Source: Thermomonas carbonis
GTDB lineage: Bacteria > Pseudomonadota > Gammaproteobacteria > Xanthomonadales > Xanthomonadaceae
DNA: 64,000 bases
Assembly: GCF_014396975.1 (NCBI RefSeq)
Contig: NZ_CP060719.1
Span: 840,001-904,000, forward strand
Reading direction: 5' to 3'
Positions 1-64,000 of this stretch are shown here, one piece after another. Under the pieces are notes generated by a model. The model was given only the letters and a program-made list of their open reading frames with translations, did not search any database and was not told where the DNA came from. A program made the translations under genes and the position numbers. Position 1 is the stretch's first letter; each line of letters begins with the position of its first letter.

Positions 1-63
1 GCGCTTGAGGATTTCGTCGCTGCAGCGGGCGATCAGGTCGAGGGCATGCTGGTGGTCGGACAC
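1..63 (-). CDS. tyrS: Tyrosyl-tRNA synthetase, N-terminal fragment (cut by window edge)
   Basis: Only the first 21 codons lie in the window. They read on the minus strand from a GTG at 63. The peptide ends in SDEILKR, preceded by ALDLIARC, which matches the usual start of TyrS (a short helix, then EILKREEL). TyrS charges tRNA-Tyr in the cytoplasm. The position, divergent from an M23 peptidase and anmK, is the usual xanthomonad arrangement and supports the call. With so little sequence, the family assignment rests on this short match plus synteny. Confidence 0.6.
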   Translation of the reverse strand, partial: MSDHQHALDLIARCSDEILKR

Positions 64-127
64 AGGAAGGCTCGCTGGCGGTCGTTTCGTGACCGCGTTC
101 GGGGAATGAGGTTAAGGTAACGTTAAA

Positions 128-150
128 CCGAATGGTCGAAAAACATTCGG
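128..150. promoter_or_regulatory. Inverted repeat in the tyrS / M23 divergent intergenic region
   Basis: CCGAATG (128-134) is repeated as its exact reverse complement CATTCGG (144-150) across a 9-base A-rich loop. It lies about 65 bases upstream of tyrS and just upstream of the likely promoter of the M23 gene. It could be an operator or a leader hairpin; no regulator is identified. Confidence 0.3.
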
Positions 151-162
151 AGATTCAACGAG

Positions 163-191
163 TTGACGCATGTTGTTCGCATGATTATGGT
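163..191 (+). promoter_or_regulatory. Sigma-70-type promoter for the M23 peptidase gene
   Basis: TTGACG (163-168) and TATGGT (186-191) are separated by exactly 17 bases, close to the TTGACA / TATAAT consensus. Transcription would begin near 198, giving a leader of about 30 bases before the ATG at 230. A purine-rich GGGGAGAG ribosome site precedes that ATG. Confidence 0.55.
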
Positions 192-229
192 ACCGCGTCG
201 ACGCATTCGTCACACGCGGGGAGAGCCAT

Positions 230-1660
230 ATGACGGATTCGCACCACGACGCAGTGCGTCGCGAGAATCTGCAGCGGGCGCAAGCCAACGGCGCACAAAG
301 TGCCTCGCCACTCGCACTCGCGCATCCTTTCAATGGCCGCTGGACCCGCCGCCACTGGGCGCATGCCAGCCTCTTCGCGACCATCGGTGCCTTGCTGGCA
401 GCGATCGTGCCGGGCTTCTCCACCGCACTGGAAGCCGCGCCGAATACCCAGCGCACCACCCTGTCGCTGGCCTTGCCGCAGCTGCGCCTCGCCCGCGCCG
501 ACAAGGATCACTGGCAATCCGTCAGCCTGAAACCCGGGCAGACCCTGAGCGGTGTGTTCGATGAGCTGGGCATTCCCTACAGCCAGCTCGAAAAAGTCAT
601 GCAGCATCCGAAGATCAAGCCCGCGCTGCGCAAGCTGCGCCCGGGCACCGAGCTGAGCTTCAACCTGCCCAGCGATGGCAGCGTGCGGGCGATGCGCATC
701 GAGGCGGCACCGGGCATCGGCGACGAGCCGGTGGAGCTGGAATTCGACGGCGACGCCCTGCGCGAGCGCGCCATTCCACAGGAAGTCACTACCCGCACGG
801 TGGTGTTGAGCGGCGAAGTCGGCAAGTCGTTGTTCGCCTCCGCACGCAAGCTCGGCCTGGGCAGCTCGCAGCTGAACCAGCTGACCGACGAGATGTTCAA
901 GTACGACATCGACTTCGACTCCGACCTGGACGAAGACGATCGCTTCAGCGTGGTGGTGGATCAGACCTGGAAGAACGGCCAGTTGGCGAGCACCGGCCCG
1001 GTGCTGGCGGCCACGTTCACCATGGATGGCAAGCTCAAGAGCGCATTCCGCCACCTGCGCAATGGCAAGCCGGAATACTTCACCCCGGACGGGCGCTCGC
1101 TGAAGCGCGCTTTCATCCGCATGCCGATCCCGTACGCGCGCCTGAGCTCCGGCTTCGGCGGTCGCAAACACCCGGTACTTGGGCGCTTCCGCATGCACAA
1201 GGGCGTGGACTACGCGGCCGGCACCGGCACCCCGATCCAGGCCGCCGGCGACGCGCGCGTGGAACTGGTGGGCTGGAAGGGCGGCTACGGCCGCACGGTG
1301 ATCCTCAATCACGGTGGTGGCCGCACTACCCTGTACGGGCACATGTCGCGCTTCGCCGGGATCAAGCCGGGCCAGCGCGTGTCGCAGGGCACGGTGATCG
1401 GCTACGTCGGCAGCACCGGTCTGGCCACCGGTCCGCACCTGCACTACGAATTCCGCGTCAACGGCGTGCACATGAATCCGTTGAAGATGACCCTGCCGCC
1501 ACCGCAACCGCTCAGCGGTGCTGCCCTGATCGCATTCAAGAGCGAGACTAGCCGCGCCTTGGACAAGATCCGCGAGGTCGAGGACGTGGTCTTCCAGCTC
1601 GACGATGGCAGCCGCGTCGCCAGCACCCGGAAGCCCACAGGCATTCGTAAGAAAGGTTGA
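230..1660 (+). CDS. M23 family metallopeptidase (cell-wall endopeptidase)
   Basis: A 476-residue envelope protein that probably cleaves peptidoglycan cross-links. A membrane anchor or signal segment lies around residues 48-65. It is followed by an OapA/LysM-like region (about 95-150) and a Csd3-type middle domain. The LytM/M23 zinc peptidase domain covers about 310-415. Zinc ligands are visible as H323 and D327 (HKGVD) and the HLH motif at 403-405. The start at 230 has a strong GGGGAGAG ribosome site and a good upstream promoter. The next gene is anmK and ampG lies nearby, so this end of the window deals with wall turnover. Length and layout match MepM-type proteins of xanthomonads. Which bond it cleaves cannot be read from sequence. 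Confidence 0.9.
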
Positions 1661-1691
1661 TCGGCTGCGCGGTGCGGCGATACTGCAGCAC

Positions 1692-2819
1692 ATGCCCAAC
1701 CTGCAACCAGCGCGACTCTTCCTTGGCTTGATCTCCGGCACCAGCGCCGACGGCATCGATGCCGCGCTGGTGCGTTTCGCCGACGACACCCCGCATGCGC
1801 GGCCCGAGCTGGTGTTCGGCCGCACCTATGCCTGGGATCCCGCGCTGCGGGCGAGGCTGGTGGCGCTGGGCCAGCAATCCGCGCAACTCACCCTGGACGA
1901 GGTCGGCGAGCTCGACGTGCGCATCGGTCGCGCATTCGCGAATGCGGCGAAGGCGGCGATCGCCGACAGCGGCATCGACCGTGGCGAACTGGCGGCGATC
2001 GGCTCGCATGGTCAGACCCTGCGCCATCGCGCGCATGGCGACGTGCCCTACACCCTGCAGCTTGGCGACCCGTCCAGCATCGCCGAACGCTGCAAGGTGA
2101 CCGTGGTGGCCGACTTCCGTCGTCGCGACGTGGCCGCTGGCGGGCATGGCGCGCCGCTGGTGCCGGCCTTCCACGCGGCGACCTTGCACGATGCCGGCGA
2201 GGATCGCGCCGTGCTCAACCTGGGCGGCATCGCCAATTTCACCCTGTTACCCGCGCAAGGTGCAGTGCGTGGCTTCGACACCGGCCCGGCGAACGGCCTG
2301 ATGGATGCGTGGTGCCTGCACTACACCGGCCACGGCTTCGATGCAGGCGGCACGTTCGCCGCTTCAGGACAGGTCGACGCCGCGTTGCTGGCCGGGCTGC
2401 TGGACGAACCGTGGTTCGCGTTGCAGCCACCGAAATCGACCGGCCGCGACCAGTTCCACCTCGACTGGGTCGCCTCGAAGCTGACGGGCGATGAATCCGC
2501 GGCGGATGTACAGGCGACGCTACTGGCGTTGACCGTCCGCACCGTCGCTGATGCCTTGCGTGCCAGCCAACCCGGCACGCGACGACTGATCGCCTGCGGT
2601 GGCGGCGTGCACAACCGGGTGCTGATGGCGGCGCTGGCCGACGCGATGCCTGACCTCCGCGTTGAATCCAGCGCCGCGCACGGGTTGGATCCGGACAGCG
2701 TGGAAGCGATGGCCTTTGCCTGGCTGGCAAGGGAAACCCTGGCGAACCGGCCAGGCAACCTGCCGGCAGTGACCGGGGCTGCCGGGCCGCGCGTGCTGGG
2801 CGGAATCTACCCGCCCTGA
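1692..2819 (+). CDS. anmK: Anhydro-N-acetylmuramic acid kinase
   Basis: A 375-residue cytosolic kinase that hydrolyses and phosphorylates 1,6-anhydroMurNAc to MurNAc-6-phosphate during peptidoglycan recycling. The N-terminal ATP-binding motif [12 protein letters not shown] sits at residues 15-26. Further hallmarks are [18 protein letters not shown] and the [11 protein letters not shown] motif near the C-terminus. The frame is open upstream, but the ATG at 1692 is chosen because it places the conserved [10 protein letters not shown] block right at the N-terminus. It lies 31 bases after the M23 gene and probably shares its transcript. AmpG, encoded nearby on the other strand, imports its substrate. 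Confidence 0.95.
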
Positions 2820-2820
2820 C

Positions 2821-3078
2821 TCAGTCGCGCCGGACGACGCGGCCGATCATGCCAAAGGCCGAGTCCGGCACTTTCTCGATCTGGGTGATCGCTTCCGACA
2901 GCGCGACCTGCTCGCGGGTGTTGAGCAAATGCTTGCGCACCCGATCCTCGATCGCATCCACACCGATCGCCAGCGCTTCGGCGGCCACGGTATCGAGGGA
3001 AAGACCCTGCAACTCGGCGAGACGACGCAGCCGTTCGTCGAGCTTGGGGCGGAGGTTGTGCACGGTGAGATCGGTCAT
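2821..3078 (-). CDS. Small ribbon-helix-helix-like protein (orphan FitA/CopG-type antitoxin)
   Basis: 85 residues. The N-terminus begins MTDLTVHNLRP, continues with a short helix (LDERLRRLAELQG) and then LSLDTVAAEALAIGV. This resembles the strand-helix-helix DNA-binding fold of FitA/VapB-type antitoxins. The remainder is charged and ends in RVVRRD. No PIN-domain toxin follows: its stop is 1 base from the convergent anmK stop. If it is an antitoxin, it is solitary. It may instead act as a small transcriptional regulator. The fold is inferred from pattern, so confidence in function is modest. Confidence 0.5.
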   Translation of the reverse strand: MTDLTVHNLRPKLDERLRRLAELQGLSLDTVAAEALAIGVDAIEDRVRKHLLNTREQVALSEAITQIEKVPDSAFGMIGRVVRRD

Positions 3079-3120
3079 GACAGGGAAATCCTTGCTTGCG
3101 CGGGGGAACGCACCGCTTTT

Positions 3121-4713
3121 CTAACCCGTGGGGCCGCGCCCGGCAAGCGGGGTGTCGTTGGGTGCGCGGATCCGTCGCGCCAGCAACAGGCATAACAGCA
3201 GCGCCGGAATGCCGGTCAATGCCGTGCCCAGGAAGAACAGCGCATAGCCGCCAATCTCACCGTGGCTGGCCTGCAAATATTCAACCGCGACGCCCGAAAA
3301 GCCCTTCAACACCTTGCCGAGCAGCGCGTAGAACGAGCTCAGCAGGGCATACTGGGTGGCGGTGTAGCCGATGCTGGTCAGGCTGGACATGTAGGCGACC
3401 AGGGCGGTGCCGGCGAAACCGGTGGAAAATCCGTCGATGAACATCGCCGCGGCGAACACGGTCGGGTCGCCATTCGCGTAGGCCACCCAGGTGAACGCCG
3501 CATTCGAGCCCGGCCCGAGGATCGCACCGGCCAACAGGGTCGGCACGAAGCCGAAGCGCACCGCACTGATCCCGGCCGCAGCGATGCCGAGCACCGAGGC
3601 GACCAACCCGATCGAGGCACGCACCTCGCCGACGAATTCCTTGCCGATCCCGATGTCCGCGTAGAACGGGTTGTTCATCGGACCCATCACGAAATCCGGC
3701 AGCCGGTACAGACTGATCGCCGCCAGCATCAGCAGCGCCCATTTGCCGTGGGTGCGGACGAACGCCAGCAGTGGACCCACCATCGCGTCGAAGAACCGCA
3801 GCAACGGCATGACCAGCGGACGCGACCAGGTTGCCTCCAGAATCGGTGCCGAAGTACCGCGGGGCCTGCGGATCAGCAGCCAGACCGCAAGCGGCACGCC
3901 GGCCAGGAATGCAAGGTCGTCTACAGTCCAGCCCATGTCCCAGACGGCATGCGCCATGACCAGCCAGGCCAGCCCATACAAGCCGATCGCTAGCGCGGCG
4001 AGCCAGCGCACGACCATCGCGTCGGACACGCCCGATTGCTTGTTGACGTTGATGACCGGCTCGGGCAAGCGGACCGTGTTCGGTTCCTTGGCCAGGAACA
4101 GCGCGGCCAGAACACCCACGCCCATCAGCGCCGCCATTACCCAGTACGACGGCGCCCAACCGATATAGGTGGCCAGAATGAGGATCAACGCATCCGTCAC
4201 CAGCAGCGCGCCGCGATAACCGATCTGGGTACCCGAGGTCAGCAGGCTCTGTTCTTCGGTGTTGTCGGCGATCTCGATGCGCCAGGCATCGATCACGATG
4301 TCCTGCGTCGCCGAGGCGAACGCGGCCATCAGCGCCAGCGCCCCGAACACCATCAGGCCGCCCTCCGGTTGCACGATGGCCATGCCGGCCAGGCCGGCCG
4401 CGACGATGAACTGCGACAGCAACATCCAGCCGCGGCGACGACCGAGCCTGCCCAGCACCGGCACATCGGTCTTGTCGATGATCGGTGCCCACAGGAACTT
4501 CAGCGTGTAGGCCAGCCCGACCCACGACAGGAAGCCGATCGCGGAGAGCTCGCTGCCGCCCTCGCGCATCCAGTAGCCCATGGTGTTGCCGACCAGGTAC
4601 AGCGGCAGCCCGGACGAGAAGCCGAGCAGCAACATCGCCAGCACCTTGGGCCGGCGCAGTGCGCGAAGGACGTCGCCGGCGGTGGTCTTGCGCGGCGTGG
4701 CGCTGGCGGTCAC
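3121..4713 (-). CDS. ampG: AmpG-family muropeptide permease (MFS)
   Basis: A 530-residue inner-membrane transporter with about 14 hydrophobic segments. It imports GlcNAc-anhydroMurNAc peptides for wall recycling. The N-terminus carries LLLGFSSGLPLYLVGNTMGYW followed by a loop with DKTDVPVLGRLGRRRGW, both typical of AmpG. An unusually long cytoplasmic loop sits mid-protein (around residues 270-300). Translation starts at a GTG that overlaps the xth stop (GTGA), so the two are translationally coupled. Nearby anmK and the M23 peptidase fit the same pathway. In enterobacteria AmpG also affects AmpC induction; no ampR or ampC is seen here. Confidence 0.87.
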   Translation of the reverse strand: MTASATPRKTTAGDVLRALRRPKVLAMLLLGFSSGLPLYLVGNTMGYWMREGGSELSAIGFLSWVGLAYTLKFLWAPIIDKTDVPVLGRLGRRRGWMLLSQFIVAAGLAGMAIVQPEGGLMVFGALALMAAFASATQDIVIDAWRIEIADNTEEQSLLTSGTQIGYRGALLVTDALILILATYIGWAPSYWVMAALMGVGVLAALFLAKEPNTVRLPEPVINVNKQSGVSDAMVVRWLAALAIGLYGLAWLVMAHAVWDMGWTVDDLAFLAGVPLAVWLLIRRPRGTSAPILEATWSRPLVMPLLRFFDAMVGPLLAFVRTHGKWALLMLAAISLYRLPDFVMGPMNNPFYADIGIGKEFVGEVRASIGLVASVLGIAAAGISAVRFGFVPTLLAGAILGPGSNAAFTWVAYANGDPTVFAAAMFIDGFSTGFAGTALVAYMSSLTSIGYTATQYALLSSFYALLGKVLKGFSGVAVEYLQASHGEIGGYALFFLGTALTGIPALLLCLLLARRIRAPNDTPLAGRGPTG

Positions 4714-5513
4714 CCGGCGTACTCCACCAGGCAGGGCGCGTGGTCGGAGAACCTCGGTTCAGGGAAGATCTCGGCGGCGATCACCTTGGCCGCGATCCCG
4801 GGCGTGGCGATCTGGTAGTCGATCCGCCAGCCGACGTTGTTGGCGCGCGCCGCGCCACGCTGCGACCACCACGAATACTCGACGGCGTCCGGCTTGGCGA
4901 CGCGGAAGGCGTCCTTCCAGCCGTGTTCGGGGCGGGCAATCAGGCCGTCATGGCAATCGTCGGCGATCAGCCCACTGAGCCACGCGCGTTCATGCGGCAG
5001 GCAGCCGGAATTCTTCTGGTTGCCGGTCCAGTTCTTGATGTCATTGCGCGCGCGGACGATGTTCCAGTCCCCGCACAGCACGTAATCGCGGCCGCTGGCG
5101 AGCCACTGATCCATGATCGGCTTCAGCCAGGCCATGACCTCTTCCTTGAAGCCCTGACGCAACTCGCCGGAACTGCCCGACGGGATATAGAACGAGACCA
5201 CGCTGAGGTTGTCGAAGCGCGCCTCGATGTAGCGGCCTTCGTCATCGAACGGCGCCCAGCCCAGTGATGTGCGCACCTCGTCCGGTTCGCGCCGGCTGTA
5301 GATGGCCACGCCGCTGTAGCCCTTCTTGGTCGATGCGTCCTTGAACCACGCCTTGTAGCCGGCCGGCCGGAACACGGCATCGGACAGCTGGTGCTCCTGC
5401 GCCTTGGTTTCCTGCAGGCAGAGCACATCGATGTCCTGCGCGACGAACCAGTCGAAGAAGCCCTTGCTGGCCGCCGAGCGCAGGCCGTTGGCATTGAAAC
5501 TGAGGATGCGCAT
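4710..5513 (-). CDS. xth: Exodeoxyribonuclease III
   Basis: A 267-residue AP endonuclease / 3'-exonuclease of base-excision repair. The start at 5513 gives the family's usual N-terminus [14 protein letters not shown]; the frame stays open far upstream but that part is not homologous. Catalytic landmarks are LQETKAQ (metal-binding Glu), GDWNIV (Asp/Asn) and the terminal SDHAP (Asp-His pair). It is divergent from pyrE, with 96 bases between starts, and is coupled to ampG downstream. Confidence 0.93.
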
Positions 5514-5597
5514 GCGGCGGTCCGGCGTGAGCGATGGCCGAGGGTAGCCGATGCGCCGTGCCGCGCAAGCCCCCGCGACGGCACGCCGCACGCATGG

Positions 5598-5603
5598 GAG
5601 AAT
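5598..5603 (+). promoter_or_regulatory. -10-like GAGAAT directly before pyrE (possible leaderless start)
   Basis: GAGAAT ends 6 bases before the pyrE ATG, and no ribosome-binding purine run precedes that ATG. Transcription would begin at or next to the start codon. The same geometry is seen before the genes at 15728 and 41929. Confidence 0.3.
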
Positions 5604-5609
5604 CGGTGC

Positions 5610-6272
5610 ATGGATCCTGCACAGAACGACCACCGCACCCGCTTCCTGCACCTCGCGTTGCGCGCCGACGCGCTGCGTTTCGGCGAGTTCACCCTGAAGT
5701 CGGGGCGCACCAGTCCGTATTTCTTCAATGCCGGGCGTTTCGATTCCGGCGCATCGCTTGCGGAACTGGCCGGCTGCTATGCCGATGCCGTGGACGATGC
5801 CGGGCTGGGCTTCGACCTGCTGTTCGGCCCCGCCTACAAGGGCATCCCGCTGGCCACCGCGCTGGCCTGCGAATACGCCCGCCGTGGCCGCGACCTGCCG
5901 CTGGCGTTCAACCGCAAGGAAGCCAAGGCGCATGGCGAGGGCGGCACCCTGATCGGCGCACCGCTGGCCGGCCGCAAGGTGCTGATCGTCGATGACGTGA
6001 TCACCGCCGGTACCGCGATCCGCGAGGCGCTGGACACCATCGCGGTGGCGGGCGGGATCGCGGCCGGTATCGTCATCGCGCTGGATCGCCAGGAGCGCGT
6101 GCGTGAAGACGTGGCGCAATCCGCGGCGCAGGCGGTCGCGGTGGAGCACGGGATCCCGGTGGTCGCCGTGGCCGGCCTGGCCGACCTGCTTGAATTCGCC
6201 GGCGAAAGCGCCGACCTTGTACGCCAACGCGATGCCCTGCTCGCCTACCGCGCGCGCTACGGCATCGCATGA
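5610..6272 (+). CDS. pyrE: Orotate phosphoribosyltransferase
   Basis: 220 residues. It converts orotate and PRPP to OMP in de novo pyrimidine synthesis. The N-terminal block [19 protein letters not shown] (residues 25-43) and the PRPP loop [12 protein letters not shown] (124-135) are canonical, as is the [11 protein letters not shown] flexible loop (102-112). The start at 5610 gives the family length; the open frame upstream does not look homologous. Its stop overlaps a possible upstream ATG of the next gene, suggesting cotranscription with it. Confidence 0.95.
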
Positions 6273-6307
6273 CCCGCCACGCTTCAGGACTGCCACAGGG
6301 GGCTGTC

Positions 6308-6988
6308 ATGACGCATTTCCGCCACATTGCGACCGCTGCGCTGACCATGACCGTGCTGGGCACGAGCATCGCATTCGCGCAGACCAAGCCATCCACAGAA
6401 AAGAAGATCTACTGCTGGAACGAAGGCGGCCGCAAGGTCTGCGGCGACGCGCTGCCGGCCTCTGCCGCCAACAGCGCGCGCACCGAAATCAGCACCCGCA
6501 GCGGCATGACCACTGGCCGCGTGGATCGCGCGCTGACCGGCAGCGAACGCAGCGCCGCGGATCAGGCCGCCGAACTGGCCCGCAAGCAAGCCGAGGCGCT
6601 GGCATTGCAGCAGCGCCGCGATCTGGCGATGGTCGAGTCGTACATGACCGAGGCCGACCTGCGCCGCGCCTATGGCGAACGCACTGCGCTACTCGATGAA
6701 ACCCTCAAGGCCAGCAAGCTCGGCTTGTCCAACCTGCGTCTGAGCCTGTTGGCGCTGCTGCGCCAGGCCGGCGACCAGGAACTGGCCGGGCCGGTCACCA
6801 AAGGCCTGACGACTTCGATTCGCGAACAACACGGCGAACTGCTGCGTCAGCAGCAGATCCTGATTACCCAGCAGCAGGATCGCGGCATGCTCGAAGACGA
6901 CCTGCAGGATTCGCTGCGCCGCTACCGCGAGTTGAAGCGCGACGAAGCCCCCGCGGCGACCGCACCCGCCGCGCCTGCAGCGGGCTGA
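6308..6988 (+). CDS. Periplasmic DUF4124-like protein of unknown function
   Basis: 226 residues. The first 23 form a signal peptide ending near SIAFAQ. The mature part begins with KKIYCWNEGGRKVCGDALP, a two-cysteine segment like the DUF4124 domain. After that come long charged helices rich in Gln, Arg and Glu (a likely coiled coil) and a Pro/Ala-rich tail. The start at 6308 is preferred over an in-frame ATG at 6269 because an AGGGGG ribosome site precedes it and it opens directly into the signal peptide. It lies behind pyrE on the same strand. No enzymatic motif is seen. Confidence 0.75.
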   Translation: MTHFRHIATAALTMTVLGTSIAFAQTKPSTEKKIYCWNEGGRKVCGDALPASAANSARTEISTRSGMTTGRVDRALTGSERSAADQAAELARKQAEALALQQRRDLAMVESYMTEADLRRAYGERTALLDETLKASKLGLSNLRLSLLALLRQAGDQELAGPVTKGLTTSIREQHGELLRQQQILITQQQDRGMLEDDLQDSLRRYRELKRDEAPAATAPAAPAAG

Positions 6989-7003
6989 GACCGCTGCTGC
7001 CGC

Positions 7004-9358
7004 TCAGAACGGCAGCTTGAGGTCCGGCTGCACCAGGTGCAGCTGCTCGCGGAAGACCTGCTGGATGCGCGCCATCGCCGCGTTGGTGTCCGCGTCGAAG
7101 CGCATGACCAGCACCGGCGTGGTGTTGGACGCACGCACCAAGCCCCAACCATCCGGCCAGTCCACGCGCAGGCCGTCCATGGTCGACAGCCGCGCACCCT
7201 CGAACTTCGCCACAAGCTTGAATCGGTCGACGAAGGCATGCGGGTCGCCGCCGTCCGGGGCATCGATCTTGATCTCCGGGGTGGAAATACCATCGGGCAA
7301 CGTGGCGAAGAGTTCTTCCGGCGTCATCCCGCTGCCGTCCAGGATTTCCAGCAGGCGCGCGGCAGCATAGATGCCGTCGTCGAAACCGAACCAGCGCTCC
7401 GCGAAGAAGAAGTGACCGCTCATCTCGCCGGCCAGTTCGGCCTCGGTTTCGCGCATCTTCGCCTTGATCAGCGAATGCCCGGTCTTCCACATCAGCGGGC
7501 TGCCGCCGTGGCGCAGGATATGCGTGGGCAGGCGGCCGGTGCACTTCACGTCGTACACGATCACCGCGCCCGGGTTGCGCTCCAGCACGTCGGCCGCGAA
7601 CAGCATCAGCAGGCGATCTGGGAAGATGTACTTGCCGGACCTGGTGACCACGCCCAGGCGGTCGCCGTCGCCGTCGAAGGCGATGCCGAGGTCGGCGTCC
7701 AGGCGCTGGACCATCTGCACCAGCGCTTCCAGGTTGTGCAGCTCGCTGGGGTCCGGATGGTGGTTGGGGAAGGTGCCGTCGATGTCGCAGAACAGCGGGG
7801 TGACATCGGCACCGATCGCTTCCAGCACGCGCGGACCGAGCACCCCGGCCACGCCGTTGCCGGCATCGACCACCACCTTCAGACGCTGGCCGACCTGGAT
7901 GTCGCCGGCGATCCGGTGCACGTAGTCCTCGCCGATGTCGCGCTCGCTGAGCGAACCCGGCACCTTGGTCTCCAGCAGGCGGTCCTCGGCGATGCGCGCG
8001 TGCAGGTCGAGGATGGCGTCGCCGGAGAGGGTCTCGCCGCCGACCACGATCTTGAAGCCGTTGTAGTCGGGCGGATTGTGGCTGCCGGTGATCGACACCC
8101 CGCAACCGGTGCGCAAGTGATAGCAGCCGAAGTACACCACCGGTGTCGGCACCATGCCCAGGTCGATGACGTTGCGGCCGGCCTTGCGCAGACCCGCGAT
8201 CAGACCTTCGGCCAGTTCCGGGCCGGAAAGGCGACCATCGCGACCGATCACGATCTCATCCAGGCCTTGGTCGAACATCAGCGAACCAACCGCCTGGCCG
8301 ATCAGCTCGGCCACGCTGGCATCCAGGGTTTTGCCCATCACGCCGCGGATGTCGTACGCGCGGAAGATGCTGCGGTCGATCGCCACCGGCACGGCATCGG
8401 CCTTGCTGTCTGCGGACACTTTCTCGCGCACTACCGGCTCGGGGGCGGGCTGGTCGCGCTGGATGTCGGCCAGCGTCGGTTCGGCATCCGCGGCGTCGCT
8501 GACGCGCAGGCCCAGCAGGCGCGGGCGCACGATCACCCACAACCATGCCGACAACAGCACCAGGATCGCGCCCAGCCCCACCGCCGGCATGCCACCCAGT
8601 TCGAACGGGGTAGCCGCGGCGGCGGGTGCCGATGCGGCAATGCGCAGGTCGCTGTCCGGCACCTTGGCGGCCAGTGCTTCAGCGGCATTACCCAGGCTCA
8701 GGTCGCCGCGCTCCAGCACGTTGCGACTGCCTTGGCGCAGGGCGAGATAGGTGTTGGACGGCACCGTGGGAGCCTTGACGCCGTTGGTCAGCTTCTCCAG
8801 CGGCAGTTCCACGTAGACGATCATCGGGCCGCGCCCGCCGGCCACCGGCGCTGCCAACGCCAGGCGCTGGACCCCGGCGGATTTCACCACCCGCGCCACC
8901 GGCTTGCCTTCGGCCAGAGCGGCTTCGCAGGTCGCCAGCGCGCCGAACCCGGTGCGCGGCAGGCCAGCGTACGCCTGGGTCAGATCGGCCGGCCACAGTT
9001 CGGCGCGTTGCAGTTCCGGCCAGCCCTGGCGCAGCAGGCGCAGAGCCGCGACACTGTCGCCGGTCGCCAGCGCGGCCTTGACCCCGTCGGCCGCCAGCCG
9101 CTGCACCAGCCGCCCGCGTTCGTCGTTGAGGGTGCGCCGCGCCGCCATCACCGCATCGTCGCGGGCCACCTGCAGACCTGCATGGCGGGCGTCGTCACGA
9201 ATATGCAGGGCACCGCTGACCAGGCACCAGATGCCCAGCGCCGCCAGCAGGACGACCAGCAGCGGCAGCGTCTTCGCCGCCTGCGCCGGATCCAGCTTCA
9301 GCCTGCTCTTTTCTTCGCCGTCGTCCTTGCCACGACCGCCGATTCCGAACACACCCAT
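7004..9358 (-). CDS. algC: Phosphomannomutase/phosphoglucomutase, long membrane-anchored form
   Basis: About 784 residues, against about 460 for the catalytic domain alone. The N-terminal half has two membrane segments (about 31-49 and 256-278) flanking a periplasmic sensor-like region. The mutase follows from about residue 326. Its phosphoserine loop TGSHNPPDYNG has the Ser near 426. The metal loop DGDGDRLGV and sugar-binding GEMSGHFFF come later. It interconverts hexose-6- and hexose-1-phosphates for LPS and exopolysaccharide precursors. The ATG at 9358 is preferred over 9364 because GGGGG then lies 6 bases upstream. The gene follows dut and coaB in one operon. Confidence 0.92.
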   Translation of the reverse strand: MGVFGIGGRGKDDGEEKSRLKLDPAQAAKTLPLLVVLLAALGIWCLVSGALHIRDDARHAGLQVARDDAVMAARRTLNDERGRLVQRLAADGVKAALATGDSVAALRLLRQGWPELQRAELWPADLTQAYAGLPRTGFGALATCEAALAEGKPVARVVKSAGVQRLALAAPVAGGRGPMIVYVELPLEKLTNGVKAPTVPSNTYLALRQGSRNVLERGDLSLGNAAEALAAKVPDSDLRIAASAPAAAATPFELGGMPAVGLGAILVLLSAWLWVIVRPRLLGLRVSDAADAEPTLADIQRDQPAPEPVVREKVSADSKADAVPVAIDRSIFRAYDIRGVMGKTLDASVAELIGQAVGSLMFDQGLDEIVIGRDGRLSGPELAEGLIAGLRKAGRNVIDLGMVPTPVVYFGCYHLRTGCGVSITGSHNPPDYNGFKIVVGGETLSGDAILDLHARIAEDRLLETKVPGSLSERDIGEDYVHRIAGDIQVGQRLKVVVDAGNGVAGVLGPRVLEAIGADVTPLFCDIDGTFPNHHPDPSELHNLEALVQMVQRLDADLGIAFDGDGDRLGVVTRSGKYIFPDRLLMLFAADVLERNPGAVIVYDVKCTGRLPTHILRHGGSPLMWKTGHSLIKAKMRETEAELAGEMSGHFFFAERWFGFDDGIYAAARLLEILDGSGMTPEELFATLPDGISTPEIKIDAPDGGDPHAFVDRFKLVAKFEGARLSTMDGLRVDWPDGWGLVRASNTTPVLVMRFDADTNAAMARIQQVFREQLHLVQPDLKLPF

Positions 9359-9370
9359 CGTCATCCCCCG

Positions 9371-9829
9371 TCAACGCACGCCGGTGTGGCCGAATCCGCC
9401 CTGGCCGCGCGCGCTCTCCTCGAAAGTATCCACCACCTGCAGCGCCGCGCGCACGATCGGCAACAGGACCAGCTGGGCGATGCGATCGCCGGGGGAGATC
9501 GTGTACCCCGCATCGCCACGGTTCCAGGTGCTGATCATCAGCGGCCCCTGGTAGTCGGCATCGATCAACCCGGTGCCATTGCCCAGCACGATGCCATGTT
9601 TGTGGCCCAGCCCGGAGCGCGGCAGGATCACGGCGCACAGGCCCGGGTCGCCGATGTGGATGGCCAGTCCGGACGGAATCAGTGCCGTCTCGCCCGGCGC
9701 CAACAACAACGGCGCATCGATTGCCGCACGCAGATCCAGCCCCGCGCTGTGCTCGGTCGCGTAGGCCGGCAGCGGCCATTCGCCGCCGAAACGCGGGTCC
9801 AGCAACTTCACCTGCAGGGCCTGCGCCAT
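9371..9829 (-). CDS. dut: Deoxyuridine 5'-triphosphate nucleotidohydrolase
   Basis: 152 residues. It hydrolyses dUTP to dUMP, supplying thymidylate synthesis and keeping uracil out of DNA. The trimeric dUTPase motifs appear in order: [46 protein letters not shown] and the C-terminal arm [10 protein letters not shown]. Its ATG shares one base with the coaB stop (TGATG), so the two are coupled. algC follows 12 bases later. Confidence 0.97.
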
Positions 9830-10500
9830 CAGCCTGCGCTCCGTGCCGACAGGCGACCGGCCACGATGTCGAGCAGTTCACCGGCCAGCGCAGTCTTGGA
9901 AGCCGGGCCCAGCGCGCGTTCGCCGTCGCGGTCGATCACCAGCAGCGCGTTGTCGTCGCTCTCGAAGCCGCCGCCGGCCACGCCGACCCGGTTCGCGCAG
10001 ATCAGGTCCACGCCCTTGCGTTCCAGCTTGCCGCGCGCATAGCCGGCGACGTTGTCGGTCTCGGCGGCGAAGCCGACCACCAGTCGCGGGCGCGCGGCGT
10101 GCGCGGCGACCTCGGCCAGGATGTCGCGGGTCTTCACCAGTTCCAGCAGCAGCGTGTCCTGGCCAGGCTGCTTCTTCAGCTTGTTCGCCGATGCCGCCCG
10201 CGGGGTGAAATCGGCTACCGCAGCCGCGCCGATGTAGACGTCGCAGGGCAGCGCGCCGATCACCGCGTCGTGCATCTGCGCGGCACTGCGCACATCGATG
10301 CGCATCACCGCGGCCGGCGTGGCCATGTGCACGGGGCCGGCCACCAACACGACCTCCGCACCAAGTTCGGCCGCCACCGCGGCAATCGCGAAGCCCATCT
10401 TGCCGCTGCTGCGATTGCCCAGGAATCGCACCGGATCGATGTCTTCATAGGTCGGGCCGGCGCTGACCAGCAAGCGCACACCCGCCAGCGACGCGCTCAT
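9829..10500 (-). CDS. coaB: Phosphopantothenate-cysteine ligase (CoaB half, separate gene)
   Basis: 223 residues. It joins cysteine to 4'-phosphopantothenate in CoA synthesis. [23 protein letters not shown] at the N-terminus is the hallmark of the CoaB domain of the usual fused CoaBC protein. The conserved AAVADFTP and KLKK follow. Here the domain starts at its own ATG, overlapping the coaC stop as ATGA, in a different frame from coaC. The frame is open upstream for about 700 bases, but that part is shadow sequence. Either this is a real two-gene arrangement with coupled translation, or an indel has split a fused gene at the linker. Confidence 0.88.
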
Positions 10501-11054
10501 CGCATGGCTCCGAGTGCCGCGACGATCGCCGCGGGTTCGGCCATCCGGCCCGGGCCGGATTCGCCTTCGGCCAACGGGCCGTCGTCCGGGCCGATCACCA
10601 ACACGCCACGCGCATGCAGGGTGGCCACGTTCGCCTCGGTCGCGGGATGCCGCCACATCCGGTGGTTCATCGCCGGGGCTATCGCCAGTGGCGCTTCGGT
10701 GGCCAGGCACAGCGTGCTGACCAAATCGTCGGCCATGCCGTGGGCGAGCTTGGCGATGGTGTTGGCGGTGGCCGGTGCCACGATCACCTGCTGTGCCCAA
10801 CCGGCCAGTTCCAGATGCCCCATCGCAGCCTCGGCGCTTTCGTCCCACAAGCTCGTGCGCACCGGCCGATGCGACAAGGCCTGGAAGGTCTGCGCGGTGA
10901 CGAAGCGCTGTGCATTGTCGGTCATCGCCACCTGCACCTCGGCACCGGCATCGCGCAACCGGCGCAGCAGCTCGGCGGACTTGTAGGCGGCGATGCCACC
11001 GCAGACGCAGAGCAGCACGCGACGCGCAGCGTTTGTGGAAGGCGGAGCCTGCAT
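10497..11054 (-). CDS. coaC: Phosphopantothenoylcysteine decarboxylase (CoaC half, separate gene)
   Basis: 185 residues, a flavoprotein that decarboxylates PPC to 4'-phosphopantetheine. The N-terminal VLLCVCGGIAAYKSAELLRR binds FMN. The PAMNHRMWRHPA motif and the GPDDGPLAEGESGPGRMAEP loop are the conserved substrate and active-site segments. It ends in [10 protein letters not shown] and a TGA that overlaps the coaB ATG. Nearly all related proteobacteria carry CoaBC as one chain of about 400 residues, so the clean split at the linker is unusual. It is divergent from radC. Confidence 0.88.
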   Translation of the reverse strand: MQAPPSTNAARRVLLCVCGGIAAYKSAELLRRLRDAGAEVQVAMTDNAQRFVTAQTFQALSHRPVRTSLWDESAEAAMGHLELAGWAQQVIVAPATANTIAKLAHGMADDLVSTLCLATEAPLAIAPAMNHRMWRHPATEANVATLHARGVLVIGPDDGPLAEGESGPGRMAEPAAIVAALGAMR

Positions 11055-11151
11055 CCGGCCGGTTTCCTGACCACGTGACGGGCAACCAGCTTACCCGATG
11101 GTCGATGCCGCACCGATGCCGCGTCGCCATGCCGCGCTGCACGCTGGCCGC

Positions 11152-11826
11152 ATGCATATCCGTGACTGGCCCGAAGGCGAGCGCCCCCGCGAAAGACTGC
11201 TGGCCCACGGTGCCGGCAGCCTCTCCGACGCCGAATTGCTGGCGATCTTCCTCGGCTCCGGCACCGCCGGTCGCGATGCGGTGGCAGGCGCGCGCGACCT
11301 GCTCGCCGCGGAAGGCGGCCTGCGCCCGTTGCTCGACCGCGAGCCGAAGGCGCTGACCCGGCTGCGCGGGATCGGCCCGGCGCGTGCCTGTTCACTCGCC
11401 GCTGCGCTGGAACTGGGGCACCGACACCTCGCCGCGCAACTGGAGCGCGGCGAAATGCTGGGCGATCCGGGCGCAGCCGGTCGCTATTTCGCCCAGCGCC
11501 TGCGCGGGCTGGCCCACGAGGTCTTCGCCGCGCTGTTCCTCGACACCCGCCATCGCGCCCTCGGTTTCGAGGAGCTGTTCCGCGGCAGCATCGACGGCGC
11601 CGAAGTCCATCCGCGCGCGCTGGTCGAACGCGCGCTGGCACGCGGCGCGGCGGCGGTGATCATCGGCCACAACCATCCCAGCGGGAATCCTGAACCGAGT
11701 GCCGCAGATCGGGCGGTCACTGCGCGCATCAAGCAGGCGCTGGGGCTGGTCGACATCCGCCTGCTCGATCACTTCGTCATCGGCGACGGCCCACCGCTGT
11801 CGATGGCGGCGCGGGGGCTGGTGTGA
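11152..11826 (+). CDS. radC: RadC/JAB-domain DNA repair-associated protein
   Basis: 224 residues from the ATG at 11152, where the conserved MHIRDWPEGERPRERLL begins; an in-frame ATG at 11098 would add 18 weakly supported residues. Helix-hairpin-helix-like segments (GIGPARACSL) precede the JAB metalloprotease-like core. The metal motif is HNHPSGNPEPSAAD, with SxxD retained. RadC is widespread but its exact role is unsettled. The divergent coaBC-radC neighbourhood is standard for gammaproteobacteria. Confidence 0.93.
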   Translation: MHIRDWPEGERPRERLLAHGAGSLSDAELLAIFLGSGTAGRDAVAGARDLLAAEGGLRPLLDREPKALTRLRGIGPARACSLAAALELGHRHLAAQLERGEMLGDPGAAGRYFAQRLRGLAHEVFAALFLDTRHRALGFEELFRGSIDGAEVHPRALVERALARGAAAVIIGHNHPSGNPEPSAADRAVTARIKQALGLVDIRLLDHFVIGDGPPLSMAARGLV

Positions 11827-11842
11827 TACCGGCCACTGGCAG

Positions 11843-11918
11843 ATCCGGGCGGCGGGTCGGGGCTGTCGCAACCAAGCGAGTATCGGGGAGCGACTTTCGA
11901 TAGCCCCGCCGCCCGGAT
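11843..11918. repeat. Long inverted repeat between radC and argS
   Basis: ATCCGGGCGGCGGG (11843-11856) is matched by its exact reverse complement at 11905-11918. The intervening 48 bases contain a second, shorter complementary pair (TATCG / CGATA). It lies after the radC stop and before argS and could end radC transcription, but no T-run follows. It may also be a dispersed palindromic repeat. Confidence 0.5.
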
Positions 11919-11989
11919 TCCGTGCAGCCAAGGGTTCATGGAGCGCTCGCGTACAATGCGCAGCCATTGAAACGGCTGCCTGATCCTTC

Positions 11990-13693
11990 GTGAAAACCCA
12001 GCTCCGCGCCCTCATCGAACAGGGCCTGACCGCCCTGCGTGCCGTCGGCACCCTGCCCGCCGACCTTGCCTCGCCCGAGTTCGTGATCGAGCGACCGAAG
12101 GAGCGTGCGCATGGCGATTTCTCGACCAATGCGGCGATGCTGCTGGCCCGTGAGCTTGGCAAGAGCGGGGCCAAGACCAATCCGCGTGCGCTGGCACAGC
12201 AGCTGGTCGATGTGCTGCCGGCCTCGGATGCGGTGGCGAAGATCGAGCTCGCCGGCCCGGGCTTCATCAATTTCCACCTGACGCCCGCCGCCTGGCAAGA
12301 CCAGGTGCGCGAAATCCTCGTCACCGGCAGCGAATTCGGCCGCAACAGCAGCGGCGCAGGCAAGACCGTGGGCGTCGAGTACGTCTCGGCCAATCCGACC
12401 GGCCCGCTGCATGTCGGCCACGGTCGCGCCGGGGTGATCGGCGACTGCATCGCGCGGGTGATGGCCGCCAGCGGCTGGAACGTGAAGCGCGAGTTCTACT
12501 ACAACGATGCCGGCGTGCAGATCGAGAACCTCGCGCGCTCGACGCAGGCGCGTGCGCAGGGCCTGAAGCCGGGCGACGAGGCCTGGCCTGCCGATGCCTA
12601 CAACGGCGACTACATCGGCGATGTCGCTGACGCTTACCTCCGCGGCGACAGCGTCGAGGTCGACGGCCACATCGTCACCGGCAAGGACGACGCGAGCGAC
12701 ATCGACGCCATCCGCAAGTTCGCCGTCGCCTGGCTGCGCCGCGAGCAGAACGCCGACCTCGCCGCGTTCGGCGTGTCGTTCGACCGCTATTTCCTGGAAT
12801 CGTCGCTGTACGCCGACGGCAAGGTCGAGGAGACCGTGCGCGAGCTGATCGCGCACGGCCACACCTACGAGGAAGGCGGCGCGCTGTGGCTGCGCACCAC
12901 CGACTTCGGCGACGACAAGGACCGCGTGATGCGCAAGTCCGACGGCACCTACACGTACTTCGTGCCGGACGTGGCCTACCACCTCAGCAAGTGGCAGCGC
13001 GGCTACGCGCGCGCGGTCACCGAACTCGGTGCAGACCATCATGGCTCGCTCGCTCGCGTGAAGGCCGGCCTGCAGGCGCTGGATTGCGGCATCCCGGCGG
13101 GCTATCCGGACTACGTGCTGCACCAGATGGTCACGGTGATGCGCGGCGGCGAAGAAGTGAAGCTCTCCAAGCGCGCCGGCAGCTACCTGACCCTGCGCGA
13201 CCTGATCGAGGAAACCAGCGCGGATGCCGTGCGCTGGTTCCTGGTCGCGCGCAAGCCGGATTCGCAGCTCACCTTCGACATCGACCTCGCGCGTTCGCAA
13301 TCGAACGACAACCCGGTCTATTACGTGCAGTACGCGCATGCCCGCGTGTGCAGCCTGCTGCGCCAGGCCGGCGAGAAGGGCTACAACTACGATGCGGCGA
13401 ACGGACACGCGTCGCTGCACCTGCTCGACGACGCGCCGGCGCAGGACCTGATGCGCGAACTGTCGCGCTTCCCGGAAGTGGTCGAGACCGCCGGCACCAC
13501 GCTGGAGCCGCACCTCATCGCGCAATACCTGCGCGAACTGGCCAATGCCTTCCACGGCTGGTATCACGCCAGCCCGGTCTTGGTCGAAGGCGCTGCGCTG
13601 CGCGACGCGCGGCTGGCATTGGCCCTGGCGACACGGCAGGTGCTGGCCAACGGCCTGGATCTGCTCGGCGTCAGCGCCCCGGAGAAGATGTAA
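11990..13693 (+). CDS. argS: Arginyl-tRNA synthetase
   Basis: 567 residues, class Ia, charging tRNA-Arg. The GTG start at 11990 opens directly into the N-terminal tRNA-binding domain. The HIGH-equivalent is HVGHGR in [15 protein letters not shown]. The KMSKS-equivalent is KLSKRAG, and the DALR anticodon-binding domain occupies the C-terminus. A TACAAT -10-like box lies at 11952-11957. The SPOR gene follows 15 bases downstream on the same strand. Confidence 0.97.
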
Positions 13694-13708
13694 ATGAGGA
13701 TCGGGTAA

Positions 13709-14467
13709 ATGGCAGCACGACGCGGCAAGTCGCAGGCGCGACGCAACGGTTCCAACGGATTGCCCGGCTGGGCCTGGCTGGTGATCGGCGTGCTGATCAC
13801 GCTGGCGATTGTGCTGGCCGCACCACGCCTGCTGAAATCCGAAGGTGGCACCGACGGCTTCTTCCGCCCGAAACCCAATCCCGATGCGCAGCCGGCAGCG
13901 ACCAACGAAGACGGCGAAGCGATCGCCCCGGACACTGCGATCGATGCCGCCAAGCCCGAGGCCGACAAGCCGAAGCAGACCCAGTACGACTTCTACACAT
14001 TGCTGCCCGGCGAAGGCGTGCAGATGAGCGATGCCGAGCTGGCCGCCAGCGCCAAGGCGGAAGCCGAAGCGCAGGCCAAGGCCGTGCAGCAACCCGACAC
14101 GACCACGACCACCACCACGGCCGATGGCAGCCTGCCCGCACCCATCGCCGAAACGCCCGCCGCAACATCGACCACGTCCCCGACCACGGAAGTTGCGACG
14201 AATGCATCGATCACGCCCGCGACCGGAAGCGACGACACCCGCTACCTGCTGCAGGCCGGCGCGTTCGGTGCCTCCGGTGATGCGGAGACTGTCAAGGCGA
14301 AGATCGCGATGCTCGGGCTGAACGCCCGCGTGGAATCGGCGCAGATCGGCGGCAAGACCGTCTATCGCGTGCGCATGGGTCCGTACGGCAGCGCGTCGGA
14401 ACTGGCCGACGCCAAGGCCAGGCTGTCCGGTGGCGGCTTGCCGGCGATGGCGGTCAAGACCAACTGA
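13709..14467 (+). CDS. SPOR-domain protein (FtsN-like)
   Basis: 252 residues. A basic cytoplasmic N-terminus (ARRGKSQARR) precedes one membrane segment at about 24-39. A long periplasmic linker rich in Ala, Pro, Glu and a Thr run follows. The C-terminal SPOR domain (about 170-252) starts at YLLQAGAFGASGDAE and binds denuded glycan at the septum. The architecture and its position after argS resemble FtsN-like division proteins. Its stop overlaps the next ATG (TGATG). Confidence 0.85.
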   Translation: MAARRGKSQARRNGSNGLPGWAWLVIGVLITLAIVLAAPRLLKSEGGTDGFFRPKPNPDAQPAATNEDGEAIAPDTAIDAAKPEADKPKQTQYDFYTLLPGEGVQMSDAELAASAKAEAEAQAKAVQQPDTTTTTTTADGSLPAPIAETPAATSTTSPTTEVATNASITPATGSDDTRYLLQAGAFGASGDAETVKAKIAMLGLNARVESAQIGGKTVYRVRMGPYGSASELADAKARLSGGGLPAMAVKTN

Positions 14468-15288
14468 TGCGGCTCGTCGTGCTCGCCTGCGTTGCGCTGC
14501 TGGCGGGCTGCGTCGGCATGACCGGCGAGACCCTCGTGCGCGGCACACCGCCGCTGGATCGCAGCCTGGCGGCGGGAATTTCCGCGGATGATTTCGAGGC
14601 AGGCACCTTCACCGCGAGCGACGGCACCACACTGCCCTATCGCCTGCTTGCGCCCGCGAGGATCGAACCCGGCCGCCGCTATCCAGTGGTGGTGCAATTC
14701 CACGGATCCGGTGCCATCGGCAGCGACAACCGCGCACAGGTCGAGCGCGATTTCGCTGCGCGCGCCTGGGCGATTCCCGCAATCCGCGCCCGGCATCCCG
14801 CCTTCGTGCTGGTCCCGCAGTTCCCGGTCCGCAGCGCGAACTACGACGATCCGTCGACGCCGCGCGTCGCCAACGCCACACCCGCGTTGTCGGCGGCGCT
14901 TGAACTGGTCGATGCGATCGTCGCCAAGCAACCGGTGGATCCCGCGCGCATCTATGCCAGCGGCTTCTCGATGGGCGGATCGGCCACGTGGCTGTCGCTG
15001 CTGGCGAGGCCGAAGCTGTTCGCCGCCGCGATGCCGATCAGCGGCATCGCACCCGACCGCGACCGGGCGAAGGAACTGAAGCACATTCCGATACTCGTCC
15101 TGCATGGCGATGCCGACACCGAAAATCCCATCGACGCGGATCGCGAGATGGTCGCCGCCATTCGCGCTGCCGGCGGCAGGCAAGTGCGCATGCGCACCCA
15201 TGTCGGCCTCGCGCACATGCCACCGGGCGATCTCGTGCCCGGCGACGCATGGCGCGACTGGCTGTTCGCGCAGCATCGCGATCCCTGA
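14467..15288 (+). CDS. Lipoprotein alpha/beta hydrolase (esterase/depolymerase-like)
   Basis: 273 residues. The N-terminus is a lipoprotein signal with lipobox LLAGC (Cys at residue 15), so the protein is membrane-anchored. The fold shows an oxyanion strand VVVQFHGSG, nucleophile elbow GFSMGG, an acid in LHGDADTENP, and a late His in HVGLAHMPPG. This is the pattern of LpqC/PHB-depolymerase-like esterases, sometimes called phospholipases. The substrate is unknown. Translation is probably coupled to the SPOR gene. Confidence 0.8.
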   Translation: MRLVVLACVALLAGCVGMTGETLVRGTPPLDRSLAAGISADDFEAGTFTASDGTTLPYRLLAPARIEPGRRYPVVVQFHGSGAIGSDNRAQVERDFAARAWAIPAIRARHPAFVLVPQFPVRSANYDDPSTPRVANATPALSAALELVDAIVAKQPVDPARIYASGFSMGGSATWLSLLARPKLFAAAMPISGIAPDRDRAKELKHIPILVLHGDADTENPIDADREMVAAIRAAGGRQVRMRTHVGLAHMPPGDLVPGDAWRDWLFAQHRDP

Positions 15289-15330
15289 GACACTCCGGCC
15301 GCAAGGTGCCTGACCGAAAGGACGCATGCC

Positions 15331-15699
15331 ATGGCCATCGAAACCGCCCTGATCAAACCCGTCGTCGATGCGCTGATGGCCTTGCTCCAGCGCGGCGAGA
15401 AAGCCACCCTGAAGCGCAACGCCGAAGCCGCCCTGCGCGATGCGATCCGCGAACTGCTGCTGGCCAATCCCGACGAGAACAAGGCGCAGGCGCGGATCGC
15501 GGTGGCCAAGGCGGCCGGCATCCTGTCCGAAGACGTGCTGCTGGCCGAGGACATGCTGCAGAAGACCCGTGCGGCCAAGGCGAAGACCGCCGGCAAGTCG
15601 ACCACCGGACGCGCGCGCAAGACGCCCGCCATCAAAGCCGACGACAAGCAGGCGAAAAGACCGGCGACCACGCCGCGCAAGCCCGCGAAGAAGCCCTGA
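15331..15699 (+). CDS. Small protein with histone H1-like Lys/Ala tail
   Basis: 122 residues. The first 80 or so form predicted helices (IETALIKPVVDALMALLQRG, then DAIRELLLANPDENKAQAR). The last 40 are rich in Lys, Ala, Thr and Pro (KAKTAGKST, KRPATTPRKPAKKP), like histone H1-like bacterial tails. An AAAGGA ribosome site lies before the ATG. A nucleoid or nucleic-acid binding role is suggested only by the basic tail. No named family is recognised. Confidence 0.6.
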   Translation: MAIETALIKPVVDALMALLQRGEKATLKRNAEAALRDAIRELLLANPDENKAQARIAVAKAAGILSEDVLLAEDMLQKTRAAKAKTAGKSTTGRARKTPAIKADDKQAKRPATTPRKPAKKP

Positions 15700-15714
15700 G
15701 TGCACCTGCCGCCT

Positions 15715-15720
15715 TAGAAT
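15715..15720 (+). promoter_or_regulatory. -10 element TAGAAT immediately upstream of the SDR gene
   Basis: TAGAAT ends 7 bases before the ATG at 15728. No ribosome-binding sequence lies between them, so the mRNA is probably leaderless. GCCGCC and GGCGGC flank the element as a short inverted repeat. Confidence 0.4.
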
Positions 15721-15727
15721 CGGCGGC

Positions 15728-16495
15728 ATGACAGCACACTCCCCACGCACCGCCCTCATCACCGGTGCCACCGCCGGCTTCGGACGCGCCGCCGCGCGCC
15801 GCTTCGTCGACGCCGGCTGGCAGGTCGTCGCCACCGGCCGCCGCGCCGATCGCCTCGACGCACTGCGCGCCGAACTCGGCGACGCCGTGCACGCGGCCTG
15901 CTTCGACATCCGCGACGAAGTGGCGATGCGCGCCGCGCTGGATGCCTTGCCGGAGCGCTTCCGCGGCATCGACCTGCTGGTCAACAACGCCGGCCTGGCC
16001 CAGGGCACCAAGCCTGCGCAGGCCGCGCTGCTGTCCGATTGGAAGACCATGATCGACACCAACATCACCGCGCTGGTGACGCTGACCCACGCGCTGCTGC
16101 CGCAACTGGTCGCGCGCAAGGGCGCGATCATCAACATCAGTTCGGTGGCCGGCGTGTATCCGTATCCCGGCGGCAACACCTATGGCGGCAGCAAGGCCTT
16201 CGTCAGCCACTTTTCGTTGGGCCTGCGCTCCGACCTGCACGGCACCGGCGTGCGGGTGACCACGATCGAACCCGGCATGGCAGAAACAGAATTCACCGTG
16301 GTCCGCACCCATGGCGATCAGGCGGCGTCGGACACGCTGTACACCGGCGCCAACCCGATGACCGCCGAGGACATCGCCGAGTCGATTTTCTGGGTCGCCA
16401 CGCTGCCGCAGCACCTCAACATCAACCGGCTCGAGATCATGCCGACCTCGCAGTCGGTGGCCGGCTTCCAGGTCCATCGCGAAGGGCAGCCGTGA
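15728..16495 (+). CDS. Short-chain dehydrogenase, YdfG-like (NADP-dependent 3-hydroxy acid type)
   Basis: 255 residues. Cofactor motif TGATAGFGRAAARRF is at the N-terminus, and the ATGRRADRLDAL that follows suggests NADP preference. NNAG is present in the central strand. The catalytic Ser is in NISSVAGVYPYPGG and the YxxxK motif is YGGSK. The C-terminal EIMPTSQSVAGFQVHR matches E. coli YdfG, which oxidises L-allo-threonine and serine and reduces malonic semialdehyde. The precise substrate here is not determined. The stop overlaps the next start as GTGA. Confidence 0.88.
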   Translation: MTAHSPRTALITGATAGFGRAAARRFVDAGWQVVATGRRADRLDALRAELGDAVHAACFDIRDEVAMRAALDALPERFRGIDLLVNNAGLAQGTKPAQAALLSDWKTMIDTNITALVTLTHALLPQLVARKGAIINISSVAGVYPYPGGNTYGGSKAFVSHFSLGLRSDLHGTGVRVTTIEPGMAETEFTVVRTHGDQAASDTLYTGANPMTAEDIAESIFWVATLPQHLNINRLEIMPTSQSVAGFQVHREGQP

Positions 16496-16986
16496 ACGTC
16501 TTCGCCGCGATGGTGGTGGCGGTGCTGATCGGTGCCGTGCTGCCGCTGCAGGGCCTGATCAACGCGCGCCTGGGCACGCACATCGGCGGACCGATCGTTG
16601 CGGCGTTCGTGTCGTTCCTGGTCGGCACCGCGATGCTCGGCGCGTACCTGCTCGCCACGCGCACGCCGATCCTCCTGCAAGGCAGCATGAAGCTGCCGGC
16701 GTGGGTCTGGGCCGGCGGCGTATTCGGCGCGATCTACGTCGCCTGTTTCACCCTGCTGGTGCCGCGCATCGGCGCGGCCGGGATGATCTGCCTGGCAGTG
16801 CTCGGCCAGGTCACCGCGTCGTTGCTGCTGGACCAGTTCGGGATCCTGCAAGCGCCCAAGCCAGTCGACGCGGTGCGCATCGTCGGCGCGCTGTTGGTGC
16901 TGGCCGGTGTGGTGCTCGTCGTCGCGCCGTGGCGCACGCCGCCAGTGCAGCCAAACGCGCCGCAAGCGACATTGCCGGGCGATTGA
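16492..16986 (+). CDS. DMT-family transporter, DUF606/YdcZ type
   Basis: 164 residues with about five hydrophobic helices. GTG start at 16492 overlaps the SDR stop. The N-terminus VLPLQGLINARLG followed by VSFLVGTAML is characteristic of the half-size DUF606 membrane proteins, which probably work as dimers. The substrate is unknown; pairing with an SDR hints at metabolite export. The tail after VLVVAPWR is polar. Confidence 0.83.
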   Translation: MNVFAAMVVAVLIGAVLPLQGLINARLGTHIGGPIVAAFVSFLVGTAMLGAYLLATRTPILLQGSMKLPAWVWAGGVFGAIYVACFTLLVPRIGAAGMICLAVLGQVTASLLLDQFGILQAPKPVDAVRIVGALLVLAGVVLVVAPWRTPPVQPNAPQATLPGD

Positions 16987-17034
16987 GCCTGCTGCGAACG
17001 CATTCAGGCGAAAACGGACGAAATGGGTATAAAG

Positions 17035-17054
17035 TCCAATTTATCCAAATTGGA
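17035..17054. promoter_or_regulatory. Perfect palindromic operator of the toxin-antitoxin pair
   Basis: TCCAATTT, spacer ATCC, then AAATTGGA: 8-base arms with perfect symmetry. It is AT-rich inside a GC-rich region and immediately follows a TATAAA -10-like box (17028-17033). It ends 8 bases before the antitoxin ATG. The right arm also supplies the GGAG ribosome site. It is a natural candidate for antitoxin autoregulation. Confidence 0.65.
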
Positions 17055-17062
17055 GCCCCCCC

Positions 17063-17419
17063 ATGACGCCCGCTCTCGCCCTCAAGTCACTGGAAAGCCT
17101 GCCGCGCACGCCGGCCTCCGACGTGAAGAAGCTGGGCTGGCGCGGAGTGATGAAGGCCATGGCCAAGAACGGTCAGGTCCTGATCACCAATCACGAGACG
17201 CCGGAAGCGGTGATCCTGCCGGTGGAGGAATACACCGCGATCATGAATCTGCTGCGTGATGCCGCCGCCCGCGACGAGGCCGCGCTCGACGCGCTGCGCC
17301 GCAAGTACGACGAGCGCCTGCAATGGCTCGATGCACCGGGCGCAGGCGATGTACTCGACGGTTTGTTCGACAAACCGCTGGACTTGAACGGAAAGATTTT
17401 CACCGGAACCGAGTTCTGA
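17063..17419 (+). CDS. Phd/YefM-like antitoxin
   Basis: 118 residues. The N-terminal half shows the Phd pattern: SDVKKLGWRGVMKAMAKNG, then VLITNHETPEAVILPVEEY. This would form a dimeric DNA-binding fold. The C-terminal half (DEAALDALRRKYDERLQWL, then GDVLDGLFDKPLDL) is the likely toxin-neutralising arm. It is preceded by a palindromic operator and followed after 3 bases by a zeta-like toxin gene. Type II toxin-antitoxin organisation is clear from context. Confidence 0.82.
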   Translation: MTPALALKSLESLPRTPASDVKKLGWRGVMKAMAKNGQVLITNHETPEAVILPVEEYTAIMNLLRDAAARDEAALDALRRKYDERLQWLDAPGAGDVLDGLFDKPLDLNGKIFTGTEF

Positions 17420-17422
17420 GCC

Positions 17423-18052
17423 GTGCCCAAGCCAAGGATGTTCGTATTGGCCGGCGTCAACGGGGCCGGCAAGAGTTCCGTGGGCGGCGATCCCCTGCGC
17501 CGCGCAGGCAGGACGTGGTTCAACCCCGATGACTATGCGCGCGACCTGGTTGCCGCTTCCGGCTGTTCACCCATGGAAGCCAACGCCGAAGCATGGCAAG
17601 AGGGGATGCGCCGGCTTGAAACTGCCATCAGGGAAAGGCGCCCCCATGCGTTCGAAACCACGCTGGGCGGCAATTCCATTCCGGCAAGACTGCGCGAGGC
17701 ATCCGCGACCCACGACGTGCTGATGTGGTTTTGCGGACTGGATTCGCCGGAGCATCACATTGCCCGCGTGCAGCAGCGCGTGGCTCGTGGCGGCCACGAC
17801 ATTCCCCCAGCGAAAATCCGCGAGCGCTACGTCACCGCCATCATCAACCTGATCGCCCTGCTGCCGCAGCTCGCACGCTTGCAGGTGTACGACAACAGCA
17901 TCGACGCCATTCCCGGCCAGCCCATGCCGAATCCGCGCCTGCTGTTGCAGCTCGATCACGAACGAATCACCTGCCCGCGCGACGTGCAGGCCCTGCGGCA
18001 AATCCCGGACTGGGCAAAACCCATCGTCGAAGCAGCACTCTCGGGTGCCTGA
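17423..18052 (+). CDS. Zeta-toxin-like P-loop kinase
   Basis: 209 residues from a GTG start. The Walker A loop is GVNGAGKSS (residues 11-19). WFNPDDYARDL and AFETTLGGN match the substrate-binding and catalytic stretches of zeta/PezT kinases. Those enzymes phosphorylate UDP-GlcNAc and poison wall synthesis. An arginine-rich segment (IARVQQRVARGGHDIP, then KIRERY) supplies phosphate-binding residues. It is translated right behind the antitoxin. Chromosomal members with Phd-type rather than epsilon antitoxins exist; the substrate of this branch is not established. Confidence 0.8.
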   Translation: MPKPRMFVLAGVNGAGKSSVGGDPLRRAGRTWFNPDDYARDLVAASGCSPMEANAEAWQEGMRRLETAIRERRPHAFETTLGGNSIPARLREASATHDVLMWFCGLDSPEHHIARVQQRVARGGHDIPPAKIRERYVTAIINLIALLPQLARLQVYDNSIDAIPGQPMPNPRLLLQLDHERITCPRDVQALRQIPDWAKPIVEAALSGA

Positions 18053-18061
18053 CTGCGGGCC

Positions 18062-19168
18062 TCAACCGCGCGACAGCACCCGCGTCCGCAAGCGCAGGCC
18101 CGGCCGCTCCACCGCGTAATACAGCAGCGCCGCCGCCAGCAGCGAGGCAGCGCCGTACGCCGCATACGCCACGATGCCGCGGCCTTCCAGCCAGTCTCCC
18201 CACTGCGACTGCACCACGCCGTACATCGGCTTGTGCACCAGGTACAGGCTGAACGAGATCGCCGCGAACCATGCCGCACCCGGTAGCGCGCGCCTGCCGA
18301 GCAGGCCATGCGGTTGCGCGCCGGCGAACACCAGCAATGCCAGCGCGAATGAAAGCACCGGCCAGCCGACGCTGTTGCCGAGCAGGCCGGTGCGCTCGCG
18401 GAATAGCCAGAACGCCAACGCGAGCACCGCCACGCCGAGCAAGGCGGCGACATTCGCGTGCTTCGCCATCCGCGCCCACGCGTCGGGGCGATACGCCTGC
18501 CATGTCGCCAGCATCACCCCCATCAGCAGGCCGTCGAGGCGGTTCCACGTCGGGTAGTAGATGTCCTCGACGAACCACGCGCGCTGCGGTTGCAGCGCGT
18601 CGAAGTGCAGCCAGACGCCGGTGCGCAACGCGATGCCGCCGAGCAGGATGGCGATGCACACCGCCCAGAATTTCATCGCCGACGGTTTGCGCGCCAGCAG
18701 CAGCGCGAGCGCCGGGAACAGCAGGTAGAAATGCTCCTCCACGCACAGCGACCACGCATGCGAGAACGCCGCATTCGTCGCGTAGTCGATGTCGAGGTTC
18801 ACGAAGAAGAGCGCGAACTTCCACCATGGCTCCATGCCGGGCGCCTCGCGAAAGCCTGGCCACAGCAGGTAGACCGCCAGCACCACCCAGAACGCGGGCA
18901 GGATGCGGAACACGCGCTTGACGTAGAACGCGCGCAGCGATGGTGACTCGCCGCGCGCCAGTGGCCGCAGCAACTGACCGCCGATCAGGAACCCGCTGAG
19001 CACGAAGAACAGGTCGACGCCCATCCAGCCGTAGCGCTCCAGCCAGCGCCAATCCGCGCCCAACCCACCGACGATGAAGCCGTGGAACTGCATCGTCCAC
19101 AGCACCGCGATCGCGCGCAGCAGGTCCAGCCCCGGCAAGCGGGCCGGCGCTGCATGCGCGTCGTTCAC
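18062..19168 (-). CDS. Acyltransferase 3 family membrane protein (OafA/YrhL-like)
   Basis: 368 residues with about ten membrane helices. The N-terminus LPGLDLLRAIAVLWTMQFHG carries the conserved R and H of the family. YGWMGVDLFFVLSGFLIGGQL and SHAWSLCVEEHFYLLFP are further signatures. Members O-acetylate or succinylate surface sugars such as LPS O-antigen. The ATG overlaps the speA stop (ATGA), so it is coupled to speA, although no functional link is obvious. The target sugar is unknown. Confidence 0.88.
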   Translation of the reverse strand: MNDAHAAPARLPGLDLLRAIAVLWTMQFHGFIVGGLGADWRWLERYGWMGVDLFFVLSGFLIGGQLLRPLARGESPSLRAFYVKRVFRILPAFWVVLAVYLLWPGFREAPGMEPWWKFALFFVNLDIDYATNAAFSHAWSLCVEEHFYLLFPALALLLARKPSAMKFWAVCIAILLGGIALRTGVWLHFDALQPQRAWFVEDIYYPTWNRLDGLLMGVMLATWQAYRPDAWARMAKHANVAALLGVAVLALAFWLFRERTGLLGNSVGWPVLSFALALLVFAGAQPHGLLGRRALPGAAWFAAISFSLYLVHKPMYGVVQSQWGDWLEGRGIVAYAAYGAASLLAAALLYYAVERPGLRLRTRVLSRG

Positions 19169-21051
19169 TGCGGGGTGTCGTCGAGGTAGGTGTACGCGGT
19201 CAGGCCGGCTTCCAGCGCGGCCTTTAGCATCTCGCTTTCGGCGGCGGGCAGGTTGGCGGCGTCGACCTTGCCGTTGTACGCGTCGCGCAGGTCCTGCAGC
19301 TTGTAGCCCACGTAATCCAGCATCACGTCGGTGGTGTCGCCGCGACGCTGCTGGACGATGCGATGACCGTCGCCCTCGCAGCGCACTTCGATCGCGTCGG
19401 TGTCGCCGAACAGGTTGTGGATGTCGCCGAGGATTTCCTGGTACGCGCCGACCAGGAAGAAGCCGAGCCGGTAGCTCTCGCCCTTGCGCAGTTCGTGCAG
19501 CGGCAGCGAGGAATCGAGGTCCTCGTTCTCGACGTAGGTGTCGATCTTGCCGTCGGAGTCGCAGGTCAGGTCGGCAATGATCCCGCGCCGCGTCGGCTCT
19601 TCGTCCAGCCGCTCGATCGGGGTGATCGGGAACACCTGGTCGATCGCCCAGACGTCCGGCATCGATTCGAACACGCTGAAGTTGACGAAATACTTGTCGA
19701 CCAGCCGCTCGCTGAGTTCGTCCAGCAAATCGCGGTGACTTTTTTCGTCATAAGTCAGGCGCGCCTTCACCGCGTGGGCGATGGCGTAGAACAAATCATC
19801 GATGCGCGCGCGCTGGATCAGGTCGATCTGGCCGAGCGTGTACAGCGACAAGCCTTCGGCATGCGCCTGCGACGCCTCGTGGAAGACTTCCACCGCGGGA
19901 CGCCCGGCCATTTCCTCATGCAGTTCGCGCAGGCGGCGTACCGGCTGCGATTCATCGTCGTGCGGTTCCGGTACGCGACCTTCGGGTGCTTGTTCGACTT
20001 CGGAGACGTTGGCCACCAGCACCGCGTGGTGCGCGGTCATCGCGCGGCCACATTCGGTGACGATGCGCGGCGGCGTGAGCCCTTCGGCCTGGCAGGCCTC
20101 GGCCAGCGGCTGGACGATGCTCGACGCGTAATGGTGGATGCCGTAGTTGACCGAGTTATAGCTGCGGCTGCGGGTGCCTTCGTAATCGACGCCGAGGCCG
20201 CCGCCGACATCGACATGGGTGATGTTGGCGCCGAGCCGCGACAGCTCGACGAAGTAACGCGTCGCCTCGCGCATGCCGGCGGCGATGTCGCGCACGTTGG
20301 AAATCTGGCTGCCCATGTGGAAGTGCAGCAGTTGCAGGCAATCGCCCATGCCGGCGTCGCGCAGCGACTTCCACAGGGTGAGCAACTGACGCGGGTCGAG
20401 ACCGAACTTGGCCTTGTCGCCGCCGCTGTTCTGCCACTTGCCGGAGCCCAGCGAGGCCAGCCGCATGCGCACGCCCAGCCCCGGTTTCACGCCCAGCGCG
20501 GCCGCTTCTTCCAGCGCGATCTCGAGCTCCGACGGCTTCTCGATGACGATGAAGGTCTGCAGGCCCAGCTTGCGGCCGATCAGCGCCAGGCGGATGTACT
20601 CGCGGTCCTTGTAGCCGTTGCAGACGACCAGCCCGCCCGGCCGCGACAGCGCCAGCACCGCCATCAACTCCGGCTTGCTGCCGGCTTCAAGCCCGAAGCC
20701 TTCGCCATGGTGCGATGCCAGGGTGCCGGCCACGGCCTGGTGCTGGTTGACCTTGATCGGATACACCGCGGTGTAGCCGCCGGCATAGTCCCAGTCCTTG
20801 CGCGCCTGCGCGAACGCGCCCTGCAGCTTGCCGAGACGGTCCCCGAGGATATCCGGGAAGCGCACCAGCACCGGCAGGTTGCCACCCTGTGCCAGCGAGG
20901 CGTCGATCACGTCGGGCAAGGGAATGGCCGGGCCGTTGGCACCCTTCGGCCGCACCACGATGCGGCCCCGGTCGTCGACATCGAAATAGCCGTCCGACCA
21001 GTGCGGGATCGAATAGGTCTTGCGGGCCAGGTCGGGCGACCAGTCGGTCAT
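19165..21051 (-). CDS. speA: Biosynthetic arginine decarboxylase
   Basis: 628 residues, PLP fold-type III. It converts arginine to agmatine, the first step of the agmatine route to putrescine. The PLP lysine is K100 in VYPIKVNQ. HVDVGGGLGVDY, CGRAMTAHHAV and CDSDGKID are conserved further on. Length matches the E. coli SpeA class. speE lies about 2 kb away on the opposite strand with an M48 peptidase between, so polyamine genes cluster loosely here. Confidence 0.96.
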   Translation of the reverse strand: MTDWSPDLARKTYSIPHWSDGYFDVDDRGRIVVRPKGANGPAIPLPDVIDASLAQGGNLPVLVRFPDILGDRLGKLQGAFAQARKDWDYAGGYTAVYPIKVNQHQAVAGTLASHHGEGFGLEAGSKPELMAVLALSRPGGLVVCNGYKDREYIRLALIGRKLGLQTFIVIEKPSELEIALEEAAALGVKPGLGVRMRLASLGSGKWQNSGGDKAKFGLDPRQLLTLWKSLRDAGMGDCLQLLHFHMGSQISNVRDIAAGMREATRYFVELSRLGANITHVDVGGGLGVDYEGTRSRSYNSVNYGIHHYASSIVQPLAEACQAEGLTPPRIVTECGRAMTAHHAVLVANVSEVEQAPEGRVPEPHDDESQPVRRLRELHEEMAGRPAVEVFHEASQAHAEGLSLYTLGQIDLIQRARIDDLFYAIAHAVKARLTYDEKSHRDLLDELSERLVDKYFVNFSVFESMPDVWAIDQVFPITPIERLDEEPTRRGIIADLTCDSDGKIDTYVENEDLDSSLPLHELRKGESYRLGFFLVGAYQEILGDIHNLFGDTDAIEVRCEGDGHRIVQQRRGDTTDVMLDYVGYKLQDLRDAYNGKVDAANLPAAESEMLKAALEAGLTAYTYLDDTPQ

Positions 21052-21091
21052 GTCGGCGATGCCAGCGTCGGGGGGACGCGCATTCTACGGG

Positions 21092-22945
21092 CTACCACCA
21101 ACCCTTGCGATAAACCGGCACGCCTGCCGCTTTGCGCAACTTGCGGGCGATGCCGCGGCGGTTGCTGGCGACGAACACCATGCAGCTGCCCGGCAGCTCC
21201 AGCGCATCGACGATCTTCTGCAGCTTGCTGTCTTCGCTGAATACGATGCCGCGCCACTTGACCAGCATCACGTAGTGCGGCAGCCCGCCATCCGCGCCGG
21301 GCAAGCGCTTGCGCGCCAGCCATGCTCCTCCCACGTTGCCGCTGCGTTCGAGCGCCGCATGCACCGATGCCAGCGCGCCGTCGTCCAGCCCGTGCGGCAG
21401 GAATTCGTCGCGCGTGGTCAGTTCGTTGCGCGCATGGTGGACCTTGATCTGCGCCGCCTGCAGGCGCTTCCATTCCTCGGCAACGCCATCACGCCCCGCG
21501 GCATCGCCGGTTTCGCGATAGAAATTGTCCAGGCAATGCAGTGCCGCTTCGGTGCTGTCGGCATCCAGCGCGATCGCCTTGCGCAGCAGCCCGACCCCCG
21601 CCGCGTCGCCGCGTTCCAGCAACATGGCACCCAGCCGCAAGTGCGCGAAGCCATCGTCCGGCGCGTATGCCAGTGCGTCCCGGTAGAGCGCGATTGCATC
21701 CACGTCTGCAAGCAACGCTTCCATCAGCCGCGCGCGCTCGACGACCTGGCCCGGATCGCGCACCTCCATCGCATCGAGTTCGGCGAGGCGCTCGCGATCC
21801 TGCGCATGCTGGCGGAAATTCTGTTCCCACCCGGCCTGCACGCGATCGCGCCAGTCTTCACTGAACCTGCGTTCCAGTTCGGGCAGCAGGTCGCCGAGCA
21901 AGCCGGCGGCGGATTCGCCCTGCGCCGGCAAGCCCTCGGCATCCACGCCCAGCGCGGCGAGGCGCTGCGCCAATGTCGGATGGGTGTCATCGAACCCCGG
22001 GGGATGCGCAAGCGCGCGCGCCAGCCGTTCGCCATCGGTCGCGGCCGGCGTGAGCAGGCTCGCACGCATGTCGCCATACAGCAGCGCGGGCGGTGCCGCC
22101 TGCGCCTGGCTGGCGCGCTGCACGCCAGGCCAGAAATCCTGTTCAAGGCGCTCCGCGCCGAGGTTGACCCGTACCAGCGCCTGCGCGGCCGCGCGCGGGC
22201 CGACCACCCGCGCCGCAGTGGCATCCGCCTGGTATTCCTGCGCACGTGCCAGCACGAAGGTGTAGGCATTGAAGTAGGGCGCGTACCAGTCGAAGAAGCG
22301 CACGAACACCGCATTGGCCCACGAACGCTGCGCCTGCAACGCCTCCAGCAGCCGATACCAGCTCATTCTCACGTAGTAGATCCGGCCGGAGAACCGGCCA
22401 TGGCCGCCTCCGAAATGGCCGAACTCGTGGGCGACCACCGACGCGAACTGCGCGCGGTCCAGCAAGTGCATCAGCGGCATGCCCAGCACGAGGTAATGGC
22501 GCTGGCCCAGCAGGCCCATGGCACGCGGCACGCTCGCGGCGGCGGCGTTGAGGTCGGCGTCGATGACGATGCCGTCCAGCCTGGGCGCCCCGGTGGCGGC
22601 CCGCAGGCGCTCCACTTCCTCCCGCAACGCGGGCGCTTCGTCCTTGCCCAGCTGATACCCGTCCGGTGGCGAGAACTTGATCCACAGGCTGCGCAACAGC
22701 ACCCAGCCGAAGGCGATCGGGATCCAGATCAACTTGGCCAGCTTCAACAGCAGCAAAGGGCTGATCGCCAGCAGCACGACCACCAGCCCAATCGACAGGC
22801 CGAACGCAAGCACCACCGCGCCGCCCAGCACCACGAACCCGAGGGCCGCCAGCAGCGCCACCTTGACCTTGTAGCGGCCGGGCGAGCGCTCCGCCTCGCG
22901 CTCCAGTCGTTCGATCAGTTGCCGCCGCGCGTCCGCCGTCGCCAT
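21092..22945 (-). CDS. Membrane-bound M48 family metallopeptidase
   Basis: 617 residues starting at 22945 (an upstream in-frame ATG is not supported by homology). Two adjacent membrane segments span about 28-80. The zinc motif HEFGH is at 173-177, and the downstream Glu ligand probably lies in RAQEYQADATAARV. The C-terminal third contains TPR-like helices (DDGFAHLRLGAMLLERGD) and a basic tail. It resembles M48 proteases carrying tetratricopeptide tails. Its role is likely envelope protein turnover. It sits between speA and speE without an obvious link to polyamines. Confidence 0.85.
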   Translation of the reverse strand: MATADARRQLIERLEREAERSPGRYKVKVALLAALGFVVLGGAVVLAFGLSIGLVVVLLAISPLLLLKLAKLIWIPIAFGWVLLRSLWIKFSPPDGYQLGKDEAPALREEVERLRAATGAPRLDGIVIDADLNAAAASVPRAMGLLGQRHYLVLGMPLMHLLDRAQFASVVAHEFGHFGGGHGRFSGRIYYVRMSWYRLLEALQAQRSWANAVFVRFFDWYAPYFNAYTFVLARAQEYQADATAARVVGPRAAAQALVRVNLGAERLEQDFWPGVQRASQAQAAPPALLYGDMRASLLTPAATDGERLARALAHPPGFDDTHPTLAQRLAALGVDAEGLPAQGESAAGLLGDLLPELERRFSEDWRDRVQAGWEQNFRQHAQDRERLAELDAMEVRDPGQVVERARLMEALLADVDAIALYRDALAYAPDDGFAHLRLGAMLLERGDAAGVGLLRKAIALDADSTEAALHCLDNFYRETGDAAGRDGVAEEWKRLQAAQIKVHHARNELTTRDEFLPHGLDDGALASVHAALERSGNVGGAWLARKRLPGADGGLPHYVMLVKWRGIVFSEDSKLQKIVDALELPGSCMVFVASNRRGIARKLRKAAGVPVYRKGWW

Positions 22946-23065
22946 CCGTATCCCTGATTTCCCATCGGAGCGACATCCTAGACCGACCGCGCGCCACCGA
23001 CGCCTCGGCGTCATCGGTCATCCGCTACAATCCGCGCCCCGTCACGTTTCCAAGGCTCCGCCGCC

Positions 23066-23920
23066 ATGACCGAACCGACCTGGTTGCACGAGAACTTCGA
23101 CAAGGCCGGCTCGTCGATCGGCTTCCGCGTGACCCGCAAGCTGGACGAGGTGCAGTCGCCGTTCCAGCACATCGAGATCTACGAGAGCACCGACTGGGGC
23201 AACGTCATGCTGATCGACGGCGCGATGATGCTGACCACCCGCGACAACTTCCTCTACCACGAGATGATGTCGCACCCGGCGCTGTTCACCCACGCCGATC
23301 CGAAGCGCGTGGTGATCATCGGCGGCGGCGACTGCGGCACCCTGCGCGAGGTGCTGCGCCACCCGGGCGTGGTGAGCGCGACGCAGTGCGACATCGATGA
23401 ACAGGTCACCCGCATGGCGGAACAGTATTTCCCCGAGCTGTGCGAGTCCAACAATGATCCGCGCGCCGAGCTGCTGTTCGACGACGGCCTGGCCTACATG
23501 GCCAATTGCGAGCCCGGCAGCTTGGACATCGTGATCGTGGATTCCACCGATCCGGTCGGCCCGGCCGAGGGCCTGTTCAACAAGGCGTTCTTCGCCGACT
23601 GCCACCGCGCGTTGAAGGACGACGGCATCCTGGTCCAGCAGAGCGAATCGCCGCTGGTCCTGCTCGACCTGATCAAGGCGATGCGCGCGGAAATGGGCAA
23701 GGCCGGTTTCGCCAGCTTCCAGACCCTGCCATTCCCGCAGCCCTGCTACCCCACCGGCTGGTGGAGCTGCACGATGGCGAAGAAGGCCGCGGGTGCCGAT
23801 TTCGGCTTCCGCGAGGCCGATGCCCGCGCCAAGGATTTCGCGACCGATTACTACAGCGCCGGCATTCACAAGGGAGCGCAGTCCCTGCCGCCGTTCGTCG
23901 CGAAGGCGCTGGCCGGCTGA
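23066..23920 (+). CDS. speE: Spermidine synthase
   Basis: 284 residues. It transfers aminopropyl from decarboxylated SAM to putrescine. WLHENFDKAGSSIGFRV is the usual N-terminus. VVIIGGGDCGTLREVLRHP binds the cosubstrate, and VDSTDPVGPAEGLF carries the catalytic Asp and gatekeeping residues. CYPTGWWSCTMA closes the fold. A TACAAT -10-like hexamer is at 23026-23031. SpeA in the same region supplies precursor for putrescine. Confidence 0.97.
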   Translation: MTEPTWLHENFDKAGSSIGFRVTRKLDEVQSPFQHIEIYESTDWGNVMLIDGAMMLTTRDNFLYHEMMSHPALFTHADPKRVVIIGGGDCGTLREVLRHPGVVSATQCDIDEQVTRMAEQYFPELCESNNDPRAELLFDDGLAYMANCEPGSLDIVIVDSTDPVGPAEGLFNKAFFADCHRALKDDGILVQQSESPLVLLDLIKAMRAEMGKAGFASFQTLPFPQPCYPTGWWSCTMAKKAAGADFGFREADARAKDFATDYYSAGIHKGAQSLPPFVAKALAG

Positions 23921-23997
23921 CAGACTGCGAACCCCGGCACGTACATTTAGAGCCTCCGGCGCTACTCTGCCGGGTCGTGGCGAGGACGGGGACAGGC

Positions 23998-25899
23998 GTG
24001 GCCAGTTGGCGGCATCGCTGGTGGATCGGGTGGATCGCCTTGCTGGCGATGCCGGGGCTTCTGCTTGCCCAGCCGAACACCGCTCCAGCCGTCGAAACCG
24101 GACAGGCAGCCGACTTCGACCAGATCCTGCAACGGGTGATCGGCCCGGCGTCGCTGGAGGCCAGCAGCACCGAATACGATGCCGACCTGCAGCGTCTGCG
24201 CGTCGCCTTGCCGGCGGGCGACCCGGCACGCGACGCGCGGTTCCGTTCGGTCTATTGCGGCAGCTCGACCTGGCGCGACCCGGTCGAGGGCCTGGCCTAT
24301 GCCGATGGCGCGCTGGCACTGGCCCGCGATCTCAACGACAGCGCATCGCAGGCACGCGCCCTGCTCTGCCGCGCCGAATACGTGATGCTCACCAGCGGTA
24401 CCCAGCGCGGCCTGGCGGACGTGGACCAAGCCGTGGACATGCTCCGCAACGGCCACGAACCACAACTGCTGGCGGAAGCGCTGGAAACCCGTGGCGACAT
24501 CCTGTCCCTGCTCGGCGAGCAGGCCAAGGCGATGCTCGACTTCCAGCGCGCCCGCGCCGCCTACCAGCAGGCCGGGATCGCGGGGGAGGCGGAATCGCTG
24601 GTCCTGAGCATCGCCGTGGCTTACCGACGGATGGGCGATGTCGAACAGGCACGCCGCTATTTCACCCAGGCCCTGCAGCGCATGCAGGCGCGTGCGGACT
24701 GGGAGGGCGTGGCCACCAACCTGATCCAGCTGGGCTTCCTGCAGGAGGAAGCCGGCGCACCGGAACGCGCGGTGCGGCCGTTCCAGCAGGCCCTCGACGT
24801 CGCCATCGCGCACCGACTGCCAAACACCGCCAACTCGGCGCTGCTGGGCCTGGCCGAAGCGCAGATCAACCTGGGCCAGGGCGAGACCGGCCTGCGCACA
24901 CTGGAACGCGCACGCGCCGGATTCGCTGCCCGCCAGGACGCCTCGTCGGAGGACAGCCTGCAACTGCTCACTGGACAGGCGCTGGCCCGCCAGGGGCGGC
25001 ACGCCGAAGCCTTGGCGCATTACCGGCAGGCGCTGCCGCTGATCAAGCGCAACGGCAACGATCGCTATCTCGCCCTGCTGTACAAGGCGCAGGCGACCAG
25101 TCTGGAGGCGATGGGACACCCGGCGGCCGCGCTGTCCGACTACAAGACCTACACCGATCTGCAACTGCGGCTGCAGGGCAAGATGCGCCTGGAACAGGGC
25201 CGCCTGCTGGAATACGAATACGAGATCCGCCGCGGCGAATTCGAGAACCGGCGGCTGCGCAGCGAGGCCGCGAGCAAGCAGGAGCAGGTGCAGGCGCTCG
25301 AACGCGTGCGCCACTGGCAATGGCTGACCATCCTGCTGGGCGCGCTATTGCTGGCCCTGCTCACCTCGTTGGCCTGGCGACACGGGCGGACCTCGCGTCG
25401 GCTCAGTCGGGAAAGCCTGATCGACCCGCTCACCGGCATTTCCAACCGCGCCGCGATCGAAGCCGAGGCGATGCGCGCGCTCGAGGGCGCCACGCGACCG
25501 GGCGCGGCGGTGTCGCTGCTGATCCTCGACCTCGACAATTTCAAGGCGATCAACGATCGCCATGGTCACGCCGCAGGGGATCAGGTATTGCGCGGCGCAA
25601 CCGACGCCTGGCATACGGTGCTGCGCGGCCGCGACCCGCTGGGCCGGATCGGCGGCGAAGAATTCGTGGTGGTCTGCGCAGACACCAGCCTGGAACAGGC
25701 CATGGCGGTGGCCGAACGGCTGCGCGAGGCCACCACGGCACTGCGTTTCGACGACATCGACCCGGCCTTGCGGGTGACGGTCAGCATCGGCGTGGCCCAG
25801 TCGCAACACAGCGACGACACCCACGAAGACGTGCTGGCGCGCGCCGATGCCGCGCTCTACCGGGCCAAGCAGCGCGGCCGCGACCGCGTCGAACACTGA
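23998..25899 (+). CDS. TPR-containing membrane diguanylate cyclase
   Basis: 633 residues from a GTG at 23998 (an alternative GTG is at 23977). A signal peptide (WIGWIALLAMPGLLLAQ) leads to a periplasmic array of about seven TPR-like helix pairs. A coiled coil, a membrane segment (WLTILLGALLLALLTSLAW) and a cytoplasmic GGDEF domain follow. The active site reads GGEEF. An inhibitory RxxD site (RGRD) lies five residues before it, so c-di-GMP synthesis with product inhibition is expected. The signal sensed by the TPR region is unknown. The gene is convergent with glnB, 21 bases apart. Confidence 0.88.
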   Translation: MASWRHRWWIGWIALLAMPGLLLAQPNTAPAVETGQAADFDQILQRVIGPASLEASSTEYDADLQRLRVALPAGDPARDARFRSVYCGSSTWRDPVEGLAYADGALALARDLNDSASQARALLCRAEYVMLTSGTQRGLADVDQAVDMLRNGHEPQLLAEALETRGDILSLLGEQAKAMLDFQRARAAYQQAGIAGEAESLVLSIAVAYRRMGDVEQARRYFTQALQRMQARADWEGVATNLIQLGFLQEEAGAPERAVRPFQQALDVAIAHRLPNTANSALLGLAEAQINLGQGETGLRTLERARAGFAARQDASSEDSLQLLTGQALARQGRHAEALAHYRQALPLIKRNGNDRYLALLYKAQATSLEAMGHPAAALSDYKTYTDLQLRLQGKMRLEQGRLLEYEYEIRRGEFENRRLRSEAASKQEQVQALERVRHWQWLTILLGALLLALLTSLAWRHGRTSRRLSRESLIDPLTGISNRAAIEAEAMRALEGATRPGAAVSLLILDLDNFKAINDRHGHAAGDQVLRGATDAWHTVLRGRDPLGRIGGEEFVVVCADTSLEQAMAVAERLREATTALRFDDIDPALRVTVSIGVAQSQHSDDTHEDVLARADAALYRAKQRGRDRVEH

Positions 25900-25920
25900 C
25901 GCGGGCGCAGCGGTCAGCGC

Positions 25921-28229
<2,309 letters not shown>

Positions 28230-28297
28230 CCTTCGGCATGTCCGTGCCGCATGGGCGTTTCCGTATGCTTCAGCTTCGGACCACACGGAGAGACGCC

Positions 28298-30385
28298 ATG
28301 TCGCTGCACCGCACGCTCATCGCCAGTTCGATCGCCGCCTGCCTGCTCTCTGCCTGCGATCGCGCGCCGAGCGAGCCCACTGCCCAGGCCGCCGCACCTG
28401 CTGCCGCGCCGGCGTCGATCAACGATGTCGAGCTGATCCCGCGCGAGGCGCTGTTCGGGAATCCGGAGCGCGCCGCGGTGCAGATCAGCCCGGACGGCAA
28501 ATACCTGAGCTGGATCGCCGCCGTCGACGGGGTGATGAACGTCTGGGTCGCCCCGGCCAACGACACCGCCAAGGCACGCTCCGTCACTGCCGACAAGGCA
28601 CGCGGCATCCGCCAGTACTTCTGGAGCCACCATCCGGACACGCTGCTGTACATGCGCGACACCGGCGGCGACGAGGATTTCCATCTGTTCTCGGTGGACC
28701 TGGCCAGCGGAACAACGCGCGACCTCAGCGATTTCCCGAAGACGCGCGCGCAAGTGGTCGGCGTCAGCCATCTGCACCCGGGCGCGGTACTGGTCGGCAT
28801 GAACGATCGCGACCCGAAGTGGCACGACCTCTACAGCGTCGACCTCGCCACCGGCCAACGCACGCTGGTGCAGAAGAACACCCTGGAATTCGCCGAATAC
28901 ATCGCCGACCCGGACTTCAAGGTCAGGATGGCGACCAAGGCGCGCACGGATGGCGGCAGCGACCTGCTGGAACCGGACGGCAAGGGCGGCTGGAAGATCG
29001 TGGGCGAGATCCCGTTCGCCGATTCGCTGACCAGCTTCCCCGGTGGCTACACCACCGACGGCAAGACCCTGTATTTCATCGACTCGCGTGGCCGCGATAC
29101 CGCCGCGCTGTTCGCCGTCGACACCACAACCGGCGCCAAGACGCTGGTCGCCGACAACCCGCGCGCGGATGTCAGCGATTCGCTGCGCGCCCCCACCACC
29201 AACAAGGTGCAGGCGGTTGCGATCAATCACCTGAAGGAAGAATGGAAATCGGTCGATCCCGCCATCGCCGCCGACCTGGACACACTGAAGGCAATCGGCC
29301 CCGGCGAAACGTGGGTCGCGTCGCGCACGCAGGACGACAAGACCTGGATCGTCGGCTACGCCGCCGCCGAATCGCCAGCGGTGTTCTATCGCTATACGCG
29401 CGGCGGCAAACCGGAGGAATTGTTCTCCGTGCGCCCCGCGCTCGACGGCAAGCCGCTGGTGCCGATGTGGCCGCAGGAAATCACGTCGCGCGATGGCCTG
29501 AACCTGGTCAGTTACCTCACCCTGCCCAAGACCGCGGACGCCAACAACGACGGCAAGGCCGACACACCGGTTCCGATGGTGCTGCTGGTCCATGGCGGCC
29601 CGTGGGGACGCGACGTCTATGGCTACAACGGCACGACCCAGTGGCTGGCCAACCGCGGCTATGCGGTACTCAACGTCAACTTCCGCGGCTCCACCGGCTT
29701 CGGCAAGCAGTTCACCAACGCCGGCGACGGCGAATGGGCCGGCAAGATGCACGACGACCTGATCGACGCGGTGGACTGGGCGGTCGAGGGCGGCGTCACC
29801 CGCAAGGATTCGGTCGCGATCATGGGCGGCAGCTACGGCGGCTACGCCACCCTCGCCGGGCTGACCTTCACCCCGGACACGTTCAAGTGCGGCGTCGACA
29901 TCGTCGGCCCCTCCAACCTCAACACCTTGTTGAGCACGATCCCGCCCTACTGGGCCGCGTTCTTCGAGCAGTTCGCCAAGCGCGTCGGCGATCCGCGCAC
30001 GGAGGCCGGCAAGCAATTGCTGGAGGAACGCTCCCCGCTGACCCACGTCGCCAAGATCACCAAGCCGCTGCTGATCGGCCAGGGCGCCAACGACCCGCGG
30101 GTGAAGCAGCCCGAGAGCGACCAGATCGTCAAGGCGATGCAGGAGAAGAAGATCCCGGTGACCTACGTGCTGTTCCCGGACGAAGGCCACGGCTTCGCGC
30201 GACCGGAGAACAACAAGGCGTTCAATGCGGTGACCGAAGGCTTCCTGGCGCAATGCCTGGGCGGTCGCGCGCAACCGATCGGCAACGACTTTGCCGGCTC
30301 CAGCATCAGCGTGCCAGCCGGCGCGGACGGCGTGTCCGGCCTGGCGGAGGCGCTGAAGTCGCACACGGCGGCGGTCAAGAACTGA
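28298..30385 (+). CDS. S9 family prolyl oligopeptidase-like lipoprotein
   Basis: 695 residues. The start at 28298 opens into a lipoprotein signal with lipobox LLSAC, so it is anchored in the envelope. The N-terminal half is a seven-bladed propeller (ISPDGKYLSWIAA, SVDLASGT repeats). The C-terminal hydrolase has catalytic Ser512 (GGSYGG), Asp599 (GANDPRV) and His631 (DEGHGF). This matches dipeptidyl-peptidase/acylaminoacyl-peptidase relatives that trim peptides in the periplasm. A TATGCT -10-like box precedes it. It is convergent with the SagB-like gene. Confidence 0.92.
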   Translation: MSLHRTLIASSIAACLLSACDRAPSEPTAQAAAPAAAPASINDVELIPREALFGNPERAAVQISPDGKYLSWIAAVDGVMNVWVAPANDTAKARSVTADKARGIRQYFWSHHPDTLLYMRDTGGDEDFHLFSVDLASGTTRDLSDFPKTRAQVVGVSHLHPGAVLVGMNDRDPKWHDLYSVDLATGQRTLVQKNTLEFAEYIADPDFKVRMATKARTDGGSDLLEPDGKGGWKIVGEIPFADSLTSFPGGYTTDGKTLYFIDSRGRDTAALFAVDTTTGAKTLVADNPRADVSDSLRAPTTNKVQAVAINHLKEEWKSVDPAIAADLDTLKAIGPGETWVASRTQDDKTWIVGYAAAESPAVFYRYTRGGKPEELFSVRPALDGKPLVPMWPQEITSRDGLNLVSYLTLPKTADANNDGKADTPVPMVLLVHGGPWGRDVYGYNGTTQWLANRGYAVLNVNFRGSTGFGKQFTNAGDGEWAGKMHDDLIDAVDWAVEGGVTRKDSVAIMGGSYGGYATLAGLTFTPDTFKCGVDIVGPSNLNTLLSTIPPYWAAFFEQFAKRVGDPRTEAGKQLLEERSPLTHVAKITKPLLIGQGANDPRVKQPESDQIVKAMQEKKIPVTYVLFPDEGHGFARPENNKAFNAVTEGFLAQCLGGRAQPIGNDFAGSSISVPAGADGVSGLAEALKSHTAAVKN

Positions 30386-30396
30386 CGTGACCGCAG

Positions 30397-30425
30397 CTGG
30401 CCGCGCGGCTCAGTCGCGCGGCCAG
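30397..30425. terminator. GC-rich hairpin between convergent S9 peptidase and SagB-like genes
   Basis: CTGGCCGCGCG (30397-30407) pairs perfectly with CGCGCGGCCAG (30415-30425) across a 7-base loop. It straddles the end of the SagB-like gene. No T-run follows, so it may act as a bidirectional barrier rather than a classic intrinsic terminator. Confidence 0.5.
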
Positions 30426-31648
30426 ACCTTGCGGTTGGGATCGAACTCGGACTCGGTCAACGTGTCCGTGCGCGCGCCGAACCCGCAGACCACCAACGGG
30501 CTTTGCCTATAGCCGGTGAACCCGAACGCACGCTCCAGGTCGACCTCGTTGATCGCGCCGGTGACGAAGGGCCCAAGCCCGGCCTGGGTAGCGCACAACT
30601 GCAGGGTTTGCGACAGGTGGCCGGCGTCCAGCACGCACACGCGATATGCCTTGGCGTGGTTGCGGTACTTCCAGAAATTGCGATGGAAGCGCGGCGCCAG
30701 CACGCACAACACTGCGGCATCGGCAAAGAAGTCCTGGCCGGCGACCGCGATGCGCGCGAACGCATGCAGCTCATCGTCGCTCCAAACCCGCTGCGCGGCA
30801 TCGCCCAAGGGCCGGGTGCATGCGTCGCCGAGCTGCGGCGGGGCGATCGCAGGCGCCACCGGTTCCAGCGCATGTGACTCGATGCGATACCGGTACAGGC
30901 CGGGCGCGATGCCCTCCACCCGCTGCACGATCAGCAGGCAGTCGGTGGGATGCAGCGAACCACCGGACGGGCTGGTGCGCTTGTAGACGTCGAAGCCAGG
31001 CGCGGGATGGCCGATGCCGCGCGCGCCGAACACCCGTGCCATCAGCTGCGAGAACGCCGCCAGCGGCACCTGCGCTTCTGGATCGTAGTTGCGGCAGGTC
31101 GTGCGGGTATCGAGCAAGGCGTCGAAGTCGTCGCGTTCGATGCGCGGCAAGGCGAGTTGCGATTCCGGCGACAGGCACGGCTCCACAGGGGATGGCGGCA
31201 GGCCGTGCTGGCGCAACAGGCCTTCGTTGGTATCGACGTCGGCCTCGGCCATGCCTTTCGGTCCGTCGACGCCTTCCCAGCGCGCGGCCATGTGCGCCAC
31301 CGCAGCGGGCGGATGCCAGCCTAGTTCGCGGAAGTTCGTATCGGCGGGTGCGACCTCTTCATCTTCTACGTTCGTCAGCAGCAGCCCTGCGCCGAGCAGC
31401 GCATCCACCGCATCGCCACCGAAACCGGCATCCAGTTCATCGCGTTCGATCCAGTCCACCGGGCTTAGCGCGCCCAGCACGAGCGCATGCGCGGCGTCGA
31501 CCTCGATCGCCGCACCCAGGTGTGGCGCATGCGCAAACCACGCCAGCCGACTCACCACGCCGGTACCGCCTGACAACAAGTCGTCCAACTGGAAGCTGGC
31601 CACCTCGCGCGGCTCCAGCCACACCACCGCGCATCGCCTGATCAACAT
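30410..31648 (-). CDS. SagB-like dehydrogenase of a RiPP locus (putative peptide maturation dehydrogenase)
   Basis: 412 residues. The C-terminal two-thirds is a nitroreductase/SagB-type flavin domain: TRTTCRNYDPEAQVPL, then SPSGGSLHPTDCLL and LYRYRIESHALEPV, with NHAKAYRVCVLDAGHLSQTL later. The first 150 residues are a separate N-terminal domain. SagB-type enzymes oxidise azolines to azoles in peptide natural products. I recall this subgroup as TIGR04511, found beside a small precursor and a cyclase-like protein in Xanthomonadaceae. That is exactly the arrangement here, with the precursor divergent 60 bases away. No YcaO cyclodehydratase is visible in the window. Substrate and chemistry are therefore open. 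Confidence 0.82.
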   Translation of the reverse strand: MLIRRCAVVWLEPREVASFQLDDLLSGGTGVVSRLAWFAHAPHLGAAIEVDAAHALVLGALSPVDWIERDELDAGFGGDAVDALLGAGLLLTNVEDEEVAPADTNFRELGWHPPAAVAHMAARWEGVDGPKGMAEADVDTNEGLLRQHGLPPSPVEPCLSPESQLALPRIERDDFDALLDTRTTCRNYDPEAQVPLAAFSQLMARVFGARGIGHPAPGFDVYKRTSPSGGSLHPTDCLLIVQRVEGIAPGLYRYRIESHALEPVAPAIAPPQLGDACTRPLGDAAQRVWSDDELHAFARIAVAGQDFFADAAVLCVLAPRFHRNFWKYRNHAKAYRVCVLDAGHLSQTLQLCATQAGLGPFVTGAINEVDLERAFGFTGYRQSPLVVCGFGARTDTLTESEFDPNRKVWPRD

Positions 31649-31708
31649 GTCGACTCCGCACTGTTCCGATTGCTATTGTCGGCGTTCCAATCAACAGGGG
31701 GAAACACC

Positions 31709-31984
31709 ATGACTCAGGACGGTCCGCCCGGCTTGCCGCCGCGCATCGCAAAGCTGTTGCTCGACAAGCTGGAAACCGACGACGCCTTCCGCGAAGCCTT
31801 CGCCAAGGCACCGGGACAGGCGCTGCGCTCGATCGGCCACGCCGATGCCGCGCCGTGCATGGCGTTGAAGGCAGGTCAGACGCTGGCGTCGCCGGCGCAG
31901 ATCAAGGCGCAGCGCAGCAAGCTGGAGGAAGTGATGACAGGCATCCAGGGGATGGACTGCGCCTTGGCGTCACAAGAGAACTAA
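31709..31984 (+). CDS. RiPP-type precursor peptide (NHLP-related, putative modified peptide)
   Basis: 91 residues from the ATG at 31709, which has an AGGGGGA ribosome site. The leader-like part reads RIAKLLLDKLETDDAFREAF (12-31) and then KAPGQALRSIG (33-43), the fold pattern of Nif11/NHLP leaders. Only two cysteines exist, Cys50 and Cys84. The tail ends GMDCALASQEN. No double-glycine cleavage site is obvious, so the core is undefined. I recall the family as TIGR04509. The stop overlaps by 4 bases the stop of the convergent cyclase gene. A weak promoter (TCGACT, 18 bases, TATTGT at 31674-31679) lies upstream. Confidence 0.78.
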   Translation: MTQDGPPGLPPRIAKLLLDKLETDDAFREAFAKAPGQALRSIGHADAAPCMALKAGQTLASPAQIKAQRSKLEEVMTGIQGMDCALASQEN

Positions 31985-34533
31985 TGCGGCTTGCCCGCTG
32001 ACTGCGTCGCCCCTCTGGCAGCAGGTGCTGCCAGAGGGTTGGCGGTTGGTTCGGCATTCGACAGCAAGGCCTCCCGCGACACCGCGACGTTGAAGAAGCG
32101 CAACACTTCCGTGGTTGTGGCTTCCGTGAACACACGTCCCCGACGCGTCGCCAACCACTTCCCATGCACCTGCATGCCTTCTGCATTACCAGTCGCCTGC
32201 TCTGCACGCATCAACCCCCAATGGGCCGCGACGAGCGCATCGTCGCGCTTGGCGATGGGACGCAGACGCATCACGGCCGCCTGCGGCTTGCCGGCAAGCC
32301 GCTCTTGCTCGGCCATCACGACCTGCTGAAGCTGGCCGACGGTCGGATAGTCGCGAGGCACGCTGCTTGACTGCGTGACACGCAAGGCGTCCTCCACACC
32401 AACGGCATCGTCAAGCTGCGCCGACAGCAGGCCGGCATACAGGCGCATCTCGGTCGATGTCGGCGGATAGATCGCATCGGCCGCAGCCGCATCGGCATCG
32501 ACCGCCTCCAGTAGCCGCCAAATCAGACGGCGTGCTTCGGGGTTGTTGGTCACGACCGCAACACTCGCGATGGCGGCGCGCGCGCGCAGCGCTTCGAGCA
32601 CATCGTTCGCGCCAATCGCATCCTTCAGCCACGCATCGGCGGCATCGGCCGATTTCTGCCATTGCCCGCGATCGATCCAGGTCACCACGGCGGCATCGTG
32701 TTTCCAGCCGTCCCTTCCGTTGGTGCCACTCATGTAGACATTGTCGGATTGCGCATGCTCGCCGCGCGCGTCGTAAGCGCGCGCATACATCACACCGAAT
32801 CCGCTGAACCCGCCAGCCCGCGAACGCCGGAATTCCGCAAGCGCTTCTTCGTAGCGTTCCTGGCCGAGCAATGCAGTCGCCAAAGCGTAGCGACGGGCTT
32901 CGAGATTTTCCGCCTGCGGTTTCATGGCGCCGCGTATCGTAGCCTCCATGCGCTTGAAGTCGTTGAGCTGGTGCCATTGGTTGGTACCCAGACGTCCCCG
33001 CAACCGGTAATCATCCGGATACAGCGCGAGGTACTGCTCTGCTTCGCGCAGGTACGCCATTGGCGATGAATGCTGGGTCAGAAGCAGGTCGATCCTCGCC
33101 CGCTCCTGCAGGGAAAGCCGCTGCGGGATCGTTAGTGCCTTGCGTCTAGCCTCGGTTGCCTTCGCAACGTTGTCCAGGCTCGAATACAAGTCGGCCATGT
33201 CGGCATAGGCCAGCGCAAACTGCGGATCCAGTTGCAGCGCGCGCCGATACAGGCCAAGCGCCTGCTCGCGATCGCGGGTGGTCGCCACCACATTACGCGC
33301 CACCGCAAACGCCTTCAACGCGTCCAGGCTCGGCGTGGCCACGTTCGGCAGCGGTACCGAGGTCTTCTCCACGTTCTGCATCGCCTCGCCGAGCTGCTCG
33401 CGCAACTGGTCGGTGACGTCGTCGATCGAACCCAGCGCGGATTCGATGCCCTTGCCGTCGGCGGACACCGCGTACACGGTGGTCTGGGTGCGGGGGTCGA
33501 CCACTTCCGCGCTCACCCGCAGGCGGCCTCCGACTTCGGCCACGGTGGGCAGCAGCAGCGCGCGCGCGCCGTCGCGCAGGGCGATCTCGGAGCCGCTGGC
33601 GCGATCGACCTTGGCGTCGTCGGGCCGCTGCATGCGCTGCATGGTCTCGCGCATCTTCAGGTCGCTGAGCACGTTGACGTAGCGCGACTGTTCCAGGCTG
33701 ATCCGGAACGCCTGCTCCAGCGAGTCGTCCAGTCGCGGGTCGCCGGTGAGGTTGCGCAGGTCGCCGACCACCACCCAGTCGCGTTCGCCGAATGCGATCG
33801 CGGGTTGCGGCCGAGTGATGAACCAGCCGCCGACCAGCAGGCAGCCCAGCAGCATGGTCTCCGCGGCCAGCGCCACCGGCCGCCGCCATAGCGGCAGGTC
33901 GCGCCAGGCCTTGGGCGTGTGCGATGGCATGCGCAGAGGCGCAAGCCCGGGCTCGCCGACCTCGTAGATTTCCTGTGCTTCCGGCACGCCCTTGAAGCGC
34001 CAGCGACCGTAAGACTTCCATACCAGCAGTTCGCCGCGTTCGCCGAGTTCACGCGCGGCGCGATGCGCGAGCGGTTCGGCGGTAGCGGACAGCAGGATCT
34101 GCCCGGGCCGGGCCAGTGCCATCAAGCGCCCGGCCAGCGGCTTGGCCAGGCCCTCGACCTCCAGCGACTTGGCGCCAAGCTGCACCGCGTCCACGCTGTT
34201 TTCCCAGAGCAGCACTTCGCCGACGTGCAAGCCGGCGCGCGCCTGCAACGGCTGATTGTGCTCGCGGCCCAATTCGCGCAGGCCGCGCACGTAGTCCAGG
34301 GCGAAACCGAGGCCATCGATCGGCCGCTCGAAGATCAGCAACAGGCCGTCGCTGCGGTCGATCAGGCGGCCGCGCCAGCGTTGCTGCAGGTCCAGCACGA
34401 TGCGGTCGTGGGCACGGAACAGGTCCGCCGCGGCGGTGTCACCGATGCGCTCCACCAGCCCGGTCGAATCGACCAGGTCGGTGAGCAGCAGGGTGCGCAC
34501 CTGCGGCGTGGTGGGGACCTGCGACTCCGCCAT
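31981..34533 (-). CDS. Putative peptide-modification-system cyclase (class III cyclase domain, TM, TPR)
   Basis: 850 residues. Residues 12-190 form a class III nucleotidyl cyclase-like domain with both metal Asp positions (D19 in LLTDLVDST, D62 in RSDG). One membrane helix follows at about 220-240. A periplasmic FlgO-like region (VVVGDLRNLTGDPRLDDSLE) and about eight TPR-like units come next. By eye the purine-selecting Lys position is Ile58 and the transition-state Asn is Pro132, while Arg136 is kept. I recall this architecture as TIGR04510, linked to the neighbouring precursor and dehydrogenase. The ATG at 34533 follows an AGGA site and lies 2 bases after the upstream stop. Confidence 0.82.
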   Translation of the reverse strand: MAESQVPTTPQVRTLLLTDLVDSTGLVERIGDTAAADLFRAHDRIVLDLQQRWRGRLIDRSDGLLLIFERPIDGLGFALDYVRGLRELGREHNQPLQARAGLHVGEVLLWENSVDAVQLGAKSLEVEGLAKPLAGRLMALARPGQILLSATAEPLAHRAARELGERGELLVWKSYGRWRFKGVPEAQEIYEVGEPGLAPLRMPSHTPKAWRDLPLWRRPVALAAETMLLGCLLVGGWFITRPQPAIAFGERDWVVVGDLRNLTGDPRLDDSLEQAFRISLEQSRYVNVLSDLKMRETMQRMQRPDDAKVDRASGSEIALRDGARALLLPTVAEVGGRLRVSAEVVDPRTQTTVYAVSADGKGIESALGSIDDVTDQLREQLGEAMQNVEKTSVPLPNVATPSLDALKAFAVARNVVATTRDREQALGLYRRALQLDPQFALAYADMADLYSSLDNVAKATEARRKALTIPQRLSLQERARIDLLLTQHSSPMAYLREAEQYLALYPDDYRLRGRLGTNQWHQLNDFKRMEATIRGAMKPQAENLEARRYALATALLGQERYEEALAEFRRSRAGGFSGFGVMYARAYDARGEHAQSDNVYMSGTNGRDGWKHDAAVVTWIDRGQWQKSADAADAWLKDAIGANDVLEALRARAAIASVAVVTNNPEARRLIWRLLEAVDADAAAADAIYPPTSTEMRLYAGLLSAQLDDAVGVEDALRVTQSSSVPRDYPTVGQLQQVVMAEQERLAGKPQAAVMRLRPIAKRDDALVAAHWGLMRAEQATGNAEGMQVHGKWLATRRGRVFTEATTTEVLRFFNVAVSREALLSNAEPTANPLAAPAARGATQSAGKPH

Positions 34534-34535
34534 GG

Positions 34536-35555
34536 CTAGTCCTGCCACTCCACGCGGTCGCCGCCCAGGCGTTTCGCGCGATACAGCGCGGTGTCGGCCT
34601 GCCCGTACCAGTGTTCCCAGTCGTGCGCGGCGTCGGCGATCACGCAGGCGCCGATGCTCAGGGTGGTGATCTGCGGCGGCACGCTCTGCATCTGCCGCAG
34701 GGTGCGCGCGCTGGCGGCGATGTAGTTGGCCATCCGCGCCACGTCCTGCGACTGTCGGCCGGCCACCAGCAGGCAGAATTCATCGCCGCCCAGCCGGCAG
34801 GCGATGTCGTCCGGCCCGGACACCGCCCGCAGCAGGTTGGCCACGCTCTGCAGCACGCGATCCCCGGCCAGGTGGCCATGGGCGTCGTTGATCGCCTTGA
34901 AGCGGTCGCAGTCGATCAGCACCAGACTCTGTCCGCCCAGTCCCTGGCTGCGCCGGCGCTGGTCGACGTGCAGGGCAAAGCCGCGGCGGTTGGTCAGTCC
35001 GGTGAGTTCGTCGGTGCGGGTCAGCACCTCGGTCTGGTTCAATCTGTGCGCGGTGGCGCGCAGCGTATCCAGCGCCATCTGCAGTTCCTGATTGCGCCGG
35101 CGCAGGCGTGCGATCAAGCCCTGTTCGTTGTAGACCACGCGCATGATCGCGCGGCGCAGGAAATGCGAGAGCAGTTGCGGGTCGCGCTGGGCGAGCAGGT
35201 CGAATTCGTGGCGGCCCAGTTCCAGCAACACCCCGTCCTCGACCATGGTCGCGTCGGCGCTGCGCGCGTGGTCGCCGATCAGCAGGCCGAGTTCGCCGAA
35301 GAATTCGCGCGGTCCGAGCCGCTTGGCCACCAGGTCTTCGCCGAAGTCGAGTTCGATCGCACCACTGGCGATCACGAACATGCTGGTGCCGAGGTCGCCG
35401 CGGCGGAAGAGCGGCGTGCCGGCATCGATCCGGCGGGCACGCCCGACCTGCGCGAACAGCGCGTACTCGCTGGCGATCAGCACCGAGGCCGTGGGATCGT
35501 CCACGTCCCGCCGGCTGTCGTCGTCGTGCACCTGCGCTGCCACACTTTCCGCCAC
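34536..35555 (-). CDS. Cyclic nucleotide-binding domain plus GGDEF diguanylate cyclase
   Basis: 339 residues from a GTG at 35555 with a GGGGG ribosome site; the open frame upstream has no domain homology. Residues about 30-140 are a cNMP-binding domain (RRGDLGTSMFVIASGAIEL, FFGELGLL, then ARSADAT, the phosphate cassette). A coiled coil is followed by a GGDEF domain from about 180 with canonical GGDEF. The RxxD inhibitory site is absent (GPDD). It should make c-di-GMP in response to a bound ligand. It lies directly upstream of, and is probably cotranscribed with, the cyclase-TPR gene. Confidence 0.86.
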   Translation of the reverse strand: MAESVAAQVHDDDSRRDVDDPTASVLIASEYALFAQVGRARRIDAGTPLFRRGDLGTSMFVIASGAIELDFGEDLVAKRLGPREFFGELGLLIGDHARSADATMVEDGVLLELGRHEFDLLAQRDPQLLSHFLRRAIMRVVYNEQGLIARLRRRNQELQMALDTLRATAHRLNQTEVLTRTDELTGLTNRRGFALHVDQRRRSQGLGGQSLVLIDCDRFKAINDAHGHLAGDRVLQSVANLLRAVSGPDDIACRLGGDEFCLLVAGRQSQDVARMANYIAASARTLRQMQSVPPQITTLSIGACVIADAAHDWEHWYGQADTALYRAKRLGGDRVEWQD

Positions 35556-35701
35556 CCACGTCCCCCGACACGCTGGAGGCCACGAGAATACACCGGCCTC
35601 TCCATCTCGGTTGAACGCAGGCCGGCGCCACGGCCGGCCCTGCGCCGCGAACGTAAAAATCCCACACGGCCGACCCAGGGCGCGAACGCCCACCGGCATG
35701 C

Positions 35702-35734
35702 AAGCCGCCGGGCCACCACTGCCTCAGGCGGCTT
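35702..35734 (-). terminator. Hairpin at the 3' end of aceA
   Basis: AAGCCGCC (35702-35709) and GGCGGCTT (35727-35734) are perfect complements across 17 bases. They overlap the last codons of aceA. No clear T-run follows, so intrinsic termination is only possible. The rest of 35556-35701 shows no gene. Confidence 0.3.
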
Positions 35735-37022
35735 TGCTTTCGCCGTGGAACTGCTCCTCTTCGGTGCTGCCCTTCAGCGCCACCGTCGAGCTCTTGCCGC
35801 CCTGGATGGTCTGGGTGATCGCATCGAAGTAGCCGGTGCCGACCTCGCGCTGGTGCTTGACCGCGGTGAAGCCGCGATCCGCTGCCGCGAACTCCTTCTC
35901 CTGCAGCTCGACGAAGGCGCTCATCTGCCGGCGCGCGTAGCCATGCGCCAGGTCGAACATGCCGTAGTTCAGCGCGTGGAAGCCGGCCAGCGTGATGAAC
36001 TGGAACTTGTAGCCATAGGTCGCGATTTCCTTCTGGAAGCGGGCGATGGTGGCGTCGTCCAGGTTCTTCTTCCAGTTGAAGCTCGGCGAGCAGTTGTAGG
36101 CCAGCAGCTTGCCGGGGAATTTCGCGTGGATCGCCTCGGCGAACTTGCGGGCGAACTCCAGGTCCGGCTTGCCGGTTTCGCACCAGACCAGGTCGGCGTA
36201 CGGCGCATACGCCAGGCCGCGGCTGATCGCCTGGTCCAGGCCGTTGTCGGTCTTGAAGAAGCCTTCCATGGTGCGCTCGCCGGTGCAGAACGGCTTGTCG
36301 TTGTCGTCGATGTCGGAGGTCACCAGGTCGGCGGCTTCGGCATCGGTGCGGGCGACGATCAGCGTCGGCACGCCCATCACGTCGGCGGCCAGGCGCGCGG
36401 CGGTCAACTTCTCGATGGCCTCGCGTGTCGGCACCAGCACCTTGCCGCCCATGTGGCCGCACTTCTTCACCGAGGCCAGTTGGTCCTCGAAGTGCACGCC
36501 GGCGGCGCCAGCCTCGATCATCGCCTTCATCAGCTCGTAGGCATTCAGCACGCCGCCGAAGCCGGCTTCGGCATCGGCCACGATCGGCTGCAGGAAGTCG
36601 ATGGAATGGTCGCCCTCGGCGTGGTGCAACTGGTCGGCGCGCAGCAGGGTGTTGTTGATGCGCTTGACCACCTGCGGCACCGAGTTGGCCGGGTACAGCG
36701 ACTGGTCGGGATACATCTCGCCGGCCAGGTTGGCGTCGGCGGCGACCTGCCAGCCGCTCAGGTAGATCGCCTTCAGGCCGGCCTTGACCTGCTGCATCGC
36801 CTGGTTGCCGGTCATCGCGCCCAGCGCATTGACGAAGTCCTCGGTGTGCAGCGACTTCCACAGCTTCTCCGCACCAAGCCGGGCGATGGAATGCTCGACG
36901 TGCACGGTGCCGCGCAGGCGCACCACGTCCTCGGCCGAGTAGGCCCGGGTGATCCCGGCCCAGCGCGGATTGTTGGCCCAGTCCAGCTTCAGTTGTTCGG
37001 CGCTCGGCAGGTGGTTCTTCAT
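35724..37022 (-). CDS. aceA: Isocitrate lyase
   Basis: 432 residues. It cleaves isocitrate to glyoxylate and succinate in the glyoxylate bypass. The active-site hexapeptide region is [16 protein letters not shown]. Other conserved segments are [25 protein letters not shown] and the [11 protein letters not shown] stretch. It follows aceB after 61 bases on the same strand, giving an aceBA operon. Length is typical of the bacterial enzyme. Confidence 0.97.
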
Positions 37023-37083
37023 GGCAGGTCCTCGGTGGGGTGCAGCAAGAGTGGGTTGGCGATGCGGTCGGATCGATGCGATG

Positions 37084-38706
37084 TCAGTCGATGCGTTCGT
37101 AGGCGGGAAGCGTCAGGAAGTCGGCGAGCTCGTCGGCATGGGTGAGCCGATCGAGCATCCCGATCGCTTCGTTGATGCGACTGGCACCGGGCATCCGCAG
37201 TTGGTCGTTGAACTTGCTGGGCAGGCCGATGAAGGCGCGCTCGAGCAGGGCGAAGTCGACCGGCGTGCCGTCGTCCAGATGCAGCGGCTCATGGCCGTCG
37301 TCGGCGAAGTGCAGCCACTGCCACAGCTGGGTGCGGGCGATCTCGGCGGTCGCGGCGTCTTCCATCAGCCAGTGGATCGGCACGCAGCCGTTGCCGTCGA
37401 GCCACGCCGCCAGGTAGCGCACGCAGACCTCGACGTTGCCCTCGAAGCCGGCCTTGCTGATCGTGCCCAGCGAGGGCCGCAACAAGTCGTCGCGCTCCGC
37501 ATGCACGTCATCGCGGGCGATATGGACCTGGTTGGCCTCCGGCATGTGCGCGTCGAACACCTCGCGGGCCAACGGGATCAACGCGGGATGTGCGACCCAG
37601 GTACCGTCGTGGCCGGCAGTGACTTCGCGCAGCTTGTCGGCGCGGACGCGGGCCAGCGCGGCACCATTGGCAGCGTCATCGCCACTGATCGGGATCTGCG
37701 CGGCCATGCCACCCATCGCATGCGCGCCGCGGCGATGGCAGGTCTTGACCAGCAACTCCGAATACGCGCGCAGGAACGGCTGCACCATCGTCACCTGGCC
37801 GCGCTCTGGCAGCACCCGGTCGCGATGCCGGCGCAGGGTCTTGATGTAGGAAAAGATGTAGTCCCAGCGACCGCAGTTGAGGCCGACGATGCGGTCCTTC
37901 AGCGCGTGCAGGATCTCGTCCATCTCGAACGCGGCCGGCAGCGTCTCGATCAGCACGGTGACCTTGACCTGGCCGTGCGACAGGCCCAGGGTGGCCTCGA
38001 TGTCGCCGAGCACCGCGTTCCACAGCGCCGCCTCTTCCATCGACTGCAGCTTGGGGATGTAGAAGTAGGGGCCGCGATCCTTGGCCGCCAGCGCCACCGC
38101 GTTGTGGAAGCAGAACAGACCCAGGTCGAACAGGCTGGCCGAAAGCCGCTGGCCGTCGACCAGCACGTGCTTCTCGTCCAGGTGCCAGCCGCGCGGGCGC
38201 ACGATCAGGACGGCCTGCTCGGCCTCGGGTCGGAGCGCGTAGGCCTTGCCGTTGTCACCGGTGAATTCCAGGGTGCCTTTGATCGCCTCGCGCAGCGCCT
38301 CCTGGCCGGCCAGCAGGTTCGCCCAGGTCGGCGCGGTGCTGTCCTCGAAGTCGGCCATGTAGCAGTTGGCACCGGAGTTCAGCGCATTGATCACCATCTT
38401 CGGGTCGACCGGACCGGTGATCTCGACGCGGCGGTCCTGCAGCGCGGCCGGGATCGGCGCGACGCGCCAGTCGCCGTTGCGGATCGGGGCGGTGTCGGGG
38501 CGGAAATCCGGCAGGGCGCCGGCATCGAAGGCGGCCTGGCGGGTGCGGCGGGCGGCCAGGCGGGCCTGGCGCTCACCCTCGAAGCGGACATGCAGGCCGG
38601 CGAGGAAGGCTTGCGCCGCGGGGGTCAGCAGCGCCTCCTGGCCCGGCAGGCTCCGGGTCAGATCCACGGTGCCCGGCTCGGGGCGGTCTTGCAGCACAGC
38701 GGACAT
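37084..38706 (-). CDS. aceB: Malate synthase A
   Basis: 540 residues. It condenses glyoxylate with acetyl-CoA to malate. The start at 38706 gives the standard N-terminus and leaves the palindrome-rich gap free. Conserved stretches include [41 protein letters not shown] and [14 protein letters not shown]. It is the first gene of the aceBA operon and is divergent from a LysR regulator, which probably controls it. Confidence 0.97.
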
Positions 38707-38762
38707 CGACAACTCCAGCGTTCGATCAGTGGGGAACCGAACCATCCGCCTGCGTCTGGTAT

Positions 38763-38807
38763 TTGACAAACCAGATTTGTCAATGATTACTATTAGAAAA
38801 TCTAATA
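38763..38807. promoter_or_regulatory. Two perfect palindromes between aceB and the LysR gene
   Basis: TTGACAAA, spacer CCAGA, TTTGTCAA (38763-38783) is followed by TATTAGA, AAA, TCTAATA (38791-38807). Both have perfect arms; the second fits the T-N11-A pattern of LysR sites. The stretch is strikingly AT-rich. It also carries a TTGACA hexamer on each strand, so it likely overlaps both promoters. Confidence 0.65.
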
Positions 38808-38821
38808 CAGATATCGAAACC

Positions 38822-39790
38822 GTGGCGGATAGCCCTTCCAGCAACATCCGCTTCGCCTACAAGGGCTCGCGACTGAAGCCTTTGCGGGCGTTCTGCCAAG
38901 TGGCGCGGCTGGGATCGGTGAGCCGTGCCGCGGAAGCGCTGTACCTCAGCCAACCGGCAGTGACCCTGCAGTTGCAGGCGCTGGAGCGCGAACTGGGCGT
39001 GCGCCTGCTGGAGCGCAGCGGACGCCGGCTGACCCCCACCCGCGAAGGCGAACTCCTCTACGAACTGGCCAAGCCGCTGGTGGAAGGGCTGGACGGGCTG
39101 GCGGCCAGCTTCCGCGAGCAGGTGCGCGGGCTGGATGCCGGCGAGCTAAACGTGGCCGCCGGCAGCTCGACCATCCTGTACCTGCTGCCCGGGATCGTGG
39201 ACGCGTTCCGCCAGCGCCATGCCGACGTACGCCTGAGCCTGCACAACGTCACCGGTGCCGGCGGCCTGGACCTGCTGCGCAACGATGCGGTGGATCTGGC
39301 CGTGGGTTCGATGCTGGATGTGCCCGCGGACCTGACCTACGCCCCGGTCTACAGCTTCGAGCCGATGCTGATCATGCCGCCCGACCACCCGCTGGCCTCC
39401 AAGCGCGACCTGAGCCTGCAGGACCTGTCGCCGTACGGCCTGATCCTGCCGCCCAAGCGCCTGACCACGTATCGGCTGGTCGACCTGGTGTTCCAGCAAA
39501 ACCGCGTGCCGTATACGGTGGCACTCGAAGTCGGCGGCTGGGAGGTGATCAAGCAGTACGTGGCGATGGGGCTGGGGATCAGCATCGTCACCGCGATCTG
39601 CCTGACCGAGGCCGACCGCCAGCGGCTGGCGGCGCGCTCGCTTGCGCGCTGGTTTCCCTCGCGCAGCTACGGCATCGTGATGCGCAAGGGCAAGTTCCTG
39701 TCATCGCAGGCGCGCGCCTTCGTCGAGCTGATCAAGCCGGAGCTGCTGTCCCCGCGCGAGCAGGATCGTGGCGGGCACTCCGAGCGCTGA
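38822..39790 (+). CDS. LysR-family regulator, probably of aceBA
   Basis: 322 residues from a GTG at 38822. An in-frame ATG at 38783 would place both palindromes inside the gene and add AT-rich, unrelated codons, so it is rejected. The winged helix reads LRAFCQVARLGSVSRAAEALYLSQPAVTLQLQALE (about residues 20-54 in two halves). It is followed by the effector-binding domain (GELNVAAGSSTILYLLPGIV). Divergence from aceB with two palindromes between implies direct control of the glyoxylate bypass. The effector is unknown. Confidence 0.85.
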   Translation: MADSPSSNIRFAYKGSRLKPLRAFCQVARLGSVSRAAEALYLSQPAVTLQLQALERELGVRLLERSGRRLTPTREGELLYELAKPLVEGLDGLAASFREQVRGLDAGELNVAAGSSTILYLLPGIVDAFRQRHADVRLSLHNVTGAGGLDLLRNDAVDLAVGSMLDVPADLTYAPVYSFEPMLIMPPDHPLASKRDLSLQDLSPYGLILPPKRLTTYRLVDLVFQQNRVPYTVALEVGGWEVIKQYVAMGLGISIVTAICLTEADRQRLAARSLARWFPSRSYGIVMRKGKFLSSQARAFVELIKPELLSPREQDRGGHSER

Positions 39791-39811
39791 GCGCCCCGTT
39801 CCGCCACATCG

Positions 39812-39843
39812 TAGGAAAGGCGGGTCATAGGAAAGGCGGGTCA
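39812..39843 (+). repeat. 16-base tandem duplication
   Basis: TAGGAAAGGCGGGTCA occurs twice in a row (39812-39827, 39828-39843). The second copy forms the outer part of the left arm of the large palindrome that follows, suggesting a local duplication at the edge of that element. Confidence 0.75.
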
Positions 39844-39887
39844 GAGTCGAGTTTCGCCCGCGAAACTCGACTCTGACCCGCCTTTCC
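39830..39887. repeat. 27-bp perfect palindrome (REP-like or mobile hairpin element)
   Basis: Left arm 39830-39856 and right arm 39861-39887 are perfect reverse complements with a 4-base loop CCCG. The core GGGTCAGAGTCGAG is reminiscent of palindromic repeats near REP-associated transposases in xanthomonads (from memory). It lies between convergent genes and would also stop transcription from both sides. Confidence 0.75.
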
Positions 39888-39900
39888 CTTTCGCCGTCCG

Positions 39901-41844
39901 TTACTTGCCCGGCGTGGCCAATGCGTCGGTCTTGTAGATCGCCACGTGCGGCACGCCGTCGCTGCCGATCCAGCCGCGGTACATGCCGCCGGTGTTGAAC
40001 GGGAACGCCACGCTGCCATCCGCGCCCAGCGCGATCGCGCCGCCGTCGCCGCCGGCCTTGGGGATGTCGCGGTTGATGACGCGGTCGGCGGCGCGGGCGA
40101 TGGGATCGCCGGCCAGCCGCACCCGCGCGCAGATCTCGTGGGCGGCGGCGGCGCGGATGTAGAACTCGCCCCAGCCGGTGCTGGACACCGCGCAGCGGTC
40201 GTCGGCCCAGGTGCCGGCGCCGATGATCGGCGCATCGCCGACGCGGCCGTAGCGCTTGTTGGTCATGCCGCCGGTCGAGGTCCCGCCGGCGAGCCGTCCC
40301 TGCGCGTCCAGTGCCAGCGCGCCGACGGTGCCGAAGTAGGCCTTGCCGGGCAGCACCAGCGGCGTGTTGCTGGCCTGCGCCTTCTTTTCCTCGTCGAGCG
40401 CCTTCTGCAACTGCTGCCAGCGCTTCTCGACGCGGAAGTACGCCGGGTCGACCAGGGTGACGCCCTGCTCCTTCGCGAACGCCTCGGCACCATCGCCGAC
40501 CATCATCACGTGCCTGGACTTGTCCATGATCGTGCGCGCCAGCAGGATCGGGTTCTTCACCCGGCGCAGGCCCGCGGCCGCGCCGGCCTTGCCGCTGGCG
40601 CCGTCCATCAGCGATGTGTCCAGCTCGTTGCGTCCGTCGTGGGTGAACACCGCGCCACGCCCGGCGTTGAACTGCGGCGCATCCTCCAGCACGGTGATCG
40701 CGGCGGTCACCGCATCCACCGACGGCGCACCGGCCTGCAACTTCGCGTAGCCGGCCTTGAGCGCCTCGCGCAGGGCGGCGCGCGCCGCCTCTTCCTCGGC
40801 CGGCGTGAGGTCACCAGGCTCCACGCCCGCACCGCCATGGATCACCAGCAAGGGCGCATCCAGCGCGACCAGCACGCCATTGCGCACGGCGTAGTGGCGC
40901 TGGGCCAGCGGTTTTTCGACGCGGCCCTCGGGCAGGTGCAGCACGGAGTCCACGCCGGCGACCACGGTGTCGACGCGATCGAGCGTCATCGCGGTGTCTT
41001 CTGCCTGCTTCTGCCTGAAACCACCCTTGACCACGATCGCGCCGGCACCCGGTGCGGTGGCGTAGACGCGGGCACGGCCATCGCCTTCGACCGCGACCGC
41101 GGCGTCTTCGTCCACGCCGAGCCCGATCAGCGGCTTGCCGGCGAGGTGCTCGCCCTTGGCGACAAAGGCAATGAGACGACCAAGGCGGCCGCGCTCGCTG
41201 AAGTGGGTATCGGTGATCACGCCCTTGAGCTGGGCGATGTGCAGGAAGTCGGTTTCGATGGTGTTGCCGTCGCCGAGCGGGTCGGCCAGCGCCGCCGGGC
41301 TGACCTGGCTGCCGCCATCCATCGCGCCGTAAAGATATTCGCCGAGCATCGCCAGGCCGGCGCTGGTGCCGCCCAGCGGCTTGCCGGCGCGCACGTGCGC
41401 ATCCAGCGCCTCGGCGACCGGGGTCCCGCGCCAGTAGCGCACGTAGCGCGACTGGTCGCCGCCGGCGATGAAGATGCCGTCCGCACGCTTCAGCGTGGCC
41501 AGGATCTTCGGATCGGTCGATGCCTCGCGATCCTTGAACACGAAGGTCTCGACCGACTTGATGCCGCCGACCTCGTTGAAGAATTCCTCGCCGATCTCGC
41601 CGGCCTGCGAGGCGCGCAACACCACGATGTGGCCATTGCCGGCCTGCTTCATGAACCAGCGCATCGCATCGAAGTTGCGGTCGCCGCCGCCCATCAGCAG
41701 CAGGCCAGGCTGGATCGTGCCGGGCGTCTTCGCGGCGACATCACCGATCACGTAATGGCCGACATCGGCCGCCAGCGCGCCGCCTGCAAGCAGCAGCCCC
41801 AGTGTTGCCGCAAGGAATTTCGAAACGCCGGCACGTCGCATCAT
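39901..41844 (-). CDS. Secreted cyanophycinase / isoaspartyl peptidase fusion
   Basis: 647 residues. A signal peptide (LAATLGLLLAGGALA) leads to an S51 cyanophycinase-like domain (about 27-320). This has IFIAGGDQSRY, nucleophile Ser161 in GGTSAGLA, and THFSERGRLGRL (213-224). From about 330 a complete Ntn-hydrolase isoaspartyl peptidase/asparaginase follows (LLVIHGGAG; Thr506 nucleophile in FGTVGAL; GGTSTGGMTNKRYGRVGD). The first domain should release beta-Asp-Arg from cyanophycin-like polymers and the second should split it to Asp and Arg. It is divergent by 84 bases from the ECF/FecR/TonB-receptor module. Substrate is inferred from families. Confidence 0.87.
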   Translation of the reverse strand: MMRRAGVSKFLAATLGLLLAGGALAADVGHYVIGDVAAKTPGTIQPGLLLMGGGDRNFDAMRWFMKQAGNGHIVVLRASQAGEIGEEFFNEVGGIKSVETFVFKDREASTDPKILATLKRADGIFIAGGDQSRYVRYWRGTPVAEALDAHVRAGKPLGGTSAGLAMLGEYLYGAMDGGSQVSPAALADPLGDGNTIETDFLHIAQLKGVITDTHFSERGRLGRLIAFVAKGEHLAGKPLIGLGVDEDAAVAVEGDGRARVYATAPGAGAIVVKGGFRQKQAEDTAMTLDRVDTVVAGVDSVLHLPEGRVEKPLAQRHYAVRNGVLVALDAPLLVIHGGAGVEPGDLTPAEEEAARAALREALKAGYAKLQAGAPSVDAVTAAITVLEDAPQFNAGRGAVFTHDGRNELDTSLMDGASGKAGAAAGLRRVKNPILLARTIMDKSRHVMMVGDGAEAFAKEQGVTLVDPAYFRVEKRWQQLQKALDEEKKAQASNTPLVLPGKAYFGTVGALALDAQGRLAGGTSTGGMTNKRYGRVGDAPIIGAGTWADDRCAVSSTGWGEFYIRAAAAHEICARVRLAGDPIARAADRVINRDIPKAGGDGGAIALGADGSVAFPFNTGGMYRGWIGSDGVPHVAIYKTDALATPGK

Positions 41845-41916
41845 CGGGTGTCCTCATTCGCCGTCATCGGCAGCCACGTTGGAAGACGAACGGCGGCGCG
41901 GTTTCCCCCGTTCGGC

Positions 41917-41922
41917 TATGGT
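41917..41922 (+). promoter_or_regulatory. -10-like TATGGT before the ECF sigma gene (possible leaderless start)
   Basis: TATGGT ends 6 bases before the ATG at 41929 and no ribosome site intervenes. It sits in the 84-base divergent gap with the cyanophycinase fusion, which must also contain that gene's promoter. Confidence 0.3.
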
Positions 41923-41928
41923 GCGGCG

Positions 41929-42501
41929 ATGCAGGCCGCGCTCGACCGCTGGTTCATCGACGAGATCCTCGTCCACGAGGGCGCGCTCGTGCGCTACCTG
42001 CAGCGCTGCTGGTCGCGCCGCGACGAGATCCACGACCTCCGCCAGGAAGTCTACGCGCGGGTCTACGAGGCCGCGGCCAAGTCGCTGCCGACCCAGCCCA
42101 AGTCGTTCCTGTTCGCCAGCGCGCGTCATCTCATGACCGATCGCCTGCGCCGCAGCCGGGTGGTCTCGATCGAACCGATGGGTGATTTCGAGCCTTCGCA
42201 CGTCTTGGTGGATGACGTGTCGCCGGAGCGCTGGTGCGGCGGCAGGCAGGGATTGCTGCGGCTGGCCGAGGCCTTCGACCGCCTGCCCGACCGCTGTCGC
42301 GAGGTGGTCTGGCTGCGCCGCGTCGAGGATCTGTCGCAGAAGGAGGTGGCCGTGCGCCTGGGAATCAGCGAGAAAACCGTGGAAAAGCACATCGCCAAGG
42401 GCATGCGCCTGCTCGCCGATCATCTGCACGGCAGCGATGACGTGCGCACACCAAAGGCCGCCACCGTGGATCGTCGTGATGGACAGCAGCGCGCCGATTG
42501 A
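41929..42501 (+). CDS. FecI-like ECF sigma factor
   Basis: 190 residues. Region 2 reads EIHDLRQEVYARVYEAAAK, then KSFLFASARHLMTDRLRR. Region 4 reads AFDRLPDRCREVVWLRRVEDLSQKEVAVRLGISEKTVEKHI across about 115-158. This is the pattern of iron-starvation/surface-signalling sigma factors. It overlaps the FecR-like anti-sigma gene by 23 bases and is followed by the TonB receptor. Surface signalling through the receptor's N-terminal STN domain is the expected input. Confidence 0.9.
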   Translation: MQAALDRWFIDEILVHEGALVRYLQRCWSRRDEIHDLRQEVYARVYEAAAKSLPTQPKSFLFASARHLMTDRLRRSRVVSIEPMGDFEPSHVLVDDVSPERWCGGRQGLLRLAEAFDRLPDRCREVVWLRRVEDLSQKEVAVRLGISEKTVEKHIAKGMRLLADHLHGSDDVRTPKAATVDRRDGQQRAD

Positions 42502-43528
42502 CCACCCGCCCGGCGACAGCCGGAGCATCGAGCAATGCGCAGCCGAATGGCTGGCGCGCCGCGAGTTCGGCGCGTGGGCGGACGACGAGGAACAGGCGTT
42601 GCAGGCCTGGCTTGGCGCGAATACCGCGCACCGGGTCGCGTTCCTGCGCTTGCAGGCGGCGTGGTCGGAAAGCGACCGGCTGCAGGCGCTGGCCGCGGGC
42701 TGGAAGCAGCCGGGGCCGCCGCCACGCGGCTACTGGACCACGCCTGCCGGCGAACGCATCGAACTGGCACCACGCGAATCCACTCGCAGCGCACGGCTAC
42801 CAAAGCTCGCTGCCGCCGCGGTGCTGGTGATCGCGTGCACGCTGGCGACCGGCCTGGGCTGGCGCAGCTACAACCGCGTCGACAGCGCACATTTGCAGAC
42901 CGCGCTGGGCGCGACCGGGACGTTGCCGCTGGCCGACGGTTCGCAGGCGATCCTGGCCAGCGACAGCCGCATCGACGTGCGCCTCTCGCGCAAGCAGCGG
43001 CACATCGCGCTGGCGCAGGGCGAGGCGTTTTTCAGCGTGGCCAAGGATCCGGACCGCCCATTCGTGGTCGCCGCCGGCGGCCATGACGTGGTCGCGGTCG
43101 GCACCCGCTTCTCGGTGCGCCGCGATGGCCCCGACCTGCGGGTGGTGGTGACCGAGGGCACGGTGCGCCTGGAATCGCAGGCCGGCGGGAGCACGCGGCC
43201 GGCGTCGCTGTTGCCCGCCGGCAGCGTCGCACTGGTGCGTGGCGATGACGTACTGGTGCGCAGCGTGGCGCTGGACGATGCCGAACGCCTGCTGGATTGG
43301 CGGCAAGGCCTGCTGGCCTTCCGCGACACCACGCTGGCCGAGGCCGCCGCCGAGTTCAACCGCTACAACGCGCGCAAGCTGGTGATCGGCGATGCCGAGG
43401 CCGGCGCACTGCGGATCGGCGGCAGCTTCCGCGCCGACAACGCCACCGCCTTCGTGCGCCTGCTCGAGCAGGGCTTCCCGGTGCGCGCCGACGCATCCGG
43501 CGACCGCATCGTCCTGCACAGCCGCTGA
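42479..43528 (+). CDS. FecR-like transmembrane anti-sigma regulator
   Basis: 349 residues. The cytoplasmic DUF4880 part (AAEWLARREFGAWADDEEQA) contacts the sigma factor. A membrane segment lies at about 108-128. The periplasmic FecR domain includes ADGSQAILASDSRIDVRLS and FVVAAGGHDVVAVGTRFSV. A C-terminal STN-like portion ends with RIVLHSR. The ATG at 42479 lies inside the end of the sigma gene, implying coupling. It relays occupancy of the downstream receptor to the sigma factor. Confidence 0.9.
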   Translation: MDSSAPIDHPPGDSRSIEQCAAEWLARREFGAWADDEEQALQAWLGANTAHRVAFLRLQAAWSESDRLQALAAGWKQPGPPPRGYWTTPAGERIELAPRESTRSARLPKLAAAAVLVIACTLATGLGWRSYNRVDSAHLQTALGATGTLPLADGSQAILASDSRIDVRLSRKQRHIALAQGEAFFSVAKDPDRPFVVAAGGHDVVAVGTRFSVRRDGPDLRVVVTEGTVRLESQAGGSTRPASLLPAGSVALVRGDDVLVRSVALDDAERLLDWRQGLLAFRDTTLAEAAAEFNRYNARKLVIGDAEAGALRIGGSFRADNATAFVRLLEQGFPVRADASGDRIVLHSR

Positions 43529-43614
43529 CCTCGCGCTGCGCCGGCGGGGGATTTCGCCGGTTCGTTCGTCCTGATCACTTGAAGCGCCGAACACAAGGCG
43601 CATGGGGAACCGTC

Positions 43615-46600
43615 TTGAAGCCATCTCGCCCGTTGCGCGCCCTGCTGCTGTCCCTGGCCTGTACCGCCGCGCTTGCCGCGCAGGCGCAGACCGCCCCCCG
43701 CATCGACATTCCCGCGGGCGACCTCGCCGCCGCGCTGGATGTCTACGCCCGTCAGTCCGGTACCCAGCTGGTCTATCGCGCCGACCAGCTGAAAGGCGCG
43801 CGCACACCGGGCGTGAAAGGCCAGGCAGCCTCGCCGCAAGCGCTGGATGCCCTGCTCAAGGGCAGCGGCTACCGCGCCCAGCGCGATGCCTCCGGCGCGG
43901 TGGTGATCGTGCCGCAGGCGGCCGCGAAGCCGGCAGCGGCCGCACCTCCCCGCCGCGCGCCGCGCAGGCCGCGCCGACACCGACCGTGGCCGATGACACC
44001 CCGGTCACCGATCTGCAGACCGTGCAAGTCACCGGATCGCGGATCCCGCGCGCTCAGGTGGAAGGGCCTGCGCCGATCACCCTGATCACCGCCGAGCAGA
44101 TCCAGGCCGCGGGCCTGACCTCCGTGCCCGATGTGCTGCGCTCGCTCAGCCAGAACAGCGGCAGCGTGCAGGGCCAGCAGAACACCACCAGCGCGCAGTC
44201 CACGCCGGGTGCGCAGGCGGTCGACCTGCGCGGCCTCGGCCCGAACCACACCCTAGTGCTGATCAACGGCCGCCGCATCGCCGACTTTCCGCTGCCGCTC
44301 AACAGCCGCAGCAACTTCACCGACATCGGCAACATCCCGCTGGGCATGATCGACCGCGTCGAGGTGCTGACCGGCAGCGCTTCGGCGGTGTACGGCTCGG
44401 ACGCGATGGCCGGCGTGATCAACTTCATCCTGAAGAAATCGACCGACGGCACGACGATCGACTATCGCTACGGCGACACCCAGCGCGGCGGCGGTGAATC
44501 GCACCGGCTGTCGCTGACCACCGGTTTCGAGCGCGGCAACTTCAGCGGCATCGTCGGCATCGAATTGCTCGACAAGCGCCCGCTGTGGGGCTTCGATCGC
44601 GATATCCAGGACTCCACGCTTGATGCGCCGACATCGCGTCGCCGCCTGCCGCGACTCGTCGCCCAACTCTACGACTGGGACGACGACGTCAACATCGGCC
44701 CGGCCGACGACTGCGCGGCGATGTCCGGCCTCAACGACGGCACCACCGTGCTGGCCGAAGACCGCTGGGGCGAGCCGCTGTGCGGCAGCGAGCGCGCCAT
44801 CGCGTATCGCACCATCCAGAACCAGCGCAAGGGCGCGAATGTCTACGGCGCGCTGGAATACCGCTTCTCCAGCGACCTGTCCTGGTTCGCGGATTTCCAG
44901 CTGGGCCGGCAGACGGTCAAGCTGCTGACCGGCACCAACGGCAACGACGTGGCCAGCGACCACATGGGCTGGGAATTCCACGACCCGGACTCGACCGACA
45001 ACAACGACAAGATCTTCTTCAATGCCGGCACCGGCCACTACGAAATCTGGTCGCGCCAGTTCGCGCCGGAAGAAGTCGGCGGCCTGCAGAACCGCATGAA
45101 CAGCACCACCCAGAAAACCTTCGCGATCACCACCGGTTTCAACGGCACGCTGGGCGAGGACTGGACCTGGGAAGCGGCCTACAACCATTCCGAATACAAG
45201 GCCGTGGTGAAGATGCCGCGCATCGATGCCGCGGCCGCCAATCGTTTTTTCCTGGGCGAACGGCTCGGCTATGACGATGACGGCTACGCCATCTACAACC
45301 CCGACCCGACGCGCCTGTTCACCCCGCTGACGCCGGCCGAATTCGCCGCCATCGGGGTGATGTCGACCTGGCATCCGGTGGCCAAGAACGACAACGTCAG
45401 TTTCACCGCCAACACGCCGTCGCTGTTCACGATGCCGGCCGGCGACGTGGGCTTTGCCGGCGCGATCGAATACGGCAGCCAGTCCTACAAGATCAATCCC
45501 GATCCGCTGGCGCTGACCGACGACGCCTACTACGGTCCGCGCTACGGCGACGGCCGCGGCAGCCGCGACCACTGGAGCGCTGCGGGCGAGTTGCGCGTGC
45601 CGCTGCTGGCATCCCTGCAGGCCAGCGTGGCCGGCCGCTACGACCTGTACAGCTACGGCGACAAGAACCCGGGCAAGTTCACCTACAGCATGGGCCTGGA
45701 ATGGCGGCCGCTGGATACCGTGCTGGTGCGCGGCTCCTACGGCACCGGCTTCCGCGCGCCGGACATGCACTACCTGTTCGCCGACAACGACTACTACCGC
45801 ACCGTCTCCACCGATTACTACCAGTGCCGCAGCGAAGAACCCGGCTACAGCGATGCCGACTGCTACGACGACGGCAGCTGGGACGTGAACACGTTCGATG
45901 TCTACAAGGGCAACATGCAGCTGGACGTGGAAACCAGCAAGTCGTTCACTGCGGGCTTCGTCTGGTCGCCGTCCGCGAACTTCGATCTGGCCGTGGACTA
46001 CTACCAGATCCGCATCGCCAACCAGGTGCAGACGCAGAGCCGCGAACTGCTGCGGGCCACCGAAGCGAACTGCCTGCTCGGCGTGACCGATGCCGGCGTG
46101 TCCGTCGACATCAATTCACCGACCTGCGTGGATGCGCTGGCCCGCGTGCTTCGCGAGGATCCCGCCGATCCGTTCAGCACCATCACCAGCGTCCTGTTCG
46201 CGCCGATCAACATCGCCAACGAGGAAACGTCGGGCATCGACGTGACCGCCAACTACCGCCTGCAGACCGCCAGCGCCGGCGATTTCCGCTTCACCGGCAA
46301 CTACACCTGGGCGCACCGCCACAACCGCATGCTGTACCCGGGCGATCCGGAAGAAGACATGCTGGACCTGAGCTTCAGCGCCACCACCCTGCCGCGGACC
46401 AAGGGCAACGTGGGCGTGGACTGGGACCGCAACGCATGGGGTGCCGGCCTGTTCGGCAACTACGTGGGCCGCGTGGCCAACTACAACAACGATGCGTGGA
46501 CCGGCGCGACCTGGCGTTTCAATGGCAGCGCGCGCTACGACATCAGCGATCACCTGCGGGTCTCGCTGTCGGTCAACAACCTGCTCGACAAGATGCCGCC

Positions 46601-46712
46601 CAAGGATGCGACCTGGGCCAATTATCCGTACTACGACACCTCGTGGTTCGACAGCATGGGCCGCAGCTACTACCTGCAGCTCACCTGGAAGCTCGGCGGC
46701 TCGCCGTTGTAA
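43615..46712 (+). CDS. TonB-dependent receptor with N-terminal STN domain, apparently frameshifted
   Basis: A TTG at 43615, after GGGGA, begins a signal peptide (LRALLLSLACTAALAAQAQ) and a complete STN domain. That frame runs to a stop at 44085. The plug and 22-strand barrel (from VTGSRIPRAQVEGPAPITLI to SYYLQLTWKLGGSPL) are in the next frame. Adding one base to the C run at 43948-43951 joins the two through a Pro/Ala linker. The ATG at 43602 is in the barrel frame but yields nonsense over the STN region. Without correction, the protein lacks either its signal peptide or its barrel. It may be a pseudogene or a sequencing error. Oar/CirA-like receptors import large or bound ligands; the adjacent enzyme suggests a cyanophycin-derived one. 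Confidence 0.85.
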
Positions 46713-46739
46713 TCCATTACCCCGCGTGGCGACACTTGC

Positions 46740-46765
46740 AGCCCCGGCATGCCGGGGCTTTTTTT
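46740..46765 (+). terminator. Rho-independent terminator after the TonB receptor
   Basis: AGCCCCGG CATG CCGGGGCT is a perfect stem with a 4-base loop, followed directly by seven T residues (46759-46765). It lies 27 bases after the receptor stop and just before the convergent acyltransferase stop. Confidence 0.92.
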
Positions 46766-46768
46766 CGT

Positions 46769-47398
46769 TCAGTCGGCCGGCTGCTGCACGTCGTGATTGC
46801 GACCCTTGTAGGGTTTGTACCAGCGCTGGATGCGGGCGATGTCGGCGTGCATGTCATCGGTCAACTCGAACACCGGGCCGATGCCGACCACCTTGTTGGC
46901 GTAATCGAAATACGCCAACACCACCGGCACCCCGGCGGCACGGGCGATGTGCCAGAACCCCGGCTTCCAGCGGTCGACCAGTTTCCGCGTGCCTTCCGGG
47001 GCGATGGTGAACCACATGCGGTCGGCGTTGCGGATCGCCATGACGGCTTGTTCCACCACGCCATGCGCGGCGCTGCGATCGACCCCGATCACGCCCTGCC
47101 AGACCGCCAGCGGCCCGAACAGCGGTGCTTTCACCAATGCTTGCTTGCCGAGGATCGACAGTTTCACGCCCATGCCCAGCTTCACAGCCGCCCCCCACAC
47201 GCCGTCCCAGTTGGACGAATGCGGCGCAGCGATCAGCACGAATTTCGGCAGGTCGGGAAACGCGCCGACCATGCGCCAGCCGCCCAGCCGCAACACCGCA
47301 CGACCCAGCCCTTCCATGAAACGATTGCGCGGCATCCGCGGCGCGCTGGGCGGCAATGCCAGCACCACGTCGTCGTTTTTTTGCGCGTTCAATCCCAA
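46769..47398 (-). CDS. Lysophospholipid acyltransferase family protein (PlsC-like)
   Basis: 209 residues. The acyltransferase motif HSSNWD (60-65) and the later PEGTRK (glycerophosphate-binding) are clear. FDYANKVVGIGPVF closes the fold. It belongs to the short PlsC-like group often annotated as 1-acyl-glycerol-3-phosphate acyltransferase; the acceptor lipid is not certain. It overlaps the 3' end of arfB by 10 bases on the same strand, so the two are likely cotranscribed. Confidence 0.85.
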   Translation of the reverse strand: MGLNAQKNDDVVLALPPSAPRMPRNRFMEGLGRAVLRLGGWRMVGAFPDLPKFVLIAAPHSSNWDGVWGAAVKLGMGVKLSILGKQALVKAPLFGPLAVWQGVIGVDRSAAHGVVEQAVMAIRNADRMWFTIAPEGTRKLVDRWKPGFWHIARAAGVPVVLAYFDYANKVVGIGPVFELTDDMHADIARIQRWYKPYKGRNHDVQQPAD

Positions 47399-47802
47399 TC
47401 CCGCCCCGTGCGTCCCTGCTTGATCGTCGCACGCCCGCGTTTCTCGCCCAACCGGCGTTCCTTGGCCCCGCGCGACGGCTTGGTCGCGATCCGCGGCTTG
47501 GGCGCATGCAGGCCGCCTTCGATGAAATGCGCCAGCCGCTCGCGTGCGTCCTGTCGATTGCGCTCCTGGGTGCGGAAGCGCTGCGCGGCGAGCACCAGCA
47601 CGCCCTCGTTGGTCATCCGCCGGTCGCGCTTCGCCAGCAGGCGCTCGCGCACCGGCTCCGGCAGCGATGGCGACTGCGCCACGTCGAAGCGCAGTTCCAC
47701 CGCGGTCGACACCTTGTTGACGTTCTGCCCACCCGGCCCCGACGCCCGCACGAAGCGTTCGATCAGTTCGTCGTCATCGATGGAAAGGTGGCCGACCTGC
47801 AT
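47389..47802 (-). CDS. arfB: Alternative ribosome-rescue factor ArfB
   Basis: 137 residues. The GGQ motif is at 24-26 in RASGPGGQNVNKVST. The C-terminal tail is very basic (KPSRGAKERRLGEKRGRATIKQGR) and would enter the mRNA channel. It hydrolyses peptidyl-tRNA on stalled non-stop ribosomes. Length fits ArfB/YaeJ, not full release factors. It is divergent from a DUF2059 gene. Confidence 0.93.
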   Translation of the reverse strand: MQVGHLSIDDDELIERFVRASGPGGQNVNKVSTAVELRFDVAQSPSLPEPVRERLLAKRDRRMTNEGVLVLAAQRFRTQERNRQDARERLAHFIEGGLHAPKPRIATKPSRGAKERRLGEKRGRATIKQGRTGRDWD

Positions 47803-47877
47803 GGCGCAATTCTAGGGCGGTTGCCATTCGCGGGCCGGGTTGGGACGATGCCGCACCCATCCCCCACGGAACCTGCC

Positions 47878-48396
47878 ATGCGCCGTCTCGGCCTTGTCCT
47901 CGCCCTTGCCCTGTCCACCGCGTTCGCCAGTCCGGCATTCGCCGCCGATCCGCCGCCCGCGCCGCAACAGGCGTCCGCCGCCGACATCGACCGCCTGCTC
48001 CAAGTCATGGACATGCAAAAGATGATGAGCGGGATCATGGAGCAGATGTCCACCGTGCAAGGGCAGATGGTGGACGAAGCCTTCGGCAAGGACCTGTCCG
48101 ATGCCGATCGCGAACGCATGCGCTCGGTGACGGCACGCAGCCAGGCAATGGTGGAGAAGCGCATGTCCTGGCCGGCGATCGAACCGATCATCCGCAAGGT
48201 CTACCTGCAACTGTTCAGCAAGCCGGAAGTGGACGCGATGATCGCGTTCTACGGCAGCCCCGAAGGCAGCTCGATCCTGCGCAAGGCACCGCAGGCGATG
48301 ACGCTGACCATGCAGGAAATGCAGCCGCTGATGGAAGGCCTGATGGAAGACATCAAGGCCGACATCGACAGCGAAGCGAAGGCCCGCAAGGACTGA
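47878..48396 (+). CDS. DUF2059 periplasmic protein
   Basis: 172 residues. The signal peptide ends near SPAFAADPPP. The mature helical domain contains DIDRLLQVMDMQKMMSGIMEQM and later KPEVDAMIAFYGSPEGSSIL, typical of DUF2059. The function of the family is unknown. The ATG at 47878 is chosen because it starts the signal peptide. The stop is 7 bases from the convergent pseudouridine synthase stop. Confidence 0.85.
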   Translation: MRRLGLVLALALSTAFASPAFAADPPPAPQQASAADIDRLLQVMDMQKMMSGIMEQMSTVQGQMVDEAFGKDLSDADRERMRSVTARSQAMVEKRMSWPAIEPIIRKVYLQLFSKPEVDAMIAFYGSPEGSSILRKAPQAMTLTMQEMQPLMEGLMEDIKADIDSEAKARKD

Positions 48397-48403
48397 CGCG
48401 GGC

Positions 48404-49159
48404 TCAGCGCGGCGCGGCGTCGAACAAGGCCAGCGCCTTCGCGAATTCCGCATCCACTGGCGCGCGCGTCTCGATGCGCTCGCCGGTGTGCGGATGCATG
48501 AAGGCCAGCCGCTGCGCATGCAGCAGCATGCGGTGGATGCCGAGCATGCGGAAGTTGCGGTTGTGGCGGCCATCGCCGTGGCTGCTGTCGCCGATCAGGT
48601 GATGGAAGTGGTGCTTGAGGTGGCGACGGATCTGGCGGAAACGACCGGTGCGCGGCGAGGCGCGCAACCACGCATAACGCGAGGTCGGAAAGCCGGCGGA
48701 CGGCATCGACAACTCGCAGGTCGCCAATACCTCGTAATCGGTGATGGCCGGCTTCTTCTGCGGTTTGCCGGGCCCGCCGTCGAGCGGATGATCGATGGTG
48801 AAGATGGCTTCCGCCGGCCAGCCGCGGCAGATCGCCCAGTAGTCCTTTTCGACTTCGTGCGACATCAGGGTCTTGCCGAGTGCGGACGCGGTCTCGCGGT
48901 CGAAGGCCAGCAGCAGGCAGCCGCTGGTGGCGCGGTCGAGGCGATGGACGAGGAAGATCGGCTTGCCGAACTGCTCGCGCAACCGATCCGCGGCGAAGTC
49001 GGTTTCGCCACGCGCCAGCGCGCTGTCGTGGACCATCAGGCCAGCGGGCTTGCACACCACCGCCAACGACTCGTCGCGGAACAGCACGGGCAGGTCGAGC
49101 TTGATGTCGATGTCGATGTCGATGTCGACGTGCAGGGCATCGGGCGCGAGGTCGGTCAT
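48404..49159 (-). CDS. RluA-family pseudouridine synthase (TruC-like)
   Basis: 251 residues. The catalytic Asp75 is in VHRLDRATSGCLLLA. VVCKPAGLMVHDS and the C-terminal RTGRFRQIRRHLKHHFHHLIGDSSHG (in two halves) are family hallmarks. No S4 domain is present. The size and sequence best fit TruC, which modifies U65 of tRNAs, though other RluA branches cannot be excluded. Near the N-terminus an in-frame hexanucleotide repeat encodes alternating Asp-Ile (residues 12-19). Confidence 0.85.
   Translation of the reverse strand: MTDLAPDALHVDIDIDIDIKLDLPVLFRDESLAVVCKPAGLMVHDSALARGETDFAADRLREQFGKPIFLVHRLDRATSGCLLLAFDRETASALGKTLMSHEVEKDYWAICRGWPAEAIFTIDHPLDGGPGKPQKKPAITDYEVLATCELSMPSAGFPTSRYAWLRASPRTGRFRQIRRHLKHHFHHLIGDSSHGDGRHNRNFRMLGIHRMLLHAQRLAFMHPHTGERIETRAPVDAEFAKALALFDAAPR
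49103..49126. repeat. Hexanucleotide tandem repeat GATGTC x4 inside the pseudouridine synthase gene
   Basis: Four exact copies of GATGTC encode (Asp-Ile)4 on the minus strand, before the catalytic domain. Copy-number change would keep the frame and merely lengthen or shorten the acidic N-terminal segment. Confidence 0.8.
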
Positions 49160-49213
49160 GCGCCATTGTCCCGCATCGCGTCAGCGCCGATGGGTTCTCG
49201 ACGATGCGCGCGC

Positions 49214-50155
49214 TCAGGCGTGCAGGTCGCCTCCGCAGTGCCGGCGCTCCACTTGCAGGGTCGCGTGGTCGATGTCGAAGCGCTCGTGCAGCATCGCGGC
49301 CATCGCGTGGCGCACCGCGTCGGCATCGACGGTTTCGTTCGCCAGCAGGACGTGCGCGGTGAGGATCGGCTCCTTCGACCCCAGCGCCCAGACATGCAGG
49401 TCGTGCACGGTCGCCACGTCGGGCTGCGATCCCATTGCATCGCGGACCTCGTCCAGGTCCAGGCCGGAAGGCACGCCCTGCATCAGCACGTGGCCGGCGG
49501 CGCGCAGCAGGGTCCAGGTGCGTGGCAGCACCCACAGGCCGATCAGCACCGCGATGATCGGATCGACCACGGTCCAGCCGGTGAAGCGGATCAATAGCGC
49601 GCCGGCGATCACGCCCAGCGAGCCGAGCATGTCGCTCCACACTTCCAGGTATGCGCCCTTCATGTTCAGGCTTTCGCCGGCACCGGCCTGCAGCAACTTC
49701 ATCGAGATCAGATTGACGACCAGGCCGAGCACGGCGACCAGCAGCATGCCGCTGGATTCGACATGCGGTGGTTGGCTGAAGCGACCGATCGCTTCCCACA
49801 GGATGTAGCCGGCGACCAGGAACAGCAGGCCGCCGTTGACCAGCGCACCGATCGCTTCCATCCGCGCATAGCCGTAGGTGCGCTTCGCGTCCGCTGGCCT
49901 GCGCGCCATCCGCACCGCAAACAGCGAAATGCCCAGCGCGAGCACGTCGGTCATCATGTGCGCGGCATCGGACAGCAAGGCCAGGCTGTTGGTCAGCAGG
50001 CCGCCGACCACTTCCACGATCAGGAACGCCAGGGTCAGGCCGAACGCGATCCACAACGGTCGTTCGAACTTGATCGTGCTGGGCACATGACTGTGCCCGG
50101 CGCTACCGTGGTCATGCCGGTGGTGATCGTGCCTGTGGTCGTGGCCTGCGCCCAT
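49214..50155 (-). CDS. czcD: Cation diffusion facilitator (CzcD-like zinc/cadmium exporter)
   Basis: 313 residues from the ATG at 50155 (a GTG at 50185 is possible). The N-terminus is His-rich (HDHRHDHHRHDHGSAGHSH), a likely metal-collecting tail. Six membrane helices follow. SDAAHMMTDV and YLEVWSDMLGSLGV provide the zinc site. The cytoplasmic C-terminal domain ends with HCGGDLHA. It lies 50 bases downstream of czcA on the same strand, completing a czcICBAD-like cluster. Confidence 0.9.
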   Translation of the reverse strand: MGAGHDHRHDHHRHDHGSAGHSHVPSTIKFERPLWIAFGLTLAFLIVEVVGGLLTNSLALLSDAAHMMTDVLALGISLFAVRMARRPADAKRTYGYARMEAIGALVNGGLLFLVAGYILWEAIGRFSQPPHVESSGMLLVAVLGLVVNLISMKLLQAGAGESLNMKGAYLEVWSDMLGSLGVIAGALLIRFTGWTVVDPIIAVLIGLWVLPRTWTLLRAAGHVLMQGVPSGLDLDEVRDAMGSQPDVATVHDLHVWALGSKEPILTAHVLLANETVDADAVRHAMAAMLHERFDIDHATLQVERRHCGGDLHA

Positions 50156-50205
50156 TGCCCGACGTCCGTTTCGCGATGACGCCACCCTAGCGAGCGCCGC
50201 GCGGG

Positions 50206-54415
<4,210 letters not shown>

Positions 54416-54419
<4 letters not shown>

Positions 54420-55705
54420 GGCGTGTTTCCCCGTGCGGACGACGCGGCGTCCACGACCAGCGATTGACCGGTCAGGCGTTGCAGTTCGATCAGCGCGCGC
54501 TGGGCATCCAGCGCGACCTCGAGTTGTTGTTTGCGAGCCGCGGTGCGCTCGGATTGCAGCTGCGCCCATTCGAGGTAGCTGATCGCGCCGGCGCGATAGG
54601 CGCGCTCGGCGGCGGCTTCGGCACGCGCCAACTTGGGCAGCACGTCATCGCGCAGACGCGCCACTTCAAGCTGTGCCACGCGGTAGCGGCCATGTGCCTC
54701 GACCAATGTGGAATAGAGGGCCATGTCCTTCGCTTCGCGTTCGATTTCCAGCGAGGCGAGTTCGGCCTCGGCGGCGCGGATCGCCGGTTGCGCACGGCTG
54801 CGTGCACCCAGCGGCATCGACACCCCGGCGACCAGGCCGAAGTCGCCGCGGGCCTGCAACCGGCGCACGCCGAACGACCAGTCCAGGTCGGCAACGGACT
54901 CGCTGCGCACCAGTTGCAGACGTGCTTCACGCACCCGCGCATCGCTGGCGAAGGCGTGCAATTCCGGCGTGCGTTCCAGCAGCGCCGCCAGTGCGCCCAT
55001 GTCGCTCATCTTCGGCAACGTCAACGGATCGCCCGCCTCGACATCGAAGCTCGGCGCTCGCTCGCCCCATAGCGCGGCCAGATGCTGGCGCGCGGCGATG
55101 ACACGCTGCGCGGCGCGATCGCGATCCAGTTCCGCGCGCGCTAGTGCGGCCTGCGCAGTGAGGACCACCGATTCCGGCGAAGCCCCGGCCTGCAGACGCT
55201 GGCGTGCGCCGGCCACGGTGCGCGTGCGCTGGGCGATGTCGAGCAGCGCGATCTCGCGCTGTTCGCGCGCACCGGTCATCGCCAAGTAACGCCGCGCGGT
55301 CTCGGCCAGCAGGTCGAGCCGTCGGGTTTCGCGTTCGACGGCAAATGCGTCGATGCGGCGGTCGGCCAGTGTGCGCCGCGCGTCGAGTTTACCGCCGCGT
55401 TCGAACACCGACGACAGGTTCAAGGTGAGTTCGGTGCCTTGCAGGCCGCGTGCATCGCCGCTGCCAAGCGCGTTCTCCAGCTCCGCACCAATCCGCAAGG
55501 GCGCACGCAACATGGACCGGTCGCGTTCGGCCAGCAGCACGTGCTGGCGCGGGCCAAGCAGGCGCAGATCGGGATGACTGTCGGCGACGCGGGCGAAGGC
55601 ATCGTCGAGGCTGAGGATCGTCGATGAATCAGGCATCGCTTGCGCGCGTGCGGGCAGGCACGGCACAAGCGACAGGACGGCCAATGCCGCCAATCGCAAC
55701 CACAT
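54416..55705 (-). CDS. czcC: TolC-family outer-membrane channel of the metal efflux pump
   Basis: 429 residues. The signal peptide ends around CLPARAQA. Two repeated helical halves follow, with long coiled stretches such as ARLQLVRSESVADLDWSFGV and AERAYRAGAISYLEWAQLQ. This is the OEP/TolC layout. It forms the outer-membrane exit duct for CzcBA. It starts 51 bases after the small cysteine-rich gene and is coupled to czcB. Confidence 0.92.
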
Positions 55706-55756
55706 GGGACTTCTCCGAAAGATGAACGACGTCGGCCGGCTCGGCCGGCGAATGCG

Positions 55757-56098
55757 TCAGTTCGTGATCGGAGGTCGTTGATCCACGGACTCATCACTCG
55801 ACGCGAAGTCGAGGCAAGTCGGCGTGCTGCAGTTGCCGGGGCGGAGCCCGGTCATCAGCAGTTGCGTCGCCGGCAACTGCGCGGTGGCATGCAGGCAGCA
55901 ATCCCCGCAGGCCGGGTTGGCGCAGCAATCGCCGGCGTCATCAGCGGTCGATGCCGCATCGGCGTCGTGATCGAACACGATGCGCACATCCTCGACATCG
56001 CATGCCGCGGCCAACACCGGCTGCAGGCAAGTGCCCAGCATCAACATGGCCAACAGGACCATGCGCAGGCAAGCCAGCAGGGAGGTGCGACGCGACAT
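55757..56098 (-). CDS. Small cysteine-rich periplasmic protein (CzcI-like)
   Basis: 113 residues from 56098. A signal peptide (CLRMVLLAMLMLGTCLQP, then VLAAA) precedes a mature chain with eight cysteines, several paired: DCCANPACGDCC. Two more lie in NCSTPTC. HDADAA adds further ligands. Its place as first gene before czcC matches czcI in Cupriavidus clusters, where it is thought to tune the response. The cysteine pattern suggests metal binding or disulfides. Function is inferred from context. Confidence 0.7.
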   Translation of the reverse strand: MSRRTSLLACLRMVLLAMLMLGTCLQPVLAAACDVEDVRIVFDHDADAASTADDAGDCCANPACGDCCLHATAQLPATQLLMTGLRPGNCSTPTCLDFASSDESVDQRPPITN

Positions 56099-56135
56099 GG
56101 CGCGCACCTTACCCGCTGCCCATGCGGTTACACAA

Positions 56136-57203
56136 TCACTTCGCCGGCACGGCCTTGGCATCGCCTAGCAACGGCAACACCTGCTGCAACAGCTTTGCGG
56201 TGATCTGGTGCGGCTGGCGCTCGTTGTAGTTGGTGGTGGTCACCACCACCACGACGCGCTGTCCGGGGAACACTTGCACGCTGTTGCCGCCGCTGCCGTT
56301 CATCGAATACGACCGCCACGTCGACTGCCCCACCGGCCAGCGCATCAGCCACCACAGGTAGCCGTAGTCCATGTCGTCGTTGGCCTTCGCGTGCGCCACC
56401 ACCGAGGCCGCCACCCACGCCGCCGGCACGATCCGCTTGCCGTCGTGCACGCCGCCGTCCAGGTAGAGCTGGCCCAGCGCGAGCAAGTCGCGGCTGCGCA
56501 GGCCCAGGCCGCCGCCGGTCTGGGCGATGCCCACCGGCGAGAACTGCCATTCCGGTGCCTCGATCCCGAGCGGCGCGAACAGCTTGCGCTGCGCGTAGTC
56601 CTGCAGCGGCTCGCCGACGGCCGACTGGATCACCGCACCGAGCGTGGTCGAGCCGGCGGTGCAATAGCGGAAGTTGCGCCCATGCGGTGAATCCTTCGGC
56701 TTCGGCATCCATGCCGGGAAGCCCTGGATCGGCAGGTCGAGATAGAACTGCACCCAATCCTCGACCAGGTACATGCGCTCCTCGTTGCCGCGCGAGAACT
56801 GGTTCTCGTCGTCGCATTCCAGCAGCGAGGACATCGTCATCAGGTCCTCGACGGTGATCGCGTCCTTGCGCGGATCGGGATTCTGCAGCGGCAGCTTGTC
56901 GCGCAGCAGCGGCATGATCGGTGCCTGCGCCCCGCTCAACTTGCCATCGGCGATGGCGATGCCGGCGAGCATGCCGGCCACGGTCTTGGTCGCCGAGCGC
57001 GTGTTGCGACGCGCCTGCGCGCCGCCTTCGTCGAAATAGGCCTCGTACACCAGCTTGCCATCGCGCGCGACCAGCACGCTGGTGACCTGCTTGTACTCGC
57101 CGGCGCGGATGGATTTGTCGACCGGATCGAAGCGCGGGTCGTTGGCGGCGAGTGCCGGAGCGACGGCGAGTGCGATGGCGACGAACAGCAGGCGACGGAT
57201 CAT
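56136..57203 (-). CDS. Serine hydrolase, beta-lactamase/class C-like
   Basis: 355 residues from 57203. The signal peptide ends near APALAAND. The nucleophile motif is SATK (Ser70-Lys73). A tyrosine motif is likely at [10 protein letters not shown], and a late strand carries [11 protein letters not shown]. These are penicillin-binding/beta-lactamase-fold esterases with diverse substrates; resistance activity cannot be assumed. The ATG overlaps the stop of the AraC gene, so regulator and hydrolase are coupled. Confidence 0.85.
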
Positions 57204-58090
57204 GCGGGAGATTCTCGTTGAGCGAAGACGACAGCCTGCGCGCGACGGCGACGCCGTTCTTGCAGATTCGCAACCTGCAGCCGACTCAAGCGCCGCAATT
57301 GCAACGGACTGAGGCCAACCGCACGTTGCAGCGCATGGCTCATGTGGCTCTGGTCGGCGAAACCGCACGCGCCGGCCACCTCGGCCAACGGTTGCGTGCC
57401 GCCACACAGCCCCGCAATGGCCAGCTCCACGCGGCGTTGTCGCAGGTAATCGCCGGGAGAGCAGCCATGCGCGCGGCGGAACGCACGGGCGAAATACACC
57501 GGGTGCAGGCCGGCCTCGCGGGCCAGTTCCGCCACGCCCGGCACGTTGCCCACATCGTCCTCCAAGCGCGCACGCGCACGCACCAGCCACGCGCTGCCGG
57601 ATGCCTCGGCTGCCGCGTCGCTGATGCCGGCGCTGCGCGCCAGCAACGCCTGCACTTCCGCTTCGATCGCGAGTACCGAGGTGTCGTCGAAGTCGATCAG
57701 CTGCCGCCACAGGCGATACGCCTCCGGCAATGCCAGCGCCGGCAATCGCGTTGCATGCGATGGCACGGCGGCACCGGCGGTCGCCTGTGTCCACAACGCA
57801 CTGTCCAGTGACACGGTCAGGAAGCGCGCGTCATCGAGCGAATGAAAACAATCGCGATGATGCGTGCCCGGCGGATTCAGGAGTACGACCGGTTCAACGC
57901 AAACCTCGGGCATTGCGCGTGCGCTGCTCAGGTAGGCACCGCGATGCAGCACCAGCAGGTGCGCTTCGTCATGCGTGTGCGTGTGCACGTCTTGGCGCGG
58001 CACGGTCGGGCGCATGTCGGCCAGCTCGATGCCGGAGAACCGGCGACGCGTCTGCCGATCCCCCAGGAACTGGCCCGCCGCGAAACGCAT
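57200..58090 (-). CDS. AraC-family transcriptional regulator
   Basis: 296 residues. The N-terminal cupin-like sensing domain contains [20 protein letters not shown] and a PPGTHHRDC metal-like motif. The C-terminal double helix-turn-helix covers about 185-280 ([19 protein letters not shown], then [18 protein letters not shown]). It lies 3 bases after ubiB and overlaps the hydrolase gene, which it may control. The inducer is unknown. Confidence 0.88.
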
Positions 58091-58093
58091 CGA

Positions 58094-59746
58094 TCAGCGC
58101 CGTGGCCACGCCGCCAGCAAGGCCCATGCACCGCCCACACCGGCAACCCAGGTCGCCACCGGCACGCCAATCAGCTGCGGGCCACCGGCCTCCAGCGCGT
58201 ACAGCACTGCAGCGACGATCAGCAGGCCAACGCCCAGGATCGCCGCGACCACGCGCTTCTGCAGCGCGCCCAGCGTCTGCGTGATGTCGCGAATATCCTG
58301 CGAGCGCATCGCCAATTCATGCTTGCCCTCGACCTGCTGCTGCAGCCAGGCGTGCAAGAGCCGCGGCACATCCGGCGCGCGGGTGATCATTTCCGGCAGG
58401 CGCTTGCGGAATTCGCCGGCAAGCCGCTGCGGGCTGTAGCGCTCGACCAGGATTTTTTCCAGCACCGGCTTCGCCACCGCCCAGATGTCGATCTCCGGAT
58501 CCAGCTGGCGGCCCACGCCCTCGATGTTGAGCAGGGTCTTCTGCAGCAGGATCAATTGCGGTTGCAGGGTCAGTTCGTAGCGCTGCGCGGTGCGGAACAA
58601 TTTGACCAGCACTTCCGCCAGCGAAATCTCGCTGAGCGGGCGAGTGAAATACGGTTCGCAGACCGCACGCGCGGCGGCTTCCAGTTCGTCGATCCGGATG
58701 TAGGACGGCATCCAGCCGGCCTGCACATGCAGCTCGGCGATGCGGCGGTAATCGCGGTTGAAGATCGCCATGAAGTTCTCGGCGAGGTAGTACTGATCTT
58801 CACTGGACAGCTGGCCCATGATCCCGAAATCCAGGGCGATGAAGCGCGGGTTCTGCTTGCGCGTGGCATCCACCCAGATGTTGCCGGCGTGCGCATCGGC
58901 ATGGAAGAAATTGTCGCGGAACACCTGCTGGTAGAAGACGCGCACACCCTTCGCCGCCAGCGCCTTGCGATCGATGCCGGCGGCGTCGAGCGCGGCGATG
59001 TCGTCGGACGGGATGCCGCGCACGCGCTCCATCGTCATCGCACGCTCGGCGGTGTGGGACCAGATCACCTCGGGCACGTACAGGTCGGGCGAATCGGTCC
59101 AGTTGCGGCGCAGCAGGCTGGCGTTGCCGGCCTCGCGCTGCAGGTCGAGCTCGGCGGCGAGGGTGGTTTCGATCTCGGCGACGATCTCGCGCGGGCGGAT
59201 CTTGTCGGCGCGCGGATGGGTGCGGTCGACGATCGCGGCCACGCTGTTGAGCAAGGCGATGTCGCCGGCGATCTGCCTGCGGATCCCGGGGCGCAACACC
59301 TTCACCACGACCTCGCGGCCGCCATGCAGGGTCGCCGCGTGCACCTGCGCAATGCTGGCCGAGGCCAGCGGCGTGGTGTCGAAGGTCTCGTAGGCCTCGG
59401 CGATGCCGCGACCGAGTTCCGTTTCCACCAACGTGCGCGCCACGTCGCCATCGAAGGACGCAACGCGATCCTGCAACTGGGTCAGTTCCTCGGCGATGTC
59501 CGGCGGCACCAGGTCGCGCCGGGTCGACAGGATCTGCCCGAACTTGACGAAGATCGGACCGAGCTCCTGCAGCGCCAGGCGCAGGCGTTCGCCGCGCGAC
59601 AACAAGGCGACCCGGGGCGATGCCCGTGGCACGAACGGCCGCGCCAGTTTCAGCCAGCGCTCGGCCGGGGTGTCGTCCAGCAGATCGTCCAGCCGATAGC
59701 GCAGCAGCACCCGGCCGATTCGCACTGCGCGCAGGGCGGACTTCAT
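58094..59746 (-). CDS. ubiB: UbiB atypical kinase of ubiquinone biosynthesis
   Basis: 550 residues. The ABC1/ADCK signature KFGQ lies in [19 protein letters not shown], with the Ala-rich loop [13 protein letters not shown] following. [11 protein letters not shown] and [10 protein letters not shown] are the catalytic and metal loops. Two C-terminal hydrophobic helices anchor it in the membrane. It supports the Ubi enzyme complex, probably by ATPase-driven lipid handling. It overlaps ubiJ (ATGA). Confidence 0.95.
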
Positions 59747-60381
59747 GCGTCCAGCCCGCGTTCGCGGCGCACGCGCGCGATTTTCGCGGCGATGCGTTCG
59801 ACGTCGTCGCGCAGCGCGTCGACATCGTCGTGGAAGGCATCGAGCTCGGCGCGCGGCACCACGTCGCGGCTTTCCTCGGTGACGAATTCGGCGGCGGTCT
59901 CCGCCAGGTTCTTGCCCACCACTTGTGCCTGCTTCAACCCGGCCGACACCGCTTTCGCAATCTGCACGCCCAGCACGTCGCCGAACACGCGGGTGAACGG
60001 CAGCGCCCAGTCGGGATCGAAGCGTTGCGCCAGTTGCTGCAGGCGACGCGCAAGTTCGGCATCGCCCTCGATGCGCAACTTGCCGACCGGCGGTGCGTCG
60101 TCGCGACGGAACATCGGAATCTGGCCAAGCAAGCCGGCCAGCGTGGTTCGCACGCCGAGGTCGGGTTCCTGCCCGGCATCGACGGGGCCGACGCGGAGCG
60201 CCTCGCCTTCCACCCGCACCTGCAAGGCCATCGGCGGCGAGGTCAGCTGCAGCGCAACGCGCTGGCCGTCGAGCCCGCGCAGCGCGGCCTGGGTTTCAGC
60301 GTCCAGGGACAGCGCGCGGTTCAGCGCCACTTCCAGCGCCTTGCCCGCAGGTTGCTTCCAGTTGAAGGGCGTTTCGGTCAT
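59743..60381 (-). CDS. ubiJ: Ubiquinone biosynthesis accessory factor UbiJ (SCP2 domain)
   Basis: 212 residues from 60381. The SCP2-like lipid-binding domain covers about 15-125 ([51 protein letters not shown]). A C-terminal helix ([19 protein letters not shown]) forms the coiled coil that meets UbiK. UbiJ carries ubiquinone intermediates in the soluble Ubi complex. ubiB is immediately downstream, as in other gammaproteobacteria, although ubiE is not present here. Confidence 0.9.
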
Positions 60382-60403
60382 GCGGGCATTGTAGCTTTGC
60401 CCC

Positions 60404-60512
60404 GCCCTCTGGCCGGCCGGTATGCGCAGCCGCTCCGTCCAGTCATCCACGACTGAGTCGCGGCCGCGGGCCCTCCATGGCCCGCTCTGCACATACCGGC
60501 CGGCCAGAGGGC
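60404..60512. repeat. 109-base element bounded by a 21-bp perfect inverted repeat
   Basis: GCCCTCTGGCCGGCCGGTATG (60404-60424, left arm) is matched exactly in reverse complement at 60492-60512. After one mismatch, GCAG/CTGC extends the stem. The 67-base interior has its own hairpins, including GCGGGCC / GGCCCGC. It fills most of the gap between ubiJ and oleD. It looks like a folded mobile or REP-type element; no ORF is present. Confidence 0.75.
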
Positions 60513-60543
60513 TACCTGTGTGGCGATGTGAACGACGCCGAAC

Positions 60544-61538
60544 TCAAGAGCGAAACGAAGCCTTCAAGCGTTCCAGCCCTTCCGCCATCGTCACCTTCGG
60601 CACGTAACCAAAATCGCGGGTGGCCGGCGCCATCGAATACCAGTGCGATGTCGACAGCTGTTCGGCAAGGAACCGCGTCATCGGCGGCTCACCCTTCAGC
60701 GGCAGGACCGTCCACAAGCCTTCGCAGGCAATGCCGACCGCGTACGCCACGCCGAATGGCAGGTGCTTGTGGACTTCGGGCGCACCGGCCGCGCGCAGCA
60801 GGCCATTGAGCACGTCGCGCATCGGCCATGGCTCGCCGTTGCTGATGAAGTAGGCCTTGCCCGCACAAGCCGCGCCCGGGGCGAGGTGCTCGAGCGCATC
60901 GAAATGCGCCTGCGCGGCGTTGTCGATGAAGGTGGTGTCGACCTTGTTGTCGCCACTGCCGACGATGCGCAGCCGCCCGGCGTTCGCACGCTCCACCAAT
61001 CGCGGCAGGATCTGGTTGTCGCCCGGCCCCAGATCAGTCGCGGGCGCAACGCGATGGTCGCCAGGCTCGCATTATTCGCCCCGAGCACGGTTTTCTCGGC
61101 GATGGTCTTGGTGGTGGCGTAATGCGCCTGGAAATGTTCGCCGTATGGCACGGTCTCGGCGGTGCCGCCTTCGACTGGATGGGTGGCGCGATGGGTGACG
61201 CTGGGCGTGGAGGTGTAGATCAGCTTGCCGATGCCGTGCGCGCGACAGGCATCGAGTACGTTCTGGGTGCCGACCACGTTGGCCCGGTGGTAGCTGTCGT
61301 AGCTGCCCCAGGCACCGGCTTTCGCGGCGTTGTGGAACACCGCACCGAACCCGCCCGCGAATGCGGCCAGCACTGCTTCGCGATCGGCGAGATCACCGGC
61401 GACCTGCCTCACACCGATTGTGTCCAGTGCGGGGTAGTGACCGCGATTGAAACTGGTGAGCTCATGCCCACGGCCGACCAGGCCGCGGCACAAGGCTTGC
61501 CCGAGGAAACCGCCACCGCCGGTCACGAGGATCTTCAT
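60544..61538 (-). pseudogene. oleD: OleD-type NAD(P)-dependent 2-alkyl-3-oxoalkanoate reductase, frameshifted
   Basis: The N-terminal part from 61538 carries [14 protein letters not shown] (cofactor) and YATTK (YxxxK) and runs to LRPRLIWG. The C-terminal part, from [16 protein letters not shown] to [10 protein letters not shown], is in another frame. One extra base in the run at 61027-61030 would read WGPGDNQ and restore a normal chain of about 331 residues. OleD reduces the 2-alkyl-3-keto acid in long-chain olefin synthesis. The ATG overlaps the oleC stop. It may be a true pseudogene or a homopolymer error. Confidence 0.82.
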
Positions 61539-63199
61539 TCGCTGTCCTTCAATGGCTGCTTCGCCGCCCAGACCGCCAGCTTCTCCCGCCCGATCTTGGC
61601 GTTGTGGCGGATATCGACGGGGAATGCTTTCGGGTAACGCAGGAACGCCTTCACTTTCGCGGTGTGCACGAAGCCTTCGCCGATGTGGCGCAGTTCGTCG
61701 TTGATCTCCGCGATATCGACGGACACGCCGGGTTTGAGTTCGTATACCAGCACCGGCGTCTGATTGCCCTTCGGCCCGATCCCGACCAGTGCACTGCGCA
61801 ACACCGACGGATGCGTGTTGAACACCGGCTCGACCTGTTCGGTGCACAGTGTGGTGAGGTCGTCGACGACGACGCGCTGCGACTTGCGTCCGCAGAACCA
61901 CAGCCGGCCTTCGCCATCGCACCAGCCCAGGTCGCCCATGCGGTGGACGATGCGCTCGCAGCCGTCGGGCAAGCGCTCGCGGATCTTCGCCAGCGCAGTC
62001 TGCGCGTCGCGGTTGAAGTAGCTGTCGGTCGCGCTGGGGCCGGCCACGGTGATCTCGCCGACCTGCCCCGCACCGACCAGCAAGGCGTCGTCCCATCCTG
62101 CAATCGCGTCATCGCTGATGCGGATGATGCGCACCGTATTACCTGCGACGGGACGGCCCACGCACGTGCCGGCACCGGTTTCGGTGCGTGCGCGCAGCGT
62201 CAGCAGTTCGCGACCTTCGATGACCGCGACCGGCAGGCATTCGGTGGCGCCATACGGCGTCCACAACTGCGCATCGGCCGGCAGAAGTTCGAACATGCGC
62301 TGCACGACCGCAGGCGGCACCGGTGCGCCGGCGCTGGTGACGCGCTTCACCGTGGGCAGCTTTTCGCCATGCGTGGCCAGCACCTGCATCAATGCAGGGG
62401 AACCGAACAACTGGGTGATGCCGAAACGCGCGATGGCCGCATGCAATTTGCGCGGATCGGCAAGCGCGGGCTTGGTCGGATCCATGTCGGGAATGATCGA
62501 GGTCAGTCCCAGCGCGGGATCGAACAAGGCGAACGGCGGGAACGTGGGCAGGTCGATGCCGCCGGGCGCGATCCCGAACGCCGTGCGCAACATCTCGATC
62601 TGCGCAACGAAATGCCGGTGCCGATAGACCACGCCCTTGGGCACGCCGGTACTGCCGCTGGTGAACAGGATGCCGGCCACGTCGTCCGGCTGGGTGCCCG
62701 CCAGTTGCGGTGGCGCGTTGGCACCGTCGCGCTCGACATCGGCCAGCGTGGCATCGGCCAGCCATGCGCGTGTGCCGGTGGTGATGCGCACGCGCGCGGA
62801 TCGTGCCCATCCCAGCAGGGCCCTCGCCATCATCGCCAGCGGGATGCCGATGAAGGCCTCGGGTTTTGCTTCGTCCAGGCATTGCTTCAGCGCGCGCTTG
62901 TCGATGCCGGGATCGACCAGCACCGGCACCGCGCCGGCCTTGAACAACGCGAACATCAACAGGAAGAACTCCGGCGTGGGCCGCACCATCACCACCGTGC
63001 GCGTGCCGCGGACGATGCCGCGCTTCGCCAGCCCGGCGGCGATGGCGTCGCTGCGCGCGTCCAGCTGCGCATAGGTCAGGGCAACGTCGTATCGGCCATT
63101 GCGACCGGGGCAACGCATCGCGACCTGTTCGGGGCGCTCGCGGGCGAGCCGCGGCAGCGCGGCGGCGATGTTGCAGGTCTCGGATTGCGTCTCGCTCAT
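61535..63199 (-). CDS. oleC: OleC-type AMP-dependent beta-lactone synthetase
   Basis: 554 residues of the acyl-adenylate superfamily. The P-loop-like motif is [30 protein letters not shown] and [18 protein letters not shown] follow, and the C-terminal lysine region is [12 protein letters not shown]. OleC converts beta-hydroxy acids to beta-lactones before olefin release. The order oleC-oleD with an ATGA overlap is typical of Xanthomonas and Stenotrophomonas. oleA and oleB are not in the window and may lie beyond it or elsewhere. Confidence 0.87.
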
Positions 63200-63225
63200 G
63201 CGCGCATTGTCGCCGACAATGGCGC

Positions 63226-63615
63226 ATGCCCGCCGAACATCCCTGCCTCACCTGCGGTGCCTGCTGCGCGTTCTTCCGGGTCAGTTTCCACTGGTCGGAA
63301 GCCGATCCCGCACTGGGCGGCCAGGTCCCTTTCGAACTGACGGATCCGCTGCGCACGCATGAGCGGGTGATGCGCGGCACCTCGCAGAAAAACCCGCGCT
63401 GCATCGCGCTGGATGCCGACATCGGCCGCTACAGCCGTTGCACCATCCACGACCGCCGGCCCTCGGCATGCGCACTGGTGCCGGCGAGCTGGGAATTCGG
63501 CGCGGCCAGTGCGCAATGCGACAAGTCGCGGCTGGCGCATGGCTTGCCCATGCTCACGCCGGCGGATTGGATCGATGTGGACGAGAGCGAGAAGAATCCC
63601 TTGCCCGCCGCCTGA
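63226..63615 (+). CDS. YkgJ-family cysteine-cluster protein
   Basis: 129 residues. The N-terminal cluster CLTCGACC (Cys 7, 10, 13, 14) and later cysteines (NPRCIAL, SRCTIHDRRPSAC, AQCDKS) match the zinc- or iron-binding YkgJ/DUF3109-type family. Function is unknown; some members are annotated as oxidoreductase-linked. It is divergent from oleC with 26 bases between starts. Confidence 0.87.
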   Translation: MPAEHPCLTCGACCAFFRVSFHWSEADPALGGQVPFELTDPLRTHERVMRGTSQKNPRCIALDADIGRYSRCTIHDRRPSACALVPASWEFGAASAQCDKSRLAHGLPMLTPADWIDVDESEKNPLPAA

Positions 63616-63621
63616 GCGGCC

Positions 63622-64000
63622 TCAGCCGAACTGCTGCCAGAGTTTCTCGAACTGCAGGCCGAACACGCGCACCAGGTTGGCGTCGTCGGTGACCACCAGG
63701 TTCTCGTCGTTCTTGTCGGTCGCGCTGCGGGTCCAGTTGAAACTGCCGTTGGCCAGCAGGCGTCCATCGACCAAGGCGAACTTGTGGTGCATGTGGTACG
63801 GCGCGCCATCCAGCCGCACCGGCACGCCATGGTCGCGCAGGCGGGCGATGTCGCTGCCGCTGTCGTGCTGCTTGTCGTTGTCGCTGACCACGCGCACCTG
63901 CACGCCGCGCGCATGGCATTCCAGGATCGCGTCGGTCAGGCGATCGTCGGCGATGGTGAACACGCAGATGTCCAGCATCTGCTTGCAGCCGCGCATCAGG
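63622..64000 (-). CDS. Phospholipase D-like protein, C-terminal part (cut by window edge)
   Basis: About 125 residues are visible. The HKD-type motif HHKFALVDGRLLANGSFNWT carries the catalytic His, Lys and Asp. Upstream, AILECHARGVQVRVVSDNDK is the preceding strand. The frame continues past 64000, so the true N-terminus is missing. A single HKD domain of this kind is found in Nuc/mitoPLD-like nucleases and lipid hydrolases; the choice cannot be made here. Confidence 0.8.
   Translation of the reverse strand, partial: LMRGCKQMLDICVFTIADDRLTDAILECHARGVQVRVVSDNDKQHDSGSDIARLRDHGVPVRLDGAPYHMHHKFALVDGRLLANGSFNWTRSATDKNDENLVVTDDANLVRVFGLQFEKLWQQFG

Follow-up and report, generated by a model that had tools for sequence, protein, structure and literature searches.

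A YcaO-free SagB-type dehydrogenase and its NHLP-like precursor beside a guanylate cyclase gene pair: a candidate peptide trigger of cGMP signaling

Genes of the locus and their products

The window, by which we mean the whole 64,000-nucleotide stretch of Thermomonas carbonis DNA analyzed here, carries a gene for a stand-alone SagB-family FMN dehydrogenase (positions 30410-31648, minus strand, 412 amino acids; TIGR04511), a gene for a 91-amino-acid precursor (31709-31984, plus strand; TIGR04509), and a gene for a cyclase-TPR membrane protein of the XC_0250 type (31981-34548, minus strand, 855 amino acids from a GTG; TIGR04510). The presence of these three genes, proposed in a first-pass annotation, is confirmed, except that the cyclase gene had been ended at 34533, where an alternative ATG start lies. 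The family names given there also proved right, with scores above the curated NCBIfam cut-offs for the precursor (65.1 bits against 34), the cyclase-TPR protein (914.6 against 400), and the dehydrogenase (455.9 against 240). A fourth gene belonging to the unit had been missed, encoding a cNMP-binding and GGDEF diguanylate cyclase protein of the XC_0249 type (34536-35699, minus strand; PF00027 and PF00990). It immediately precedes the cyclase gene, in the same orientation, as the first of the pair, and the two overlap by 13 bases if the cyclase starts at the GTG. The dehydrogenase and precursor genes diverge from a gap of 60 bases (31649-31708), in which both promoters are presumed to lie; no sigma-70 promoter consensus was found in 30380-35900 and no riboswitch or other Rfam RNA in 26000-39000. 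A prolyl-oligopeptidase-family (S9) gene with a lipobox-like start (28298-30385) converges on the dehydrogenase gene.

The description of the precursor as NHLP-like held through its TIGR04509 match. Against the Os1348 model NF038399 it scored 22.2 bits, below the cut-off of 40, and the classical NHLP family TIGR03793 was not among its hits up to an E value of 0.1. The window's genome (3.46 Mb, a single contig) contains no C39 peptidase exporter domain (PF03412), and the classical combination of a TIGR03793 precursor with a C39 exporter is not found. The helical, NHLP-like leader (residues 8-45; 31730-31843, plus strand) has a mean pairwise identity of 46% and is modeled with helices at residues 11-23, 25-33, and 35-41 (block pLDDT 88-90). 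Cys50 (31856-31858, plus strand) is near-invariant, being Cys in 94 of 102 rows, and in a wider precursor set a Cys stands before the LAxK motif in 83 of 125. The predicted helical fold extends up to residue 77, with a block pLDDT of 76 for residues 71-80 and of 46-58 from residue 81 on. The C-terminal tail (residues 78-91; 31940-31981, plus strand), at 20% mean pairwise identity the fastest-changing part of the precursor, is the likeliest core. A general Gly-Gly cleavage site is absent: of 128 precursors, 13 have GG somewhere in residues 21-70. The argument that a tail without Cys, Ser, or Thr speaks against azoles proved unusable, since every one of the 128 has at least one of the three among its last 25 residues, and 16 have none of them among their last 15. 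The precursor hits numbered 102, from which one of at least 150 residues was dropped, and alignment A3 combines the window precursor with 65 of 98 others selected from 101. A profile search for solved relatives of the precursor gave nothing significant (best an Hsp70 fragment, E 0.091, and nitrile hydratase alpha, E 0.13), nor did a fold search with its model (best E 0.6); the first 12 rows of the latter include the RiPP precursor SonA, the proteusin DprE2, nitrile hydratase, Os1348, and an unrelated cytochrome.

The dehydrogenase also exceeds the cut-off of the SagB-type family TIGR03605 (94.5 bits against 78.4, bearing out its description as SagB-like) and matches PF00881. Its AlphaFold2 model (pLDDT 92) matches the fold of McbC, BmdC, and ThcOx, with ordinary FMN nitroreductases close behind. 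By Z score, plain FMN nitroreductases tie with the azoline oxidases (8cqs, 19.2, 2.2 Å over 176), so the chemistry of the enzyme cannot be told by fold alone. Lys327-Tyr328 (30665-30670, minus strand) lie in a W-K-Y-R motif that is invariant in 50 sequences; W-K-Y is also present in the ThcOx alignment, and we take the equivalent Lys-Tyr pair to be catalytic in McbC. The N-terminal domain (residues 1-92; 31373-31648, minus strand) has a winged-helix/RRE-like topology in the model, with strands, one short helix among them, followed by three helices, and we infer that it may be an RRE-like domain that binds the leader; no RRE or PqqD family match was found for it among the Pfam and NCBIfam hits.

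Azoline dehydrogenases such as McbC, ThcOx, and BmdC act on azolines made beforehand, whereas no YcaO (PF02624) is present here in the entire 3.46-Mb genome, as the first-pass annotation had suspected from the window. The arrangement of a TOMM or linear azol(in)e-containing peptide cluster, with YcaO beside the dehydrogenase, is thus not found. Of the 82 sampled genomes that have TIGR04511, 75 likewise lack YcaO; in the other 7 YcaO is always on a different contig from TIGR04511, and in 4 of these it has its own weaker SagB-like neighbor within about 10 kb. Azole chemistry as the default for this enzyme was rejected because of the absence of YcaO, and a partnership of TIGR04511 with a distant YcaO because the two are on different contigs in all 7 genomes that have both. 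The cyclodipeptide oxidases of the AlbAB type, which act on cyclodipeptides and form filaments, are more distant from the dehydrogenase than McbC is.

The "cyclase" of the family name TIGR04510 was considered as a peptide cyclase and rejected: the family assignment stands, but the domain is a class III nucleotidyl cyclase (residues 10-205; 33934-34521, minus strand; 70 relatives average 75% identity to the window protein), matching the guanylate cyclase XC_0250. A single transmembrane segment is predicted from the hydropathy maximum at about residues 226-244 (33817-33873, minus strand), and the Arg-Arg before it predicts an N-inside orientation by the positive-inside rule. The TPR domain (residues ~411-830; 32059-33318, minus strand) is predicted to be periplasmic and is the proposed sensor; over residues 411-855 the mean identity of the relatives is 30%. 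In Xanthomonas campestris, XC_0250 makes cGMP and its effector XC_0249 answers with c-di-GMP, according to the text available of An et al. 2013 (PMC3770947). All six functional residues of XC_0250 (D41, D71, L73, A150, L157, and A161) are present in the window protein, and D41, D71, and A150 are invariant in 71 cyclase proteins. The sampled loci do not include X. campestris itself; in a Xanthomonas locus among them (L139), the residues stand at the exact published numbers. The cGMP contacts of XC_0249 (F73, E90, H98, N145, and E146) are all present in the window's cNMP-GGDEF protein, and among relatives F73, E90, H98, and E146 occur in 70 of 70 and N145 in 64 of 70. The chain 5h5o was taken for the XC_0249 type by spacing and identity; the XC_0249 structure entry of An et al. 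is given in the accessible text as 4KG1 (PMC3770947). With the same domain order and gene adjacency as well, as far as the published description available goes (PMC3770947), the window pair matches, at the level of sequence, the cGMP to c-di-GMP relay of XC_0250 and XC_0249.

Distribution and neighborhood

Among 299 genomes of the order, each of the three families scores above its cut-off in 82; at least one family is present in 84, and 80 of these have the complete set, which is more than chance. A precursor homologue, at least one, is found in every one of the 80 named TIGR04511 loci, which are the best of 205 confirmed, so the conservation and co-occurrence that the first-pass annotation relied on are borne out. 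Alignment A1 holds 12 of 30 loci, the window within that count, and alignment A2 holds the window and 49 of the 80. In a wider sample of 350 genomes from the class, TIGR04511 is over its cut-off in 4; all of these, the window's genome included, belong to the window's family, and a further 67 genomes have weak matches only.

The claim of a three-part unit was right in that the three genes go together, but the unit has four parts in xanthomonads and two in six actinobacterial loci. The four-gene block is present in 69 of the 74 nonactinobacterial loci among the best 80 of 205; four of the remaining five stop at a contig end, and L117 is a real exception. The six actinobacterial loci (from the same best 80 of 205) have the precursor and dehydrogenase without the cyclase; since TIGR04510 is missing from these genomes altogether, the peptide must have another function in them. 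No exporter is shared by these six; what they have in common is the precursor, the dehydrogenase, and reading frames opposite these two, and an MFS transporter gene adjoins the dehydrogenase in 2 of them. Conversely, genome G278 (locus L182) has an intact cyclase and cNMP-GGDEF gene but matches neither TIGR04509 nor TIGR04511; the relay can thus occur where the peptide pair is missing. Cyclase-precursor-dehydrogenase triples stand in tandem after a single cNMP-GGDEF gene in three genomes. The cyclase domain of L176 departs from the six functional residues at four positions (D41, L73, L157, and A161), while five precursors, the dehydrogenase, and the TPR domain are retained; the cNMP-GGDEF gene was not found in its 15-kb stretch. 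In G096 and G203 a TM-TPR copy without a cyclase domain is positioned after the dehydrogenase. The flanks are also conserved, with aceA in 66 and aceB in 65 of 74 loci from the best 80 of 205, and the co-occurrence is therefore partly inherited synteny. A homologue of the S9 gene is found in the flanks of just 17 of 73 loci from the same set.

Co-variation between the parts

Distances of the cyclase domain follow those of the flanking genes, whereas the TPR domain, which changes fast, shows co-variation with the core of the precursor. The change comes as a step near residue 400 of the cyclase-TPR protein, with no rise toward the 3' end (69 rows). With all other parts controlled (65 rows), the partial distance correlation of the TPR domain was 0.37 with the core and -0.12 with the leader, that of the dehydrogenase N-terminal domain was 0.26 with the leader and -0.02 with the core, and that of the catalytic domain was 0.35 with the core and 0.14 with the leader. 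When aceB, cNMP-GGDEF, and the cyclase domain alone were controlled, the values were 0.30 for TPR-leader, 0.49 for N-domain-core, and 0.45 for catalytic domain-leader, and the specific pattern thus emerges only after full control. The partial Mantel p is at best 1 in 2001 and is optimistic for related sequences, and identity in the TPR alignment is about 30%.

The changes of tail class needed per tree were 7 for the TPR domain and 8 for the dehydrogenase, against 11 for the membrane-proximal part, 14 for both the cyclase domain and cNMP-GGDEF, and 15 for aceB, on quick trees without support values (65 rows). The classes are our own regular expressions; 5 of the 65 rows are in none, two of these (L092 and L108) being like the short class. 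Rows include the window, loci without all parts were dropped, and the smallest distance was used for loci with several precursors; the flanking genes gave 66 (aceA), 65 (aceB), 45 (ComM), and 16 (S9) rows, and LysR, intended as a control, was found in the window only. The precursor, dehydrogenase, and sensor domain thus appear to co-vary separately from the output domain. Because the end of the cyclase gene that encodes the TPR domain adjoins the end of the precursor gene that encodes the core, part of this co-variation could stem from a recombination tract.

A possible peptide input to the cGMP relay

The locus suggests that a modified peptide could be the trigger of the adjoining cGMP signaling pair, the enzyme beside the peptide gene probably being the one that modifies it. 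Our tentative reading, which we hold as a serious possibility, is that of a peptide-signaling cassette in which the modified peptide gates a receptor guanylate cyclase feeding the cGMP to c-di-GMP relay. The dehydrogenase would bind the leader through its N-terminal domain, as the topology and co-variation of that domain suggest, and the FMN domain would carry out a two-electron oxidation in the core region, at Cys50 or in the tail, with no prior YcaO step; a cyclodipeptide-oxidase-like C-C desaturation seems the likeliest chemistry and azole formation unlikely. A C-terminal piece would be released and reach the periplasm, which is the weakest step, and would bind the rapidly evolving TPR domain, as indicated by the co-variation, the tandem triples, and a homologue whose cyclase domain has decayed while its peptide genes persist. 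The cyclase domain would then make cGMP and the cNMP-GGDEF protein would answer with c-di-GMP, given the published activity in X. campestris and the conservation of all reported functional residues. Together, the core, the dehydrogenase, and the TPR domain would make up a specificity cassette similar to the pherotypes of agr and comQXP, where peptide, modifying enzyme, and receptor sensor diverge together and the output domain is conserved. The receptors of agr and comQXP are histidine kinases, whereas the receptor here would be a guanylate cyclase.

The product could instead be a bacteriocin-like antimicrobial of the kind proposed for the Os1348 cluster, the TPR protein serving for self-protection or as a feedback sensor and co-varying as an immunity protein would. 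There is a precedent, in the available text on the Os1348 cluster of Pseudomonas sp. Os17, for an NHLP-clan small protein with a SagB-like gene and no SagC or SagD, where Os1348 contributes to antibiotic activity (PMC7726476). That four-gene cluster shares the pair with the window but has GNAT and HEXXH/peptidase-like genes and, as described there, no such cyclase. An antimicrobial would also suit the pair without a cyclase in the six actinobacterial genomes, with its MFS transporter gene at two loci, the cyclase-less TM-TPR copies of G096 and G203, and the S9 gene with its lipobox-like start. Yet immunity would not need a signaling enzyme as partner or the invariance of D41, D71, and A150, the genome has no C39 domain (the exporter searched for), and the S9 homologue is infrequent; we consider this reading unlikely. 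A modified small protein that stays in the cytoplasm, uncleaved and unexported, as an intracellular or redox-sensitive regulator tied to the cyclase by shared regulation is a still less probable one, for although the missing C39 domain and Gly-Gly site, the conserved Cys50, and the predicted helix to residue 77 would fit it, the tail changes fastest and the core co-varies with a predicted-periplasmic domain.

We give somewhat less credence again to the view that the two halves are adjacent by conserved synteny only, recombination tracts through the cyclase 3' end, precursor, and dehydrogenase producing the co-variation. The aceA/aceB flanks, the physical adjacency of TPR and core, the leader correlations that are clear until other parts are controlled, and the lone relay of G278 all accord with it. 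However, linkage predicts that the leader, lying between core and dehydrogenase, tracks the TPR domain, and the controlled value is negative; the catalytic domain, though farther away, follows the core more closely than the N-terminal domain does, there is no ramp toward the 3' end, and whole triples are duplicated in three genomes. Least probable is azole formation with a non-homologous or trans-acting cyclodehydratase: the azoline oxidases McbC, ThcOx, and BmdC are among the closest relatives of known structure in sequence and fold, but 75 of the 82 genomes have no YcaO, and in the other 7 it is placed as described above.

The annotation had called this the best candidate for an undescribed system, and half of it has in fact been described, because the cyclase matches XC_0250 and its neighbor the effector XC_0249; for the link to the peptide pair, no description was found. 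The available text of An et al. names no peptide or dehydrogenase gene, the word "peptide" having no occurrence in the main text, so both are an addition here; it calls the TPR domain of XC_0250 uncharacterized (PMC3770947), as does the accessible part of a 2019 review. The NCBIfam model names speak of putative peptide modification and of no cGMP, cNMP-GGDEF gene, or receptor role. A literature search by accession or name found no paper on the three families, and no link of them to cGMP or a peptide signal was recognized among the matches listed (titles, abstract starts, and cited passages).

More broadly, and with greater reserve than for the locus itself, we propose that Lysobacterales (Xanthomonadales) may have peptide-gated receptor guanylate cyclases, in which an oxidized ribosomal peptide made without YcaO binds a periplasmic TPR domain and raises cGMP and then c-di-GMP, in lineage-specific pairs. 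If true, these would be a bacterial counterpart of the natriuretic-peptide receptors of animals, and the missing input of the XC_0250 pathway would be supplied. In XC_0250/XC_0249, a bacterial pathway that connects cGMP directly to c-di-GMP has been published; the locus offers a concrete candidate for its input, along with a possible role for three NCBIfam families so far named as putative. The case for SagB-type chemistry without YcaO extends over 75 of the 82 genomes.

Gene content and likeness to a cGMP relay

The three open reading frames were borne out where the first-pass annotation had placed them, and the families it named proved correct, with all three proteins lying over the curated cut-offs: the dehydrogenase (30410-31648, minus strand) scored 455.9 bits against TIGR04511 (cut-off of 240), the 91-residue NHLP-like precursor (31709-31984, plus strand) 65.1 bits against TIGR04509 (cut-off of 34), and the 855-residue cyclase protein (31981-34548, minus strand) 914.6 bits against TIGR04510 (cut-off of 400). 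The dehydrogenase also passed the SagB model TIGR03605 (94.5 versus 78.4). The absence of YcaO that had been claimed holds for the whole single-contig genome, where no C39 peptidase domain was found either and where two further nitroreductase-family proteins are present. A gene at 34536-35699, which runs in the direction of the cyclase gene and shares 13 bases with it at the GTG start of the latter, encodes a protein with matches to cyclic-nucleotide-binding and GGDEF domains (cNMP-GGDEF).

The cyclase and cNMP-GGDEF genes recall the XC_0250/XC_0249 pair of Xanthomonas campestris, for which An et al. showed that XC_0250 produces cGMP, which in turn stimulates XC_0249 to synthesize c-di-GMP (2013, PMC3770947). 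In the TIGR04510 protein of a Xanthomonas locus (L139), the numbering of D41, D71, L73, A150, L157, and A161 agrees exactly with that published for XC_0250, and all six residues are present in the window protein. Among 71 aligned cyclase proteins, D41, D71, and A150 are invariant; the counts are 70 for A161, 65 for L157 (otherwise M or I), and 62 for L73 (otherwise F or M). The best solved relative of the cNMP-GGDEF protein is 5h5o, whose residue spacing (17, 8, 47) is that of F73, E90, H98, and N145 in XC_0249 as given in the paper. It is also 94% identical to the cNMP-GGDEF proteins of loci L139 and L170, and we therefore regard it as XC_0249 itself or a very similar protein, even though the structure code in the paper is 4KG1 (PMC3770947). 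All five cGMP contact residues are present in the window protein; across 70 cNMP-GGDEF sequences, N145 is retained in 64 and the other four do not vary.

Distribution of the block and of YcaO

When 299 genomes sampled from the order were scored against the family cut-offs, each of the three families passed in 82 genomes, all three together in 80, and any of the three in 84. The exceptions were G261 (a partial TIGR04510 match at a contig start, below the cut-off), G292 (about 410 contigs, with the precursor over the cut-off, dehydrogenase fragments below it, and no cyclase match), G277 (a precursor match of 21 bits, below the cut-off), and G278 (only the cyclase). At the level of the class, TIGR04511 was over the cut-off in 4 of 350 genomes, all from the family of the window genome, which is itself included.

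A scan of named genomes gave 205 loci, and the precursor was present in all of the best 80. Judged by title, 74 loci in this set are not actinobacterial, and in 69 of them the cNMP-GGDEF, cyclase, and dehydrogenase genes follow one another in that order on one strand; of the remaining five, four are without upstream sequence and one (L117) is without the cNMP-GGDEF gene. In these same best 80 of 205 loci, 88 of 89 precursor matches are antisense to the dehydrogenase. The six actinobacterial loci in the set (L125, L131, L133, L141, L144, and L147, from Streptomyces and Kribbella) have a dehydrogenase with one to five precursor matches and lack the cyclase. No TIGR04510 match was found in their genomes, and no gene besides the precursor and the dehydrogenase is common to all six. 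The precursor-dehydrogenase pair therefore looks like the minimal unit, to which the cGMP pair is joined in the xanthomonad order. In L131 and L133, an MFS transporter gene (PF07690) adjoins the pair.

Of the 299 genomes of the order, 46 have a YcaO, but among the 82 in which TIGR04511 passes its cut-off the number is only 7, and in all 7 the two are on different contigs. In four of these 7 (G199, G296, G258, and G272), a weaker SagB-like match lies no farther than about 10 kb from a YcaO. TIGR04511 thus seems not to be the partner of YcaO. A YcaO also occurs in five of the six actinobacterial genomes.

Co-variation between parts and proposed mechanism

The window cyclase protein and its relatives are 75% identical across the cyclase domain, 68% across the membrane-proximal part, and 30% across the TPR domain. 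We compared distance matrices and scanned the cyclase protein in 60-residue windows by partial correlation with the precursor core, controlling for the cNMP-GGDEF protein and the cyclase domain. Values stayed between 0.00 and 0.07 for windows that ended by residue 400 and lay between 0.36 and 0.53 from window 386-445 onward, with no rise toward the 3' end. The flanking genes do not follow the core (aceA, -0.06; aceB, 0.06; ComM, 0.02), and the S9 gene gave 0.16 on 16 rows. Under a light control (aceB, cNMP-GGDEF, and cyclase domain; 65 rows), correlations with the core and the leader, respectively, were 0.61 and 0.30 for the TPR domain, 0.64 and 0.45 for the catalytic domain of the dehydrogenase, 0.49 and 0.46 for its N-domain, and 0.09 and 0.25 for the membrane-proximal part. 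With every other part added as a full control, they were 0.37 and -0.12 for the TPR domain, 0.35 and 0.14 for the catalytic domain, and -0.02 and 0.26 for the N-domain. This is the pattern that an N-domain binding the leader, a catalytic domain modifying the core, and a TPR domain recognizing the core would give. Tail classes of the precursor, set by our own patterns, were placed on quick trees, where the fewest changes were counted for the TPR domain (7) and the dehydrogenase (8), followed by the membrane-proximal part (11), the cyclase domain and the cNMP-GGDEF protein (14 each), and aceB (15).

Part of the co-variation could come from a recombination tract that crosses the cyclase gene at its 3' end, but a tract alone would yield neither a leader independent of the TPR domain nor a catalytic domain more closely tied to the core than is the N-domain, which lies nearer to it. 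The product might instead be antimicrobial, a reading for which Os1348 is a published precedent (PMC7726476). Gene content, residue conservation, and co-variation are what the analysis shows directly; beyond these, we propose a mechanism in which the core of the leader-bound precursor would be oxidized by the dehydrogenase and the released peptide, once cleaved and exported, would bind as a ligand to the TPR domain of the cyclase protein, upstream of a relay whose activity is published for the Xanthomonas proteins. Export is the weakest step of this peptide-relay mechanism because the genome lacks a C39 domain and no general Gly-Gly cleavage site was found among the precursors. A prolyl-oligopeptidase-family protein (PF00326; 28298-30385, plus strand), which has a lipobox-like start and whose gene is convergent with that of the dehydrogenase, could act as a peptide processor, but only 17 of 73 loci have a homologue in their flanks.

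The TPR domain is called uncharacterized by An et al., in whose main text the word "peptide" is absent (PMC3770947), and likewise in a 2019 review (PMC8042644). Literature searches on the three family accessions and names found no paper, and no recognized link of the relay with RiPPs, NHLP, or pheromones was found among the matches listed. The three families and the relay are already known. As far as these searches show, no description exists of their connection, of the YcaO-free setting, or of the pherotype-like co-variation.

Natural variants and neighboring genes

Three genomes (G281, G110, and G291) have two cyclase-precursor-dehydrogenase triples behind a single cNMP-GGDEF gene (L179, 6030-14724; L180, 4584-13151; L181, 5763-14537), and the repeated unit takes in the receptor candidate together with a peptide and an enzyme of its own. 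In G091 (L176, 5723-12134), the cyclase domain is altered at four of the six residues (D41, L73, L157, and A161), five precursor copies, the dehydrogenase, and the TPR part are kept, and no cNMP-GGDEF gene was found within the stretch. In G096 and G203, the dehydrogenase is directly followed by an additional TM-TPR copy that has no cyclase domain (L177, 8435-10360; L178, 8666-10591), possibly a decoy or protection receptor. The orphan relay of G278 (L182, 7566-11108), with intact cyclase and cNMP-GGDEF genes adjoining ComM, counts against the peptide-relay link, as no precursor or dehydrogenase was found in that whole genome. Nine precursor matches, dehydrogenase genes, and a fragment are packed into about 8.5 kb of G237 (L175, 931-9461), and L174 has two more dehydrogenase genes.

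In the window, isocitrate lyase and malate synthase genes (35724-38847, the latter named from the look of its sequence) adjoin the block, and 66 and 65 of 74 loci, respectively, have homologues in their flanks. Farther along, 39901-41844 (minus strand) encodes a 647-residue fusion protein with an S51 peptidase (cyanophycinase-like) part and an Asparaginase_2 part.
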